Source: an uncultured Rhodospirillales bacterium (GTDB taxonomy: Bacteria; Pseudomonadota; Alphaproteobacteria; Acetobacterales; Acetobacteraceae). From it: a stretch of 50,512 nt of DNA. The translations under genes were made by a program, and so were the position numbers. The stretch is from contig CAIMOR010000487.1 of the NCBI GenBank assembly GCA_903843125.1, positions 1 through 50,512 on the forward strand, read 5' to 3'. A model generated the notes under the pieces. The model was not told the origin of the DNA, did not search any database, and was given only the letters and a program-made list of their open reading frames with translations. Of this stretch, positions 1 to 50,512 are shown one piece after another; position 1 is the first letter of the stretch, and each line of letters opens with the position of its first letter.

Positions 1-1787
1 GCTTCCCCGAGGCCGCCAAGGCGCGGCGCGACTCCGTCATCGACCGCATGGCCGAGGATGCCGCCCTCACCGCCGCGGAGGCGCTGGCCGCCAAGGCCGA
101 GCCGCTGGTCCCGCGCCCGCTGCGCAGGCCGGACATGGTCGCTGTCGGCCAGCACTTCACCGAGGAAGTGCGGCGGGAGCTGCTGACCCGCTTCGGGCCG
201 GAGCAGACCCAGATGGGCGGGCTGGTGGTGCGGACCAGCCTGGACCCGGCGCTGCAGGCGGCGACCGAGACGGCGCTGCACAACGGGCTGCTGGCCTATG
301 ACCGCCGGCGCGGCGGCTGGCGCGGCTCGGTCGGGCGCATCAACCCCGGCGCCGCCGACTGGATGGCGCAGCTGGAGGCCCTTGCCCGGCCGCCGGGCGC
401 GCTGCCGCAGTGGAAGCTGGCGGTGGTGCAGGAAGTGACCGACCGCACCGCCAGGCTGGCCTGGGTGGAGCGGCCGGAGTTCCGCGCCACCCTCGTCGCC
501 CGGACCAATACGCTGTTCCTGGAGGACGTCGCCTGGGCACGCCGCGCGTTGGACGGCAACCGCCTGGGCGCGACCCCCCGGAAGATGAGCGACGTGGTCG
601 CGGTGGGCGAAGTGGTGCTGGTTGACATGCTGCCGGCCAGCGCCGCGCAGGGCCGCAACGTCCCGGCGCGGCCGGAACGCCTGGCGCTGCGCCAGGTGCC
701 GCTGGTGGAGGGCGCGGTGGTGGCGCTGGACCCCGCCACCGGCCGCGTGCTGGCCATGGCCGGGGGCTGGAGCTTCGAGCGCAGCCAGTTCAACCGCGCC
801 ACCCAGGCGATGCGGCAGCCCGGCTCCTCGTTCAAGCCCTTCGTCTACATCACCGCGCTGGAGCAGGGCATTCCGCCGAACCAGCGCTACCTGGACGGCC
901 CGATCGAGATCATGACGCCGCAAGGGCCCTGGCGGCCGGGCAACTACGGCGACGCGGTCAGCAACCAGTACTTCACCATGCGCGGCGCGCTGGAACGGTC
1001 GTTGAACCTGGTCACCATCCGCATCGCCCAGCAGGTCGGCATGGACAAGGTCAGCGAGACGGCAGGGCGCTTCGGCGTCATCCCGAACATGCCACCCTAC
1101 CTGGCGATGTCGCTGGGGTCCGGCGAGACCACCGTGCTCCGCCAGGCCGCGGCCTATGCCAGCTTTGCCAATGGCGGCCGGCAGGTGGCGCCGACCTTCA
1201 TCGACAGCGTGCAGGACCAGTTGGGCAAGGTGGTCTGGCGCAGCGAGACCCGCCGCTGCCTGGGCTGCGAAGCCGATGAGCCGCTGCAACCGCCGCGCCT
1301 GACCGATGAGCGGCGGCAGATCACCGACCCGATCTCGGCCTACCAGATGACCAACCTGTTGCAGGGCGTGGTGCAGCGCGGCACCGGCACCGCCGCCGGG
1401 CGCGGGCTGAACCGGCCGGTGGCGGGCAAGACCGGCACCACCAATGACTATGTGGACAACTGGTTCGTCGGCTTCACGCCGGATATCGTCATTGCCGTGT
1501 GGATGGGCTTCGACGAGCCGCGCAGCCTGGGCAACAACGAAACCGGCGGCGGCAACGCGGCGCCGATCTTCCACGACATCCTTGAAAGCGCTCTGCGCGG
1601 CAGCCCACCGGTGCCGTTCCGGGCGCCCCCCGGCGTGGCGCTGGTGCGGATGACGACCGATGGCGGCCAGACGATCCTGGAGGCTTTCCGCCCGGGCACC
1701 GAGAACAGCGCGGTGCCACCGACCGAGGAAGCCACCCAGGGCGGCACGGCGGCCAGTGTGGATACCGGGTTGGGGGGGCTGTACTGA
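1..1787 (+). CDS. mrcA: Penicillin-binding protein 1A, C-terminal part (5' end outside window)
   Basis: Bifunctional class A PBP that polymerises and cross-links peptidoglycan at the outer face of the inner membrane. The frame is open from base 3, so the gene begins before the window and the ATG at 48 is internal; about 594 residues are present. Visible are the end of the glycosyltransferase/linker part (FPEAAKARRDSVIDR), an OB-like linker, and then the transpeptidase domain with the active-site SxxK box (GSSFKPF, near base 826), an SLN box (RSLNLVTI) and KTGT (VAGKTGTTNDYVDNW, near 1428). All catalytic boxes are intact. The tail after about base 1680 is low-complexity. The downstream genes run in the same direction towards prfB. 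Confidence 0.93.
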   Translation, partial: FPEAAKARRDSVIDRMAEDAALTAAEALAAKAEPLVPRPLRRPDMVAVGQHFTEEVRRELLTRFGPEQTQMGGLVVRTSLDPALQAATETALHNGLLAYDRRRGGWRGSVGRINPGAADWMAQLEALARPPGALPQWKLAVVQEVTDRTARLAWVERPEFRATLVARTNTLFLEDVAWARRALDGNRLGATPRKMSDVVAVGEVVLVDMLPASAAQGRNVPARPERLALRQVPLVEGAVVALDPATGRVLAMAGGWSFERSQFNRATQAMRQPGSSFKPFVYITALEQGIPPNQRYLDGPIEIMTPQGPWRPGNYGDAVSNQYFTMRGALERSLNLVTIRIAQQVGMDKVSETAGRFGVIPNMPPYLAMSLGSGETTVLRQAAAYASFANGGRQVAPTFIDSVQDQLGKVVWRSETRRCLGCEADEPLQPPRLTDERRQITDPISAYQMTNLLQGVVQRGTGTAAGRGLNRPVAGKTGTTNDYVDNWFVGFTPDIVIAVWMGFDEPRSLGNNETGGGNAAPIFHDILESALRGSPPVPFRAPPGVALVRMTTDGGQTILEAFRPGTENSAVPPTEEATQGGTAASVDTGLGGLY

Positions 1788-1813
1788 CCCCGCGCATCCC
1801 GCGCGACTGGCTG

Positions 1814-2035
1814 GTGCTTGAGAGCCTGGAGAACGAGCAGCACGACCGCTGCCTGGACCTGTTCCAGCGGCCGGATGGCAGCTTCGGCTTCGAGACCTTT
1901 CGGCGGGACGTCGAGGACCGCGGTGTCTGGACGCCGGCGAGCTATTTTGCCGCCGGGCGGTACGAGAGCCGCGACGCGGCGCTGGCGGCGGCGCGGCAGC
2001 TGGTGGGCTGGTTACCGCCCGGGGCGTCCGCGTAG
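1814..2035 (+). CDS. Small conserved-type hypothetical protein, 73 aa
   Basis: I do not recognise a named family. The product is soluble, acidic and rich in aromatic residues (ESLENEQHDRCLDLFQRP ... GVWTPASYFAAGRY), with no signal peptide or membrane segment. A GTG at 1814 is used as start, but the same frame runs back to a CTG at 1784 that overlaps the stop of the penicillin-binding protein gene and gives a natural-looking extension (TPRIPRDWLVLESL). Translational coupling to the upstream gene is therefore likely and the start is uncertain. It sits between mrcA and prfB on the same strand. Coding is supported by position, composition and lack of a competing frame. Confidence 0.6.
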   Translation: MLESLENEQHDRCLDLFQRPDGSFGFETFRRDVEDRGVWTPASYFAAGRYESRDAALAAARQLVGWLPPGASA

Positions 2036-2045
2036 CCATCGCTGG

Positions 2046-2086
2046 GGCAGCCTGCGGCGCTACGCCGGCTTGCCTCCGGCGCTGCC
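2046..2086 (+). terminator. Possible stem-loop between the small hypothetical gene and prfB
   Basis: Nested inverted repeats: outer arms GGCAGC (2046-2051) and GCTGCC (2081-2086), inner arms GCCGG (2064-2068) and CCGGC (2076-2080). No U-tract follows. It lies 20 bases before the prfB start, so it could be an attenuating hairpin or simply GC-rich noise. Confidence 0.25.
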
Positions 2087-2105
2087 ATGCCCTACCTGCA
2101 AGCCC

Positions 2106-3237
2106 ATGCGCGCAGATGCTGAACAACTGAACGAGCAGATCACCGCCTCGGTGTCCCTGCTGAGGAGGCATCTTTGACTGGGATGCCGCAACCCGCCGCC
2201 TGGACGAGCTGAACGCCAAGGCCGAAGACCCCAGCCTGTGGAATGACGCGACCGCCGCCAATACGCTGATGCGGGAACGCGGCCGCCTGGCTGACCAGAT
2301 CGACGGCGTCCACCGGATGGAAGCCGCGGTGCGGGACGCGCTCGAGTTGGTGGAGCTGGCCGAGGCCGAAGGCGACGCCGACACCGCCAACGCAGCGGTC
2401 GCCGACCTGCAGGCCCTGGCGGAAGAGGCCAAGCGGCGCGAGATCGAGAGCCTGCTCTCCGGCGAAGCCGATGCCAACGACGCCTATCTGGAAGTCAATG
2501 CTGGCGCTGGCGGAACGGAAGCCCAGGACTGGGCCGAGATGCTGCTGCGGATGTACCAGCGCTGGGCGGAAAAGCGCGGCTACAAGGCAACGCTGACCGA
2601 ACAGAGCGAGGGCGAGGAAGCCGGCATCAAGTCCGCCACCCTGCAGATCACCGGCCCCAATGCCTTCGGCTGGGCCAAGACCGAGACTGGCGTGCATCGC
2701 CTGGTCCGCATCAGCCCGTTCGGCGGCAACGACAAGCGGCAGACCAGCTTTGCCAGCGTCTACGTCTACCCGGTCGTCGACGACAAGATCGAGATCGAGA
2801 TAAACCCGGCCGACATCAAGACCGATACCTTCCGGGCCTCCGGCGCCGGCGGCCAGCACGTGAACAAGACGGAATCGGGGGTGCGCTTCACCCACCTTCC
2901 GACCGGCGTCATCGCGGCTTCCACCCAGGACCGCAGCCAGCACAAGAACCGCGCCATCGCGATGAACATGCTGAAGGCGCGGCTGTATGAGCTGGAACTG
3001 CGCAAGCGCGAGGCGATCAGCGCGGGAATCGAGGCCGGCAAGACCGACATCGGCTGGGGCCACCAGATCCGCAACTACGTGCTGCAGCCCTACCAGCTGG
3101 TGAAGGACCTGCGGACCAACCTGGAAAGCGGCAACCCCGCCGCCGTGCTGGACGGCGGCCTGGACGAGTTCATGGCCGCGGCCCTGGCGCAGCGTGTCGG
3201 CGCCACGCGCAGCGAGGCGAGTGCCAACGCCCGATGA
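2106..3237 (+). CDS. prfB: Peptide chain release factor 2 (programmed +1 frameshift)
   Basis: Releases nascent chains at UGA and UAA in the ribosomal A site. It is encoded in two frames: 2106-2174 gives 23 codons ending RRHL, then UGA at 2175-2177 is bypassed by a +1 shift and translation continues from GAC at 2176 (DWDAATRRLDELN) to 3237, giving 376 residues, the usual RF2 length. The SPF tripeptide that reads stop codons is present (VRISPFGGNDKRQ), as is the GGQ peptidyl-hydrolysis loop (GAGGQHVNKTESGVRF). The ATG at 2106 is supported by the conserved N-terminal helix across the shift. The stop overlaps the next start as ATGA, so the glycosyltransferase is probably co-translated. Confidence 0.96.
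2163..2178 (+). promoter_or_regulatory. prfB programmed +1 frameshift site
   Basis: Shine-Dalgarno-like AGGAGG (2163-2168), a 3-base spacer CAT, slippery CTT (2172-2174), in-frame stop TGA (2175-2177) and following C. This is the same arrangement and spacing as the autoregulatory site known from Escherichia coli prfB: when RF2 is scarce the ribosome pauses at the weak UGA-C context and shifts forward one base; when RF2 is plentiful translation stops after 23 codons. Confidence 0.96.
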
Positions 3238-4487
3238 GGGTGCTGTTCGTCCACCAGAATTTCCCCGGGCAGTACCGGCATATCGCACCTGCCCTGGCTG
3301 CGCGCCCCGGCTACCAGGTGGTCGGCCTGGGCGAAAACCCGGGCGACGAACTGCCGGGTGTGCAGCATGTGCGCTACAAGGCGCCGGACCCCGCCGGCGA
3401 GAAGACGCATCGGTACATCAAGCGGTTCGAGGCGGCGGTTCGCCGGGGGCAGACCGTGGCCCGGGCGGCGCTGGCGCTGCAGCAGCGCGGCTTCACCCCG
3501 GACCTGATCTGCTGCCATCCCGGCTGGGGCGAGGGGCTGTTCCTGCGCGATGTCTGGCCGGACGCGCGAACGCTGTTCTATTTCGAGTTCTACTACCACT
3601 CCAGCGGCGCCGATGTCGGCTTCGACCCGCCCGGGCAGACCCTGAGCGTGGACGAAGCCTGCCGGGTGCGGACGCTGAACACCACGCACCTGCTTTCGCT
3701 GCAGACCGCGGACTGGGGCCAAACGCCGACGGAATGGCAGCGTTCCCGCTTCCCTGACTGGGCACGACCGCGGATTTCCGCCGTGCATGAGGGCGTGGAC
3801 ACCGTGGCGATGCGGCCGAACCCGGCGGCGCGGTTCACCCTGGCGGATGGCCGGGTGCTGGTGCCCGGCGATGAGGTGGTGACCTTCGTCGGCCGCGGCC
3901 TGGAGCCGTATCGCGGCTTCCACATCTTCATGCGCGCGCTCCCGGCCCTGCTGCGGGCCAGGCCGCAGGCGCAGGTCGTGATGGTGGGCGGTGACGACCC
4001 GCATTACGGCAGCAAACCCAAGGATGCCACGAGTTGGCGGGAGAAGCTGCTCGCGGAGCTGGAGGGGCAGCTGGACCTCAGCCGCATCCACTTCACCGGC
4101 AAGATTCCGCACGCATCGCTGCAGGCGCTGTACAGCGTCTCGGCCGCTCACGTTTATTTGACCTACCCCTTCGTGCTCTCGTGGTCGATGCTGGAGGCGA
4201 TGGCCTGCGAATGCCTGCTCATTGGTTCGGCAACGGCGCCGGTGCAGGAAGTGCTGCGGGCGGGCGAGAACGGCCTGCTGGCGGACTTCTTCGATGCCGA
4301 GGCGCTTGCCGAAACGGTGATCCGCGTGCTGGCGAATCCAGCCGAATACCGTGAGTTGCGCGTCGAAGCGCGCCGCACCGTGCAATCTCGCTACGATCTG
4401 AGAACTATTTGCCTGCCACAACACCTGGCGCTGATCGATGCGGTGGCCACACGGCGACTGCCGCCAAAATTACCGCACCTGCCTTAA
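3234..4487 (+). CDS. Glycosyltransferase family 4 (GT-B fold)
   Basis: 417 residues. The N-terminal half begins with a Rossmann strand and substrate loop (MRVLFVHQNFPGQYRHIAPAL). The C-terminal half carries the glycosyltransferase group 1 nucleotide-sugar domain: FVGRGLEPYRGFHIFMRAL, QVVMVGGDD, RIHFTGKIPHASLQALYSVS and the EAMACECLLIG ... GENGLL stretch, which holds the conserved acidic residue of retaining GT4 enzymes. It probably transfers a sugar to a surface polysaccharide or lipid at the cytoplasmic face; donor and acceptor cannot be read from sequence. The start overlaps the prfB stop by four bases. No further glycan genes follow directly, so the pathway is unknown. Confidence 0.88.
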   Translation: MRVLFVHQNFPGQYRHIAPALAARPGYQVVGLGENPGDELPGVQHVRYKAPDPAGEKTHRYIKRFEAAVRRGQTVARAALALQQRGFTPDLICCHPGWGEGLFLRDVWPDARTLFYFEFYYHSSGADVGFDPPGQTLSVDEACRVRTLNTTHLLSLQTADWGQTPTEWQRSRFPDWARPRISAVHEGVDTVAMRPNPAARFTLADGRVLVPGDEVVTFVGRGLEPYRGFHIFMRALPALLRARPQAQVVMVGGDDPHYGSKPKDATSWREKLLAELEGQLDLSRIHFTGKIPHASLQALYSVSAAHVYLTYPFVLSWSMLEAMACECLLIGSATAPVQEVLRAGENGLLADFFDAEALAETVIRVLANPAEYRELRVEARRTVQSRYDLRTICLPQHLALIDAVATRRLPPKLPHLP

Positions 4488-4500
4488 ATCCGTCCTGAAT

Positions 4501-4551
4501 TTGAGAGTATGCATAGCGTAATGCATTTTTCAGGAAGCGATGTCATAGAAT
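4501..4551 (+). promoter_or_regulatory. AT-richer segment with ATGCAT dyad before the response regulator gene
   Basis: This stretch stands out from the GC-rich surroundings. It holds two ATGCAT hexamers separated by 6 bases (4509-4526), which together form an inverted repeat, and a -10-like TAGAAT at 4546-4551. It is the probable promoter and operator region for the gene starting at 4687. No convincing -35 hexamer is seen, and autoregulation by the winged-helix protein itself is only an inference. Confidence 0.4.
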
Positions 4552-4686
4552 GGCGTCGTGACAATTTCTCCACGATCCGGCGACGATGGTGCTGACGCCG
4601 GCTTGGTCCAAGCGGCGCTCGGCTGCGCTGGTGCCGGAGCACTGGGCAGGATCGAAGGTAGTTTTGCGCGGAACCATGAGGACGCA

Positions 4687-5424
4687 ATGCGGCGGATTGG
4701 GCTGAGCATCGTCGAGCAGGACACCAAGTACGGCGAGCAACTGGTCGGCTATCTGGCCAATCAGGGGCTGCAGGCGATGCTTGTGCCGGACCTGGCCGCG
4801 CTGTTCACGCTGTTGCAGCACAACCCGCCGCGCCTGGTGGTGCTGGGCGAGACCGGGCAGGGCGGCAGCATGCTGCCGGTGGTGCGCCGGCTGCGCGACC
4901 TGTCGCGCGTGCCCTGCATCGTGCTGTCGACCGAGCCGGACGACACCAGCCATATCGTTACGCTGGAAGCTGGTGCCGACGACTTCATCGAGCGCAGCCT
5001 GCCGATGCGGGCGATCCTGGCCCGGATCCGCGCCGTGCTGCGCCGCGCCGAGTGGCCGCCCGAGATGCTGACGCCGATGCACTCGGCTCCGCTGCCGATA
5101 GCGCCCGCGCCCAGCCGCGGCTGGAAGCTGCAACCGCAGCATCGGCGGCTACTGCGTCCGGACGGCATGGAATGCGACCTGACGACGGCGGAATTCGACC
5201 TGTTGCGCCTGCTGGTGGAAGCGGGTGGCGTGCCGGTTTCGCGAGACGACATTTCCGCCACGGTGTTCCGCCGTTGTTTCCGGGCCGAGGATCGCACGGT
5301 CGACAACCTGGTGCTGCGGCTGCGGCGCAAGCTGGGCGAAGACCAGGAAAAGGCCATCAAGACGGTGCGTGGCGCCGGCTACATGTTCGCCGGCTTCACC
5401 GACGCGCAGCTGCTGGTCGCGTAG
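4687..5424 (+). CDS. OmpR-type response regulator with degenerate receiver domain
   Basis: 245 residues. The start is placed at ATG 4687, behind GAGGA with 5-base spacing, rather than at 4558, because the receiver fold begins at MRRIGLSIVEQD. Residues 1-120 follow the receiver pattern, but where the phosphoacceptor aspartate should end strand 3 the protein has glycine (RLVVLGETGQGG), the acidic cluster is EQD, and the conserved lysine region reads DFIERSLP. The rest of the fold (ARIRAVLRRAE) is normal. Residues about 140-240 form a winged-helix domain (LTTAEFDLLRLLVEAGG ... RTVDNLVLRLRRKLGE ... GAGYMFAG). It probably binds DNA without classical phosphorylation. No histidine kinase lies next to it. 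Confidence 0.85.
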   Translation: MRRIGLSIVEQDTKYGEQLVGYLANQGLQAMLVPDLAALFTLLQHNPPRLVVLGETGQGGSMLPVVRRLRDLSRVPCIVLSTEPDDTSHIVTLEAGADDFIERSLPMRAILARIRAVLRRAEWPPEMLTPMHSAPLPIAPAPSRGWKLQPQHRRLLRPDGMECDLTTAEFDLLRLLVEAGGVPVSRDDISATVFRRCFRAEDRTVDNLVLRLRRKLGEDQEKAIKTVRGAGYMFAGFTDAQLLVA

Positions 5425-5533
5425 TCGGCCGGGACATCGTCGGCCTCTCTCTGGCCCTGCTGCCGCCCAACGATCGCTGAGCCCCTTCCAGGGTCCACGC
5501 TGCGCCGGATGTCTGGGCGGCCTGCGGCCCGGT

Positions 5534-6367
5534 TCAGCGCACCCGCATCATCACGCCGACGAGCAGCGCCAGGAACAGGCTGCCGACCAGCAGCGAGAAC
5601 AGCAGCTTCAGCCAGAAGTCCATCTTGTGGGTCGGCGCTGCGTGTTCCGCGGTGCCGGCGGCCGGCATGTCACTCAGCCGCTGTTCCAGCCGCGCCATCC
5701 AGCCTTCCAGCGCGCTGCAACGGTCCGCCAGCCCTTCCTGACGAAGGGTGAGCTCCTGTTGGGCGCTGGTGATGCCTGCGACCTGCTCGGCGGTCGGCAC
5801 TGCCCCGAGGCGCTTGTCGATCTGCCCGACCATGGCACGCACGAAGGTGGTGAGTTCGCCATGCTGCGCCAGCATGTCCTGCAGCGCCTTTGGCTCGGGC
5901 AGTTCCCGCAGCCGTTTGGCCTGGGCGCCAAGCTCCGCGCGCAGGCGGGCAACGTCCTCGGGCGCCACGCCAGGCGTGGGCGCGCCGGCGGTGGCGGCCG
6001 GCTTTGGCGCAGGCCGACGCATGCGCACGGGCACGCGAACCCTGCTGCCGTCGGCCGCGAAGCCGAACAGGCGAAACTCCCCGACCCGCGGCAGCAGTTC
6101 GGCCGGCACTTGAATCTCGAAGGCGTGCTGGCCGTCGCCGATGCCATTGGCCTCCAGGTCGGCGCGGGGCTTGTTGGCGACGCCGGCGCCGATGACCTCC
6201 TCACCCAGCCGCAGCTCCAGCCGCAGCCGGTGCCCGGGGCGCGAGTGGTCCAATGCCCAGCCCATGATGCGGTCGGCCCCGGCGCTGTCGGCCAGACCGT
6301 GGATTTCGGGCGGAACGCCAAGCGGCGCAGCCGGCGGGGTATCGGAAGCGGCCGGAAGGTCCATCAT
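5534..6367 (-). CDS. Tail-anchored coiled-coil protein with N-terminal beta domain
   Basis: 277 residues; start at one of two adjacent ATGs (6367 or 6364), with an upstream GTG at 6370 also possible, after AGGA. Residues about 20-110 match a beta-rich module often seen beside glycosyltransferase or sulfotransferase domains in alphaproteobacteria (IMGWALDHSRPGHRL ... GVANKPRADLEANGIG-DGQHAFEIQVP). Then a proline/alanine-rich linker, a helical stretch of about 100 residues with heptad character (VARLRAELGAQAKRLRELPE ... LEGWMARLEQRLSD), and a single C-terminal membrane helix (LLFSLLVGSLFLALLVGVMM). There is no signal peptide, so the bulk is probably cytoplasmic and tail-anchored. The function is unknown; the module hints at polysaccharide metabolism. 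Confidence 0.75.
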   Translation of the reverse strand: MMDLPAASDTPPAAPLGVPPEIHGLADSAGADRIMGWALDHSRPGHRLRLELRLGEEVIGAGVANKPRADLEANGIGDGQHAFEIQVPAELLPRVGEFRLFGFAADGSRVRVPVRMRRPAPKPAATAGAPTPGVAPEDVARLRAELGAQAKRLRELPEPKALQDMLAQHGELTTFVRAMVGQIDKRLGAVPTAEQVAGITSAQQELTLRQEGLADRCSALEGWMARLEQRLSDMPAAGTAEHAAPTHKMDFWLKLLFSLLVGSLFLALLVGVMMRVR

Positions 6368-6575
6368 CACAGTTCCTGGTACCTGCGCCCATCAAGGCCG
6401 TATCGGGGCGGCACCGGCCATCACCAGGATGCCGGCACGGCAACCGGGTCGAACGGCAGCGGATGTCGCTTCAACTGCGGGTAGCACGCGGCAGCCGGCC
6501 GGGGCAAGCATTCGCGACCGCTGCAAAGGCCGCAAGGCCCTGGTGGCGCTTGGTTACGGCTGGTTCGGCGTAGGG

Positions 6576-6875
6576 TTAAATCGGCATGAAGATGCGGATA
6601 TGCACGCGTGGCAGCAACCGCGCCGGCACCAGGGCCGTGACCTCCGCGGCGCAGGCGGCGTCGGCGTCGCCGAGGGCCATGCTGTCCTCTGCCGGCAGCC
6701 ACCCCAATGGCTCGCCCTGCAGCGTGCAGATTTCGGTCCGGTGGATGCCGCGCCTGTGCCGATGGCGAAGTTGCAGTGGCGCGCCGGGGCGCAACCCCAA
6801 CAGCGCCTCGGGCGTGGCGTGCTCGCGGAGTTCGGTTATGTAGGTCAGAAAATCCTGCGCTTCCGCCGCTACCAT
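6576..6875 (-). CDS. Small HIRAN-like protein, 99 aa
   Basis: The central part resembles a HIRAN domain, a small beta fold that binds DNA ends: a GLRPGAPLQLRH segment, then a short strand and the EPLGWLPAEDSMAL motif where HIRAN proteins have lG-y-lP, followed by a helix and a last strand (LLPRVHIRIFM). Usual HIRAN proteins have N-yD-A between these; here it is replaced by HRRGIHRTEIC, so the match is imperfect. It stands alone on the minus strand, with 205 bases to the coiled-coil gene and 154 bases to the divergent racemase-family gene. A role in DNA repair is inference only. Confidence 0.6.
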   Translation of the reverse strand: MVAAEAQDFLTYITELREHATPEALLGLRPGAPLQLRHRHRRGIHRTEICTLQGEPLGWLPAEDSMALGDADAACAAEVTALVPARLLPRVHIRIFMPI

Positions 6876-6932
6876 GCCCGTTCCCCCGCCTGGGCTTCAT
6901 GTGGCAAGGCGGGGGCGGCAGCGCAGCTAACA

Positions 6933-6948
6933 GCGGCGCGAGCGCCGC
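6933..6948. other. Small perfect hairpin in divergent intergenic region
   Basis: Seven-base arms GCGGCGC and GCGCCGC around a 2-base loop, between the divergent HIRAN-like and racemase-family genes. No U-tract. It could lie in a 5' leader of the plus-strand gene. Confidence 0.3.
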
Positions 6949-7029
6949 CTGCGGTGAAGCGAACGGGTTTCCTGGGGTTGAAGCGCCGCGGTTCCGGCCT
7001 GCATTGTCCCGCTCCGGAGGTACCCCGCC

Positions 7030-7887
7030 ATGGCCCAGGCCCGCTATCGCTTCCTGCTGATCAACGCCTTCTCGCTGCCCGGCGAGGCGAACTACGGCAT
7101 GCGCCCGAATGGCGGGCCGAAGGAGGCGCGGCTGATGAACCACGCCAGCGTCGCGCCATCGCTGGCCGATGTGGACTGGGACCTGCACGACGGTGCCCTC
7201 GCAACCCATGGCAACCATCCGGTCGAGACGCGCGAGGAGTTTGCCATCGTCGGCGTCAACCGGCTGCGGATCGTGCGCGAGGCCTGCGCCAGCGGGAAGT
7301 ACAACGGCATCGTGCTGCTCGGCGGCGGCGACCCTGGCTTCGAGGAGGCGCGCGAGATCGGCAGGCGCCACCGCATTCCGGTAACGAGTTGCGCCCATGC
7401 GCAGATGCACCTGGCGCGCGTTCTGGCCAACCGCTTCACGGTGATGGACATCAGTGAGGCGCACAACATGCACATGGCCATGCTGGTGCGGCACTACGGC
7501 TTCGCGGCGAATTGCGCCTCGATCCGGAACCTGAACTACCCGTTGCCGCGGCCGGTGCTGCCGAACGACCGGCCGATAGCCGAGGAGAGGGCCAAGGCCG
7601 ACCGCGGTGAGCGCAGCGAGATGGTGGAAGCCGCGGTGGCGGCGGCGGTGGACGCCATTGAGAATGATGGCGCCGAATGCTTCATCATCGGCTGCTCGGC
7701 GGCCTATTGGCTGGCGCCGGTGCTGCAGGCCAGGCTGGACGCGCTGGGCTGGGAAGCCCCGGTGCTGGAGGGCTATCGCTGCGCGATCGAGCAGGCGAAG
7801 ACGCTGGTGAACCTGGGGCTGGACGTCTCCGGCCTGGCGATGCCGAGCGACAACCCCAGGGCGTGGCGGGCCAAGAAGTACGTCTAG
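7030..7887 (+). CDS. Aspartate/glutamate/hydantoin racemase superfamily protein, one catalytic Cys
   Basis: 285 residues; ATG 7030 behind GGAGG (about 9 bases). The superfamily fold is clear: IVLLGGGDPGFEEAREIG in the N-terminal half and ECFIIGCSAAYWLAP in the C-terminal half. Racemases use two cysteines as acid and base. Here the second (GCSAAYW) is present, but the first position, normally ACF-DPG, reads GGGDPG. A cysteine a little later (VTSCAHAQMH) is at the position of a loop rather than the catalytic site. A single C-terminal cysteine with glycine opposite is the arrangement of arylmalonate decarboxylase, so a decarboxylase or isomerase role is as likely as racemisation. Substrate unknown. 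It is convergent with the CitE-like lyase gene. Confidence 0.8.
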   Translation: MAQARYRFLLINAFSLPGEANYGMRPNGGPKEARLMNHASVAPSLADVDWDLHDGALATHGNHPVETREEFAIVGVNRLRIVREACASGKYNGIVLLGGGDPGFEEAREIGRRHRIPVTSCAHAQMHLARVLANRFTVMDISEAHNMHMAMLVRHYGFAANCASIRNLNYPLPRPVLPNDRPIAEERAKADRGERSEMVEAAVAAAVDAIENDGAECFIIGCSAAYWLAPVLQARLDALGWEAPVLEGYRCAIEQAKTLVNLGLDVSGLAMPSDNPRAWRAKKYV

Positions 7888-7898
7888 CCCGCGGAGGT

Positions 7899-8762
7899 TC
7901 AGCGCGCCCGCGCCAGGATTTTCCGCGCCCTGTCCACCACCGGCAGGTCGATCATCGCGCCCTCGAAGGCGACGGCGCCGAGGCCCTTGCCCAGGGCTTC
8001 CTCGAAGCAGGCGATGAGCCGGCGGGCGCGGTCGACCTCGGCGGCCGACGGGCCGTATTCCTCATTGATGATCGGTACGTGCAGCGGGTGGATGCAGGCG
8101 GCGCAGCCGAAGCCGAGCTTGCGGGAGCGCTGCAGCGAGGTGCGGTAGCCGTCCAGGTCGGAGAAATCGGCGAAGGCGCCGACGCTGCCGAGCGGCAGGA
8201 TGCCGGCGGCGCGGCAGGCGGCGATGTTCAGCATGGCGAAGACATACATCGTGTCGGCGCCGGGCACGGCTTCGAGCTCGGTGGAGAGGTCCTCGCTGCC
8301 GACGCCCATGGCAGCCATGCGCGGGTCCGCGGCCGCAATGGCGTTCAGGTTGGCCAGTGCCGCCGGGGTTTCCACCAGGGCGATGAAGCGGGTCTGGCCG
8401 ACCGGAATGCCCACAGCGGCTTCCCGCACCGCGACCACTTCGCTGAGCAGCCTGATGTGCTCGGCGCCCATCACCTTGGGCAGCATCAGCACGGAGACGC
8501 CGGGTATGACCGCGGCCTCGATATCCGGCACGGCCAGTTCCAGTTGGCGGTTGACCCGCACGCAGACGGCGGCGCCGGCCTGGCCGACGGTCTTCACCGC
8601 CGCCGGCAGCGCGGCACGGGCGGCCAGCTTTTCGCTGGGCGGGATACTGTCCTCCAGGTCCAGGATGACGACGTCGGCGCCGCGGGTATGCGCCTTGGCC
8701 ACGAATTTCTCGGCCGTGGCCGGCACGAACAGCAGGGAACGCCAGTTGGGAGCCATGGTCAC
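7899..8762 (-). CDS. HpcH/HpaI-CitE family acyl-CoA lyase (citramalyl- or malyl-CoA lyase type)
   Basis: 287 residues, a TIM-barrel C-C lyase of the citrate lyase beta-like family: SLLFVPATAEKFVAKAHTRG, ADVVILDLEDSIPPSEK, then the Mg-binding glutamate (IALVETPAALANL) and GSEDLSTELE. It is the last gene of the operon 11813-7899; its GTG start overlaps the CoA-transferase stop as GTGA (an ATG two codons further in is the alternative). With the CoA-transferase and hydratase upstream, the likely reaction is cleavage of a beta-hydroxyacyl-CoA such as citramalyl-CoA into acetyl-CoA and pyruvate. The family assignment is firm; the substrate is inferred from neighbours. Confidence 0.85.
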   Translation of the reverse strand: MTMAPNWRSLLFVPATAEKFVAKAHTRGADVVILDLEDSIPPSEKLAARAALPAAVKTVGQAGAAVCVRVNRQLELAVPDIEAAVIPGVSVLMLPKVMGAEHIRLLSEVVAVREAAVGIPVGQTRFIALVETPAALANLNAIAAADPRMAAMGVGSEDLSTELEAVPGADTMYVFAMLNIAACRAAGILPLGSVGAFADFSDLDGYRTSLQRSRKLGFGCAACIHPLHVPIINEEYGPSAAEVDRARRLIACFEEALGKGLGAVAFEGAMIDLPVVDRARKILARAR

Positions 8763-9958
8763 AGTCCTTCGAAAGCGGCGCCGGAGGCGAGCATCGCCTC
8801 GATCTGTGTCTCAGGGTAGCCGAGGGCGGCCAGCACGGCGCGCGTGTCGCGGCCAAGCTGCGGCGCGGGCAGGGTTTCCTGCCGCATGCCGCCGCTGAAC
8901 CTGTTGGCCACGCTGGTGCGGCGCATGCGGCCCTCGGTCGGGTGGTCGTCGAAATTCCAGAAGCCGGTGTCCAGCAGGTGCGGGTCTTCCAGCAGGTCGT
9001 CGATGGAGTTGTAGCGCGCCGCCGGCACGTCGCAGGCCGCGAAGATCTCCAGCCATTCGGCGGTGGTCTTCTGCGCCAGGCCCTCGACGCGGACCTTGAA
9101 GAAGGCTTCCGCGTTCTGGGTGCGCGTGATGGCGGTGTTGAAGCGCGGGTCGTCCTTCAGCTCCGGCTTGCCGATGGCGGCGAAGAACGCAAACGCCTGC
9201 GCGTTGTTGTTGGGGCCGACCGTGATGTAGCCATCCAGCGTCGGCAGCGGGCGGTAGTCCGGCGAGAGCAGGCGCGCGTCGCCGGTCGGGCCTTCCGGCG
9301 GGTCGAAGGTGGCGGCGCCGAGATGCTCGCTCAGCACGAAGCTGGCCATGTTCTCGAACATCGGCACGTCGATGGCTTCGCCGACGCCGGTCTTTTCCCG
9401 CCGGTACAGCGCGAAGCCGATGGACTGCGCGGCGATCAGTCCGGTCGTGTGGTCGGTCATCACCATCGGCACGAAGCGCGGCTCGCCGATGGCGCGGTGG
9501 AAGGTGCCGGCAACGCCCGAGAGCGACTGGATGATGGGGTCATAGGCCGGGCGGTTGTAGTAACGGCCGCCGCGGCCGAAGGCGAGGATGCTGCAATGGA
9601 TCAGCCGCGGGTTCGCCGCCGAGAGCGAGGCGTGGTCCAGCCCGGCGCGCAGCAGCGCTTCTGGGCGCACGTTGCTGACGAAGACGTCGGCTTCGGCAAT
9701 CAGTGCCTTCAGCGCGGCGAGGCCCTCGGGCTGCTTGATGTTGAGGCCGATGCTGCGCTTGTTGCGGTTGAAGTTGATGAACTTGCCGCTCATGGCCGGC
9801 GTGCGCGAACCGGCGGCCAGGAAACGCAGGATATCGCCGCCGGGCGCTTCTACCTTGACCACATCGGCGCCCTGGTCGGCAAGGGTGCGGGTGCAGATCG
9901 GCCCCACCACCACGGTGGTGAGGTCGATCACCTTCACGCCATCGAGTGGCCCTGGCAC
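8759..9958 (-). CDS. CaiB/BaiF family III CoA-transferase
   Basis: About 399 residues. The family III signature is present: LDGVKVIDLTTVVVGPICTR, GADVVKVEAPGGD, FNRNKRSIGLNIK and the catalytic aspartate in VMTDHTTGLIA, plus VGEAIDVPMFENMASF. The enzyme moves CoA between carboxylic acids through an aspartyl-CoA anhydride. A GTG at 9958, overlapping the MaoC stop by one base (TAGTG), is preferred; a GTG at 9988 would add 10 residues inside the upstream gene. It lies between hydratase and lyase genes, so it probably activates the dicarboxylate that those enzymes process, for example itaconate or mesaconate with succinyl-CoA as donor. Confidence 0.87.
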   Translation of the reverse strand: MPGPLDGVKVIDLTTVVVGPICTRTLADQGADVVKVEAPGGDILRFLAAGSRTPAMSGKFINFNRNKRSIGLNIKQPEGLAALKALIAEADVFVSNVRPEALLRAGLDHASLSAANPRLIHCSILAFGRGGRYYNRPAYDPIIQSLSGVAGTFHRAIGEPRFVPMVMTDHTTGLIAAQSIGFALYRREKTGVGEAIDVPMFENMASFVLSEHLGAATFDPPEGPTGDARLLSPDYRPLPTLDGYITVGPNNNAQAFAFFAAIGKPELKDDPRFNTAITRTQNAEAFFKVRVEGLAQKTTAEWLEIFAACDVPAARYNSIDDLLEDPHLLDTGFWNFDDHPTEGRMRRTSVANRFSGGMRQETLPAPQLGRDTRAVLAALGYPETQIEAMLASGAAFEGL

Positions 9959-10824
9959 TACGCGAAGTCCAGTTCCATCTGGCCGCACAGCATGCCCTGG
10001 CTGTCCGCCACCCAGACATCCATGCGGCCGTCCTGCAGTGCATGGCCGTTCAGCGTGATGGTATCGCCGACATAGATCGGCCGCGTCAGCCGCGCGGAAA
10101 GCCCCACCAGCCTGCTGCCCGGCGCGTGCTTCACCGCAGCGTCCAGCAGCAGCTGCATGGTCAGGCCGCCATTCTGCACGATGTTCGGGTAGCCTTCCTC
10201 GTCGCGCGCATAGTCGGCGTCGTAGTGGATGCGATGCGCGTTCCAGGTGATGGCGGAGTAGCGGAACACCAGCGGATTGCTGAGATGCTTGCGCTCGCTC
10301 CAGGCCGCGTCGGTCGGCGCCGGGGTGCCGGCATTGACCGGGCTCTTGGTGCCGGGCGGCACGGCTTCGCGGTAGATCGCGTCGAACTCGTCCACCGCAA
10401 TGACCTGGCCGGCCACTTCGAAGGTGTGGCGCATGGTCAGCACGCAGATCTGCCCGGTGCGTGCCTTCTTCGGCTCTATGGCGGCCACCTCGGCCTTCTT
10501 CACCAGGGCATCACCGACGCGCAAGGCGCCGGGGATACGCACACGCCGGCCGGCGCCCATGCGGCGCGGCAGCGGAATCGGCGGCAGGATCACGCCCTTG
10601 TTCGGGTGGCCATCGGGTCCGATGTCGCTCTGCTTCGCGCTCTCACAGCAGAACAGGCTGAACCAGTGCGGCGGCAGCAGCGTGCCGCGGGGGAAGGCGT
10701 CGGGGTCCTGGTCCAGCGTCGCGGCGATGCGGCGGAGCATGCTGGGGGAGACGTCGTCATGCGTGACGCGGACATGGCCCAGCCAGTCGCGCTTCACCTG
10801 CTCCACGGCGGTGTCGAAGTCCAT
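9958..10824 (-). CDS. MaoC-like (FAS1-like dehydratase) acyl-CoA hydratase
   Basis: 288 residues, a double hot-dog hydratase of the mesaconyl-C4-CoA/itaconyl-CoA hydratase type. The N-terminal hot-dog (WLGHVRVTHDDVSPSMLRRI ... LPPHWFSLFC ... PLPRRMGAGRRV) is followed by a C-terminal one carrying the active-site stretch YSAITWNAHRIHYDADYA and EGYPNIVQNGGL. The ATG at 10824 is behind GGAGTG, which overlaps the stop of the upstream TctC gene. The next gene begins on its stop codon. Expected role: addition or removal of water on an unsaturated C5 dicarboxyl-CoA. The open frame extends far upstream on this strand, but that is a GC-bias shadow. Confidence 0.85.
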   Translation of the reverse strand: MDFDTAVEQVKRDWLGHVRVTHDDVSPSMLRRIAATLDQDPDAFPRGTLLPPHWFSLFCCESAKQSDIGPDGHPNKGVILPPIPLPRRMGAGRRVRIPGALRVGDALVKKAEVAAIEPKKARTGQICVLTMRHTFEVAGQVIAVDEFDAIYREAVPPGTKSPVNAGTPAPTDAAWSERKHLSNPLVFRYSAITWNAHRIHYDADYARDEEGYPNIVQNGGLTMQLLLDAAVKHAPGSRLVGLSARLTRPIYVGDTITLNGHALQDGRMDVWVADSQGMLCGQMELDFA

Positions 10825-10835
10825 CGGGGTCACTC

Positions 10836-11813
10836 CTACTCGGCGATCAGGTTCAGGCGGCGGATCAGCGGGCCCCACTTGGCCGCGTCGGCGCGGGTCA
10901 GGGCGCGGAATTCCGCGGGCGTATTGGGCGGCGCGATGTCGGCGCCGACGCGGTCGTAGCCGGCGCGCAGCTTGTCGTCCTTCAGCGCGTCGTTCAGCGC
11001 GGCGTTGATGCGCAGGATGATGTCCTCCGGCGTCTTCGCCGGTGCCACCAGGCCGAAATAGCCGGCGCCGACGAAGCCGGGCACCGTCTCCGCCATGGTC
11101 GGCACGCCCGGCCACATCGGGCTGCGCTCGGCCTTCGTCACCGCCAGCGCGCGGATGGTCGGCATGGTGCGGACGGTATCGCCCTCGGGGATGCCGATGC
11201 AGCGGGCGTGGACCCGGCCGGAGAGCAGGTCGGTCATCGCCTGGGTGCTCTGCCGGTACGGCACATGCACCATGTCCAGCCCCAGGCGCGCGCCGAGGTC
11301 CTCCATGATCAGGTGCGTGATGGCGCCGACCCCGGCGCTGGCGAAGGTGAACTTGCCGGGGTTCGCCTTGATCCAGGCGATCAGCTCGGGGAAGCTGGCT
11401 GCGGGGATGCTGGTGTGCACCAGCAGCACATTGGCGGTGCTGCAGAACTGACCGACCGGGGCGAAATCGGTTTCCCAGTTGTAGCCGAGCTGGCGGTACA
11501 GCAGCGCGTTGACGCCGCTGTTGGTGCCCATGGTGCCGACCATCAGCGTGTAGCCATCGGCCGGGCTGCGCGCGAGCATCTCGGCCGCCAGGTTGCCGGC
11601 GCCGCCCGGGCGGTTGTCCGGAAGCACGGTCTGGCCCAGCCGCTCGCTCAGCGCCTGGGCGGTGATGCGGCTGACGATGTCGGTCTGGCCGCCGCCGCCA
11701 TAGGGCACGATCAGCCGGACGGTACGGTCCGGGTATTCGGCGGCGTGGACGATACGCGGCGCTGCCAGCACGGCCAGCCCGGTCAAGGCGGCGCGCCGCG
11801 TGGATGCAGCCAT
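10836..11813 (-). CDS. Tripartite tricarboxylate transporter substrate-binding protein (TctC/Bug)
   Basis: 325 residues with a twin-arginine-like or Sec signal peptide (STRRAALTGLAVLAAPRIVHA) and the TctC pattern: YPDRTVRLIVPYGGGGQTDI, LPDNRPGGAGNLAAEMLA, SPADGYTLMVGT and DMVHVPYRQSTQAMTDLLSG. It is periplasmic and captures a carboxylate for a TctAB-type permease that is not in the window. It is the first gene of the minus-strand operon with hydratase, CoA-transferase and lyase, which suggests that its ligand is the dicarboxylate those enzymes degrade. The ATG at 11813 faces a divergent TctC gene across 110 bases, which must hold both promoters. Confidence 0.9.
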   Translation of the reverse strand: MAASTRRAALTGLAVLAAPRIVHAAEYPDRTVRLIVPYGGGGQTDIVSRITAQALSERLGQTVLPDNRPGGAGNLAAEMLARSPADGYTLMVGTMGTNSGVNALLYRQLGYNWETDFAPVGQFCSTANVLLVHTSIPAASFPELIAWIKANPGKFTFASAGVGAITHLIMEDLGARLGLDMVHVPYRQSTQAMTDLLSGRVHARCIGIPEGDTVRTMPTIRALAVTKAERSPMWPGVPTMAETVPGFVGAGYFGLVAPAKTPEDIILRINAALNDALKDDKLRAGYDRVGADIAPPNTPAEFRALTRADAAKWGPLIRRLNLIAE

Positions 11814-11923
11814 GGATCGATTTCCCCCGATTGGTCGAACGGCGCGCAATCTGCGGCGCTTTTCCGCTCTGGTCAAAGCGGCGGGAAGGCCGCAGGCTCG
11901 GCCGCAAGTTGAGAGGGGAAACG

Positions 11924-12892
11924 ATGAAGCTGGCACGCCGGACGCTGTTGCTGGGACTGGCCGGACCCGCTGTGGCCGCACCCGCCTTGGTCCACGCCGA
12001 GGGCTGGCCCAGCCGCAGCCTTCGCCTGGTTGTCAGTTTCGCCCCCGGCGCCAGCGCGGATTTCTTCGCCCGTGCCCTGGCCCCGCGGCTGGAGGCGCGC
12101 TTCGGCCAGCCGGTGGTTGTGGAGAACCGGCCTGGTGCCGGCGGCAATATCGGCGTGGATGTGGTGGCCAAGGCAGCGCCGGACGGCCACGTGCTGGGCA
12201 TCGCCGCCGCCGGCGCGCTGAGCGTGAACCCGGTGCTGCAACCCACCATGCCGTACGACGTGCAGCGCGACCTGGCGCCGGTGGGCCTGGCGCTGGACAT
12301 TCCCTTTGCGCTGGTCGCCGGCGCCAACATTCCGGGCGATCTGCGCGCGGTGATCGCGGCGGCCAAGGCACAGCCGGAACGCTTCGCCATGGCGCATGGC
12401 GGCAACGGTACCGGCATGCATTTGGCCGCCGCGCTGCTGTTGCAGATGGCCGGGCTGCAGATGCCGATGGCGCCGTTCCGTGGCAGCGCACCGGCGGCCA
12501 CCGCGGTGCTGGCCGGCGATACCGCGCTGGGCGTGGTGGACATTCCCGCCTGCCTCGCGCTGGTGCAGGCCGGGCAGTTGCGGGCGCTGGGCGTCACCAG
12601 CGCCGCGCGGGTGGCGGCGCTGCCCGACGTGCCGACGGTGGCGGAGGCGGCACTGCTAGGCTACGAGAGCGTCGGCTGGTTCGGGCTGATCGCGCCCGCC
12701 GGCACGCCGGCCGCGGTGGTGCAGCGCCTGAGCGCTGCGTTGCGCGATGAATTGCCGCCGCTGACCCAACGCCTGCTGGCGGTGGGTGCCGTGCCGCATT
12801 GGATGGCGCCGGACGCATTTGCCGGTTTCATCCGCGCCGAAAGCACGAAATACGCGGCGGTGATCCGCGCCGCCGACATCCGGGTGGAGTGA
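11924..12892 (+). CDS. TctC/Bug substrate-binding protein
   Basis: 322 residues; start ATG 11924 behind GAGAGGGGAA. The signal peptide (MKLARRTLLLGLAGPAVAAP) is followed by SLRLVVSFAPGASADFFARA, VENRPGAGGNIGVDVVAKAA and APFRGSAPAATAVLAGDT, the ligand-pocket loops of the Bug family. Five bases separate it from the acyl-CoA synthetase gene, so uptake and CoA activation of one carboxylic acid are probably coupled. It differs strongly from the divergent TctC at 10836, so the two are not a recent duplication. Confidence 0.9.
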   Translation: MKLARRTLLLGLAGPAVAAPALVHAEGWPSRSLRLVVSFAPGASADFFARALAPRLEARFGQPVVVENRPGAGGNIGVDVVAKAAPDGHVLGIAAAGALSVNPVLQPTMPYDVQRDLAPVGLALDIPFALVAGANIPGDLRAVIAAAKAQPERFAMAHGGNGTGMHLAAALLLQMAGLQMPMAPFRGSAPAATAVLAGDTALGVVDIPACLALVQAGQLRALGVTSAARVAALPDVPTVAEAALLGYESVGWFGLIAPAGTPAAVVQRLSAALRDELPPLTQRLLAVGAVPHWMAPDAFAGFIRAESTKYAAVIRAADIRVE

Positions 12893-12897
12893 GCCGC

Positions 12898-14541
12898 ATG
12901 ACCGCCTATTGGCCACCGCATCTGCCGCGCAGCCTGCCGCCGATGCAGGCGACGCTGGCGCACAACCTGCGCGTCACGGTGGCACGCTTCGGCGCGCAGC
13001 CGGGCATCGGCTTCTTCGGGCGGGAGCTGACCTGGCGCGTCTTCAACGAACAGGTGGAGGCCTTCGCCGGCTGGCTGCGTGGCCCGGCCGGGCTGCAGCG
13101 CGGGGAGCGGGTGGCACTGTACGCGCAGAACTCGCCGAACTGGCTGGTGGCCTACTACGGCGCGCAGCGTGCCGATTGTGTCGCGGTGCCGATCAGCCCG
13201 ATGAGCCGGGCCGGCGAACTGCGCTACGTCCTCGCCGACAGCGGCGCCAGGGTGCTGGTGGCGGCGCAGGACCTGCTGCCGATAGCGCTGGAGGGAGCGA
13301 GTGGTGACCTGCGCCTGGTGGCGGCGCACTACGCGCACTACCTGCCCGAAGCGTCCGGCTTCACCTTGCCGGGCTGGTTGACGGCGCCGGCCGAGGCCAC
13401 CAGCGGCGTGGTTGCCTGGGCCGAGGTCGTCGCCTGCACCGCCCGCGCGCCTGAGCCCGTGGCCATGGCCGACGACCTGGCGCTGCTGCCCTATACCAGC
13501 GGGTCCACCGGCACGCCGAAGGGCTGCGAGCATGCGCATCGCAGCTTCCAGCACAACATCCAGGGCCTGCTGCACTGGCACCAGATGACCGCCAGTACGG
13601 TCTTCATGGGCCTGCCGCCGATGTACCATGTCAGCGGGCTGATGCACTGCGTCCATAGCCCGGTCTACACCGGCGGCATGGTGGTGGCGGTGCCGCGCTG
13701 GGACCGCACGCTGGTGCCGCAGCTGGTGCGGCACTACGGCGTCACGCATTTCGGCGTGGCGCCCACGGCGGTGATCGACATGCTGGCCAACCCGGCCTTC
13801 GACGCGGCGGACCTGGCCAGCGTCAAGCGCATCACCAGCGGCGGCGCAACCATGCCGGCGGCGCTGTGGCATCGGCTGAAGGCGGCAACCGGCATCGAGT
13901 TCGTCGAGGCCTATGGCGCCACGGAAACCGCGGCGACGGCGCTGCTCAACCCGGTCAACCGGCCGAAGCCGGAATGCGCGGGCATCCCGTTCTTCGACAC
14001 CCATGCGCTGGTGGTGGACCCCGTCTCGCTGCAGCCGGTGGCGGCTGGCGAGAGCGGCGAAATCCTCATCAGCGGTCCGCAGCTGTTCCGCGGTTACTGG
14101 GGCAAGCCGCGCGACACGGCCGACGCCTTCGCCGAGATCGACGGCCGGCGCTACTACCGCAGCGGCGATATCGGCCGCGTCGATGAGGAAGGCTATTTCT
14201 TCATGACCGACCGGCTGAAGCGGATGATCAACGCTTCCGGCTTCAAGGTCTGGCCGGCCGAGGTGGAGGCCAAGCTGTACGAGCACCCCAGCGTGCGCGA
14301 GGCCTGCGTGATCGGCACCGCCGACGCCTACCGCGGCGAGACGGTGAAGGCCGTCATCGCGCTGCGCGACGGAGCGCCGGAGGACGACGCGGCGATCATC
14401 GCCTGGGCGCGGCAGCAGATGGCGGCCTACAAGGTGCCGCGAATTGTCGAGTTCGTCGCGGCCCTGCCGAAGTCGCCGGTCGGCAAGATCCTGTGGCGGG
14501 AACTGCAGGACCGCGAGAAGCAGAAGGAGAGCGACGCATGA
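12898..14541 (+). CDS. AMP-forming acyl-CoA synthetase (ANL superfamily)
   Basis: 547 residues. It activates a carboxylate as acyl-AMP and then as acyl-CoA in the cytoplasm. Core motifs are in order: phosphate loop LPYTSGSTGTPKGCEHAH, FVEAYGATETAAT, YYRSGDIGRVDEEGYFFM, hinge DRLKRMINASGFKVWPAEVE, and the catalytic lysine near the C-terminus (PKSPVGKILWREL). The start is ATG 12898, five bases after the TctC stop; the longer open frame upstream is the TctC gene in another phase. It overlaps the following metallo-hydrolase gene as ATGA. The acyl substrate is not evident, although the pairing with a binding protein points to an imported acid rather than a fatty acid. Confidence 0.9.
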   Translation: MTAYWPPHLPRSLPPMQATLAHNLRVTVARFGAQPGIGFFGRELTWRVFNEQVEAFAGWLRGPAGLQRGERVALYAQNSPNWLVAYYGAQRADCVAVPISPMSRAGELRYVLADSGARVLVAAQDLLPIALEGASGDLRLVAAHYAHYLPEASGFTLPGWLTAPAEATSGVVAWAEVVACTARAPEPVAMADDLALLPYTSGSTGTPKGCEHAHRSFQHNIQGLLHWHQMTASTVFMGLPPMYHVSGLMHCVHSPVYTGGMVVAVPRWDRTLVPQLVRHYGVTHFGVAPTAVIDMLANPAFDAADLASVKRITSGGATMPAALWHRLKAATGIEFVEAYGATETAATALLNPVNRPKPECAGIPFFDTHALVVDPVSLQPVAAGESGEILISGPQLFRGYWGKPRDTADAFAEIDGRRYYRSGDIGRVDEEGYFFMTDRLKRMINASGFKVWPAEVEAKLYEHPSVREACVIGTADAYRGETVKAVIALRDGAPEDDAAIIAWARQQMAAYKVPRIVEFVAALPKSPVGKILWRELQDREKQKESDA

Positions 14542-15248
14542 AGCTGACGTTTTTCGGCCATTCGGCCTTCCGCCTCGAATTCAACGGCGCGGTCGTGCTG
14601 ATCGACCCGTTCTTCACCGGCAACCCGCTGTTTCCCGGCACGGTTGAAGCGGCCAGCGCCGGCGCCACGCATGTACTGCTGACCCATGGCCATGCCGACC
14701 ACGTGGGCGACGCGGTGGCGATCTGCAAAGCCACGGGCGCCAGGCTGGTGACCAACTACGACCTGGCGATGTTCCTGGCGCGGCAGGGCCTCACCAACAT
14801 GGACCCGATGAACAGCGGCGGCGAGACCGACCAGGGCGCGTTCAGCGTGGCGATGACCATCGCCTTCCACAGCAGCGCGGAGGTTGACGAGAACGGCGTA
14901 TCGCAGTCGCTCGGCCACCCGACCGGCCTGGTGGTCCTGCCGAAGGATGCGGCCGAACCCGCGGTCTATCATGCCGGCGACACCGCGGTGTTCAGCGACA
15001 TGGCGCTGATCGACGAGTTCTACCGACCGAAGGTTGCGATCCTGCCCGTCGGAGACCGCTTCACCATGGGGCCGAAGCACGCGGCCCTCGCCGTGCAGCG
15101 CTTCCTGCCCAGCGTCGAGACCGCCATCCCTTGCCATTTCGGCACCTTCGGCCTGCTGCTGCCGGACGCCTCCGGCTTTGTCGCCGCGATGGCCGGCGCG
15201 AAGGCCAAGGTTGTCGTGCCGCCACTCGGCACCCCGTTCAGCGTTTAA
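14538..15248 (+). CDS. UPF0173-type metal-dependent hydrolase (metallo-beta-lactamase fold)
   Basis: 236 residues. It starts with the typical MKLTFFGHSAFRLEFNG and carries the metal motif LLTHGHADHVGDA, then VYHAGDTAVFSDM and a last histidine at IPCHFGTFGLL. This is the compact binuclear-metal hydrolase subfamily, usually 225-240 residues, with no signal peptide. It is translationally coupled to the acyl-CoA synthetase (ATGA) and followed by a CMD-family gene. It may hydrolyse an ester, lactone or thioester intermediate of the pathway; the substrate is unknown. Confidence 0.87.
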   Translation: MKLTFFGHSAFRLEFNGAVVLIDPFFTGNPLFPGTVEAASAGATHVLLTHGHADHVGDAVAICKATGARLVTNYDLAMFLARQGLTNMDPMNSGGETDQGAFSVAMTIAFHSSAEVDENGVSQSLGHPTGLVVLPKDAAEPAVYHAGDTAVFSDMALIDEFYRPKVAILPVGDRFTMGPKHAALAVQRFLPSVETAIPCHFGTFGLLLPDASGFVAAMAGAKAKVVVPPLGTPFSV

Positions 15249-15259
15249 GGAAACCGTCG

Positions 15260-15805
15260 ATGGCTCGGCTGCCCTACCTCAACCCGGAAGACCTTTCCGA
15301 GGAAGACCGTCCGCTGCTGAAGCGGATGATCACGCTGCACCGCTGCCTGGTGAACAGCCCGGGCGCCGCCCGTGCCTTCAGCGGGCTCGGCCAGTACATC
15401 CGCTTCCAGGCGAAGATCGACCCGCGGCTGCGGGAGCTGGCCATCCTGCAGGTCGGCTGGCTGGCGAAGTCCAGCTACGAATGGTCGCACCACGTGAAGA
15501 TCGGCTACGACTTCGGCGTCACCGATGCCGATATCGAGGGCATGATCGCCGATACCGCCGGCAAGCCGAGCAGCCTGGACGCGCTGACGCTGCTGGTGCT
15601 GAAGGGCGCCCGCGAGATCTTCGCCGGCGGCATGTCGGCCGAGACCTTCGCCGCATTGCAGGCGCACCTGACCAATGAGCAGATGGTGGACCTGACCGTC
15701 ACCGCGGCCTTCTACTGCGCCGTGGTGCGCGCGCTGGCGACACTGGCCATCGACGTGGAGCCGGAATACCAGAAGTACCTGGACAAGTACCCGTTTCCGG
15801 CGTGA
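15260..15805 (+). CDS. Carboxymuconolactone decarboxylase family protein (no CxxC)
   Basis: 181 residues, all helical. The family core is LRELAILQVGWLAKSSYEWSHHVKIGYDFGV, where peroxidase-type AhpD members have a CxxC pair; here the corresponding residues are SS and YEW, so no thiol chemistry is expected. It ends with FYCAVVRALATLAIDVEPEY. The start ATG 15260 follows AAGGAAA. It is the last gene of the plus-strand set with TctC, acyl-CoA synthetase and metallo-hydrolase; a lactone or aromatic ring-cleavage step would fit, but nothing proves it. Confidence 0.85.
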   Translation: MARLPYLNPEDLSEEDRPLLKRMITLHRCLVNSPGAARAFSGLGQYIRFQAKIDPRLRELAILQVGWLAKSSYEWSHHVKIGYDFGVTDADIEGMIADTAGKPSSLDALTLLVLKGAREIFAGGMSAETFAALQAHLTNEQMVDLTVTAAFYCAVVRALATLAIDVEPEYQKYLDKYPFPA

Positions 15806-15866
15806 GCGCCTGGCGGGCCGATCCGCGGCTTCGCGCCCTGCGGGGCTGCGCCGCTCGGGCGGCAGG

Positions 15867-16829
15867 CTACTCCAGCTTGATCCCGGCCTCGGTGATGATC
15901 TTCCGCCAGAAGGCGATCTCGCTGCGGATGAACGTCATGAAGGCGTCGGGGTCGGGCTCGGTGGTCTCCAGCCCCAACTCGGCGTAGCGCGCCTGCAGGC
16001 TGGGTTGGGCGAAGGCGGCCTTGCACGCCGCCACCGCCTGGCGCACCAGGGCAACCGGCAATCCGGCCGGGCCGGCCATGCCGTTCCAACTGTACACCAC
16101 GCTTTCCGGCAGCACTTCCAGCAGCGCCGGCACGTCCGGCACCAGGCTGCTGCGGCCGCGCCCGGTCACCGCGATGATCCGCGTGTCGCCGGCGCGGTGG
16201 AACGGCAGCGCGACATGGATGTTCTCCGCCACCAGGTCGATGCGCCCGGCCACGAGGTCGGCCCAGCACGGCCCGCTGCCCCTATAGGGCACGTGCTGCA
16301 GGTGCAGGCCGCTGCGCGCCTTCAGCACTTCGGTGGTCAGGTGGCCGCTGGTGCCGTTGCCGCTGCTGCCGCAGGTCAGCTCCCCGGACTGCTTCAGCAG
16401 GTCCGCCAGCGTCCGCACCGGGCTGTCCTTGTTGACCGAGATCGTCACCGGCTGCTGGCCGATCAGCGCGATGGGGGTGAAGTCGGTGTAGGGGTCGAAG
16501 CCCTGGCGCGGGAACAGCGTGGGGTTGGTGCCATGCGTGCCGATGGTGATCTGCCCCAGCGTCGCACCATCCGGCGCGGTCCGGGCCAGCATCTCGGCGC
16601 CGATATTGCCGCCGGCGCCGCCGCGATTGTCGATGACCAGTTGCGGCGCACCAGGCTGTTCGTTGAACACCGGCACGAACATGCGCGCGATGGTGTCCGC
16701 GCCGCCGCCGGGCGGGTAGGGCACGATGTAGCGCACCGGGCGGACCGGCCAGGCTGCCTGCGCCACGGCACCGCGGGCCAGCATCAGCGCCGGCAGGGCC
16801 AGCGTTGTCCGCCGTTGCCACATCGCCAT
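15867..16829 (-). CDS. TctC/Bug substrate-binding protein
   Basis: 320 residues. Signal peptide (RRTTLALPALMLARGAVAQA), then VRYIVPYPPGGGADTIARM, VIDNRGGAGGNIGAEMLA and HVPYRGSGPCWADLVAGRID. The ATG at 16829 overlaps the stop of the upstream TctC gene by one base (TGATG); a second ATG at 16823 is possible. Two adjacent, clearly different binding proteins under one promoter suggest two related ligands sharing one permease. It is convergent with the CMD-family gene across 61 bases. Confidence 0.9.
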   Translation of the reverse strand: MAMWQRRTTLALPALMLARGAVAQAAWPVRPVRYIVPYPPGGGADTIARMFVPVFNEQPGAPQLVIDNRGGAGGNIGAEMLARTAPDGATLGQITIGTHGTNPTLFPRQGFDPYTDFTPIALIGQQPVTISVNKDSPVRTLADLLKQSGELTCGSSGNGTSGHLTTEVLKARSGLHLQHVPYRGSGPCWADLVAGRIDLVAENIHVALPFHRAGDTRIIAVTGRGRSSLVPDVPALLEVLPESVVYSWNGMAGPAGLPVALVRQAVAACKAAFAQPSLQARYAELGLETTEPDPDAFMTFIRSEIAFWRKIITEAGIKLE

Positions 16830-17782
16830 CACCCCTTCACCGCGGCCGCGATCGCGTCCGACATGTCCTGGATATCGCGGCTGAAGGCGGCGCCGTCGCG
16901 GTCGGCCGTGGCAATGCCGACGCGCTGGGCGAAGCTGCGCCAGGTCGGCGTTGCCAGCGCACGATGGAAGCTTTCGTACAACGCGGCCACCACGGGTGCC
17001 GGCGTGGCCGCCGGCACGGAAAGCCCCTTCAGGTTTTCCATGTACACGTCGTAGCCGCTCTCGATCAGCGTCGGCACCTGCGGATACTCGGCGCAGCGTT
17101 CGCGTGAGGCGACGCCGATGGGTCGCAGCGCGCGGGCATCGACCAGCGCCTTGCATTCGTCCGGCGTCGCCACGGTCGCGGTCACCTCGCCGGCGGCCAC
17201 GGCGGTCAGCGCCGGCGCGCCGCCGGTGTAGGGCACATGCAGCAGCTCCACATGCGCGCGCTTGCCGAGCACGACGAAGACGGATTGGTACAGGCTGCCC
17301 ACGCCGGAACTGCCATAGGTCAGCCGCCCCGGCGTGCGCTTGGCAATGGCCATCAGCTGCTGCGGATTGCGGAACGGGCTGTCGGCCTTCACCAGCATCA
17401 CCAGCGGGTAGCGCGCCACCAGGATGACATGGTGGAAGTCGCGCTGCGGGTCGTAGGGCACCTCGCGGTAATGCGGCACGCTGGTGCTTTCGCTGCCGCC
17501 GGTGACCAGCAGGGAATAGCCGTCCGGTGCGGCCTGAGCCACTTGCTGGGCCGCCAGCACGCCGGCCGCCCCGGGCCGGTTGACCACCACGATGGGTTGC
17601 GGCAGCACATCCTGCGCGGCCTGCTGCAGGCCGCGGGCAACGATGTCGCTGCCGCCGCCGGGGGCGAAGCCGACGATGATCTGGATCGGTCTCTGCGGCA
17701 CCCAGCCCTGGGCCTGCGCGATGCCGGCCTGCGCGGCGCCGGCCATCGCCATGCCACCCAGCAATGCCCTGCGTCCCAGCAT
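16829..17782 (-). CDS. TctC/Bug substrate-binding protein
   Basis: 317 residues. Signal peptide (MLGRRALLGGMAMAGAAQAG), then PIQIIVGFAPGGGSDIVARG, VVNRPGAAGVLAAQQVAQ, APDGYSLLVTGGSEST and LLHVPYTGGAPALTAVAAGE. It is the first gene of the two-gene minus-strand unit 17782-15867. The start ATG 17782 is chosen for the signal peptide; the frame remains open upstream without homology. The 163 bases to the divergent small membrane-protein gene should hold the promoter, but no clear hexamers were found. Confidence 0.9.
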   Translation of the reverse strand: MLGRRALLGGMAMAGAAQAGIAQAQGWVPQRPIQIIVGFAPGGGSDIVARGLQQAAQDVLPQPIVVVNRPGAAGVLAAQQVAQAAPDGYSLLVTGGSESTSVPHYREVPYDPQRDFHHVILVARYPLVMLVKADSPFRNPQQLMAIAKRTPGRLTYGSSGVGSLYQSVFVVLGKRAHVELLHVPYTGGAPALTAVAAGEVTATVATPDECKALVDARALRPIGVASRERCAEYPQVPTLIESGYDVYMENLKGLSVPAATPAPVVAALYESFHRALATPTWRSFAQRVGIATADRDGAAFSRDIQDMSDAIAAAVKG

Positions 17783-17945
17783 GCCCGTCGCCTCCGTCGC
17801 TGGCGGGATGTTGGCGCGGTTGGCGGCGCGCGGCAATCGGGCGGCCATGAGGCGTAACATTTTGTCGGGCTCAACCGCCTGTTCACGGCTTGCGGCCAGC
17901 CTTCCCGCAGCCCTGCGCATGTGGCCATGGCTGGAGGATCTCACC

Positions 17946-18074
17946 ATGCTCGGTATGTGGTTGTTTTTCGGCATTCTCGGCGGCGGCCTGGCCCTCGTCG
18001 TCGTCGCCCGCGGCTTCGCTCGCGAGACGGCTGAACTGGAATTGGAAGACCAGCACAAGCTCACTTGGGAATAG
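17946..18074 (+). CDS. Small single-span membrane protein, 42 aa
   Basis: ATG 17946 with GGAGG 13 bases upstream. The product is one hydrophobic helix (LGMWLFFGILGGGLALVVVA) followed by RGFARETAELELEDQHKL, a charged cytoplasmic tail. The positive-inside rule puts the C-terminus in the cytoplasm. It is followed 146 bases later by another 42-residue protein of the same design. Small membrane proteins like this often are accessory subunits, but no larger partner is adjacent. I do not recognise the family. Confidence 0.6.
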   Translation: MLGMWLFFGILGGGLALVVVARGFARETAELELEDQHKLTWE

Positions 18075-18220
18075 CGCGCCGCAGCCACGGCCGCCGGCAC
18101 GCGGCACGCCATGTTGCGCCGCATCAATGCCACGTTGCCGCCTTGCCGCCATGGTGCCTGCCGGGCCGCGATGCCCTTGACGGCCATGGGGCCGAGCATC
18201 GCGGATCAGGACATCCCGCC

Positions 18221-18349
18221 ATGTTCGGCACCCTTCTGTTCATCCTCGCCACCCTCACCGCCGTGGCCACCGGCCTGGCCGCCCGCGCCGCGCTGCACGG
18301 CCGGGCCGGGCACCAGGTGGAAGACATGGGCCGCCTGATCGGCGGCTGA
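18221..18349 (+). CDS. Second small single-span membrane protein, 42 aa
   Basis: ATG 18221, with AGGA about 10 bases upstream. It has the same length and plan as the preceding small gene: MFG start, one hydrophobic helix (LLFILATLTAVATGLAARAA), then a polar tail with HQVEDMGRLIGG. The two are similar in layout but weakly in sequence, so an old duplication is possible. Its stop lies nine bases before the convergent end of the btuB-like gene. The function is unknown. Confidence 0.5.
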   Translation: MFGTLLFILATLTAVATGLAARAALHGRAGHQVEDMGRLIGG

Positions 18350-18358
18350 CGCGCCCGC

Positions 18359-20335
18359 CTACAGCGCGAAGCGCGTCCCGAGCAGGAAGCTGCGCCCCGG
18401 CGTGGCGAAGCCGTTGATCGGCTCCCACCGGCTGTTGGTCAGGTTGCGGCCTTCCAGGAAGACCGCGACCTCGGGCATCAGCCGGTAGGTCGCGGTCAGG
18501 TTCAGCACCGCGCCGGCGCGGTTGTTGTGCGGCGTGGTGTTGGGGTCGCCGGTATTGCCGTAGCTGGCATAGGCGCCTTCCGGACTGCGGCCGGTGAACA
18601 GCACCGTGGGCGCCACCACCAGCCGCTCGATCGGCTGCACCCGCCCGACCAGGCTCAGCACGTGCTCGGGCCGTCGCGCCAGCCGCTGCTGCGTCGTGGC
18701 GTCGAAGGCCTCCGTCAGCGTCCAGGCCACCGTGCCCTCCAGCCAGCTGGCCGGACGCAGGGTCAGGCCCAGCTCAGCACCATGGATCTTCGCCCGGTCC
18801 ACGTTGGCCTGGGTGAAGGTGAAGGCGTCGATGGCGCTGTAGTTGATCAGGCTGCGTACGGTGGACTGGAAGAAGGTCCAGCCCGCCGTGGCGAAGTTGG
18901 GCTTGCCCGCCGCGGCAATGTCGGTCTCGGTACCTACCTCCCAGCCCAGGCTGCGTTCCGGCCGCAGCGCCGCGTTGCCGACATAGCCCGGCGCCATGCC
19001 GAAGCGCTCGTACAGAGATGGCGTCCGGTAGGCGCTGCCGCCCGAGGCGCGGATGCGACTGTTCAACTCCGGCACCGCCAGCACCGCGCCGGCGCGCCAG
19101 GTGGTGGCCTCGCCGAAGCCGGTCGTCGCTTCCTCGCGCAAGCCGCCGGTCAGGTCCAGCCGGTTCCACAGCCGATACTGCACGCTGGCATGGCCGCCGG
19201 TGCTGTGCTGCTGGGCCCGCGTGGTGGTGGTGTAGCCCGGGTAGCCGGCGCGGCTGTCGGTTTGTTCCAGCGCGTGCAGCACGCCGAAGGCAAGGGCGCC
19301 GTCCTGCGCCGGGCCGAAACCGGGCAGGCGCAACGTGTTGGACCACTCCAGGCCCTGCCGGCGGCCGCGGTTCAGGTCGCTGGTGGTGCTGTAGTCGGCA
19401 CTGGCGCCGGCATTGGGCAGGTTCAGGTAGCGCCGCCGATTCTCGGTATCGAAGCCGCGCAGGCCGGTGGTCCAGCGGCCGTCGAACAGGCTGGTTTCCG
19501 CCCGCAACTGGCCGGTGACGCGCTGGTCCAGCCCGCGATAGTTCGGGTCGGTCGCCAGTTGGCCGCTGTCGTTCAGGCCATCCAGCCCGAAGCGGTTCTG
19601 CTGCCAGCGCAGCAGCCCCTCAACCCGGGTGCCCTCGGTCGGGGTCCAGCCCAGCCGCGCCGTGGTCGCCGCGCCGCGGAAGCCGTGCGCCTCGCCGGTG
19701 CTGGTCTGCAGCCGGGGCGCCAGGTTGCTGAAGCCCTGGGTGGTCAGCCCCTGGGTGCCGACCAGGTAGTCGAACTGCCCGACGGTTCCGGTGGCGCCCA
19801 GCCCGCCGCGCAGCGTGCGTTGCGTACCGGCGGCAAGCTCGCCGAACGGCGCGAACTGCCGGTCCGCCGGCGCCTTGCGGGTGACGATGTTGACCACGCC
19901 ACCCAGCGCCGAGGAGCCATAGAGCGAGGAGGCCGGTCCGCGCACCACCTCGATCCGCTCGACCGCGCCCAGCAGGTCCTGGCCGAAGTCGAAGGCGTTG
20001 GAGGGGCCTGAGGGGTCGTTGATCGGCACGCCGTCCAGCAGCACCAGCGTATGGGCGCTGTTGGCCCCGCGCAGGAAGCCGCTGGTCTGCTGGCCAAGGC
20101 CACCACTGGGTGCCAGGCGCATGCCGGGCACCGCAACCAGGGCCTCGGCGAGCGACTGGTAGCCACGCTCCTCGATGTCCTGGCGGGTGATGACGGTGAT
20201 GGCCGCCGGCACCCGCTCGGCCGGGGTGGGGATGCGGGTGGCGGTGACGATGGTGTCGGGGATGGCGGTCTGCCCGTAGGCATGGAAGGGCAATGCCGCC
20301 AGGATGGCCAGCGTTGCGAGACGGGTGGTGCGCAT
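18359..20335 (-). CDS. btuB: TonB-dependent outer membrane receptor, vitamin B12 type
   Basis: 658 residues. Signal peptide (RLATLAILAALPFHAYGQ), TonB-box-like DTIVTATRIPT, plug domain (VITRQDIEERGYQSLAEAL ... LDGVPINDPSGPSNAFD ... RIEVVRGPASSLYGSSALGG) and a C-terminal beta-barrel ending GRSFLLGTRFAL. The size matches BtuB. Assignment to cobalamin uptake rests mainly on the cobalamin riboswitch in its leader. The ATG at 20335 lies behind GGGGAGAC; the longer frame upstream lies in the leader. No BtuCDF transporter or cobalamin synthesis genes are nearby, so the receptor is a single-gene regulon member here. Confidence 0.92.
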   Translation of the reverse strand: MRTTRLATLAILAALPFHAYGQTAIPDTIVTATRIPTPAERVPAAITVITRQDIEERGYQSLAEALVAVPGMRLAPSGGLGQQTSGFLRGANSAHTLVLLDGVPINDPSGPSNAFDFGQDLLGAVERIEVVRGPASSLYGSSALGGVVNIVTRKAPADRQFAPFGELAAGTQRTLRGGLGATGTVGQFDYLVGTQGLTTQGFSNLAPRLQTSTGEAHGFRGAATTARLGWTPTEGTRVEGLLRWQQNRFGLDGLNDSGQLATDPNYRGLDQRVTGQLRAETSLFDGRWTTGLRGFDTENRRRYLNLPNAGASADYSTTSDLNRGRRQGLEWSNTLRLPGFGPAQDGALAFGVLHALEQTDSRAGYPGYTTTTRAQQHSTGGHASVQYRLWNRLDLTGGLREEATTGFGEATTWRAGAVLAVPELNSRIRASGGSAYRTPSLYERFGMAPGYVGNAALRPERSLGWEVGTETDIAAAGKPNFATAGWTFFQSTVRSLINYSAIDAFTFTQANVDRAKIHGAELGLTLRPASWLEGTVAWTLTEAFDATTQQRLARRPEHVLSLVGRVQPIERLVVAPTVLFTGRSPEGAYASYGNTGDPNTTPHNNRAGAVLNLTATYRLMPEVAVFLEGRNLTNSRWEPINGFATPGRSFLLGTRFAL

Positions 20336-20489
20336 GGATGTCTCCCCATGTGCGCGTGACGAAACGCTCCGCCCCGGTCGCCCGGGGTGGAACAGCTTGC
20401 GTCGTTCCCGCATGCGGAAGCGCCGGGCCTTTCAGCCCAGCCCCTTGGTCCGATACACAGGTGCACCCCGCCCCATGCGCGCGAGACAA
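20336..20489 (-). promoter_or_regulatory. btuB leader downstream of the riboswitch aptamer
   Basis: About 150 untranslated bases between the B12 box and the btuB start. It holds the 20425-20438 hairpin and the Shine-Dalgarno GGGGAGAC close to the ATG. No U-tract follows the hairpin, which favours control of translation or Rho-dependent ending over an intrinsic terminator. No gene is seen here. Confidence 0.5.
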
Positions 20490-20655
20490 CTCTGCGTCGG
20501 CCGGTCTCCTGGCTCGCGGGTCGTCACCTCGCCCCGCCTTCTCACACGCCGGGGCGTGCAATGGCTGGTTGGGGCAGGCTCACCGCCTACAGTTGCGGGG
20601 GCAGCCGCGGATTGGCGGGTTGCCCCACGTCACGCGTTCCCGACACCGTCGCATG
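20490..20655 (-). promoter_or_regulatory. Cobalamin (AdoCbl) riboswitch
   Basis: Read on the minus strand, the 337-base gap before btuB contains the conserved core GCTGCCCCCGCAACTGTA (about 20588-20611) and the 3' B12 box GAGCCAGGAGACCGGCC (about 20501-20517), in the usual order and spacing. Between them lie the expected P5-P6 arms and GACGACCCGC just before the B12 box. Effector binding would lower btuB expression. Downstream, a GGGCT-GAAA-GGCCC hairpin at 20425-20438 may belong to the expression platform. The outer limits are approximate. Confidence 0.93.
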
Positions 20656-20672
20656 CCCAATTCGTAGCAGCT

Positions 20673-21344
20673 TCAGAACACCATGCCCAGGGCCGCCACG
20701 CCCAGCCAGCACAGCACCACCAGCACCGCGGTGGCGAACAGGCAGCCGGCGATGGTCAGCCCCACGCCCCAGGCGATGGTCCGGTTGTCGGCCTCCACCA
20801 GGCCCAGCGCCATGACGATGTTGCCGAAGGCGGGTGGCCCATTGGTGCCGGGGCCGGGCAGGATCAGCATCAGCGCGACATAGGCGGTCAGCCAGCCGAA
20901 CAGCTTGTCGCCGGCCGAGGAAACGAACCAGCCGGGCCGCGGCTTCACGAAGGTCTCGATCCGCTTCACCCACTTCGAGGAAGCGCCCGACAGACGCAGC
21001 AGGTCGGCCCGCTTGATGCTCTGCCGGGCGATGAAGGCGGGCAGCTTCGGGTCGCGCCGGCCAAGCCCCATCTGCACCCCGAGGATCAACACCGGCGTGC
21101 CGAACACGGAGGCCATGCCAGGCAGCAGCGACGGCAGCAGCAGCAGCAGGATCAGCAGGCCGAAGGCGCGGTCACCGAACGCCTCGGCCATCTCGCCGAG
21201 CGTGATGCGTTCGCCCGGGAAGCGCGCGGCCACTTCGGCCACGATGCGCGAGATCGGCGCGCCGTGCGATTCCGCGCCCGTACTGCCATGCGGCGCGTCG
21301 CCCTGCGGCGCATGGCCGATCAGGCTCTCCAAATTACCATCCAT
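20673..21344 (-). CDS. exoD: ExoD family membrane protein (exopolysaccharide synthesis)
   Basis: 223 residues. The cytoplasmic N-terminus (PISRIVAEVAARFPGERITL-GEMAEAFGDRA) is followed by hydrophobic segments LLILLLLLPSLLPG, LFGWLTAYVALMLILPG, FGNIVMALGLVEADN and a final pair (IAGCLFATAVLVVLCWLGVA). This is the ExoD pattern; the family was named from Sinorhizobium exopolysaccharide mutants, but its biochemical role is not known. ATG 21344. It lies upstream of the riboswitch-btuB unit on the same strand; the riboswitch begins about 20 bases after its stop, so read-through is possible. Confidence 0.87.
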   Translation of the reverse strand: MDGNLESLIGHAPQGDAPHGSTGAESHGAPISRIVAEVAARFPGERITLGEMAEAFGDRAFGLLILLLLLPSLLPGMASVFGTPVLILGVQMGLGRRDPKLPAFIARQSIKRADLLRLSGASSKWVKRIETFVKPRPGWFVSSAGDKLFGWLTAYVALMLILPGPGTNGPPAFGNIVMALGLVEADNRTIAWGVGLTIAGCLFATAVLVVLCWLGVAALGMVF

Positions 21345-21488
21345 TCCCGGAACTGATCCTTCGCCCTGGCGCGAGCCTGAAAACGCTGGTGCGGCTTCTT
21401 GCCGGCCGACGCAGCGGAGCCCTTATGTTAGGCGGAAACGCCGGATGGACGCACGGAAATTTCCGTGTGCGGGATCACGACGTCATGG

Positions 21489-22904
21489 TTACGACGCCAG
21501 GGGGGGCCGGTTGCCCGCCCAAGGCCGCGCCGCCTCAAAGGCCGCGCTGGCCTGCAACACGCCCAGATCGTCGAAGCGGCGACCAACGATCTGCAGCCCC
21601 ACCGGCAGGCCATCCGGCGTGAAGCCGCACGGCACGCTGGCGGCGGGGCTGCCGGACCAGTTGAACGGGTAGGAGAACTCGGCCCACATCAGCCAATCCC
21701 ACGGGTGCCGCGGCCAATGGCTCGGCTGCAGCTGCGTCGCCGGGAAGGCGGCCACGCTGACCGCCGGCGAGAGCAGGAAGTCGTAGCCTGCCATGAACTG
21801 GTGGATAGCCTGGATATAGGCGAAGCGACGTTCCCGCATCAGCATGAACTCCGGCACCGTCTGGCGCCCAGCCACCTCCAGCATGGCGACCAGGCCAGGG
21901 TCCATCCGGTCCGCCCACTCGGCCAGGTATTGTCGCTTGGCGGCAAAGGCGGCCGGCCAGAAATATCGCACCAGCTCCGGCCCCAGCGGTCCCCAGGGCG
22001 GGGTCACCGGCTCGACAACCGCGCCCAGCCTCTCGAAAACCGCTACCGCAGAGGCCACCGGTGCGGCCACGTCGGGGTCGACCCGGGCATGGCCGAAATC
22101 GGCGCTGAAGGCAATGCGCTTGCCGCGCAGGTCCGGCGCCAGGTTGCCGGCGTAGTCCTGCGGCGGCGCTTCCAGGCTCAGGAAGTCCCAGGGGTGCGGC
22201 CCGGCCATGGCCTGCACCATCAGTGCCGCGTCGCGCACGCTGCGGGTGATGGGCCCGACATGCGTCGCGGCATCGTTGTTCGAGACCGGCCAGCAGGGTA
22301 CGCGGCCATGCGTCGGCTTGAAGCCGAACACCCCGCTGAACGCGGCCGGCATGCGGATGGAGCCGGCGCCATCGCCCCCCTCATGCAGCGGGCCGAAGCC
22401 GCAGGCCGCCGCGACCGCAGCGCCGGCCGAGGACGCGCCAGCGTTCAGCCCGTGCCGCCAGGGATTATGGGTAATGCCGGTCAGCGGGCTTTCGCTGACG
22501 CCCTTCCAGCCGAACTCAGGCGACGTGGTCTTGCCCAGCATCACGGCACCGGCGGCGTGCAGTCGGGCGACGGCCGGCGTATCCGTATCCGGCAGGCTGC
22601 CGCGGAAGATCAGGCTGCCCTGTTCGGTCGGCACGCCGCTGGTCGAGTGCAGGTCCTTGATCGTCATCGGCACGCCTTCCAGCAGCCGAGGCGTCTCGCC
22701 GCGCTGGAACACCGCTTCGGAGGCCCGGGCGGCAGCCAGGGCGTGCTCCCGCGTCAGCCGTGCCATCGCGTTGACGCCGGGGTCCACCCGCTCGATCCGG
22801 CGGAGGACCGCCTGCGCGACCTCCACCGGGGAAAGCTGCCGGCTGCGGTACAGGCCAGCGAGTTCTGCGGCCCCGAGCCAGCCCAGCTCGTCGTCGGCCG
22901 CCAT
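21489..22904 (-). CDS. Amidase signature family hydrolase
   Basis: 471 residues. The Ser-cisSer-Lys triad can be placed: lysine in VPMTIKDLHSTSG, the cis-serine in NAGASSAGAAVAAA, and the nucleophile in GDGAGSIRMPAAFSG-VFGFKPTHG. The family hydrolyses carboxamides to acids and ammonia. The glycine-rich signature is slightly altered (GASSAGA for GGSSGGS), which may affect specificity. The start ATG 22904 overlaps the crotonase stop (TGATG); it is the last gene of the minus-strand operon with binding proteins and CoA-transferase, so it may release the acid that the transferase activates. Confidence 0.9.
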   Translation of the reverse strand: MAADDELGWLGAAELAGLYRSRQLSPVEVAQAVLRRIERVDPGVNAMARLTREHALAAARASEAVFQRGETPRLLEGVPMTIKDLHSTSGVPTEQGSLIFRGSLPDTDTPAVARLHAAGAVMLGKTTSPEFGWKGVSESPLTGITHNPWRHGLNAGASSAGAAVAAACGFGPLHEGGDGAGSIRMPAAFSGVFGFKPTHGRVPCWPVSNNDAATHVGPITRSVRDAALMVQAMAGPHPWDFLSLEAPPQDYAGNLAPDLRGKRIAFSADFGHARVDPDVAAPVASAVAVFERLGAVVEPVTPPWGPLGPELVRYFWPAAFAAKRQYLAEWADRMDPGLVAMLEVAGRQTVPEFMLMRERRFAYIQAIHQFMAGYDFLLSPAVSVAAFPATQLQPSHWPRHPWDWLMWAEFSYPFNWSGSPAASVPCGFTPDGLPVGLQIVGRRFDDLGVLQASAAFEAARPWAGNRPPLAS

Positions 22905-23707
22905 CAGTTGCCCTGGAAGGCCGGCTTGCGCTTTTCCATAAAGGCGCGGCGGCCTTCCTTGTAGTCGTTGCTGTCGAAGCACGCGGCCATGGCGGCCTTG
23001 ATGGCGTCCATGTCGCGGTCGGCGCGGTCCTTGCAGACCGACTTCACCGTCATCTTGTTGGTCTTCAGCGAGAGCGGCGCGTTGCCGGCCATGGTCGCGG
23101 CCAGCTTGGCCACTTCCGCGTCCAGCTGGTCCACCGGCACCACCTTGTTGACCAGGCCGAAGCGCTCGGCCTCCTTCGCGCCGAAGCGCTCGCCGGTCAT
23201 CAGGATCATGTTGGCATGGGCCGGGCCGACGAGATCGACCAGGGCGCGCACCATGTCGAAGCCGTAGGCGATGCTCAACTTGGCGGCGGGGATGCCGAAC
23301 TGGCTGTCATCCGACGCGATGCGGATATCCGTGCCCATGGCAATGCCCAGGCCACCGCCCATGCAGAAGCCGCGGATCTGCGCGATGACCGGCCACTTGT
23401 AGTTGGAAAGCTTGACGCGGCCGGCGCTGGTGATCTTGTCGTATTCCTGCTGCGCGTTGGCGTCGGACCGCACCTTCTCGAACTGCGAGATGTCGGCGCC
23501 CGAGACGAAAGCCTTGTCGCCGGCGCCCTTCAGCACCACGCAGCGCACCTGGCCGGACGCCTCGAACTGGTCGAGCGCCTCCCCCATGCCGCCCCACATG
23601 TCCACCGACATGGCGTTGCGCTTTTCCGGCTGGTTGAAGACGATGGTGCCGACCCCGGCTTCGAGGCTGGCGAGGATCTTCCCGCCGGCGAGTTCCTGCA
23701 TGGCCAT
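22904..23707 (-). CDS. Crotonase (enoyl-CoA hydratase/isomerase) family protein lacking both catalytic Glu
   Basis: 267 residues. The crotonase fold and oxyanion-hole segments are clear: KAFVSGADISQFEK and IRGFCMGGGLGIAMGTDIRI. In classical hydratases one glutamate lies two residues after the GGG and another in the QPE-LG segment; here these positions read GGGLG and FGIPAAKLSIAYG, so both are missing. A different reaction (isomerisation, thioester hydrolysis, C-C cleavage) is likely. The C-terminal part includes GERFGAKEAERFGLVNKVV and ends KRKPAFQGN. ATG 23707 overlaps the CoA-transferase stop (TGATG), and its own stop overlaps the amidase start in the same way. Confidence 0.87.
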   Translation of the reverse strand: MAMQELAGGKILASLEAGVGTIVFNQPEKRNAMSVDMWGGMGEALDQFEASGQVRCVVLKGAGDKAFVSGADISQFEKVRSDANAQQEYDKITSAGRVKLSNYKWPVIAQIRGFCMGGGLGIAMGTDIRIASDDSQFGIPAAKLSIAYGFDMVRALVDLVGPAHANMILMTGERFGAKEAERFGLVNKVVPVDQLDAEVAKLAATMAGNAPLSLKTNKMTVKSVCKDRADRDMDAIKAAMAACFDSNDYKEGRRAFMEKRKPAFQGN

Positions 23708-24918
23708 CAGCCGAGTGCTCCAGTTGCCTTGAGAGCCGCGATCTCCGCGGCGGTGAGCCCGGCTTCGGCCAGGATTTCCTCGTTGTGTTCGCCGAGGTTC
23801 GGCATGTCCCGGTAGAAGCCGGTCTCCACGCCCTCGATGTTCACCGGCTGCGCCACCACCTTGATGTCGCCGCGGGTGCGATGCTGCATCGGCATCGCCA
23901 TCTCCAGGTGCTGGACCTGCGGGTCCTCGAACACTTCCTTGATGTTGTTCACCGGCCCGCACGGGATGCCGGCTTCCTCCAGCTTGTCGATCCAGTATTC
24001 GCTGGAGTGCTGGGCTGTGACCTGGCCGATGATCTCGTTGATCCGCTTGCGGTCGCGCGAGCGGCCGCCATTGGTCTTCCACTCCTCCACCTCCAGCCAT
24101 TCCTCATGGCCGGCGGCCTTGCAGAAGTTGGTCCAGAGCTTGGGGCTGGACGCGGCGATGTTGATCGGCTTGTCGGTGGTTGGGAACACGCCCATCGGGA
24201 TGTTCACCGGGTGGTCGTTGCCGGCCTGCCCCGCCACTTCGCCGTCCATCAGGAAGCGGCTGGCCTGGAAGTCCAGCATGAAGACCTGGGCTTCCAGCAG
24301 GCTGGTATGGACGTAGCCACCCTTGCCGGTGCGCTCGCGGTCGTACAGCTTCATCATGATGCCCATCGCCAGCAGGTTGCCGGCGGTGAGGTCGTTGATG
24401 GGGATGCCCACGCGCATCGGGCCGCGGCCGGCCTCGCCGGTGATGGTCATCAGCCCGCCCATGCCCTGGGCGATCTGGTCCACGCCGCCGCGCTTGCTGT
24501 ACGGCCCGGTCTGGCCGAAGCCGGAGATGGAGGCGTAGATCAGCCGCGGGTTCAGCTCCTTCAGGTCGTCATAGGCGATCTTCAGGCGGTGCTTGACCTG
24601 CATCCGCATGTTCTCGACCAGGATGTCGCAGGTGGCCGCCAGCTTCAGGAAGGCGGCATGCCCCGCGGGGTTCTTCAGGTCGATGCTGAGGCCGCGCTTG
24701 TTGCGGTGCAGGTTGATCTGGTCGAAGCCGTCGCGCGCGCCGCCCAGGCCGTCGCCGGCCGCCGGGGGTTCCACCCGGATGATGTCGGCGCCCCAATCCG
24801 CCAGGTGCCGCACGCAGGTGGGGCCGGCGCGGGCCAGGGTAAGGTCGAGCACGCGCAGGCCGGCCAGCGGCAGGCGCGTCTCCTGGGCCAATTTCGTATC
24901 CACGGCGCTTTCGGGCAT
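23707..24918 (-). CDS. CaiB/BaiF family III CoA-transferase
   Basis: 403 residues; ATG 24918 behind an optimal GGAGGA. Family landmarks: LAGLRVLDLTLARAGPTCVR, GADIIRVEPPAAGDG, LHRNKRGLSIDLKNP, SISGFGQTGPYSKRGG-VDQIAQGMGG and the catalytic aspartate in VGIPINDLTAGNLLAMG. It probably loads CoA onto a carboxylic acid that the following crotonase processes. It is distinct from the transferase at 8759 (low similarity outside motifs). Sixty-three bases upstream ends a LivK-type binding protein, so uptake and activation are probably co-transcribed. Confidence 0.9.
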   Translation of the reverse strand: MPESAVDTKLAQETRLPLAGLRVLDLTLARAGPTCVRHLADWGADIIRVEPPAAGDGLGGARDGFDQINLHRNKRGLSIDLKNPAGHAAFLKLAATCDILVENMRMQVKHRLKIAYDDLKELNPRLIYASISGFGQTGPYSKRGGVDQIAQGMGGLMTITGEAGRGPMRVGIPINDLTAGNLLAMGIMMKLYDRERTGKGGYVHTSLLEAQVFMLDFQASRFLMDGEVAGQAGNDHPVNIPMGVFPTTDKPINIAASSPKLWTNFCKAAGHEEWLEVEEWKTNGGRSRDRKRINEIIGQVTAQHSSEYWIDKLEEAGIPCGPVNNIKEVFEDPQVQHLEMAMPMQHRTRGDIKVVAQPVNIEGVETGFYRDMPNLGEHNEEILAEAGLTAAEIAALKATGALG

Positions 24919-24981
24919 GGGACTTCCTCCAACTCGCGCCGCAGACTAGGGCGGGCGCGAGCGGAGGGCCAGAGGGCGCCG

Positions 24982-26175
24982 CTACGCCTCGGTGCTCTGC
25001 ATCACCTCGCCGAAGCGCTGCCAGTTGCTGCCGGTCCAGCGCTGCAGCTGCATCTGCCGGATCGGCCGGTAATTGGTCGGGCTGGTGTTCACGGTAATGC
25101 CGGGCAGCAGCGTCGGGTTGGTGAAGCCGTGCAGCGCGGTGGCCTGACGCATCACGTTCTCCCGGCTGAAGTCGCCCTCGCACTGGTGCAGCACCTGCAT
25201 CAGCGTGGTCGAGACGCCGTAGCCGGTGATGTAGCCGCTGTCCTCCAGGTCGGCCTCGGGCATGTAGCGCCGCATGAAGTCGCGCCAGCCGAGCATGCCG
25301 GCATCGCTGGCCCAGGCCTGGTCGTTGGCCACCTTCACATAGGCGCTGGTGATGATGCCGACACCCTTTTCGGCACCCGCCGGCTGCATGACCGAGCCGA
25401 TGGAGATGCTGACATTGGTCAGGTAGTTCAGCGGCCGCCAACCGACATCGAACACCTTGCGGATCGCCTGGGCGGCGAATTTCGGCGTCGCCGCGGTCAG
25501 CAGCACCTCCGCGCCGCTGGCCTGCAGCGCCACCACCTGGCTGTCCACCGTGGGGTCGGTGATCTCGAAGCTCTGCTGCGCCACGGCGTCGAAGCGCGGG
25601 CCCAGCACGTCGCGCATGCCGGCCAGGTAGTCCTTGCCGAAGTCGTCGTTCTGGTACAGCAGCGCCAGCTTGGCGCCGGGCTTCTGCGCCAGCATGTGGC
25701 GGGTGTAGATCTGCGCCTCCACCCGGTAGCTCGGCTGGTAGCCGATGGTCCAGGGGTGCTGCTCGTGGTCGCCCCATTTGTCGGCGCCGGTTGCCAGGAA
25801 CAGGTGCGGCACCCGCCGCTGGTTCACATAGCGCAGTATGGCCGTGTTGCTGGCGGTGCCCAGCGTGTTGAACAGGAAGGCCACGCGGTCCTGCTCCACC
25901 AGCCGCCGCACCTGCTCGACCGTCTTCGGTGGGCTGTAGCCGTCATCGTAGGTGACGAAGTTGATCTTCCGCCCGGCGATGCCGCCCTGGTCGTTGATCA
26001 TCCTGAAGAAGGCCTGCTCACAGCGGCCGATCACGCCATAGGCGCTGGCCGGGCCGCTGTAGGGCATGGTGTTGCCGATCTTCAGTTCATCGGCGGTGAC
26101 GCCCGGGGTTTCCGCGGCGCGGGCGATGGCCGGCATGGCGAAGGCGCCAGCCAGCAGATGGCGACGATGCAGCAT
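24982..26175 (-). CDS. ABC transporter substrate-binding protein (LivK/type 1 periplasmic)
   Basis: 397 residues with a signal peptide (MLHRRHLLAGAFAMPAIARA). The mature part starts IKIGNTMPYSGP-like (LKIGNTMPYSGPASAYGVIG) and continues with DQGGIAGRKINFVTYDDGYS, the type 1 periplasmic binding fold used for branched-chain amino acids, amides and aromatic acids. It ends with MQLQRWTGSNWQRFGEV. The gene at 26228 is a close tandem paralogue sharing long identical stretches. No LivHMGF permease genes are in the window. The amidase downstream suggests an amide or amino-acid-like ligand. Confidence 0.92.
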   Translation of the reverse strand: MLHRRHLLAGAFAMPAIARAAETPGVTADELKIGNTMPYSGPASAYGVIGRCEQAFFRMINDQGGIAGRKINFVTYDDGYSPPKTVEQVRRLVEQDRVAFLFNTLGTASNTAILRYVNQRRVPHLFLATGADKWGDHEQHPWTIGYQPSYRVEAQIYTRHMLAQKPGAKLALLYQNDDFGKDYLAGMRDVLGPRFDAVAQQSFEITDPTVDSQVVALQASGAEVLLTAATPKFAAQAIRKVFDVGWRPLNYLTNVSISIGSVMQPAGAEKGVGIITSAYVKVANDQAWASDAGMLGWRDFMRRYMPEADLEDSGYITGYGVSTTLMQVLHQCEGDFSRENVMRQATALHGFTNPTLLPGITVNTSPTNYRPIRQMQLQRWTGSNWQRFGEVMQSTEA

Positions 26176-26227
26176 TGCTTCCTCCCAATCGGCGGCGATG
26201 ACCCCAGGGCCAGTCCGCCTTGTCAGT

Positions 26228-27433
26228 TCAAACGTTCGCACCCTCGATCACGTTGCCGAACCGATGCCACGTCGTGCCGGTCCAGCGTTGCAGCTGCATC
26301 TGACGCATCGGGTGGAAGTTGGTCGGGCTGGTGTTGACCTTGATGCCCGGGATGATCGTCGGCAGCACCAGGTCCTTCAGGTTGGCCACCTGCGCCATGA
26401 CGTTCTCGCGGCTGAGGTCCTGGCCGCACTGCTTCAGCACCTGCAGCATGGTCAGCGAGGCGCCATAGGCATAGGGAATCGAGGCGTCGGTCATGTCGCC
26501 ATCGGGCATCCACTGCCGCATGAAGCCGCGCCATTCGTTCATGCCGGCATCATCCGCCCAGCCCGGGTCGGTCGGGTCCTTCAGGTAGGCGCTGGTCATC
26601 ACGCCGACGCCCTTCTCGGCGCCGGCCGGGTTCATCACCGTGGCGGCGGAGATCGAGACATTGGTCAGGTAGTGTGCCGCCGGGCGCCAGCCGATGTCGT
26701 AGACCTTGCGGATGGTCTGCGCCGCGAATTTCGGCGTCGCCGCGGTGATCAGCACCTGCGCGCCGGCGCTGTGCATCTGCACCACCTGGCTGTCGATGGT
26801 CGCGTCCGTCACCTCATAGGTGATCGGCGTCACCATGGCGTCGAACCGCGCGCCCAGCACGTCCTTCACCCCGGTCACGTAGTCCTTGCCGAAGTCGTCG
26901 TTCTGGTACAGCAGCGCCACCTTGGCGCCGGAATGCGCCTCCAGCAGGTGCTTGGTGTAGATCTGCGCTTCCGTCCGGTAGCTGGGCTGCCAGCCGATGG
27001 TCCACGGAAACTCCTTCGGGTCGGCCCATTTGTCGGCGCCGGTGGCGACGAACAGCTGCGGCACGCGACGCTGGTTCAGATAGCGCTGCACGGCGGAATT
27101 GGCCGCGGTGCCCAGGCCCTGGAAGATGAAGGCGACCTTGTCCTGCTCCACCAGCCGCCGGGTCTGTTCCACCGTCTTCGGCGGGCTGTAGCCGTCGTCG
27201 TAAGTGATGAAGTTGACCCGCCGCCCGGCCACGCCGCCCTGCGCGTTGACCATGCGGAAGAACGCCGCCTCGGTGCGGCCGATCACGCCATAGGCGCTGG
27301 CCGGCCCGCTGTAGGACATGGTGTTGCCGATCCTGATCTCGTCGGCGGACACGCCGGTCAGGTCGGCGGCGCGCGCGAGCTGAGGCGCGGCCAGGGCGCC
27401 GGCGCCAAGCGCCAGCACGCTGCGACGAAGCAT
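26228..27433 (-). CDS. ABC transporter substrate-binding protein, tandem paralogue
   Basis: 401 residues; signal peptide (MLRRSVLALGAGALAAPQLARA) and the same opening as its neighbour (IRIGNTMSYSGPASAYGVIG, YDDGYSPPKTVEQTRRLVEQ, LYQNDDFGKDY). The C-terminus repeats MQLQRWTGTTWHRFGNV. The pair arose by duplication and has since diverged, mostly in the surface loops and around residues 130-140 and 290-330. It is the first gene of the five-gene minus-strand operon ending with the amidase. The promoter should lie in 27434-27560, opposite the divergent membrane glycosyltransferase gene. Confidence 0.92.
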   Translation of the reverse strand: MLRRSVLALGAGALAAPQLARAADLTGVSADEIRIGNTMSYSGPASAYGVIGRTEAAFFRMVNAQGGVAGRRVNFITYDDGYSPPKTVEQTRRLVEQDKVAFIFQGLGTAANSAVQRYLNQRRVPQLFVATGADKWADPKEFPWTIGWQPSYRTEAQIYTKHLLEAHSGAKVALLYQNDDFGKDYVTGVKDVLGARFDAMVTPITYEVTDATIDSQVVQMHSAGAQVLITAATPKFAAQTIRKVYDIGWRPAAHYLTNVSISAATVMNPAGAEKGVGVMTSAYLKDPTDPGWADDAGMNEWRGFMRQWMPDGDMTDASIPYAYGASLTMLQVLKQCGQDLSRENVMAQVANLKDLVLPTIIPGIKVNTSPTNFHPMRQMQLQRWTGTTWHRFGNVIEGANV

Positions 27434-27623
27434 CGTGAACCTCCCATGTTTTCGCCAAGCCTTGTGGGCTGCCTGGTCAGGCGCATCCTGCGCCAGCCAG
27501 GGCCTCCGCTGCATCCCTTTTCGCGGGGCCGCTCGCGCGGAGGTGCGTGGCGCTGGCCGGGCTGTGAAACGCAACCGGCCTTCGGCGGTGCAGCATGCAG
27601 CCCTGCCGTTCCGGAGCCTGCCG

Positions 27624-29282
27624 TTGTCGTCCTCCCTGTCGCTGCCGACCTGGTCCCGCGCCTTCCCCGAGGCCCGGCGACGCCTGCTGCCGCTGCTGCC
27701 GGCGGCCTGCCTTGCGCTGGTAGCGCTGGTCGTCGGCGGCTCCGCGCTGTTCTGGATCTGGCGGCATCCGGAAGTCGCTGGCTGGGACCAGATCGGCTAT
27801 GCCGACGAGTTGCAGAAGGACCTTGTGGCCAAGGCCCAAGGGGGCTGGGGCGCGCTGCGGGACTCGTTGTTCCTGAGCTCCCGCCACCACCCGCCCGGCG
27901 TCCGGTTGCTGGCCCTGCCGCTCGGCCTGGCCGGGCTGGCCGATATGACCACCCTGCGGCTGGTCTCCTGCATCAGCGTCGCCCTGTCCGCCTGGCTGGT
28001 CTTCGCCACGGCACGCATGGTGACCGCGCCCGGCCCGGCGCTGCTGGCCGCTGCCGCCTTCCTGGTGGCGCCCGTCACGCTGGCCGCGGCGCAGGACTGG
28101 ATGAGCGAGGTACTGCTGATGCCCGCGCTGGCCGGCCTGCTCTGGTGCCTGGCGCGGGAATGCCAGCCCGAGCCGCCGCGCGGCAATGCGCTGCTGGCGG
28201 GCCTCTGCCTGGCGGCGGGCATGCTGGCGCGGCTCAGCTTCGTGCCGCAGGTGTTGCCGGCCCTGCTGGTCGCCGCCGTCGCGCTGCTGGTGCTGGCCCC
28301 GGCGCGGTGGCCCCGGCTGGGCGCCGCGCTGGCGGTGACGCTGGTGCTGGCCTGGCCGCATTGGGCGCTGAATGGCGGCCGCTACATCGGCTACGCCCGC
28401 TACGCCCTGGAGGACTGGCACACCCACGAGATCAGCGGCGAGGGGCCGCTCGGCTATCCCGGGCAGTGGCTCGCCTTCGTCGCGGACTGGGCCTTCGGGC
28501 CGCTGCTGCTGGTGGCGCTGGTCCTGGGGCTGGCCGCGGCCGCGGTGCTGACCTGGCGCGGCTGGCGCGCCCGCCACCTGGCGCGCTGGCCCTGGGTGCA
28601 CTGGGGCGTCTCCGCCCGCTTCGCCGTGCTGGGGCTGGCGCTGCTGCTGGCGGCGCCGCCGCTGGCCGGGCACTTCCTGGCCACCAATCACAATCCGCGA
28701 TTCCTGCTGGCGGCCTTGCCGGGCTTGGCGGTGGCCATGGCCATCGGCATCGGTGCCGGCCGGGCGCGGCTGGTGCCGGTGGTGGCCGCGCTGGTCGGTG
28801 GCCAGGCCGTGTTGCTGCTGCTGGTTGCCGTCTGGCCCGCGCCGCCGCCGCTGGCCGGGCTGCGTGCCGCCCAGGCCCGCCCCGCGCTGGAATGCGACTG
28901 GCGCCCAGTGCTCGCCCGCCTGCCCGGCACCGAGCCGAACCTGCTGCTGCTCGGCAATGCCGATGGCTTCAACCAGGTGCAGGTGCGCTACGCCTTTCAC
29001 CGCAGTGGCCGCGCCGTGGAGGTGACGGAGGCCCAGCTGGGCGCCGACCCGCTGCCCCTGGCGGCCGGCATCGACGCGGTCCTGGCGCTCCAGTCGGCCG
29101 ACACGCGCGACGTGGCGAACTACCGGCGCTACTTCCGCCAGGTGCCGGAAAGCGCCGGCGCCCGGCTTTCGCTGGCCACGGCCGAGAACATCGCGCGGCT
29201 GTCGCAGGTGGGGTTCCGAGACGCCGGCGACGTGGCCGCGCCCGGCGAAGGCGCCTGCCACGCCAGGCTGCTGGTTCGCTGA
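27624..29282 (+). CDS. Polytopic membrane protein, glycosyltransferase 39-like
   Basis: About 552 residues and some ten membrane segments. After the first helix (LLPLLPAACLALVALVVGGS) a periplasmic loop carries acidic residues in the position of the GT-C catalytic site (EVAGWDQIGYADEL), followed by SSRHHPPGVRLL, as in ArnT/PMT-type transferases that use polyprenyl-phosphate sugars. The last 150 residues are a soluble domain. No ATG is available: a TTG at 27624 behind GGAG is preferred, with GTG at 27564 or 27543 as alternatives. It is divergent from the LivK operon and has no glycan neighbours; donor and acceptor are unknown. Confidence 0.75.
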   Translation: MSSSLSLPTWSRAFPEARRRLLPLLPAACLALVALVVGGSALFWIWRHPEVAGWDQIGYADELQKDLVAKAQGGWGALRDSLFLSSRHHPPGVRLLALPLGLAGLADMTTLRLVSCISVALSAWLVFATARMVTAPGPALLAAAAFLVAPVTLAAAQDWMSEVLLMPALAGLLWCLARECQPEPPRGNALLAGLCLAAGMLARLSFVPQVLPALLVAAVALLVLAPARWPRLGAALAVTLVLAWPHWALNGGRYIGYARYALEDWHTHEISGEGPLGYPGQWLAFVADWAFGPLLLVALVLGLAAAAVLTWRGWRARHLARWPWVHWGVSARFAVLGLALLLAAPPLAGHFLATNHNPRFLLAALPGLAVAMAIGIGAGRARLVPVVAALVGGQAVLLLLVAVWPAPPPLAGLRAAQARPALECDWRPVLARLPGTEPNLLLLGNADGFNQVQVRYAFHRSGRAVEVTEAQLGADPLPLAAGIDAVLALQSADTRDVANYRRYFRQVPESAGARLSLATAENIARLSQVGFRDAGDVAAPGEGACHARLLVR

Positions 29283-29405
29283 AGCACTATTTGTCTATCG
29301 AGCAGCCAGGACGGATGTGCTGCCCTGCAACCGGGAACCCTGCGATGCCCCGCGCGCGGCCATCCGTCCGGCGAGCCTGACCCGGCCCGCCCCCAGCGCG
29401 CCAGT

Positions 29406-29801
29406 TCAGGCGATGGCCGCGATTGCGTTGATCTCGATCAGCGCATCCGGCGTGGTGAACTTGCTGACCTCGACCATGGTGGAGGCCGGCGCCGTGCCGG
29501 TGAAGTATTCCCGCCGGACCTTATGGATCTGCGGGAACTGCTCCATGTTGCGGATGTAGACGTCGACGCGGCAGATATCGTCCAGCGTGCCGCCGGCGGC
29601 TTCCACGGCGGCCTTCAGGTTCTCGCAGACCTGGCGGGTCTGCGCCTCGATATCGCCGACCCCGACCATGTTGCCCGCGGCATCCTTGGCCAGCATGCCG
29701 GAGATGAACAGCAGCCGGCCGCGGGCCTCGATGATGGTCGCCTGGGCAAAGTGCCCGCTCGGCGACGGCAGCAGCGGCGAGGTGACAAGCTGTTTCGGCA
29801 T
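29406..29801 (-). CDS. Rid (YjgF/YER057c/UK114) family protein lacking the RidA arginine
   Basis: 131 residues, a homotrimeric chorismate-mutase-like fold: FAQATIIEARGRLLFISGML, CENLKAAVEAAGGTLDDIC-RVDVYI and a C-terminal ALIEINAIAAIA. RidA deaminates reactive enamines with an arginine at the ARS-VEV position; here the segment reads APASTMVEV, with serine in place of arginine. It therefore belongs to one of the Rid subgroups without proven deaminase activity. ATG 29801. It is 34 bases upstream of nothing coding on its strand except the CBS gene's end, and likely has its own promoter or shares that of the CBS gene. Confidence 0.88.
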   Translation of the reverse strand: MPKQLVTSPLLPSPSGHFAQATIIEARGRLLFISGMLAKDAAGNMVGVGDIEAQTRQVCENLKAAVEAAGGTLDDICRVDVYIRNMEQFPQIHKVRREYFTGTAPASTMVEVSKFTTPDALIEINAIAAIA

Positions 29802-29835
29802 GGCGGCGGCTCCGGTCTGGGGCACCCAGGCTAGC

Positions 29836-30258
29836 CTACAGCCGCTCCCACAACACCGATTCGTCGTCCAGGCGGGCGGTTTCATGGCCATGGAAGTCGC
29901 CGCGGGAAACGATGCCCAGCAGCTGCTCGCCATGCATCACCGGCACATGGCGGAAGCCGCTGTCGCGCATCAGCCGCAGCGCCTCGATGGCGGTGTGCTG
30001 CGGGCCGAGGCAGGTCGGCCGGTGCGTCATCACATCGCGCAGCATGGTCGCCCGGGGGTCGCGCGCGTCCGCCAGCATCCGCGCCACCGCGTCCCGCCCG
30101 GTGAAGATGCCGATTAGCCGGCCGGCATGGTCGGTCACCAGCACGGCCCCCACCCGATTGTTGCGCATGGCGATGCAGGCCTCCTGCACCGTGGCCTCCG
30201 GCCGCAGCGTCACCGGGCTGCGCCGATGCATCACCTCATGCATGGGCCGGTTGGTCAT
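29836..30258 (-). CDS. Tandem CBS-domain protein
   Basis: 140 residues forming one Bateman module: CBS1 about 8-62 (HRRSPVTLRPEATVQEAC ... AGRLIGIFTGRDAVARML) and CBS2 about 70-130 (DVMTHRPTCLGPQHTAIEAL ... GEQLLGIVSRGDFHGHE). Such stand-alone pairs bind adenine nucleotides and act as energy or redox sensors. No attached effector domain. Upstream lie a GTTGCC dyad and an FNR/FixK-like box, which suggests expression under low oxygen. The Rid gene begins 34 bases after its stop, so the two may be co-transcribed. Confidence 0.9.
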   Translation of the reverse strand: MTNRPMHEVMHRRSPVTLRPEATVQEACIAMRNNRVGAVLVTDHAGRLIGIFTGRDAVARMLADARDPRATMLRDVMTHRPTCLGPQHTAIEALRLMRDSGFRHVPVMHGEQLLGIVSRGDFHGHETARLDDESVLWERL

Positions 30259-30273
30259 GGCTCCCTCCCGTTC

Positions 30274-30292
30274 GTTGCCGATTTATGGCAAC
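30274..30292 (-). promoter_or_regulatory. Operator-like dyad before the CBS-domain gene
   Basis: Perfect 6-base inverted repeat GTTGCC / GGCAAC with a 7-base AT-rich spacer. On the minus strand the spacer contributes CATAAA, a possible -10 element, so a bound repressor would cover it. It lies 16-34 bases before the ATG at 30258. Confidence 0.4.
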
Positions 30293-30325
30293 GCGGCAGG
30301 GTGCGCCCCGGTGCGCGGCGGGACC

Positions 30326-30339
30326 TTGACCTGACGCAA
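30326..30339. promoter_or_regulatory. FNR/FixK-like box
   Basis: TTGACCTGACGCAA: one half-site TTGA and the other GCAA (TTGC on the opposite strand), with the 14-base geometry of CRP/FNR-family operators; one base departs from the TTGA-N6-TCAA consensus. It is centred about 75 bases before the CBS-domain gene start and directly behind the stop of the TctC gene at 30341. Confidence 0.45.
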
Positions 30340-30340
30340 G

Positions 30341-31318
30341 CTATTCCGGCTGGAAATTCGCCGCGCGCAGCAATTCGGCGTTATGGGCCACGTCGCGCGC
30401 GATGAAGTCGGCGAAGGCCGCCGGACTTTCCGCCACCGGCTCGAAGCCCAGCTCGGTCAGGCGGCGCACCACGGCGGGGTCGGCCATCACCTGCTGCATC
30501 TCGGCGTTGATCCGGCCGACGATACCGCCCGGCAGCCCCCGCGGCCCCCAGATGCCGTACCAGCTGGCGAACTCCAGCCCGGGCATCCCGGCCTCGGCGG
30601 CGGTGGGGATTTCCGGCGCGATGGCGCTGCGGGCGGCCGTGGTGATGGCCAGCGCCTTGACCTGGCCGCCCCGCGCCAGCGGCAGCGTTGCCAGGATGGG
30701 GTCCAGCATCAGCTGCACGTTGCCCGCGGCCACATCGGCCAGCCCCGGCGCGCTGCCGCGATAGGGCGCGATGGGGATATCCAGCCCGGCCAGCCGGTTG
30801 AACTCCAGCGTCGCCAGATGCCCGGCCGAGCCGAGGGAGGATGTGGCAAAGGTCCACTTCGCCGGCTCCCGCCGTGCCGCCGCCACCACGTCCGCAATGC
30901 TGGACTGCGGCAGCCGCGGCGGCGCCACCAGCAGCAGCGGCCCGCGGCCGACGCGCGCCACCGGGGTGAAATCCACCAGCGGGTCGTAGGGCGGCGCCTT
31001 CATCACCTGCCGCGCCATCACATGGATGGAGGCGGTGAACAGGATGGTGCTGCCATCCGCCGGCGCCTGGACCACCGCCATGCCGCCGACCGTGCCATTG
31101 CCGCCGGCCCGGTTTTCCGGCGTGACGCTGACGCCGAGCCGCTCCGACAGCTTCTGCGCCGCCAGCCTGGCCATGGCGTCGGTGGCACCGCCGGGGGTGT
31201 AGGGGATCACCATGCGGATGGGGTGCTGCAGCCAGGACTGCGCCCGCGCCACCCGGGGCGCCACTAAAGGCGTCAGCGCCAGGGTTGCGCCCGCCGCCAT
31301 CAGGTTCCGCCGCAGCAT
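30341..31318 (-). CDS. TctC/Bug substrate-binding protein
   Basis: 325 residues. Signal peptide (RRNLMAAGATLALTPLVAPR-VARA), then PIRMVIPYTPGGATDAMARL, PENRAGGNGTVGGMAVVQA and APYRGSAPGLADVAAGNVQL. ATG 31318. It stands alone with no catabolic partner on its strand; it is divergent from the DUF1194 gene by 54 bases. As with the other TctC proteins here, no TctA or TctB permease gene is present, so it must work with a permease encoded elsewhere. Confidence 0.9.
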   Translation of the reverse strand: MLRRNLMAAGATLALTPLVAPRVARAQSWLQHPIRMVIPYTPGGATDAMARLAAQKLSERLGVSVTPENRAGGNGTVGGMAVVQAPADGSTILFTASIHVMARQVMKAPPYDPLVDFTPVARVGRGPLLLVAPPRLPQSSIADVVAAARREPAKWTFATSSLGSAGHLATLEFNRLAGLDIPIAPYRGSAPGLADVAAGNVQLMLDPILATLPLARGGQVKALAITTAARSAIAPEIPTAAEAGMPGLEFASWYGIWGPRGLPGGIVGRINAEMQQVMADPAVVRRLTELGFEPVAESPAAFADFIARDVAHNAELLRAANFQPE

Positions 31319-31372
31319 GTCATGCTCCCGCCACTGTTGCGGGGCAGCATAACGGCATTGGAAGGTTGGTGC

Positions 31373-31996
31373 ATGCAGCCTGTGGATCTGGCCCTCTGCC
31401 TGGCGGTGGATGTCTCCGCGAGTGTCGACTACGCCGAATTCGGCCTGATGGTCGGCGGCTATGCCGCGGCCTTCCGCGACCCTGGCATCATCGCGGCCTG
31501 CACCGCCGGCCCACGCGGCGCGGTGGCGGTCGCCCTGCTGTTCTGGTCCGGCACCACCCCGCCGCCGGAGGTCGCGCTGCCCTGGCACCTGGTGGACGGC
31601 GCGGCCGCCGCCGAGGTCCTGGCCGCGGGCATCGAGGACGCGCCGCGCCTGCCGCAGCCCGGCGCCACGGCCATCGGCACCGGCATGGCTGCCGCGCTGG
31701 CTTTGCTGGCGCAATGTCCGGCCGATGCTGCCAGGCTGGTGCTGGACGTCTCCGGCGACGGGCGGCACAACCAGGGCAGGGCGCCTGGCCCGGTGCGGGA
31801 TATCGGCGTCGCCGCCGGGGTCACCATCAACGGCCTGGCGGTGCTGAACGAGGAACCTGACCTGCTGGCGCACTACGCGGCGGAAGTGATCGGCGGCCCC
31901 GGCAGCTTCGCCATGGACTGCCCCGACTATGTCGCCTTTGCCGAGGCGATCCGCCTGAAGCTGGCCCGCGAAATCCGCGGCGGCCTTTTCGTCTGA
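31373..31996 (+). CDS. DUF1194 (von Willebrand factor A-like) protein
   Basis: 207 residues. A Rossmann-like VWA fold with a MIDAS-type motif at the start (CLAVDVSASVDYAEF), an alternating strand/helix pattern, and GATAIGTGMAAALALL, LVLDVSGDGRHNQG and NGLAVLNEEPDLLAHY, the latter typical of DUF1194. Family members often carry a signal peptide; none is seen here with ATG 31373, and the frame upstream offers none, so a cytoplasmic location is likely. Fifteen bases separate it from the aminotransferase gene. The function is unknown; metal-dependent protein binding is implied by the fold. Confidence 0.82.
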   Translation: MQPVDLALCLAVDVSASVDYAEFGLMVGGYAAAFRDPGIIAACTAGPRGAVAVALLFWSGTTPPPEVALPWHLVDGAAAAEVLAAGIEDAPRLPQPGATAIGTGMAAALALLAQCPADAARLVLDVSGDGRHNQGRAPGPVRDIGVAAGVTINGLAVLNEEPDLLAHYAAEVIGGPGSFAMDCPDYVAFAEAIRLKLAREIRGGLFV

Positions 31997-32010
31997 AGGA
32001 GTTGCGAGCG

Positions 32011-33120
32011 ATGCTGCTGCTGATCCCCGGCCCGGTGCAGACCCGCCCCGAGGTGCGTGCCGCCATGGCGCAGGACATCGCGCCCTGGGACAACGACTTC
32101 AAGGCGGTGCTGACCGGGATCCGCGCCAAGGTGCTGGCGCTTGCCGGCGGCATGGTGGGGCGGCATGAGGCACTGATGCTGCAGGGCTGCGGCCACTTCA
32201 TCATGGAAGCCGCCATCCGCACCTTCGTCCCGGCCGGCACGGGCAAAATCCTGATCCCGCTGAACGGCACCTATGCTGGCCGGGTGGAGCGCCTGGCGCG
32301 CGAGGCCGGCCGCCAGGTGGTGACGCTGACGCTGCCGGAAACCCGCGCCGTGGCGCCTGAGGAGATCGCCGCCGCGCTGGCGGCTGACCCCGGCATTACC
32401 CATGTCGCCATGGTCTACAGCGAAACCGGCGGCGGCATCGTCAACGACCCCAACCTGATCGGCCCCGTGGTCCACGCCGCCGGGCGCCGGCTGATCCTGG
32501 ACGCGGTCTCCGCCTTCGGCGCGCTGCCCTTCTCGCTGGCCGAGCATCCGGAATGCGATGCGGTGATGTTCACCTCCGGCAAGTGCCTGGAGGCGCTGCC
32601 GGGCATCGGTTTCGCCGTGGTCGATACCGCCCGGGTGCAGGCCTGCGCCGGCAATGCCGGCAGCTGGAGCTTCGACCTGAACGACGTCTACGGCCAGGTG
32701 CTGCGCGCCGGCCCCGGCAGCTTCCGCTTCACCCCCCCGGTGCAGGTACTGGCCGCCTTCGGCGCGGCGCTGGACTACCACGCCGCCGAAGGCCAGCCGG
32801 CCCGCCTGGCGCGCTACCGGGAGAACTCGCGGGTGTTCCACCAGGGCATGCGGCGGATCGGCCTGAAGCCCTACCTGGAGGAAGCCCAGCAAGGACCGAT
32901 CATCAACATCATCCACCAGCCGCCGGACCCGGGCTTCGAGCTGCAGCGCTTCGTCGATGAGCTGAAGCGGCGGGAGGTGCTGATCAGCAACTTCTACAAC
33001 ACGCCGACGCCGACCTTCCGCGTCGGCTGCATCGGCGACGTCACGCCGGCCGACATGGAACGCGCGGTGGCGATGGTGGACGAAACGCTGGCGGCATTGC
33101 AGATCCGCCAGCGCGCCTGA
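32011..33120 (+). CDS. Class V PLP-dependent aminotransferase (PhnW/alanine-glyoxylate type)
   Basis: 369 residues. The N-terminus (LLLIPGPVQTRPEVRAAM ... APWDNDFKAVL) and LMLQGCGHFIMEAAIRTF match the class V fold I family that includes 2-aminoethylphosphonate-pyruvate transaminase and alanine-glyoxylate aminotransferase. PLP contacts: VYSETGGGIVN, LILDAVSAFGALP and the Schiff-base lysine in MFTSGKCLEALPG. ATG 32011 follows AAGGAG with 9-base spacing. No phosphonate genes (phnX, phnY, phnA) are near, so the substrate is open. It probably shares a transcript with the DUF1194 gene. Confidence 0.85.
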   Translation: MLLLIPGPVQTRPEVRAAMAQDIAPWDNDFKAVLTGIRAKVLALAGGMVGRHEALMLQGCGHFIMEAAIRTFVPAGTGKILIPLNGTYAGRVERLAREAGRQVVTLTLPETRAVAPEEIAAALAADPGITHVAMVYSETGGGIVNDPNLIGPVVHAAGRRLILDAVSAFGALPFSLAEHPECDAVMFTSGKCLEALPGIGFAVVDTARVQACAGNAGSWSFDLNDVYGQVLRAGPGSFRFTPPVQVLAAFGAALDYHAAEGQPARLARYRENSRVFHQGMRRIGLKPYLEEAQQGPIINIIHQPPDPGFELQRFVDELKRREVLISNFYNTPTPTFRVGCIGDVTPADMERAVAMVDETLAALQIRQRA

Positions 33121-33165
33121 AGCCGAAGCGCCGCCCGGGCGCATGCCCGGGCAGCCCCCTCGGCT
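33121..33165. terminator. Two-part hairpin between convergent genes
   Basis: Inner perfect stem GCCCGGG (33133-33139) / CCCGGGC (33146-33152) with a 6-base loop, inside outer arms AGCCGA (33121-33126) and TCGGCT (33160-33165). It fills the 46 bases between the stops of the aminotransferase (plus) and OmpW (minus) genes. No U-tract, but the stem is strong; a bidirectional terminator is likely. Confidence 0.6.
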
Positions 33166-33166
33166 G

Positions 33167-33844
33167 CTACAGCGAGAAGCGGTACCGCACGCTCATGCCG
33201 ACCACCAACGGGTTCAGCTCGGTCGAGGCATGCACCTTCACGCCCAGGTTGGTGCCCACCGCCGCATTCGGCGACAGGAACAGCTTCTTGACATCGAGGT
33301 TGATGCCCCAGGGGCCGGAGATCTCGTAGTCGATGCCGGCGTTCAGCGCGAAGCCGAAGCCGTTGTTCACCGCCACGCTGCGCACCGCGGGGTTCGCCCC
33401 GCTGAGGCTGGAGCCATAGAAGATCGAGTAGTTCAGGCCGGCGCCGACATAGGGGCTGAAGCGGCTCTGCGGCAGCGGGTGGTACTGCAGGGTCAGGGTT
33501 GGCGGCAGCACCCAGATGCTGCCCAGCTGCACATTGCCCAGCGCCGAGCCCTTCACGCTGAGGTCGTGCTGCGTGCTGGCAACGATCAGGTTCAGCGAGA
33601 TGTTCGGATTGATGAAGTAGGTGAAGTCGACCTGGGCGGTTGCCGAGTTGCTTGCACGGACATGGCCATTGATGGTGTCGACCGAACTGTGGTTGCCGTT
33701 CTCCGGCAGTACGCCGATGGCGCCCAGGCCCACCACGAAATCGCCCGCCAGCTTGCCGCGCACGCCATCTTCGGCCAGCGCCGGGGCCGCGCCCATCATC
33801 GCCGCCAGGGCTGCCGCGGCCGAAGCCATCCCGATCTTGCTCAT
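33167..33844 (-). CDS. OmpW family outer membrane protein
   Basis: 225 residues. Signal peptide (AAAALAAMMGAAPALAEDG), then an eight-stranded barrel pattern: GKLAGDFVVGLGAIGVLPEN, FTYFINPNISLNLIVASTQH, WVLPPTLTLQYHPLPQSRFS-PYVGAGLNYSIFYG and a C-terminal VVGMSVRYRFSL. OmpW porins pass small hydrophobic molecules. ATG 33844. An FNR/FixK-like box lies 76 bases upstream; in enterobacteria ompW is also oxygen-controlled, which fits. Its stop adjoins the strong hairpin shared with the aminotransferase. Confidence 0.9.
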   Translation of the reverse strand: MSKIGMASAAAALAAMMGAAPALAEDGVRGKLAGDFVVGLGAIGVLPENGNHSSVDTINGHVRASNSATAQVDFTYFINPNISLNLIVASTQHDLSVKGSALGNVQLGSIWVLPPTLTLQYHPLPQSRFSPYVGAGLNYSIFYGSSLSGANPAVRSVAVNNGFGFALNAGIDYEISGPWGINLDVKKLFLSPNAAVGTNLGVKVHASTELNPLVVGMSVRYRFSL

Positions 33845-33919
33845 CTGCTTCCAGCTTCCATGCTCTGGTGGCCCTTGCCACCGCGACGCATGGGGTAGGA
33901 CCGGCAGGCTCACGTGTCC

Positions 33920-33933
33920 TTGAGGTGGCGCAA
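33920..33933. promoter_or_regulatory. FNR/FixK-like box upstream of OmpW gene
   Basis: TTGAGGTGGCGCAA, i.e. TTGA-N6-GCAA (read on the minus strand TTGC-N6-TCAA), the same half-site pair as at 30326. Its centre is about 82 bases before the OmpW start. Confidence 0.4.
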
Positions 33934-33975
33934 GCAGCGCTGTTGCCGATGTGCCACCACTGACGTGCCGGGCAG

Positions 33976-34182
33976 CTATCGCTTGCCGTGGCGCGCCGCC
34001 TTGCCCGTGGTCCTGCCGATACCAGCCAGGGTGGCCAGCCGCGCGGGCAAGGCGCCGAGGATGCCGTCGCGCCGCTCGGGCTGCTTCTTCCAGCCCTTCT
34101 TGTCCGCCTTGGTCATGCCGCAGCCCAGGCACCAACCGGTGGTTTCATCGTAACGGCAGACATCGATGCAGGGCGAGGACAT
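33976..34182 (-). CDS. DUF1289 domain protein, 68 aa
   Basis: Small protein with the four-cysteine DUF1289 signature: [20 protein letters not shown], followed by [16 protein letters not shown]. The cysteines probably bind a metal or iron-sulfur cluster; the family's function is not known. ATG 34182 is chosen because the signature begins two residues later; the frame stays open for almost 2 kb upstream, but that is the antisense shadow of fhs. It is divergent from fhs across 99 bases. Confidence 0.87.
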
Positions 34183-34223
34183 GCCTACCCGACGCGCCCG
34201 CACGCCCGTGGTTCCCGCCCGGC

Positions 34224-34251
34224 TTGCCTCCCACCCCCCGGCAGCGATAAT
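34224..34251 (+). promoter_or_regulatory. Sigma-70-type promoter for fhs
   Basis: TTGCCT (34224-34229), 16-base spacer, GATAAT (34246-34251). The fhs start codon is 30 bases downstream, with a GGGGGAA ribosome site between. Confidence 0.45.
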
Positions 34252-34281
34252 CCAGGCGCAGCAACCTGGGGGAACGCAACG

Positions 34282-35961
34282 ATGGCCACGGACCTGGAGA
34301 TCGCTCGCGCCACCAGCCTGCGCCCGATCCACGAGATTGCCGAGCGCGCCGGCATTCCCGCCGAGGGGCTGATCCCGTATGGCCGCACCAAGGCGAAGGT
34401 GGATTTCTTCGTGCTCGCCGGCGCGGGCCGGGCGGGCGCCGCCGGGCAAGGCAAGCTGGTGCTGGTCACCGGCATTTCCCCCACCGCCGCCGGCGAAGGC
34501 AAGACCACCACCACCATCGGCCTCGGCGACGCGCTGAATGCGCTGGGCACCAGGACCATGATCTGCCTGCGCGAGCCCTCGCTCGGGCCGTGCTTCGGCG
34601 TCAAGGGCGGCGCAACCGGCGGCGGCCGCGCCCAGGTGGCGCCCATGGAGGACATCAACCTCCACTTCACCGGCGACTTCCACGCCATCACCAGCGCCAA
34701 CAACCTGCTGGCAGCCATGGTGGACAACCACCTGTACTGGGGCAACGCGCTCGGCCTCGACCCGCGCCGCGTCACCTGGCGCCGGTCGATGGACATGAAC
34801 GACCGCAACCTGCGCAACATGGTTGTCGGCCTCGGCGGCGCCGTCCAGGGCGTGCCGCGGGAGGACGGCTTCGACATCACGGTCGCGAGCGAGGTGATGG
34901 CGATCTTCTGCCTGGCACGTGACCTGGAGGACCTGCAGGCGCGGCTGGGCCGCATCATCGTCGGCAGCACGCGCGACGGCACCAGCGTCACCGCGCGCGA
35001 CATCAAGGCCGATGGCGCCATGGCCGCGCTGCTGCGCGACGCGCTGCAGCCCAACCTGGTGCAGACGCTGGAGGGCTCGCCGGCGTTGGTGCATGGCGGG
35101 CCCTTCGCCAACATCGCCCATGGCTGCAACAGCGTCATCGCCACCAGGCTCGGCCTTGCCCTGGCCGATGTGGTGGTGACCGAGGCCGGCTTCGGCGCCG
35201 ATCTCGGCGCCGAGAAGTTCCTCGACATCAAATGCACAGCGGCCGGCCTCACGCCCGATGCCGCCGTGGTCGTCGCCACCGTCCGCGCGCTGAAGATGCA
35301 TGGCGGCGTGGCCAAGGCCGCGCTGGGCGCCGAGGACGTGGCCGCGGTGGAACGCGGCGTGGTCAACCTGGCGCGCCATGTGGAGAACATGCGCAAGTTC
35401 GGCCTGCCCGTCGTCGTCGCGCTGAACCGCTTCACCAGCGACACCGACGCCGAGATCGCCGCCGTGCAGCATGCCATGGCCCGCATCGGCGCCGAGGCCT
35501 TCCTCTGCACCCACTGGAGCGACGGCGCCGCCGGCGCCGCCGACTTGGCCCGCGCCGTGCGCCGCCTGCTGGATGAGGGCCACGCGAGGTTCAAGCCGCT
35601 CTACCCGCCGGAGCTGCCGCTGGCGGACAAGCTGCGCACCATCGCGCGGGAGATCTATCACGCGGCGGAAGTGCAGATCCCGCCACCCGTCGCCGCCAGG
35701 CTGCAGCGGTTCGAGGACCAGGGCTTCGGCCATGTGCCGGTCTGCGTTGCGAAAACGCAGTACAGCTTCAGCAGCGACTCGACCCGGCTGGGTGCCCCGG
35801 AAGGCCATGTGCTGCCGGTGCGCGAGGTCCGCCTGTCCGCCGGTGCCGGCTTCGTCGTGGCGGTCTGCGGCGACATCATGACCATGCCTGGCCTGCCGCG
35901 GAAGCCGGCGGCCGAGACCATCAACCTGGACGCGGACGGGGCCATCCAGGGGTTGTTCTGA
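34282..35961 (+). CDS. fhs: Formate-tetrahydrofolate ligase
   Basis: 559 residues, the normal length. It makes 10-formyl-tetrahydrofolate from formate, tetrahydrofolate and ATP. ATP-binding loop [19 protein letters not shown], then [39 protein letters not shown] and the C-terminal [30 protein letters not shown] 34282 behind GGGGGAA; the longer frame upstream overlaps the DUF1289 gene and has no homology. It stands as a single-gene unit. In this kind of bacterium it supplies C1 units for purine and formyl-Met-tRNA synthesis and can consume formate. Confidence 0.97.
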
Positions 35962-36069
35962 CGCACCGCACACACGCGAGGTTGTAGCCAGGCCGGCAGC
36001 ATCGCCGCCGCGAATGGGCTAGCCTGCCACCGGGACCGCGAGACCAGCCAAAGGAACGGCCGGCGCGGC

Positions 36070-36588
36070 ATGACAGACAACGACCCTGCGGGGGCAGACG
36101 CCTTCACCATGGCGGTGGCGGCGGAGATACCACGGCTGCGCCGGTTCGCCCGCGTGCTGCTGCGGCCCGTCGGCGGGTCGGAGGCAGCGGACGACCTGGT
36201 GCAGGAGACCCTGTTGCGCGCCATCGTCGCGCGCGACCAATTCTCGCCAGGTACCAACCTGCGGGCCTGGCTGTTCACCATCCTGCGTCATGCGCGGGCC
36301 GCTGGTGCGCGACGTGATGCGCGCAGCCCGGTGGTGGCGCGTGGCGAGTTGCCGGACGCCATCATCTCCGGCGGCCAGGAGGAACGCGAGGCGATGCGCG
36401 AACTGGCGGACCGCTTCAACGCCCTGCCGCCGGTGCAGCGGGAGGCGCTGTGGCTCGTGGTGGTGGACGGCATGGACTATGCGGAAGCCGCCGCCGTCAT
36501 GCAGGTGCCGCCGGGCACCCTCCGCTCGCGGTTGTCCCGCGCGCGCGAAAGCCTGCGCCGCGCCGTCGGCCTGCCGCGCGAGGAATAG
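36070..36588 (+). CDS. ECF-type RNA polymerase sigma factor (EcfG-like)
   Basis: 172 residues. Region 2 at about 20-85 (IPRLRRFARVLLRP ... ADDLVQETLLRAIVARDQF, then GTNLRAWLFTILRHARAAG) and region 4 at about 118-165 (LPPVQREALWLVVVDGMDYA-EAAAVMQVPPGTLRSRLSRA). Typical two-domain ECF factor; GTNLRAWLFTILR is close to the alphaproteobacterial general-stress EcfG type. Start ATG 36070 after AAAGGAA. Its TAG stop (36586-36588) is followed with no gap by the TAG of the convergent NepR-like gene, which makes a sigma/anti-sigma pair likely. Confidence 0.88.
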   Translation: MTDNDPAGADAFTMAVAAEIPRLRRFARVLLRPVGGSEAADDLVQETLLRAIVARDQFSPGTNLRAWLFTILRHARAAGARRDARSPVVARGELPDAIISGGQEEREAMRELADRFNALPPVQREALWLVVVDGMDYAEAAAVMQVPPGTLRSRLSRARESLRRAVGLPREE

Positions 36589-36765
36589 CTACTTCGCCTG
36601 CTGTTCCAGCACCGCGCGCAACGCTTCCGGCACGGGCTCCTGCAGCACGGCGCCGTAGAGCCGGCCCAGGCGATCCTGCAGCCAGCGGTCGAACGCCAGG
36701 GAATCCGGCGTGGAGACGGAACAGGCCGGCGGCGCAGGGGGGCGGGGGGTATTGGTGGCATGCAT
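36589..36765 (-). CDS. NepR-like anti-sigma factor, 58 aa
   Basis: After a proline-rich start comes the NepR-type helix pattern FDRWLQDRLGRLYGAVLQEP-VPEALRAVLEQ: two amphipathic helices joined by EPVPE. NepR proteins bind EcfG sigma factors and are displaced by the response regulator PhyR under stress; no PhyR gene is visible here. The gene is too short to stand out because its frame is open far upstream on the minus strand. The ATG at 36765 follows directly on a GGGCTT hairpin. Convergent orientation towards its presumed sigma partner is unusual, since nepR and ecfG normally form an operon. Confidence 0.65.
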   Translation of the reverse strand: MHATNTPRPPAPPACSVSTPDSLAFDRWLQDRLGRLYGAVLQEPVPEALRAVLEQQAK

Positions 36766-36780
36766 GGGCTTTACAAGCCC
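36766..36780 (-). other. Hairpin abutting the NepR-like start codon
   Basis: Six-base arms GGGCTT / AAGCCC with a 3-base loop, ending exactly at the ATG on the minus strand. In an mRNA it would hide the ribosome entry site. A GGAAC element about 25 bases further upstream resembles the -35 of EcfG promoters, but the matching CGTT is not exact (GCTT). Confidence 0.35.
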
Positions 36781-36876
36781 CCGTGCCGCCTTCCGGTTCC
36801 ACCGCTGAGGTTCGCTGCCGACGATCCCGCCGCGGTCGCTGTTGCCAGCCAGCGGGCCGCTGCGCAGAGTGGCGGG

Positions 36877-38082
36877 ATGCCGAACGCCCCGCGCAACGAC
36901 CCGATGGCCCTGCTGCGCCAGGCCGTGGCCTGCCACCAGCGCGGCGAGGCGGCGGCAGCGGAGCGGCTCTACCGCCAGGCACTGCAGCGCGACCCGAAGC
37001 TGGCCGACGCCCACAACCTGCTGGGCGTGCTGGCGCGGCAACGCGGCGACCCGGCCACGGCGCTGCGTCATACCGCCGCCGCACTGGCGCTTCGCCCGGG
37101 GGAGCCGGTGTTCCTCGCCAGCCACGGCGCCGCGCTGGCCGAAGCCGGCCACCTTGCCGAAGCCGTCCGCCTGCTGCGCCAGGCGGTGGCGCTGCGGCCG
37201 GAGGATGCCGTCAGTCTGCGCAACCTGGGCCAGGCGCTCTGTGCGCTGGGCGACGCGCCCGCCGCGCTGGCGCCGCTGCGGCAGGCCGTGGCGCTGCAAC
37301 CGCTGGGCGCCGAAGCGCGGCTGGCGTTGGCCCATGCGTTGCGGGAGGCCGGTGACACCGCGGGTGCCGCTGAAGCCGCCACGTCTGCGCTGGCGCATGG
37401 CGACGCGGCACTGGCCGCCCAGGCGCGGTTCCTGCTGGCCGCACTCGGCCACGGCGCCGCGCCGGACCGTGCCCCGGCCGACTACGTGCGCGACCTGTTC
37501 GACCAGTTCGCCCCGCGCTTCGATGCCGAGCTGACCGGCCGCCTGGCCTACCGCACGCCGGAGGCCCTGGCCGCGCTGCTGCACCAGGCCGGGGTGCCCG
37601 GCGGGCTGCGCGTGCTTGACCTGGGTTGCGGCACCGGGCTTTCCGGCCTGGCGCTGGCGCCCTTCGCCGCCCGGCTGGAGGGGCTGGACCTCTCGCCGCG
37701 CATGCTGGCGGAAGCGGCCCGGCGCAACCTCTACGCGGCGCTGCACCAGGCTGAGCTGGTCGAATGGCTGCCTGGCCGCCCGGCGGGCTTCGACCTGATC
37801 GCTGCCGCCGACGTGCTGAACTACCTGGGCGACCTCGCCCCCGCCCTGGCCGCCATGCATGGCGCGTTGGCGCCCGGCGGCTGGCTTGGCTTCTCCATCG
37901 AGGCCGGCACCTCCGCGCCCTACGCGCTGGGCGAGGCGATGCGCTACCGCCATCAGCCCGAACACGTCGGCGGCCTGGCACGCGCCGCCGGCTTCATCGA
38001 GGCAGCGCGGCGCGAGGTGGTGCTGCGGACCGAAAAGGGCGCGCCGGTTGCCGGGGTGCTGTTCGCGCTTACTCGCCCTTGA
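36877..38082 (+). CDS. TPR repeat protein fused to SAM-dependent methyltransferase
   Basis: 401 residues. Residues about 10-190 are five to six TPR units (CHQRGEAAAAERLYRQALQR, LLGVLARQRGDPATALRHTA, GAALAEAGHLAEAVRLLRQA, LGQALCALGDAPAALAPLRQ). From about 205 comes a class I methyltransferase: YVRDLFDQFAPRFDAEL, motif I VLDLGCGTGLSGLALA, LEGLDLSPRMLAEA and DLIAAADVLNYLGDLAPALA. The target is unknown. Start ATG 36877 is a choice; ATG 36904 is also possible. The 3' end overlaps the convergent TctC gene by 14 bases. Confidence 0.85.
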   Translation: MPNAPRNDPMALLRQAVACHQRGEAAAAERLYRQALQRDPKLADAHNLLGVLARQRGDPATALRHTAAALALRPGEPVFLASHGAALAEAGHLAEAVRLLRQAVALRPEDAVSLRNLGQALCALGDAPAALAPLRQAVALQPLGAEARLALAHALREAGDTAGAAEAATSALAHGDAALAAQARFLLAALGHGAAPDRAPADYVRDLFDQFAPRFDAELTGRLAYRTPEALAALLHQAGVPGGLRVLDLGCGTGLSGLALAPFAARLEGLDLSPRMLAEAARRNLYAALHQAELVEWLPGRPAGFDLIAAADVLNYLGDLAPALAAMHGALAPGGWLGFSIEAGTSAPYALGEAMRYRHQPEHVGGLARAAGFIEAARREVVLRTEKGAPVAGVLFALTRP

Positions 38083-39040
38083 TGTGCTGCTCGCGGATGA
38101 AGGCGCCGAGCCGGGTCCGTTCCTGCGCGATGAAGCCGGCGAAGCGCTCGGGGCCGCCGCCCACCGGCTCCGCCCCCAGCAGGGTGAAGCGCTCGCGCAG
38201 TTCCGGTTTCCGCAGCGCCGCGTCGCACAGCTCGGCCATGCGGCGGACCAGCGCCGGCGGCGTGCCGGCCGGGGCATGCAGCCCGTTCCAGTCGGCCAGG
38301 CCGAAGCCGGGAAAGCCCTGCTCCGCCACCGGCACCGCCTCGGGGAAGGCGGTGCTCCGCTGCTCGGTCGAAATCGCCAGCACGCGCAGCTGGCCGTCGC
38401 GGATCAGCGGCGCCGGCGTCGGGATGGTCGAGAAGGTGAACAGCGTCTCGCCGGTCAGCACGCTCTGGATCTGCTGCGCGCCACCCCGGTAGGGCACGTG
38501 CTGCGCATCCAGCCCGGCCCGCTGCATCAGGATGGCGGCCGAGAGGTGGGAGGCGGTGCCGACGCCGGAACTGCCATAGCTCTCCTTGCCCGGATTGGCC
38601 TTCAGGTGCGCCACCAGCGCGCCGAGGTCATGGATCGGCGCGCCGCTGCGCACCAGCAGCAGGGTCGGCAGCACCACGAACTGGGTTACCGGCGTGAAGG
38701 CGGTGGCATAGTCGAAGCTCAGGTTCGGCAGCAGGAACTGGTTCACCGCCTGGCCGGAGGCATCGACCATCCAGTTGTAGCCATCGGCCGTCGCGCTGGC
38801 GAAGGCGGCGGAGCCGACCGCACCGGTGGCGCCGCCCCGGTTCTCCACCACCACCGGCTGGCCGAGCGCCGGCTGCACCGCGCCCATGACCAGGCGCGTG
38901 GTCACGTCCGTGCTGCCGCCGGGCGGCCACGCCACCACCACGCGCACCGGATGGTCCGGCCAGGGCGGCTGCGCCGCGGCGAGCGCAGGCAGGGCGGGCA
39001 GGGCGAGCGCGGCCAGCGCGGCGCGGCGGGTGATGGGCAT
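38069..39040 (-). CDS. TctC/Bug substrate-binding protein
   Basis: 323 residues. Signal peptide (MPITRRAALAALALPALPAL), then VRVVVAWPPGGSTDVTTRLV, VENRGGATGAVGSAAFASA and HVPYRGGAQQIQSVLTGE. It is 35 bases downstream of a closely similar TctC gene at 39076 (shared AWP-GGSTD, FDYATAF, SGIGTA-HL and AEQGF-GF patterns), so these two are a tandem duplication, unlike the other TctC genes of the window. Confidence 0.9.
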   Translation of the reverse strand: MPITRRAALAALALPALPALAAAQPPWPDHPVRVVVAWPPGGSTDVTTRLVMGAVQPALGQPVVVENRGGATGAVGSAAFASATADGYNWMVDASGQAVNQFLLPNLSFDYATAFTPVTQFVVLPTLLLVRSGAPIHDLGALVAHLKANPGKESYGSSGVGTASHLSAAILMQRAGLDAQHVPYRGGAQQIQSVLTGETLFTFSTIPTPAPLIRDGQLRVLAISTEQRSTAFPEAVPVAEQGFPGFGLADWNGLHAPAGTPPALVRRMAELCDAALRKPELRERFTLLGAEPVGGGPERFAGFIAQERTRLGAFIREQHIKGE

Positions 39041-39075
39041 GCGTTGTCCTCCGTTTGGGCAGAGGATAACGCCTT

Positions 39076-40038
39076 TCACTCGAGCCGGATATTCTCCGCC
39101 TGGATCAGCGCCGCCATCCTGACCCGCTGTTCCGCCAGGAAGGCGGCCAGCGCCGCCGGGCCCTCGCCGGCCGGCTCCATCCCCAGGCCCGGCAGCCGCC
39201 GCTGCACTGCCGGGTCGCGCAGCGCGGCGGCAACGGCCGCGGCAACCTGCTCCAGGATCGGCGCCGGGGTGCCCGCCGGGGCCAGCATCGCCAGCCATTC
39301 GGTTATCGCGAAGCCGGCAAAGCCCTGCTCGGCCACCGTCGGCACCGCGGGGAAGCCGGCCAGCCGATGCCCCGAGGTGGCGGCAAGCGCGCGCAGCCGG
39401 CCATCCTGCACCAGCCCCGCCAGGGCGGGCACGGTGGCGCAGGTGAACACCACCTCGCCGGCCAGCACCGCCTGCACCTGCGGCGGGCTGCCGCGATAGG
39501 GCACATGCGTCGCCGCCACCCCGGCCTGGCGCAGCAGCATCGCCGCCGCCAGGTGGGCCGCGGTGCCGATGCCCGACGACGAATAGGTGCCACCGCCGGG
39601 CTGGCCGTGCAGCAGCGCCAGCAGGCCCGGCACATCCTGCGCCGGACTGTCCGCCCGCACCGCCAGCAGCAGGGGCGCCTGCGCCACCAGGGTGATCGGC
39701 ACGAAGGCAGTGGCGTAGTCGAAGGCCAGGCCGCGCAGCAGCGCCGGGTTCACCGCCTGGGTGCTGGCATCGCTCAGCAGGGTGTAGCCATCCGGCGCCG
39801 CCTGGGCCACCACCGCGGCGCCGATCGAACCCGAGGCGCCGGCGCGGTTCTCCAGCACCACGGTCTGTCCCAGCACCGCCTGCAGCGGGGCCTGGATCGC
39901 GCGCAGCAGGCCATCCGTGCTGCCGCCGGCCGGCCAGGCAATGACGATCCTGATCGGATGCGCCGGCCAGGGCGGCTGGGCCCGGGCCAGGGCGGGGCCG
40001 GCAAGCAAGGCGAGGGCGGCACGGCGGCTCAGGCGCAT
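39076..40038 (-). CDS. TctC/Bug substrate-binding protein, tandem paralogue
   Basis: 320 residues. Signal peptide (RRAALALLAGPALARAQPPW), then IRIVIAWPAGGSTDGLLRAI, LENRAGASGSIGAAVVAQAA and HVPYRGSPPQVQAVLAGEVV. ATG 40038. First gene of the two-gene minus-strand unit. It is divergent from a LivK-type binding-protein gene across 118 bases with an AT-rich dyad between them. Confidence 0.9.
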   Translation of the reverse strand: MRLSRRAALALLAGPALARAQPPWPAHPIRIVIAWPAGGSTDGLLRAIQAPLQAVLGQTVVLENRAGASGSIGAAVVAQAAPDGYTLLSDASTQAVNPALLRGLAFDYATAFVPITLVAQAPLLLAVRADSPAQDVPGLLALLHGQPGGGTYSSSGIGTAAHLAAAMLLRQAGVAATHVPYRGSPPQVQAVLAGEVVFTCATVPALAGLVQDGRLRALAATSGHRLAGFPAVPTVAEQGFAGFAITEWLAMLAPAGTPAPILEQVAAAVAAALRDPAVQRRLPGLGMEPAGEGPAALAAFLAEQRVRMAALIQAENIRLE

Positions 40039-40051
40039 GGGGCGGCTCCGG

Positions 40052-40068
40052 GTTAACGGAACCTTAAC
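40052..40068. promoter_or_regulatory. GTTAA dyad in divergent promoter region
   Basis: GTTAA (40052-40056) and TTAAC (40064-40068) form an inverted repeat with a 7-base spacer, 14 bases before the TctC start on the minus strand and about 90 bases before the LivK start on the plus strand. Its AT-rich character stands out locally. A shared operator is possible. Confidence 0.35.
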
Positions 40069-40156
40069 ACGCAAACGCCATGCCCAAGCGCCAGCGGCAG
40101 GATTTGTCGCCGCCGCCGCACTCTGGCATCGTCCGCGCCAATAGGGAGAAAACGCC

Positions 40157-41377
40157 ATGAACCGCCTTCAACGCCGCAGCCTGCTGGCTGGCCTGACCAC
40201 CCTGCCGCTGGCCGCCCCCGGCCTGCTGCGGGCACAATCCACGTCCCACCCGGTGCAGATCGGCCTGCTCAGCGACATGAGCGGCCCGTTCAAGGATGTC
40301 GGTGGCCCCGGCAACCGGGTGGCGGCGGAGCTAGCGATCGCCGACTTCGGCGGCAGCGTGCTGGACCGGCCGATCACGGTCCGCCAGGCCGACAACCAGA
40401 ACAAGGCCGACGTGGCCGGCGCCCTGGCGCGGGAATGGCTGGACGGGGGGGTGGACTGCCTGGCCGATGGCGGCGCCTCCTCCTCCGGCCTGGCGATGCA
40501 GGAGGTCTGCCGCGACAAGAAGCGCATCTTCATCGTCACCGGCCCGGCGACATCCGATATCACCGGCGCCAAGTGCTCGGCCTATGGCATGCATTTCGGC
40601 TTCGATACCTATGCACTGGCGCACGGCACCGGCACCGCGCTGACCAAGTCCGGCGGCAACAGCTGGTACTTCATCACCTCGGACTACGCCTTCGGCCACG
40701 CGCTGGAGCGCGACACCATGGCCGCCGTGCGCGCCAATGGCGGCGAGGTGAAGGGCGCCGTCCGCGCGCCGCTGAACAACGCGGACTTCTCCGGCTTCCT
40801 GCTGCAGGCGCGGGCCTCCGGCGCCAAGGTCATCGGCTTCGCGCTGGCCGGCACCGACCTGCAGAACTGCATCAAGCAGGCCAGCGAGTTCGGCCTGACC
40901 CGCGGCGGCGCACGGATCGCCACGCTGCTGATCCAGGTGACCGACATCGTCGCGCTGGGCCACAAGACCTGCGAGGGCATGGTCTTCACCGACAGCTTCT
41001 ACTGGGACCAGAGCGACGGCGCCCGGGCCTTCGCGGCGCGCTACATGCAGCGCATGCCGGCCTCGCCGCCGGGGCTGCAGCACGCCGCCATGTACACCGG
41101 CGTGACCCATTGGCTGAAGGCGGTGAAGGCGGTCGGCAGTGTCGACGCCGATGCCGTGGCGGCGAAGATGAAGGCCACGCCGGTCAACGACTTCTACAAC
41201 AGCAACGTGGAACTGCGGCAGGACGGCCGCTGCATGCACGTGATGAACCTGTGGCAGGTGAAGCCGGAGAGCGAGGCCAAGGGCCGCTTCGACTTCTGCA
41301 AGCTGATCACCCACATTCCGCCGAACGAGGCCTGGCGCCCGCTCAGCGAGGGTGGCTGCGCGCTGGTCCACACCTAA
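40157..41377 (+). CDS. ABC transporter substrate-binding protein (LivK/type 1 periplasmic)
   Basis: 406 residues; ATG 40157 behind GGGAGAA. Signal peptide (RRSLLAGLTTLPLAAPGLLR), then VQIGLLSDMSGPFKDVGGPG, a type 1 periplasmic binding fold with DGGASSSGLAMQEVCRDKKR, ITSDYAFGHALERDTMAAV and a long C-terminal lobe ending PPNEAWRPLSEGGCALVHT. It belongs to a different branch from the pair at 24982-27433. The next gene, rarA, starts 32 bases downstream but is functionally unrelated. The ligand is unknown. Confidence 0.9.
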   Translation: MNRLQRRSLLAGLTTLPLAAPGLLRAQSTSHPVQIGLLSDMSGPFKDVGGPGNRVAAELAIADFGGSVLDRPITVRQADNQNKADVAGALAREWLDGGVDCLADGGASSSGLAMQEVCRDKKRIFIVTGPATSDITGAKCSAYGMHFGFDTYALAHGTGTALTKSGGNSWYFITSDYAFGHALERDTMAAVRANGGEVKGAVRAPLNNADFSGFLLQARASGAKVIGFALAGTDLQNCIKQASEFGLTRGGARIATLLIQVTDIVALGHKTCEGMVFTDSFYWDQSDGARAFAARYMQRMPASPPGLQHAAMYTGVTHWLKAVKAVGSVDADAVAAKMKATPVNDFYNSNVELRQDGRCMHVMNLWQVKPESEAKGRFDFCKLITHIPPNEAWRPLSEGGCALVHT

Positions 41378-41409
41378 CCAAAGCCGCGGCGGCGGGTTAT
41401 ACCAGGGCC

Positions 41410-42759
41410 ATGGCCCCCCGCCGCCCCTCCGACCCGGCCGCCGACCTGTTCGGCGGCCCGCCGGCCGAACCCGACCTGCCGCCGGCGGCCAACCGCCCGC
41501 TGGCCGACCGGCTGCGGCCGGCCACGCTGGACCAGGTGGTGGGACAGGACCATCTGCTGGGGCCGGACGGCTCCATCACCCGCATGCTGGAACGCGGTTC
41601 GCTGGCCAGCATGGTGCTCTGGGGGCCGCCCGGGGTCGGCAAGACCACCATCGCGCGGCTGTTGGCGGAACGCGCCGGCCTGGTCTTCGTGGCGTTGTCG
41701 GCGGTGTTCTCCGGCGTGGCCGACCTGAAGCGCAGCTTCGACGAAGCCCGTCAGCGTCGCCGGGCCGGGCAGGGAACGCTGCTGTTCGTCGACGAGATCC
41801 ACCGCTTCAACCGGGCGCAGCAGGACGGCTTCCTGCCGGTGGTGGAGGACGGCACCGTGGTGCTGGTGGGCGCCACCACGGAGAACCCCAGCTTCGAGCT
41901 AAACGGCGCCCTGCTGTCCCGCAGCCAGGTGATGGTGCTGCGAAGGCTGGACGACCCGGCACTGGAGCTTCTGCTCGTTCGCGCCGAAGCGGAAGCCGGC
42001 CACGCCCTGCCGCTGGACGAGGCCGCGCGCGCCACGCTGCGCGCCATGGCGGATGGCGATGGCCGCTATTTGCTGAACCTGACCGAGCAGCTGCTGGCCC
42101 TGCCGGAAGGCAGCCCCACGCTGGACCCCGCGGCGCTGGGCAAGCTGCTGGCCAAGCGCGCCACGCTGTACGACAAGGACCGCGAGGAACACTACAACCT
42201 CATCTCCGCGCTGCATAAATCCATGCGCGGCAGCGACCCCGACGCCGCGCTGTACTGGTTCGCCCGGATGCTGACCGGCGGCGAGGACCCGCGCTACATC
42301 GCCCGCCGCCTGACGCGCTTCGCCGCCGAGGATGTCGGCATGGCCGACCCGCGCGCCCTGCCGCTGGCCGTCGCCGCCTGGGAAACCTATGAACGGCTCG
42401 GCAGCCCCGAGGGCGAACTGGCCTTGGCGCAGTTGGTGGTCCACCTTGCCACGGCGCCGAAGTCCAACGCGGTCTACGCCGGGTTCAACGCGGCGATGCG
42501 TGCAGCCAAATCCACCGGCGGCCTGATGCCGCCGAAGCACATCCTGAATGCGCCCACCAGGCTGATGAAGCAGATCGGCTACGGCGCCGGGTATGCCTAC
42601 GACCATGACGAGGACGAGGCCTTCTCCGGCGCCAACTACTTCCCCGATGACATGCAACGCCAAGCCTTCTATCAGCCCAGCGACCGCGGCGCCGAGGCCG
42701 CAGTGCGGGAGCGGATGGCACGCTGGGCGGCGATCCGGGAGCAGAAGGCCAAGCGATGA
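41410..42759 (+). CDS. rarA: Replication-associated recombination protein A (RarA/MgsA)
   Basis: 449 residues, a clamp-loader-like AAA+ ATPase that acts at stalled replication forks. N-terminal LADRLRPATLDQVVGQDHLL, Walker A LWGPPGVGKTTIARLL, Walker B LLFVDEIHRFNRAQQ, sensor 1 VGATTENPSFELNGALLSR, and the tetramerisation part (HKSMRGSDPDAALYWFARML, GGLMPPKHILNAPT). ATG 41410 is 32 bases after the LivK stop; the frame is open upstream but carries no homology. It overlaps crcB as ATGA. Confidence 0.96.
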   Translation: MAPRRPSDPAADLFGGPPAEPDLPPAANRPLADRLRPATLDQVVGQDHLLGPDGSITRMLERGSLASMVLWGPPGVGKTTIARLLAERAGLVFVALSAVFSGVADLKRSFDEARQRRRAGQGTLLFVDEIHRFNRAQQDGFLPVVEDGTVVLVGATTENPSFELNGALLSRSQVMVLRRLDDPALELLLVRAEAEAGHALPLDEAARATLRAMADGDGRYLLNLTEQLLALPEGSPTLDPAALGKLLAKRATLYDKDREEHYNLISALHKSMRGSDPDAALYWFARMLTGGEDPRYIARRLTRFAAEDVGMADPRALPLAVAAWETYERLGSPEGELALAQLVVHLATAPKSNAVYAGFNAAMRAAKSTGGLMPPKHILNAPTRLMKQIGYGAGYAYDHDEDEAFSGANYFPDDMQRQAFYQPSDRGAEAAVRERMARWAAIREQKAKR

Positions 42760-43118
42760 CACCCCTGAACATGCTGCTGGTTGCGCTGGGCGGCGCGACA
42801 GGTTCGGTGCTGCGCTTCGTGGTCTCGACGCTGGCGGTTGAATGGCTCGGCGGTCGTTTCCCCTGGGGGACGCTGGCGGTGAACATCGTCGGCAGCGCCG
42901 CCATCGGGCTGGCTGGCGGCGCCGGCCTGGCGGGCGAATGGCGACTGCTGCTGGTCACCGGCGTGCTGGGCGGCTTCACCACCTTCTCCGCCTTCAGCCT
43001 CGAGACCGGTTTGCTGTTCGAGCGCGCCTGGTGGCTGGCGGTGCTCTACGTATTGGCCAGCCTGACCCTGGGGCTGGCCGCCTTCGCGCTGTGTTTCTGG
43101 CTGGGCCGGCGGATCTAG
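42756..43118 (+). CDS. crcB: Fluoride channel CrcB/Fluc
   Basis: 120 residues, four membrane helices, the normal length for one dual-topology subunit. Signature: GGATGSVLRFVVSTLAVEWL, GTLAVNIVGSAAIGLAGG and the TGVLGGFTTFSAFSLETGLL stretch holding the Phe box and TM3 break. It forms a dimeric channel that expels fluoride. It is translationally coupled to rarA (ATGA). A single crcB implies a homodimer. No fluoride riboswitch is visible upstream. Its TAG stop lies between arms CCGGCG (43106-43111) and CGCCGG (43130-43135). Confidence 0.95.
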   Translation: MTPLNMLLVALGGATGSVLRFVVSTLAVEWLGGRFPWGTLAVNIVGSAAIGLAGGAGLAGEWRLLLVTGVLGGFTTFSAFSLETGLLFERAWWLAVLYVLASLTLGLAAFALCFWLGRRI

Positions 43119-43181
43119 CGACTGATCGTCGCCGGTGGAATCATCGGCGGCGCGATCAGCCGCGCAAACAACGGCCTGGAA

Positions 43182-43213
43182 TCCATCAGACGCTTCAGTG
43201 AGCGTCTGATGGA
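43182..43213. terminator. Perfect 13-bp hairpin with the rlpA stop codon in its loop
   Basis: Arms TCCATCAGACGCT (43182-43194) and AGCGTCTGATGGA (43201-43213) pair without mismatch around a 6-base loop. The minus-strand TGA stop of rlpA (43195-43197) is in that loop, so the last four or so codons are one arm. It separates the convergent crcB and rlpA genes and probably ends both transcripts, although no long U-tract follows on either side. Confidence 0.75.
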
Positions 43214-43617
43214 CTTTGGCGCTCCGCCTCCCGCAGCGGTTGCACCGCCACCTGCGCCGTGCCCTGGTGCCGCATGCCCAACTGGTCGGCCGTGGCCGGG
43301 GACAGGTCGATGATCCGGCCGCGCGCGTAGGGGCCGCGATCCTCCACCCGCACCTCCGCGCTGCGGCCGTTCTCCAGGTTGGTCACGCGCGCCGTGGTGC
43401 CCAGCGGCAGGTCCCGATGCGCGGCGACGTTGGACTGCGGGTTGAAGCGCTCACCGCTTGCGGTGCGGCGCCCGTTGAACTGCGGGCCGTAGTAGCTGGC
43501 CTCGCCCACCTGGGTCGGCGGCGCAGCCGGCGCCGCTTGGGCCGGTTGCTGCGGCGGCTTGTCGCAGCCGGCCAGCAATGCGGCAGCCAGCGCAAGGGCG
43601 GGGAGGGTCTGCTTCAT
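43195..43617 (-). CDS. rlpA: RlpA-like septal/double-psi beta-barrel lipoprotein
   Basis: 140 residues. Lipoprotein signal with lipobox LAGC (ALALAAALLAGCDKPPQQ), a proline/alanine-rich linker, then the RlpA double-psi barrel: GEASYYGPQFNGRRTASGER, HRDLPLGTTARVTNLENGRS, VEDRGPYARGRIIDLS-ATADQLG. RlpA proteins are outer-membrane lipoproteins that bind or cleave naked glycan strands. The C-terminal SPOR domain of longer homologues is missing. ATG 43617 follows GGAG. The C-terminal residues SPSDAH are encoded within the hairpin. Confidence 0.9.
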   Translation of the reverse strand: MKQTLPALALAAALLAGCDKPPQQPAQAAPAAPPTQVGEASYYGPQFNGRRTASGERFNPQSNVAAHRDLPLGTTARVTNLENGRSAEVRVEDRGPYARGRIIDLSPATADQLGMRHQGTAQVAVQPLREAERQSPSDAH

Positions 43618-43768
43618 CGGCGGCACGTCTCCGTTCGTGGTCCGCGGTCCTGCCGCCACAGCGCCCGGCCTTGTGACGGGTTGCCTTGGCCGCCGCGGGC
43701 TGGTTCAAGTCCGGGGCGCCGGCCCGGCTGCCACTTGCCCGCCCGCGCCCCTTCAGGAGGACCCCGCC

Positions 43769-44032
43769 ATGCTGCGCCGCCGCTTGCTCGTGCTGTCCGT
43801 TACCGCCCTGCCGGCCCTGCCGGCCGCGGCTCAGCCCTATTGGGGGGACCCGCGCGAGCGCCAGATGGAATATGAGCGCCACCGCGAGGAGGAATGGCGC
43901 CGTCGCGCCGGCGACAACCGCCGTGAGCAGTGGCAGGAGGAACGCGAGCGCGCGATGTGGGAAGAGCGCCGCCGCGAGGAACTGCGCCGCGAATACGAAA
44001 TGCGCCAGCGCCCGCCCGGCGACCGCTACTGA
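43769..44032 (+). CDS. Small exported, highly charged helical protein, 87 aa
   Basis: ATG 43769 with perfect AGGAGG 8 bases upstream. Signal peptide (RRRLLVLSVTALPALPAAAQ) with a likely cut after AAA or AQ, then a mature part of about 65 residues that is almost all Arg, Glu, Trp and Tyr in helix-forming order (YERHREEEWRRRAGDNRREQ, ERERAMWEERRREELRREYE). It looks like a single charged helix in the periplasm. I do not recognise the family. It ends just before the 22-bp repeat array. Confidence 0.7.
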   Translation: MLRRRLLVLSVTALPALPAAAQPYWGDPRERQMEYERHREEEWRRRAGDNRREQWQEERERAMWEERRREELRREYEMRQRPPGDRY

Positions 44033-44047
44033 GCCCCGGCCCGGCGC

Positions 44048-44136
44048 CGGACGACCGCTGAAGCGGCGCCGGGACGACCACCCAATCGGCCTCGGACGAC
44101 CGCTGAAGCGGCCTCGGACGACCGCTACAGCGGCGT
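44048..44136. repeat. Tandem hairpin repeat, 4 copies of 22-23 bp
   Basis: Copies start at 44048, 44071, 44093 and 44115; the core is CGGACGACCGCTGAAGCGGC. Copies 1 and 3 are identical over 20 bases, copy 4 differs by one base (CTACAG), copy 2 is degenerate and has lost the dyad. CCGCT-GA-AGCGG in each good copy is a small hairpin. Copy 4 contains the TAG stop of the minus-strand Ldh-family gene (44125-44127) at its loop, so the array extends that gene's 3' end towards the convergent small gene. Confidence 0.85.
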
Positions 44137-45177
44137 CGGGAAATCCACCCCGGCCCGCTCGCCACGCGCCCGCAGCAAGGGCGGAATGCTCGGGTGCAGC
44201 GCCACGCCGCCGAAGCGCTGCGCCGCCTTGCGCGCCAGGCCTCGCTCCCCTGGCAGCCGCAGCGCGTCGCCACCGCGCACCGGCGGGTTGCCATGCACCG
44301 CATCGGCCATCCATTGGGTCTCGGCGGCGAAGGCCGCGGCGCCACCGAACCGCGCGGGGTCCAGCACCAGAACCAGCAGCGCGGCACCCCAGCCGGCGCT
44401 GGGATCCTTTCGGCCGTAGCCGGACAGGCCGGAGGTCAGCGCCTCCACCAGCAGGCCCAGCGCGGCACCCTTGTGCCCGGCCTGCATCCCGCCCAGCGGC
44501 AGCAGCGTCCCGGCGGGTTCGCTGAAGAAGGCGTTGGGGTCGTCGGTCGGCGTACCGGCCGCGTCCAGCAGCGTCGGCGCCGGGAAGCGCGATCCCTCCG
44601 CCCGGCGCCGTGCCGTCATGGCGTTGGTGGTGATGGACATGGAAATATCCATCATCACGCCAGACCCGCCGGTGCCCCAGCCCGCTGCGATGGGATTGGG
44701 CGTGAACACCCGCTGCGTCCCACCCCAGGGCGCCACCGAGGCGGTCGACGGGTCGCTGCTGAACAACAGCAGCACCTGGCCGCGTTCGGCGATGCGCTGC
44801 AGGTAGGCCGCCAGGCAGCCGATATGCCCCGCCCGCTGAATGGAAACGGCGCCCAGCCCGAAGGTCGCCGCCGCGGCGCTCGCCCAGTCGCTGGCCTGGC
44901 GCACCAGCCAAGGCCCCGGCAGCTTGCGGCCGTTCCAGGTCTGCACCACCGGCGTCTCGCTCAGCCGTTCCGGCTCGCCCACGCCGCGCAGCTCGCCGCT
45001 GGCCAGCGCGTCCAGATACGGCGGAAGGTGTGCCAGGCCATGCGTATCGTGGCCGAGCAGGTCGCCTTCCACCAGCACCTCCGCCACCACCGCGGCCTTG
45101 TCCTCCTCCATGCCGGCGTGGCGGAACAGGTCGCGGGCGAAGGCGCGCAGCTCGGTGTCGCGGAACCGCTCGGTCAT
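44125..45177 (-). CDS. Ldh family oxidoreductase (malate/L-sulfolactate/ureidoglycolate dehydrogenase type)
   Basis: 350 residues. NAD(P)-dependent dehydrogenase of the MDH/LDH2 family, unrelated to Rossmann-fold LDHs. Landmarks: LGHDTHGLAHLPPYLDALAS, GLGAVSIQRAGHIGCLAAYL, FTPNPIAAGWGTG, and the substrate/NAD segment LPLGGMQAGHKGAALGLLVE-ALTSGLSGYG. It oxidises a 2-hydroxy acid; which one is not visible. ATG 45177 is two bases after the PhoD-like stop, so the two genes form an operon. The stop codon is within the 22-bp repeat array. Confidence 0.9.
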   Translation of the reverse strand: MTERFRDTELRAFARDLFRHAGMEEDKAAVVAEVLVEGDLLGHDTHGLAHLPPYLDALASGELRGVGEPERLSETPVVQTWNGRKLPGPWLVRQASDWASAAAATFGLGAVSIQRAGHIGCLAAYLQRIAERGQVLLLFSSDPSTASVAPWGGTQRVFTPNPIAAGWGTGGSGVMMDISMSITTNAMTARRRAEGSRFPAPTLLDAAGTPTDDPNAFFSEPAGTLLPLGGMQAGHKGAALGLLVEALTSGLSGYGRKDPSAGWGAALLVLVLDPARFGGAAAFAAETQWMADAVHGNPPVRGGDALRLPGERGLARKAAQRFGGVALHPSIPPLLRARGERAGVDFPTPL

Positions 45178-45179
45178 GC

Positions 45180-46727
45180 TCAGGCCCTGGGGATGCGGGT
45201 GGTGCGGAACGGCTGCAGGCTGTCGATCGCCTCGACCGGCTCATGCCGCCACTTGAAGTAGCGCAGCGTCACCTCGCCCGGCGTGAAGTCGGCGATGGTG
45301 AAGCCGTTCTCCTCCAGCGGCTGCAGCGCCTCCCGCACCTCCAGCCCTGCCGGCACCTGCGGCACCATGCCGCGGATGGTCGAGGGAAACCCCGGCCGCC
45401 CGGTGCCAAGCGGCCCGCACAGCACGGAGGTGACCGGGTGGCGCGAGAAATCATGCGCGCCGCTGCGCATGATCTGCGTCTCGCCGATGGCGTGCAGGTC
45501 GCCACTGATGAAGACCGGCGTGCGGTCGCGCATGGCGCTGGCCGCGGCGAGCAGCCGGTCATGCTGGGCGCGCCAGCCGCTCTGCCAATAAGGCTTCGGC
45601 CGCTCGGTCGTCAGCTTGGCGTCGGCTTCCAGGTCGGCGTACCACTCGCCCCACTTGCCCGCGCTCCAGCCCGGCGGGGTCGAGGGCGCGTTGATGAGGT
45701 GCGCGACGTCGCTCTCGGCCATGCGCTGCTTCAGCCAGGCCTCGGTGGTCTCGGGGATGAAGCTGGCGCTGGGCCCCATCAGCGTCATGAAGCGGCGGCA
45801 GTCGTACATCAGCACCTCCAGCAGCTTGCCGTAGCGCAGCGTGCCGAAGCTTTCGGAGATGCCATCCGACCGGGTGCTGCCGAGGCCGAGCGGCCGCGTC
45901 GCATCCGGCAGGAAGGCCGGGTAGTACAGCGCCTGGCTGGCTCGCGCCGCCGCCAGCATGAACGGGTCCGGCGGGAAGGAGATCAGGCGGTCGGTCGCCT
46001 CGTCATTCTCGAAGTGGTCGTGGTCGTCCTGCATGAAGAACACCGGCACGCTGCGGCAGCGGGCGCCGTACAGCGGCGCGATCTGCGGCCCGACCGCGCG
46101 CTTCAGCACCGCCTCGTTGGGGCCGCCCAGCAGCGGCTGTTCGCGGGCGAATACGCCGGTCACCCGCGTCACCGCTTCCGGCAGCGTCGCGGTGCCGGCA
46201 GCCACTTGGCGGCGCTGGTCCCAGTAGACGTGGTCGCCATTGGCCACCAGCACATCGGGCGCGAAGCTCAGCGCCCGCTCCAGCAGCCGCGCCCGCGTCG
46301 CCACCGGCAGGAAGCGCCCGGTCAGGTCATGCCCGCCGGCGCAGGTATAGAACAGCACGCGCAGCTTCTGCGGGCTGTCGCCCGGCGCGGGAAAGGTGCT
46401 GAGCGGCCAGCTGTCGCACAGCGGCCGGCCCTGCGCATCGGTCAACGCCAAGGTGTAGCGGCGCGAGGGCTCCAACCCCGGCAGGTCGAACTCCCAGTGC
46501 TGCCCCAGCGTATCGGTGCGCCGGCCGCTGGCGCGGCGTACGCCGGCATGCAGCACCGGCGGCCGCGCCAGTGGTTCCGAGAGCGAGAGCGTGATGAGGA
46601 TGCGGTTGTGGCTGACCGTGGGCAGCAGGTGCGCCAGCATGCCGCCGTTCCAGGCCGCGGCCTGCGCGTCGCCCGCCGCCAGACCGGCCAGCGCTGCGCT
46701 GCCGGCCAGGAATTCCCTGCGTTGCAT
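45180..46727 (-). CDS. PhoD-like alkaline phosphatase/phosphodiesterase
   Basis: 515 residues with a Tat-type signal (RREFLAGSAALAGLAAGDAQ). After an N-terminal Ig-like domain comes the metallophosphatase core: LRVLFYTCAGGH, VLVANGDHVYWDQR, VPVFFMQDDHDHFEND and VFISGDLHAIGETQI, with the metal-binding Asp/His residues in place. PhoD enzymes hydrolyse phosphate mono- and diesters in the periplasm with Ca and Fe. The first gene of the unit with the Ldh-family dehydrogenase, and divergent from the FAH-family gene across 72 bases. No Pho box was recognised. Confidence 0.87.
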   Translation of the reverse strand: MQRREFLAGSAALAGLAAGDAQAAAWNGGMLAHLLPTVSHNRILITLSLSEPLARPPVLHAGVRRASGRRTDTLGQHWEFDLPGLEPSRRYTLALTDAQGRPLCDSWPLSTFPAPGDSPQKLRVLFYTCAGGHDLTGRFLPVATRARLLERALSFAPDVLVANGDHVYWDQRRQVAAGTATLPEAVTRVTGVFAREQPLLGGPNEAVLKRAVGPQIAPLYGARCRSVPVFFMQDDHDHFENDEATDRLISFPPDPFMLAAARASQALYYPAFLPDATRPLGLGSTRSDGISESFGTLRYGKLLEVLMYDCRRFMTLMGPSASFIPETTEAWLKQRMAESDVAHLINAPSTPPGWSAGKWGEWYADLEADAKLTTERPKPYWQSGWRAQHDRLLAAASAMRDRTPVFISGDLHAIGETQIMRSGAHDFSRHPVTSVLCGPLGTGRPGFPSTIRGMVPQVPAGLEVREALQPLEENGFTIADFTPGEVTLRYFKWRHEPVEAIDSLQPFRTTRIPRA

Positions 46728-46799
46728 GGCCCATCTCTCCCCGTTGGCGCGGATGGTGCCCGCCGGCTAGGCTGGGCGCAAGCAATGGAGCGAACCGCC

Positions 46800-47912
46800 A
46801 TGGACCCCAGCATCCTGCCTGCCGACTGGCCGCTTGGCAGCTACGCCGGCCGGATCGCGACGCCGGAAGGCCCGCTGGTGCTGGCCTGGCGGGAAGGCAG
46901 CTGCTTCGACATGACGCCGGCCTTCGGCACCGTCTCCGCCTGGCTGAATGAGGGGGATCCCGTCGCCGCCATCGGCGCCCGCGGCACGCCGTTCACGCTG
47001 CCCCCAAACGCCACGCTGCTGGCACCGGTGGACCTGCAGGCCATCAAGGCCGCCGGCGTCACCTACGTTCGCAGCATGCTGGAACGCGTCATCGAGGAAC
47101 GTTGCCGCGGCGACGCGTCGCAGGCCGAAGCGGTGCGCGCCGAGGTACGCAGCATCATCGGCGACGACCTGTCCTCGGTGCAGCCCGGCAGCCCGCAGGC
47201 GATGCGGATCAAGGCCGCGCTGGTCGAGAAGGGCTGGTGGAGCCAGTACCTGGAAGTGGGCATCGGCGCCGATGCCGAGATCTTCACCAAATGCCAGCCC
47301 ATGGCCGCCGTGGGACCTGGTGCCGCGGTGGGCGTGCATCCCGCCAGCCAATGGTCCAACCCGGAGCCGGAAGCGGTGCTGGTGGTCAACTCCGGCGGCC
47401 GCATCGTCGGCGCCACGCTGGGCAACGACGTGAACCTGCGCGACATCGAGGGCCGCTCCGCCCTGCTGCTCGGCCGCGCCAAGGACAACAACGCCAGTTG
47501 CGCCCTCGGCCCGCTGGTCCGCCTGTTCGACGCGACCTATTCGCTGGACGATGTGCGCGGCTCCATCACCAGCATGACCATCCGCGGCACCGACGGCTTC
47601 GCGCTGGAGGAAACCGGCGCGGTCGGCGCCATCAGCCGCGACCCGCAGGACCTGGTCGCGCAGCTGGTCAGCCCGCATCACCAATACCCGGACGGCGTGG
47701 TGCTGTTCCTCGGCACGCCGTTCTCCCCCGCCAAGGACCGCGGCGCGCCGGGCCTCGGCTTCACCCACAAGTCCGGCGATGTCGTCCGCATCTCGACCCC
47801 GAAGCTGGGCGCGCTGGAGAATACCGTGCTGCCGACCGACCAATGCCCTCCCTGGCGGTTCGGCACCGGCGCGCTCTTCGCCTCGCTCGCCGCCCGGGGC
47901 CTGCCGCTGTGA
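46800..47912 (+). CDS. Fumarylacetoacetate hydrolase family protein
   Basis: 370 residues. The C-terminal FAH domain has metal-binding acidic residues in QWSNPEPEAVLVVNSGG and LGNDVNLRDIEGRSALLLG, then RAKDNNASCALGPLVRLF and the C-terminal KSGDVVRISTPKLGALEN. Members hydrolyse or decarboxylate 2-oxo or 2,4-dioxo acids, or dehydrate sugar acids. The N-terminal 90 residues are a separate domain, longer than in minimal FAH enzymes. ATG 46800 after GGAG is chosen over ATG 46785. The stop overlaps the alpha/beta hydrolase start as GTGA. Confidence 0.87.
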   Translation: MDPSILPADWPLGSYAGRIATPEGPLVLAWREGSCFDMTPAFGTVSAWLNEGDPVAAIGARGTPFTLPPNATLLAPVDLQAIKAAGVTYVRSMLERVIEERCRGDASQAEAVRAEVRSIIGDDLSSVQPGSPQAMRIKAALVEKGWWSQYLEVGIGADAEIFTKCQPMAAVGPGAAVGVHPASQWSNPEPEAVLVVNSGGRIVGATLGNDVNLRDIEGRSALLLGRAKDNNASCALGPLVRLFDATYSLDDVRGSITSMTIRGTDGFALEETGAVGAISRDPQDLVAQLVSPHHQYPDGVVLFLGTPFSPAKDRGAPGLGFTHKSGDVVRISTPKLGALENTVLPTDQCPPWRFGTGALFASLAARGLPL

Positions 47913-48664
47913 GCGAGGTCTCCGGCAGCATCGACCGCGGCGATGGCGTGCAACTCGCCTATCGCCTCATCGCCGGACGCACACCGGGCGTGATCTTCCT
48001 GGGCGGCTTCAACTCCGACATGACCGGCAGCAAGCCGGCAGATCTCGCTGCCTTCTGCGCCGAACAGGGCCACGCCTTCCTCCGCTTCGACTATTCCGGC
48101 CATGGCGCCAGCGGCGGCAGCTTCGCCGAGGGCACCATCGGCCGCTGGCTGGACGACGCCACGCTGATGCTGGACCGGCTCAGCGCCGGCCCCGTCGTGC
48201 TGGTCGGTTCCTCGATGGGGGGCTGGATCGCGCTGCTGCTGGCGCTGCGCCGGCCGCAGCGCGTTGCCGCCCTGGTCGGCATCGCCGCCGCCCCGGATTT
48301 CACCACGCGCATCGACGCGATGCTGCCGCCACAGGCCCGCGAGGAGATGGACCGCACCGGCGTCTGGCTGCGCCCCAGCCAATACGGCGCGCCGTTCCCC
48401 ATCGCCCGCGCCCTGCTGGAGGAAGGCCGCCGGCACCTGCTGCTGCACCAGCCCATTCCGCTCGGCATTCCCGTCCGCCTGCTGCATGGCCAGCAGGACC
48501 CCGACGTGCCCTGGCAGCATTCGATCACCATCGCCGAGCGCATCGCCGGCCCCGATGTCCAGGTGCGGCTGGTGAAGGATGGCGACCACCGCCTCTCCAC
48601 CCCGCGCGACCTGGCGCTGCTACGGCAGGAGGTAGCCTCCCTCCTCGGCCAGGATCGCGGCTAG
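47909..48664 (+). CDS. Alpha/beta hydrolase (serine esterase)
   Basis: 251 residues. Canonical fold with nucleophile elbow VLVGSSMGGWIALLLAL, acid in LLHGQQDPDVPWQHS and catalytic histidine in VKDGDHRLSTPRD. The oxyanion part FLGGFNSDMTGSKPADL and RFDYSGHGASGGSF resembles the ABHD10 type of esterase. GTG start at 47909 overlaps the FAH-family stop, so both are co-translated and may act on one compound. The 3' end overlaps the convergent SDR-type gene by 45 bases. Confidence 0.88.
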   Translation: MSEVSGSIDRGDGVQLAYRLIAGRTPGVIFLGGFNSDMTGSKPADLAAFCAEQGHAFLRFDYSGHGASGGSFAEGTIGRWLDDATLMLDRLSAGPVVLVGSSMGGWIALLLALRRPQRVAALVGIAAAPDFTTRIDAMLPPQAREEMDRTGVWLRPSQYGAPFPIARALLEEGRRHLLLHQPIPLGIPVRLLHGQQDPDVPWQHSITIAERIAGPDVQVRLVKDGDHRLSTPRDLALLRQEVASLLGQDRG

Positions 48665-49486
48665 CCCCTCCCGGTAGCTCGGATAGCGCCAGCCGATCCC
48701 AAGCGCCGCCTTGGTCGCGGCGTTCGCCACCCGCCGGTTCTCGGACCAGAAGCTCCGCGCCATCGGCGACATCCGCGCCTCGGCTTCGGCGAAGGGCACG
48801 GCCGGCGGCGGCTCGATGCCGAGCAGCCGCGCGCCATATTCCACCACCACGGCGCTCTCGGCCGGCTCGTCATCCACCAGGTTCAGGGTACGCAGCCCGT
48901 TCGGCGCGGCGGTGCGGATGGCCGCCAGCACCGCCAGCGCGATGTCGTCGCGGTGCACCCGGCTGAACGCATGGCCCGGCTTCACCGTCCGCCGCGCCGT
49001 GCCGTCCCGCAACTCGTCGAGCACGCTGCGCCCCGGCCCGTAGATGCCGCCCGAGCGCAGGACATCCACCGCACGGTCGGCGGCCAAGGCGGCCCAATCC
49101 TGCTCGGCGGCCAGGCGCAGGCGGGTACGGTCCTGCGTCGGCGCCGGCGGCGTCGCCTCGTCCACCCAGCCGCCATCGTGGTCGCCATAGACGCCGGTGG
49201 TGGAGACATAGCCGACCCAGGCCAGCCTTGCCCGCCGCACCGCCGCGCCATGGGCGGCCAGCACCGGGTCGCCGGCCGGGCCGGGCGCGGCGGTGACCAG
49301 CAGGTGTGTCGCCGCGGGCAACACCCGGGCGAAATCGTCGAAGCCGACCAGCGCCACCCCGGCCGGTGGCCGCGCCCGGCCCGGGTCCCGCGCCGTGCCG
49401 GTCACCCGCAACCCCGCGGCCACGGCCGCTTTCGCCACCGCCGTACCGCTGTAGCCCAGGCCCGCGATCAGAAGATGTTGCGCCAC
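48620..49486 (-). CDS. Atypical SDR/NAD(P)-dependent epimerase-type protein (YeeZ-like)
   Basis: 288 residues. N-terminal nucleotide-binding glycine motif LLIAGLGYSGTAVAKAAV, RVTGTARDPGR, then WVGYVSTTGVYGDHDGG-WVDE, with the YG-type start of the extended SDR active site, and VLRSGGIYGPGRSVLDEL. The YxxxK motif is not intact, as usual in YeeZ-like members, so catalysis is uncertain. ATG 49486. Its last 15 codons lie antisense to the end of the alpha/beta hydrolase gene. It is divergent from the TPR gene across 67 bases. Confidence 0.82.
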   Translation of the reverse strand: MAQHLLIAGLGYSGTAVAKAAVAAGLRVTGTARDPGRARPPAGVALVGFDDFARVLPAATHLLVTAAPGPAGDPVLAAHGAAVRRARLAWVGYVSTTGVYGDHDGGWVDEATPPAPTQDRTRLRLAAEQDWAALAADRAVDVLRSGGIYGPGRSVLDELRDGTARRTVKPGHAFSRVHRDDIALAVLAAIRTAAPNGLRTLNLVDDEPAESAVVVEYGARLLGIEPPPAVPFAEAEARMSPMARSFWSENRRVANAATKAALGIGWRYPSYREGLAAILAEEGGYLLP

Positions 49487-49553
49487 GCTGAAGGTCTCGC
49501 CATTGCTGCCGCCTGATCTGGCATCGCCGGCGCCGGGCGACTAGACTGCGCCG

Positions 49554-50378
49554 GTGAAAACCCCCCGTCCCGTGTTGCTCGGCGTGTTCGCGGCCGTCAT
49601 GCTGGCTGCCGCCGCCGGTGCCTGGTTCATGTTCAGCCCGGCGCTGTTGCCGTCCTCCGAAGTGCTGCCGCTGCCGCCGGAGCCGGTTCGCCTGGCCGAG
49701 GGCGAGGATTACGAACGCTGCCTGCAGGCGCTGCGCACCGACCCGACCGGCGCGCTCGCCATCGCCGAGGCCTGGGAAGCGACCGGCGGCGGCGAGGGCG
49801 CGCGCCACTGCGCCGCCCTGGCCACCCTGGGCATGGGCGAGCCCGACAAGGCCGCCGAGCAACTGGAGCAACTGGCTACCCGCAGCCGTGGCAGCGCCCC
49901 GGCCCGGGCCGCGGTCTTCGCCCAGGCCGGCCAGGCGTGGCTGATGGCCGGCCAGCCCGGCCGCGCCTATGCCGCCAGCACCATGGCGCTGACCCTGACG
50001 CCCACCGACGTGGACCTGCTGATCGACCGCGCCGTCGCCCTGGGCACGCTGGGCCGCTACAGCGATTCCATCGAGGATCTGAACCGCGCCCTGGGGCTGG
50101 ACCCCGACCGTGCCGATGCCTGGGTGTTCCGCGCCGCCAGCTGGCGGCACCTGGACCATGTCGACCAGGCCGAGCGCGACATCGTCCGCGCCCTGGAGTC
50201 CGATCCCGACAACGCCGAGGCGCTGCTGGAACGCGGCATCATCCGCCAACTTCAGGGCGACGCGACCGGCGCCCGCGCCGATTGGGAACGCGCCATTACC
50301 CTGGCGCCGGACAGCGCCACGGCGGACCTGGCGCAGCAGAACCTGGCGCTGACCGAAGCCGGGCCGTTGCGGCGATAG
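49554..50378 (+). CDS. Membrane-anchored TPR protein
   Basis: 274 residues, GTG start at 49554. One N-terminal membrane helix (VLLGVFAAVMLAAAAGAWFM) and a periplasmic part with four to five TPR units (AVFAQAGQAWLMAGQPGRAY, IDRAVALGTLGRYSDSIEDL, RAASWRHLDHVDQAERDIVR, ERGIIRQLQGDATGARADWE). It is a likely scaffold for envelope proteins; the partner is unknown. The last codons and the TAG stop (50376-50378) form the first hairpin of the tandem 27-bp array that follows. Confidence 0.82.
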   Translation: MKTPRPVLLGVFAAVMLAAAAGAWFMFSPALLPSSEVLPLPPEPVRLAEGEDYERCLQALRTDPTGALAIAEAWEATGGGEGARHCAALATLGMGEPDKAAEQLEQLATRSRGSAPARAAVFAQAGQAWLMAGQPGRAYAASTMALTLTPTDVDLLIDRAVALGTLGRYSDSIEDLNRALGLDPDRADAWVFRAASWRHLDHVDQAERDIVRALESDPDNAEALLERGIIRQLQGDATGARADWERAITLAPDSATADLAQQNLALTEAGPLRR

Positions 50379-50512
50379 CCGCACCCTCGAAAGAAGCGGC
50401 GATAGCCGCACCCTCGAAAGAAGCGGCGATAGCCGCACCCTCGAAAGAAGCGGCGATAGCCGCACCCTCGAAAGAAGCGGCGATAGCCGCACCCTCGAAA
50501 GAAGCGGCGATA
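50369..50512. repeat. Tandem 27-bp hairpin repeat, 5 full copies plus a partial one, running off the window
   Basis: Units start at 50369, 50396, 50423, 50450, 50477 and 50504 and are identical. Each begins with a hairpin GCGGC-GATA-GCCGC and continues ACCCTCGAAAGAA. In the first copy the loop and stem hold the stop codon TAG of the TPR gene. Because 27 is a multiple of three, every copy repeats TAG in that gene's frame, while the other plus frame reads AAIAAPSKE and a minus frame reads RLSPLLSRV without stops. There are no spacers, so it is not a CRISPR array. The total copy number is unknown. Confidence 0.95.

Follow-up and report, generated by a model that had tools for sequence, protein, structure and literature searches.

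A 27-bp tandem array between convergent TPR-protein and MFS transporter genes of an Acetobacteraceae draft genome is probably a young, locally born minisatellite

We analysed a window of 50,512 bp that is the entire contig C487 of a draft Acetobacteraceae assembly (5.56 Mb, 572 contigs). Near its right end, the list of open reading frames gives a plus-strand gene for a TPR protein (49554-50378; GTG start, 274 amino acids, ending in LRR and a TAG stop; Pfam TPR_2, E 8.8e-18), with orthologues of 80-95% protein identity in all five congeners (G001-G005). TRF called a tandem array with a 27-bp period, assigned to neither strand, at 50369-50512 (5.3 copies, or 5.33; 100% matches, no indels, score 288). 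Read directly, the array consists of five complete copies, with 9 bases of a sixth behind them; an earlier note on this DNA had described six identical units, and the array of perfect copies is real, but the sixth is cut by the contig end. With 144 perfectly periodic bases, chance is ruled out. The TPR gene contributes its final 10 bases to the start of the array, and its stop codon (50376-50378) lies in the first unit, as the note had reported. Every full copy also carries the 5-bp hairpin that the note described, GCGGC-GATA-GCCGC, and two units fold at -24.1 kcal/mol on the plus strand (z -4.40) and at -29.4 kcal/mol on the minus strand (z -3.85). Since 27 is a multiple of 3, the TAG returns in frame in successive copies, and for the same reason the non-TPR frames are open through the array. 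We rejected a reading of the array as a coding repeat; the TPR frame is fixed by the orthologues.

The array extends past the window, in agreement with the note. A second contig, C313 (L012, 3140 bp), opens in register with it (L012:1-90), and the end of C487 can be matched exactly to the start of C313 over 32 or over 5 bases. On C313 the first copy is partial but perfect; the next has 2 mismatches and the one after it 6 (ungapped), and decayed sequence follows. With the 32-base overlap, the array measures about 200 bp, decayed copies included. Identity of all copies thus holds on the TPR side but not on C313. The perfect copies lie next to the TPR gene and the decayed ones on the far side, giving a gradient of decay toward a gene for an MFS transporter (L012:118-1389; MFS_1, E 3e-47). 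This gene is on the minus strand, and the array therefore fills the junction of two convergent genes. Copy number at a contig end cannot be trusted, and both the number and the perfection of the copies need long-read confirmation. Two further contigs open inside arrays of 97% identity, at L108:1-172 in G003 (35 bp x 4.9) and at L075:1-117 in the same genome as the window (24 bp x 4.9).

The TPR and MFS genes are convergent on a single contig in each of the five congeners. They are direct neighbours in four of them, with stop-to-stop gaps, counted by hand from the sequence, of 41 (G003), 3 (G005), 6 (G004) and 25 bp (G002); in G001 about 0.9 kb separates the genes, and 260 bases of that stretch were read. 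We found no 27-bp array at the junction in the four congeners with adjacent genes, and, at up to 3 mismatches, the unit matched nowhere in the five congener genomes (G001 is 89% and G002 85% complete). No congener had a single-copy precursor of the unit. The TPR protein ends in LRR in all six species, with similar codons, indicating that this gene end is native. The absence from the congeners supports the claim of the earlier note that the array is young, and its proposal of growth from a stop codon fits the match between the first 10 bases of the unit and the native TPR end.

The unit is confined to this locus. Allowing up to 3 mismatches, it is missing from 298 of the 299 family genomes searched, the exception being its own genome, in which all 6 matches fall in the array (5 in the window and 1 at the start of C313). 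The search for the unit at other stop codons that the note had called for thus returned none in this genome within the same limit. Bacterial minisatellites, or VNTR loci, are head-to-tail, locus-specific, intergenic repeats that break contigs, and the array resembles them in having several head-to-tail copies of a unit between about 10 and 100 bp long (27 bp x 5.33, plus the continuation on C313), restricted to one locus in 1 of 299 family genomes. REPs, by comparison, are GTAG- and CGTC-tagged palindromes (PMC3733652). The 27-bp unit is not dispersed in many copies and has neither tag at a palindrome end when read on both strands; with its genome matches limited to the array, we rejected identity with a REP or other dispersed repeat.

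We surveyed tandem arrays in a 1.31 Mb sample of the genus, which is probably a freshwater one, judging by MAG names that point to lake samples. The sample comprised 575 kb of the target genome, the window and C313 among it, and 334 kb, 240 kb and 160 kb of G003, G005 and G004, respectively; genes were called with our own codon-usage script and arrays with TRF (score at least 80, period at least 15, at least 2.5 copies). Apart from the target there were 19 intergenic arrays, of which 10 were at convergent, 7 at codirectional and 2 at divergent junctions; the other rows were 5 arrays touching contig ends (2 of them the target) and 14 inside genes. Gene pairs in the sample numbered 179 convergent, 785 codirectional and 178 divergent. 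With the target included, 11 of 20 arrays were convergent, compared with 16% of gene pairs (p 6e-5 by pairs, 1e-4 by intergenic bases), in a count that omits the contig-edge arrays L075, L084 and L108 and merges the two edge rows of the target (window and L012). The enrichment was also seen with the target excluded (10/19; p 2e-4 and 3e-4, respectively), with both arrays of the window excluded (9/18; p 7e-4 and 1e-3), and with the target kept and three arrays of dispersed-type units left out (9/17; p 4e-4 and 6e-4). The 10 convergent arrays came from the target genome (4), G003 (3) and G005 (3), with none from G004; at 3 of the 5 convergent junctions of the target genome, the left gene, as called by the codon-usage script, had no Pfam match. 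In 780 kb from five further genera of the family there were 3 intergenic arrays, one each at a convergent, a codirectional and a divergent junction. The resulting densities, 14.5 per Mb in the genus and 3.8 per Mb in the other genera (19 vs 3, p 0.014), come from stretches picked by hand and weakly support an array excess specific to the genus.

A called stop codon is no more than 10 bp away from most of the intergenic arrays (13/19), and a start from 3/19; closeness to stops is partly expected because convergent gaps are short (median 48 bp). Periods divisible by 3 were found for 8/19 intergenic arrays and for 14/14 intragenic ones. The note was right that the period keeps the TAG in frame, but on this comparison the serial stops look incidental. 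The median hairpin z over the 19 intergenic arrays was -0.4, which does not support hairpins as a general cause of arrays. Only two intergenic or contig-edge units in the sample reached z <=-2, the edge-row unit of the target (-3.0) and that of L143 (-4.0), and both are at convergent junctions.

We compared four array junctions across the genus. At the first, a second array in the window (44042-44139; 22 bp x 4.4, 80%) lies between convergent ORFs, one on the plus strand (43559-44032) and a minus-strand Ldh_2 gene (44125-45177), and its final copy runs into the end of the Ldh_2 gene; no tandem counterpart was found in G002, G003, G004 or G005, and G001 gave no match. The second junction, also in the target genome, has a 26-bp array (L077:1929-2031) that begins 2 bases past the stop codon of a 3-hydroxyacyl-CoA dehydrogenase gene. 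In G005, one copy related to this unit lies directly past the equivalent stop codon (29/34 bases) with no tandem; other sequence occupies the junction in G002 and G001, and the two flanks could not be located together in G003 or G004. We take L077 to be a sister case of local array birth. At the third junction, L099 of G003, a 57-bp unit is present in 3.1 copies, and the G005 equivalent is one copy. The target genome has a 20-bp gap with a remnant at this position, the flanks overlap by 12 bp in G004, G002 has a 141-bp gap with two occurrences of a roughly 25-bp segment that TRF did not call, and G001 gave no match. The L099 unit belongs to a dispersed palindrome family, and the array is therefore an amplification of an inserted or old element; we dropped L099 as an instance of birth from gene ends.

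Not all arrays of the genus were born from gene ends, as L099 (G003), L135 (G005) and L143 (G005) show. The first two carry all or part of a dispersed REP-like palindrome of about 40 bp (CTGATTCACG ... GATCAG), members of which include L099:15241-15416 (G003) and L226-L228. This palindrome has 82 matches in G003, 90 in G005, 73 in G001, 24 in G004, 16 in G002 and 5 in the target genome (reversed control, 0), and 0 in the samples of five other genera. It is occasionally tandem, as in five copies at G003:C63:2749-3006. The L143 array (L143:7593-7700, G005), at the fourth junction compared, is built of a strong hairpin unit of 38-40 bp, tandem at one convergent junction. A related hairpin pair is present at the equivalent junction in G003 and G004 (L216 and L215, respectively), where the array also matches further places; neither this pair nor, as searched, the hairpin unit was found in the target genome.

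We consider it fairly probable that the 27-bp array is a young, locally born and species-specific minisatellite in the 3'-3' gap of the TPR and convergent MFS genes, with any role as a terminator being secondary. It would have started from, or grown into, the end of the TPR gene. A short segment taking in the end of that gene, with its stop codon, and roughly 17 bases of spacer would have been duplicated in tandem; with no single-copy precursor in the congeners, this birth is inferred. Further copies would have been added and homogenised by slippage or unequal recombination, with growth mainly next to the TPR gene, so that the copies close to the MFS gene are the older, decayed ones, and the hairpin may have aided slippage. 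Such duplication would be tolerated, and presumably neutral, because the first copy preserves the TPR end, the MFS gene ends beyond the array, and convergent genes are not expected to have a promoter or ribosome-binding site between them. The copies after the first take a terminator-like form on the MFS strand; they may act as terminators, though this is not necessarily the reason for the array. Overall, the array looks like an ordinary, recent repeat that probably varies in copy number.

The best-surviving alternative, though an unlikely one, is that the array works as a ladder of intrinsic terminators serving the MFS gene and blocks antisense read-through into the TPR gene, with copy number tuning the block. 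On the minus strand, the strand of the MFS gene, the hairpin is followed by TTCTTT in 4 of the 5 full window units (50386-50490; 5-bp G+C stem, 4-nt loop), giving the G+C stem-loop and T-rich tail of an intrinsic terminator. This combination is found on that strand only: on the plus strand the hairpin is followed by ACCCTCG, with no T run, so that the reinforced terminator suggested in the note is not supported for the TPR gene. A terminator scan of the window from 43500 to 50512 gave 9 sites, 4 of them in the array, compared with 1.7 in shuffles, and a scan of C313 1-400 gave 4 minus-strand sites (3 units and 1 overlapping alternative) compared with 0.5. The 4 window units and 3 C313 units that pass are nevertheless copies of one unit, and hence not independent; moreover, the stem is only 5 bp and a C interrupts the T run. 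The longest T run, CTTTTTG, is in the copy closest to the MFS gene, which favours the ladder and might also suggest that the MFS terminator seeded the array; we regard such seeding as less likely, given that the first 10 bases of the unit match the native TPR end.

We also scanned gene ends for terminator-like sites within 100 bp of a stop codon, with a script of our own that ran over the called genes and skipped any end lacking a called neighbour on its contig, both target ends among them. In the target genome sample, sites were found at 1/152 convergent ends, 2/356 codirectional ends and 0/368 internal windows, compared with 8/508 in shuffles. The corresponding counts were 6/86, 3/168, 1/189 and 4/254 in G003, 3/68, 1/163, 1/173 and 3/231 in G005, and 3/104, 10/262, 1/271 and 5/366 in G016. 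There is thus no excess in the target genome, which argues against the ladder, and a small excess over shuffles at the convergent ends of G003 and G005, which argues for it; however, the antisense strand at convergent ends scores about equally in those two genomes (4/86 and 3/68, respectively). A selective terminator reading would also predict that the two units with z <=-2 be at convergent junctions, as they are. Against this, neither the array nor such a unit is present at the TPR/MFS junction of the four congeners. We favour the minisatellite reading, under which terminator activity is a possible by-product.

Somewhat more doubtful than the ladder is a broader proposal, that convergent junctions of this genus are nurseries in which arrays are born repeatedly, from gene ends or from dispersed palindromes, and that occasionally, as here, an array becomes a new multi-copy terminator serving one of the two genes, in a genome with otherwise few intrinsic terminators. 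There is only a small chance that the perfection or copy number is a product of assembly, a short-read assembler having gone round a repeat loop and stopped while the real array differs in length or is less uniform. Contig ends cut the array on both sides, on C487 at its end and on C313 at its start, in a draft of 572 contigs, and perfect repeats are known to terminate contigs and to be collapsed during assembly (PMC9879509; PMC6868369). Nevertheless, a multi-copy array exists, because C313 separately carries further in-phase, non-identical copies, and comparable arrays sit inside other contigs. It is very improbable that the array is an RNase barrier stabilising the 3' end of the TPR mRNA: stable sense-strand hairpins do occur at and past the TPR stop, but the array is not retained there in the congeners read, the first hairpin shares bases with the stop codon and terminating ribosomes would presumably open it, and strong hairpins are not general among the other arrays.

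As a minisatellite, the array shares with known VNTR loci the head-to-tail repetition of a unit some tens of bases long, its single intergenic locus and its breaking of contigs; it differs in that the stop codon of the upstream gene falls within the unit. TAACTGA repeats can likewise overlap stop codons (PMC4679880). REP elements (PMC3733652) are short palindromes downstream of genes, often between convergent ORFs, as here, but those are dispersed and tagged, and in this genus a separate REP-like family exists. The archaeal Borg elements (PMC9879509) have intergenic tandem repeats too, but these are A-enriched and extrachromosomal, whereas the present draft genome is bacterial, has a G+C content of about 70% and shows its enrichment at convergent junctions. 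Intrinsic (Rho-independent) terminators share the G+C hairpin and the T-rich tail on the minus strand, but the stem of the array is short, its T run is interrupted, its repeats are many, and such sites are not enriched at gene ends of the target genome sample. With these published repeats and PMC6868369 as precedents, the array belongs to a known kind.

By itself, the array is a candidate for strain typing and a break point of this assembly. The wider pattern is that arrays, built from many different units, are over-represented at 3'-3' junctions and often reach as far as a stop codon; it offers a simple test bed for the birth of repeats under weak selection, and for whether repeats can seed new transcription terminators.
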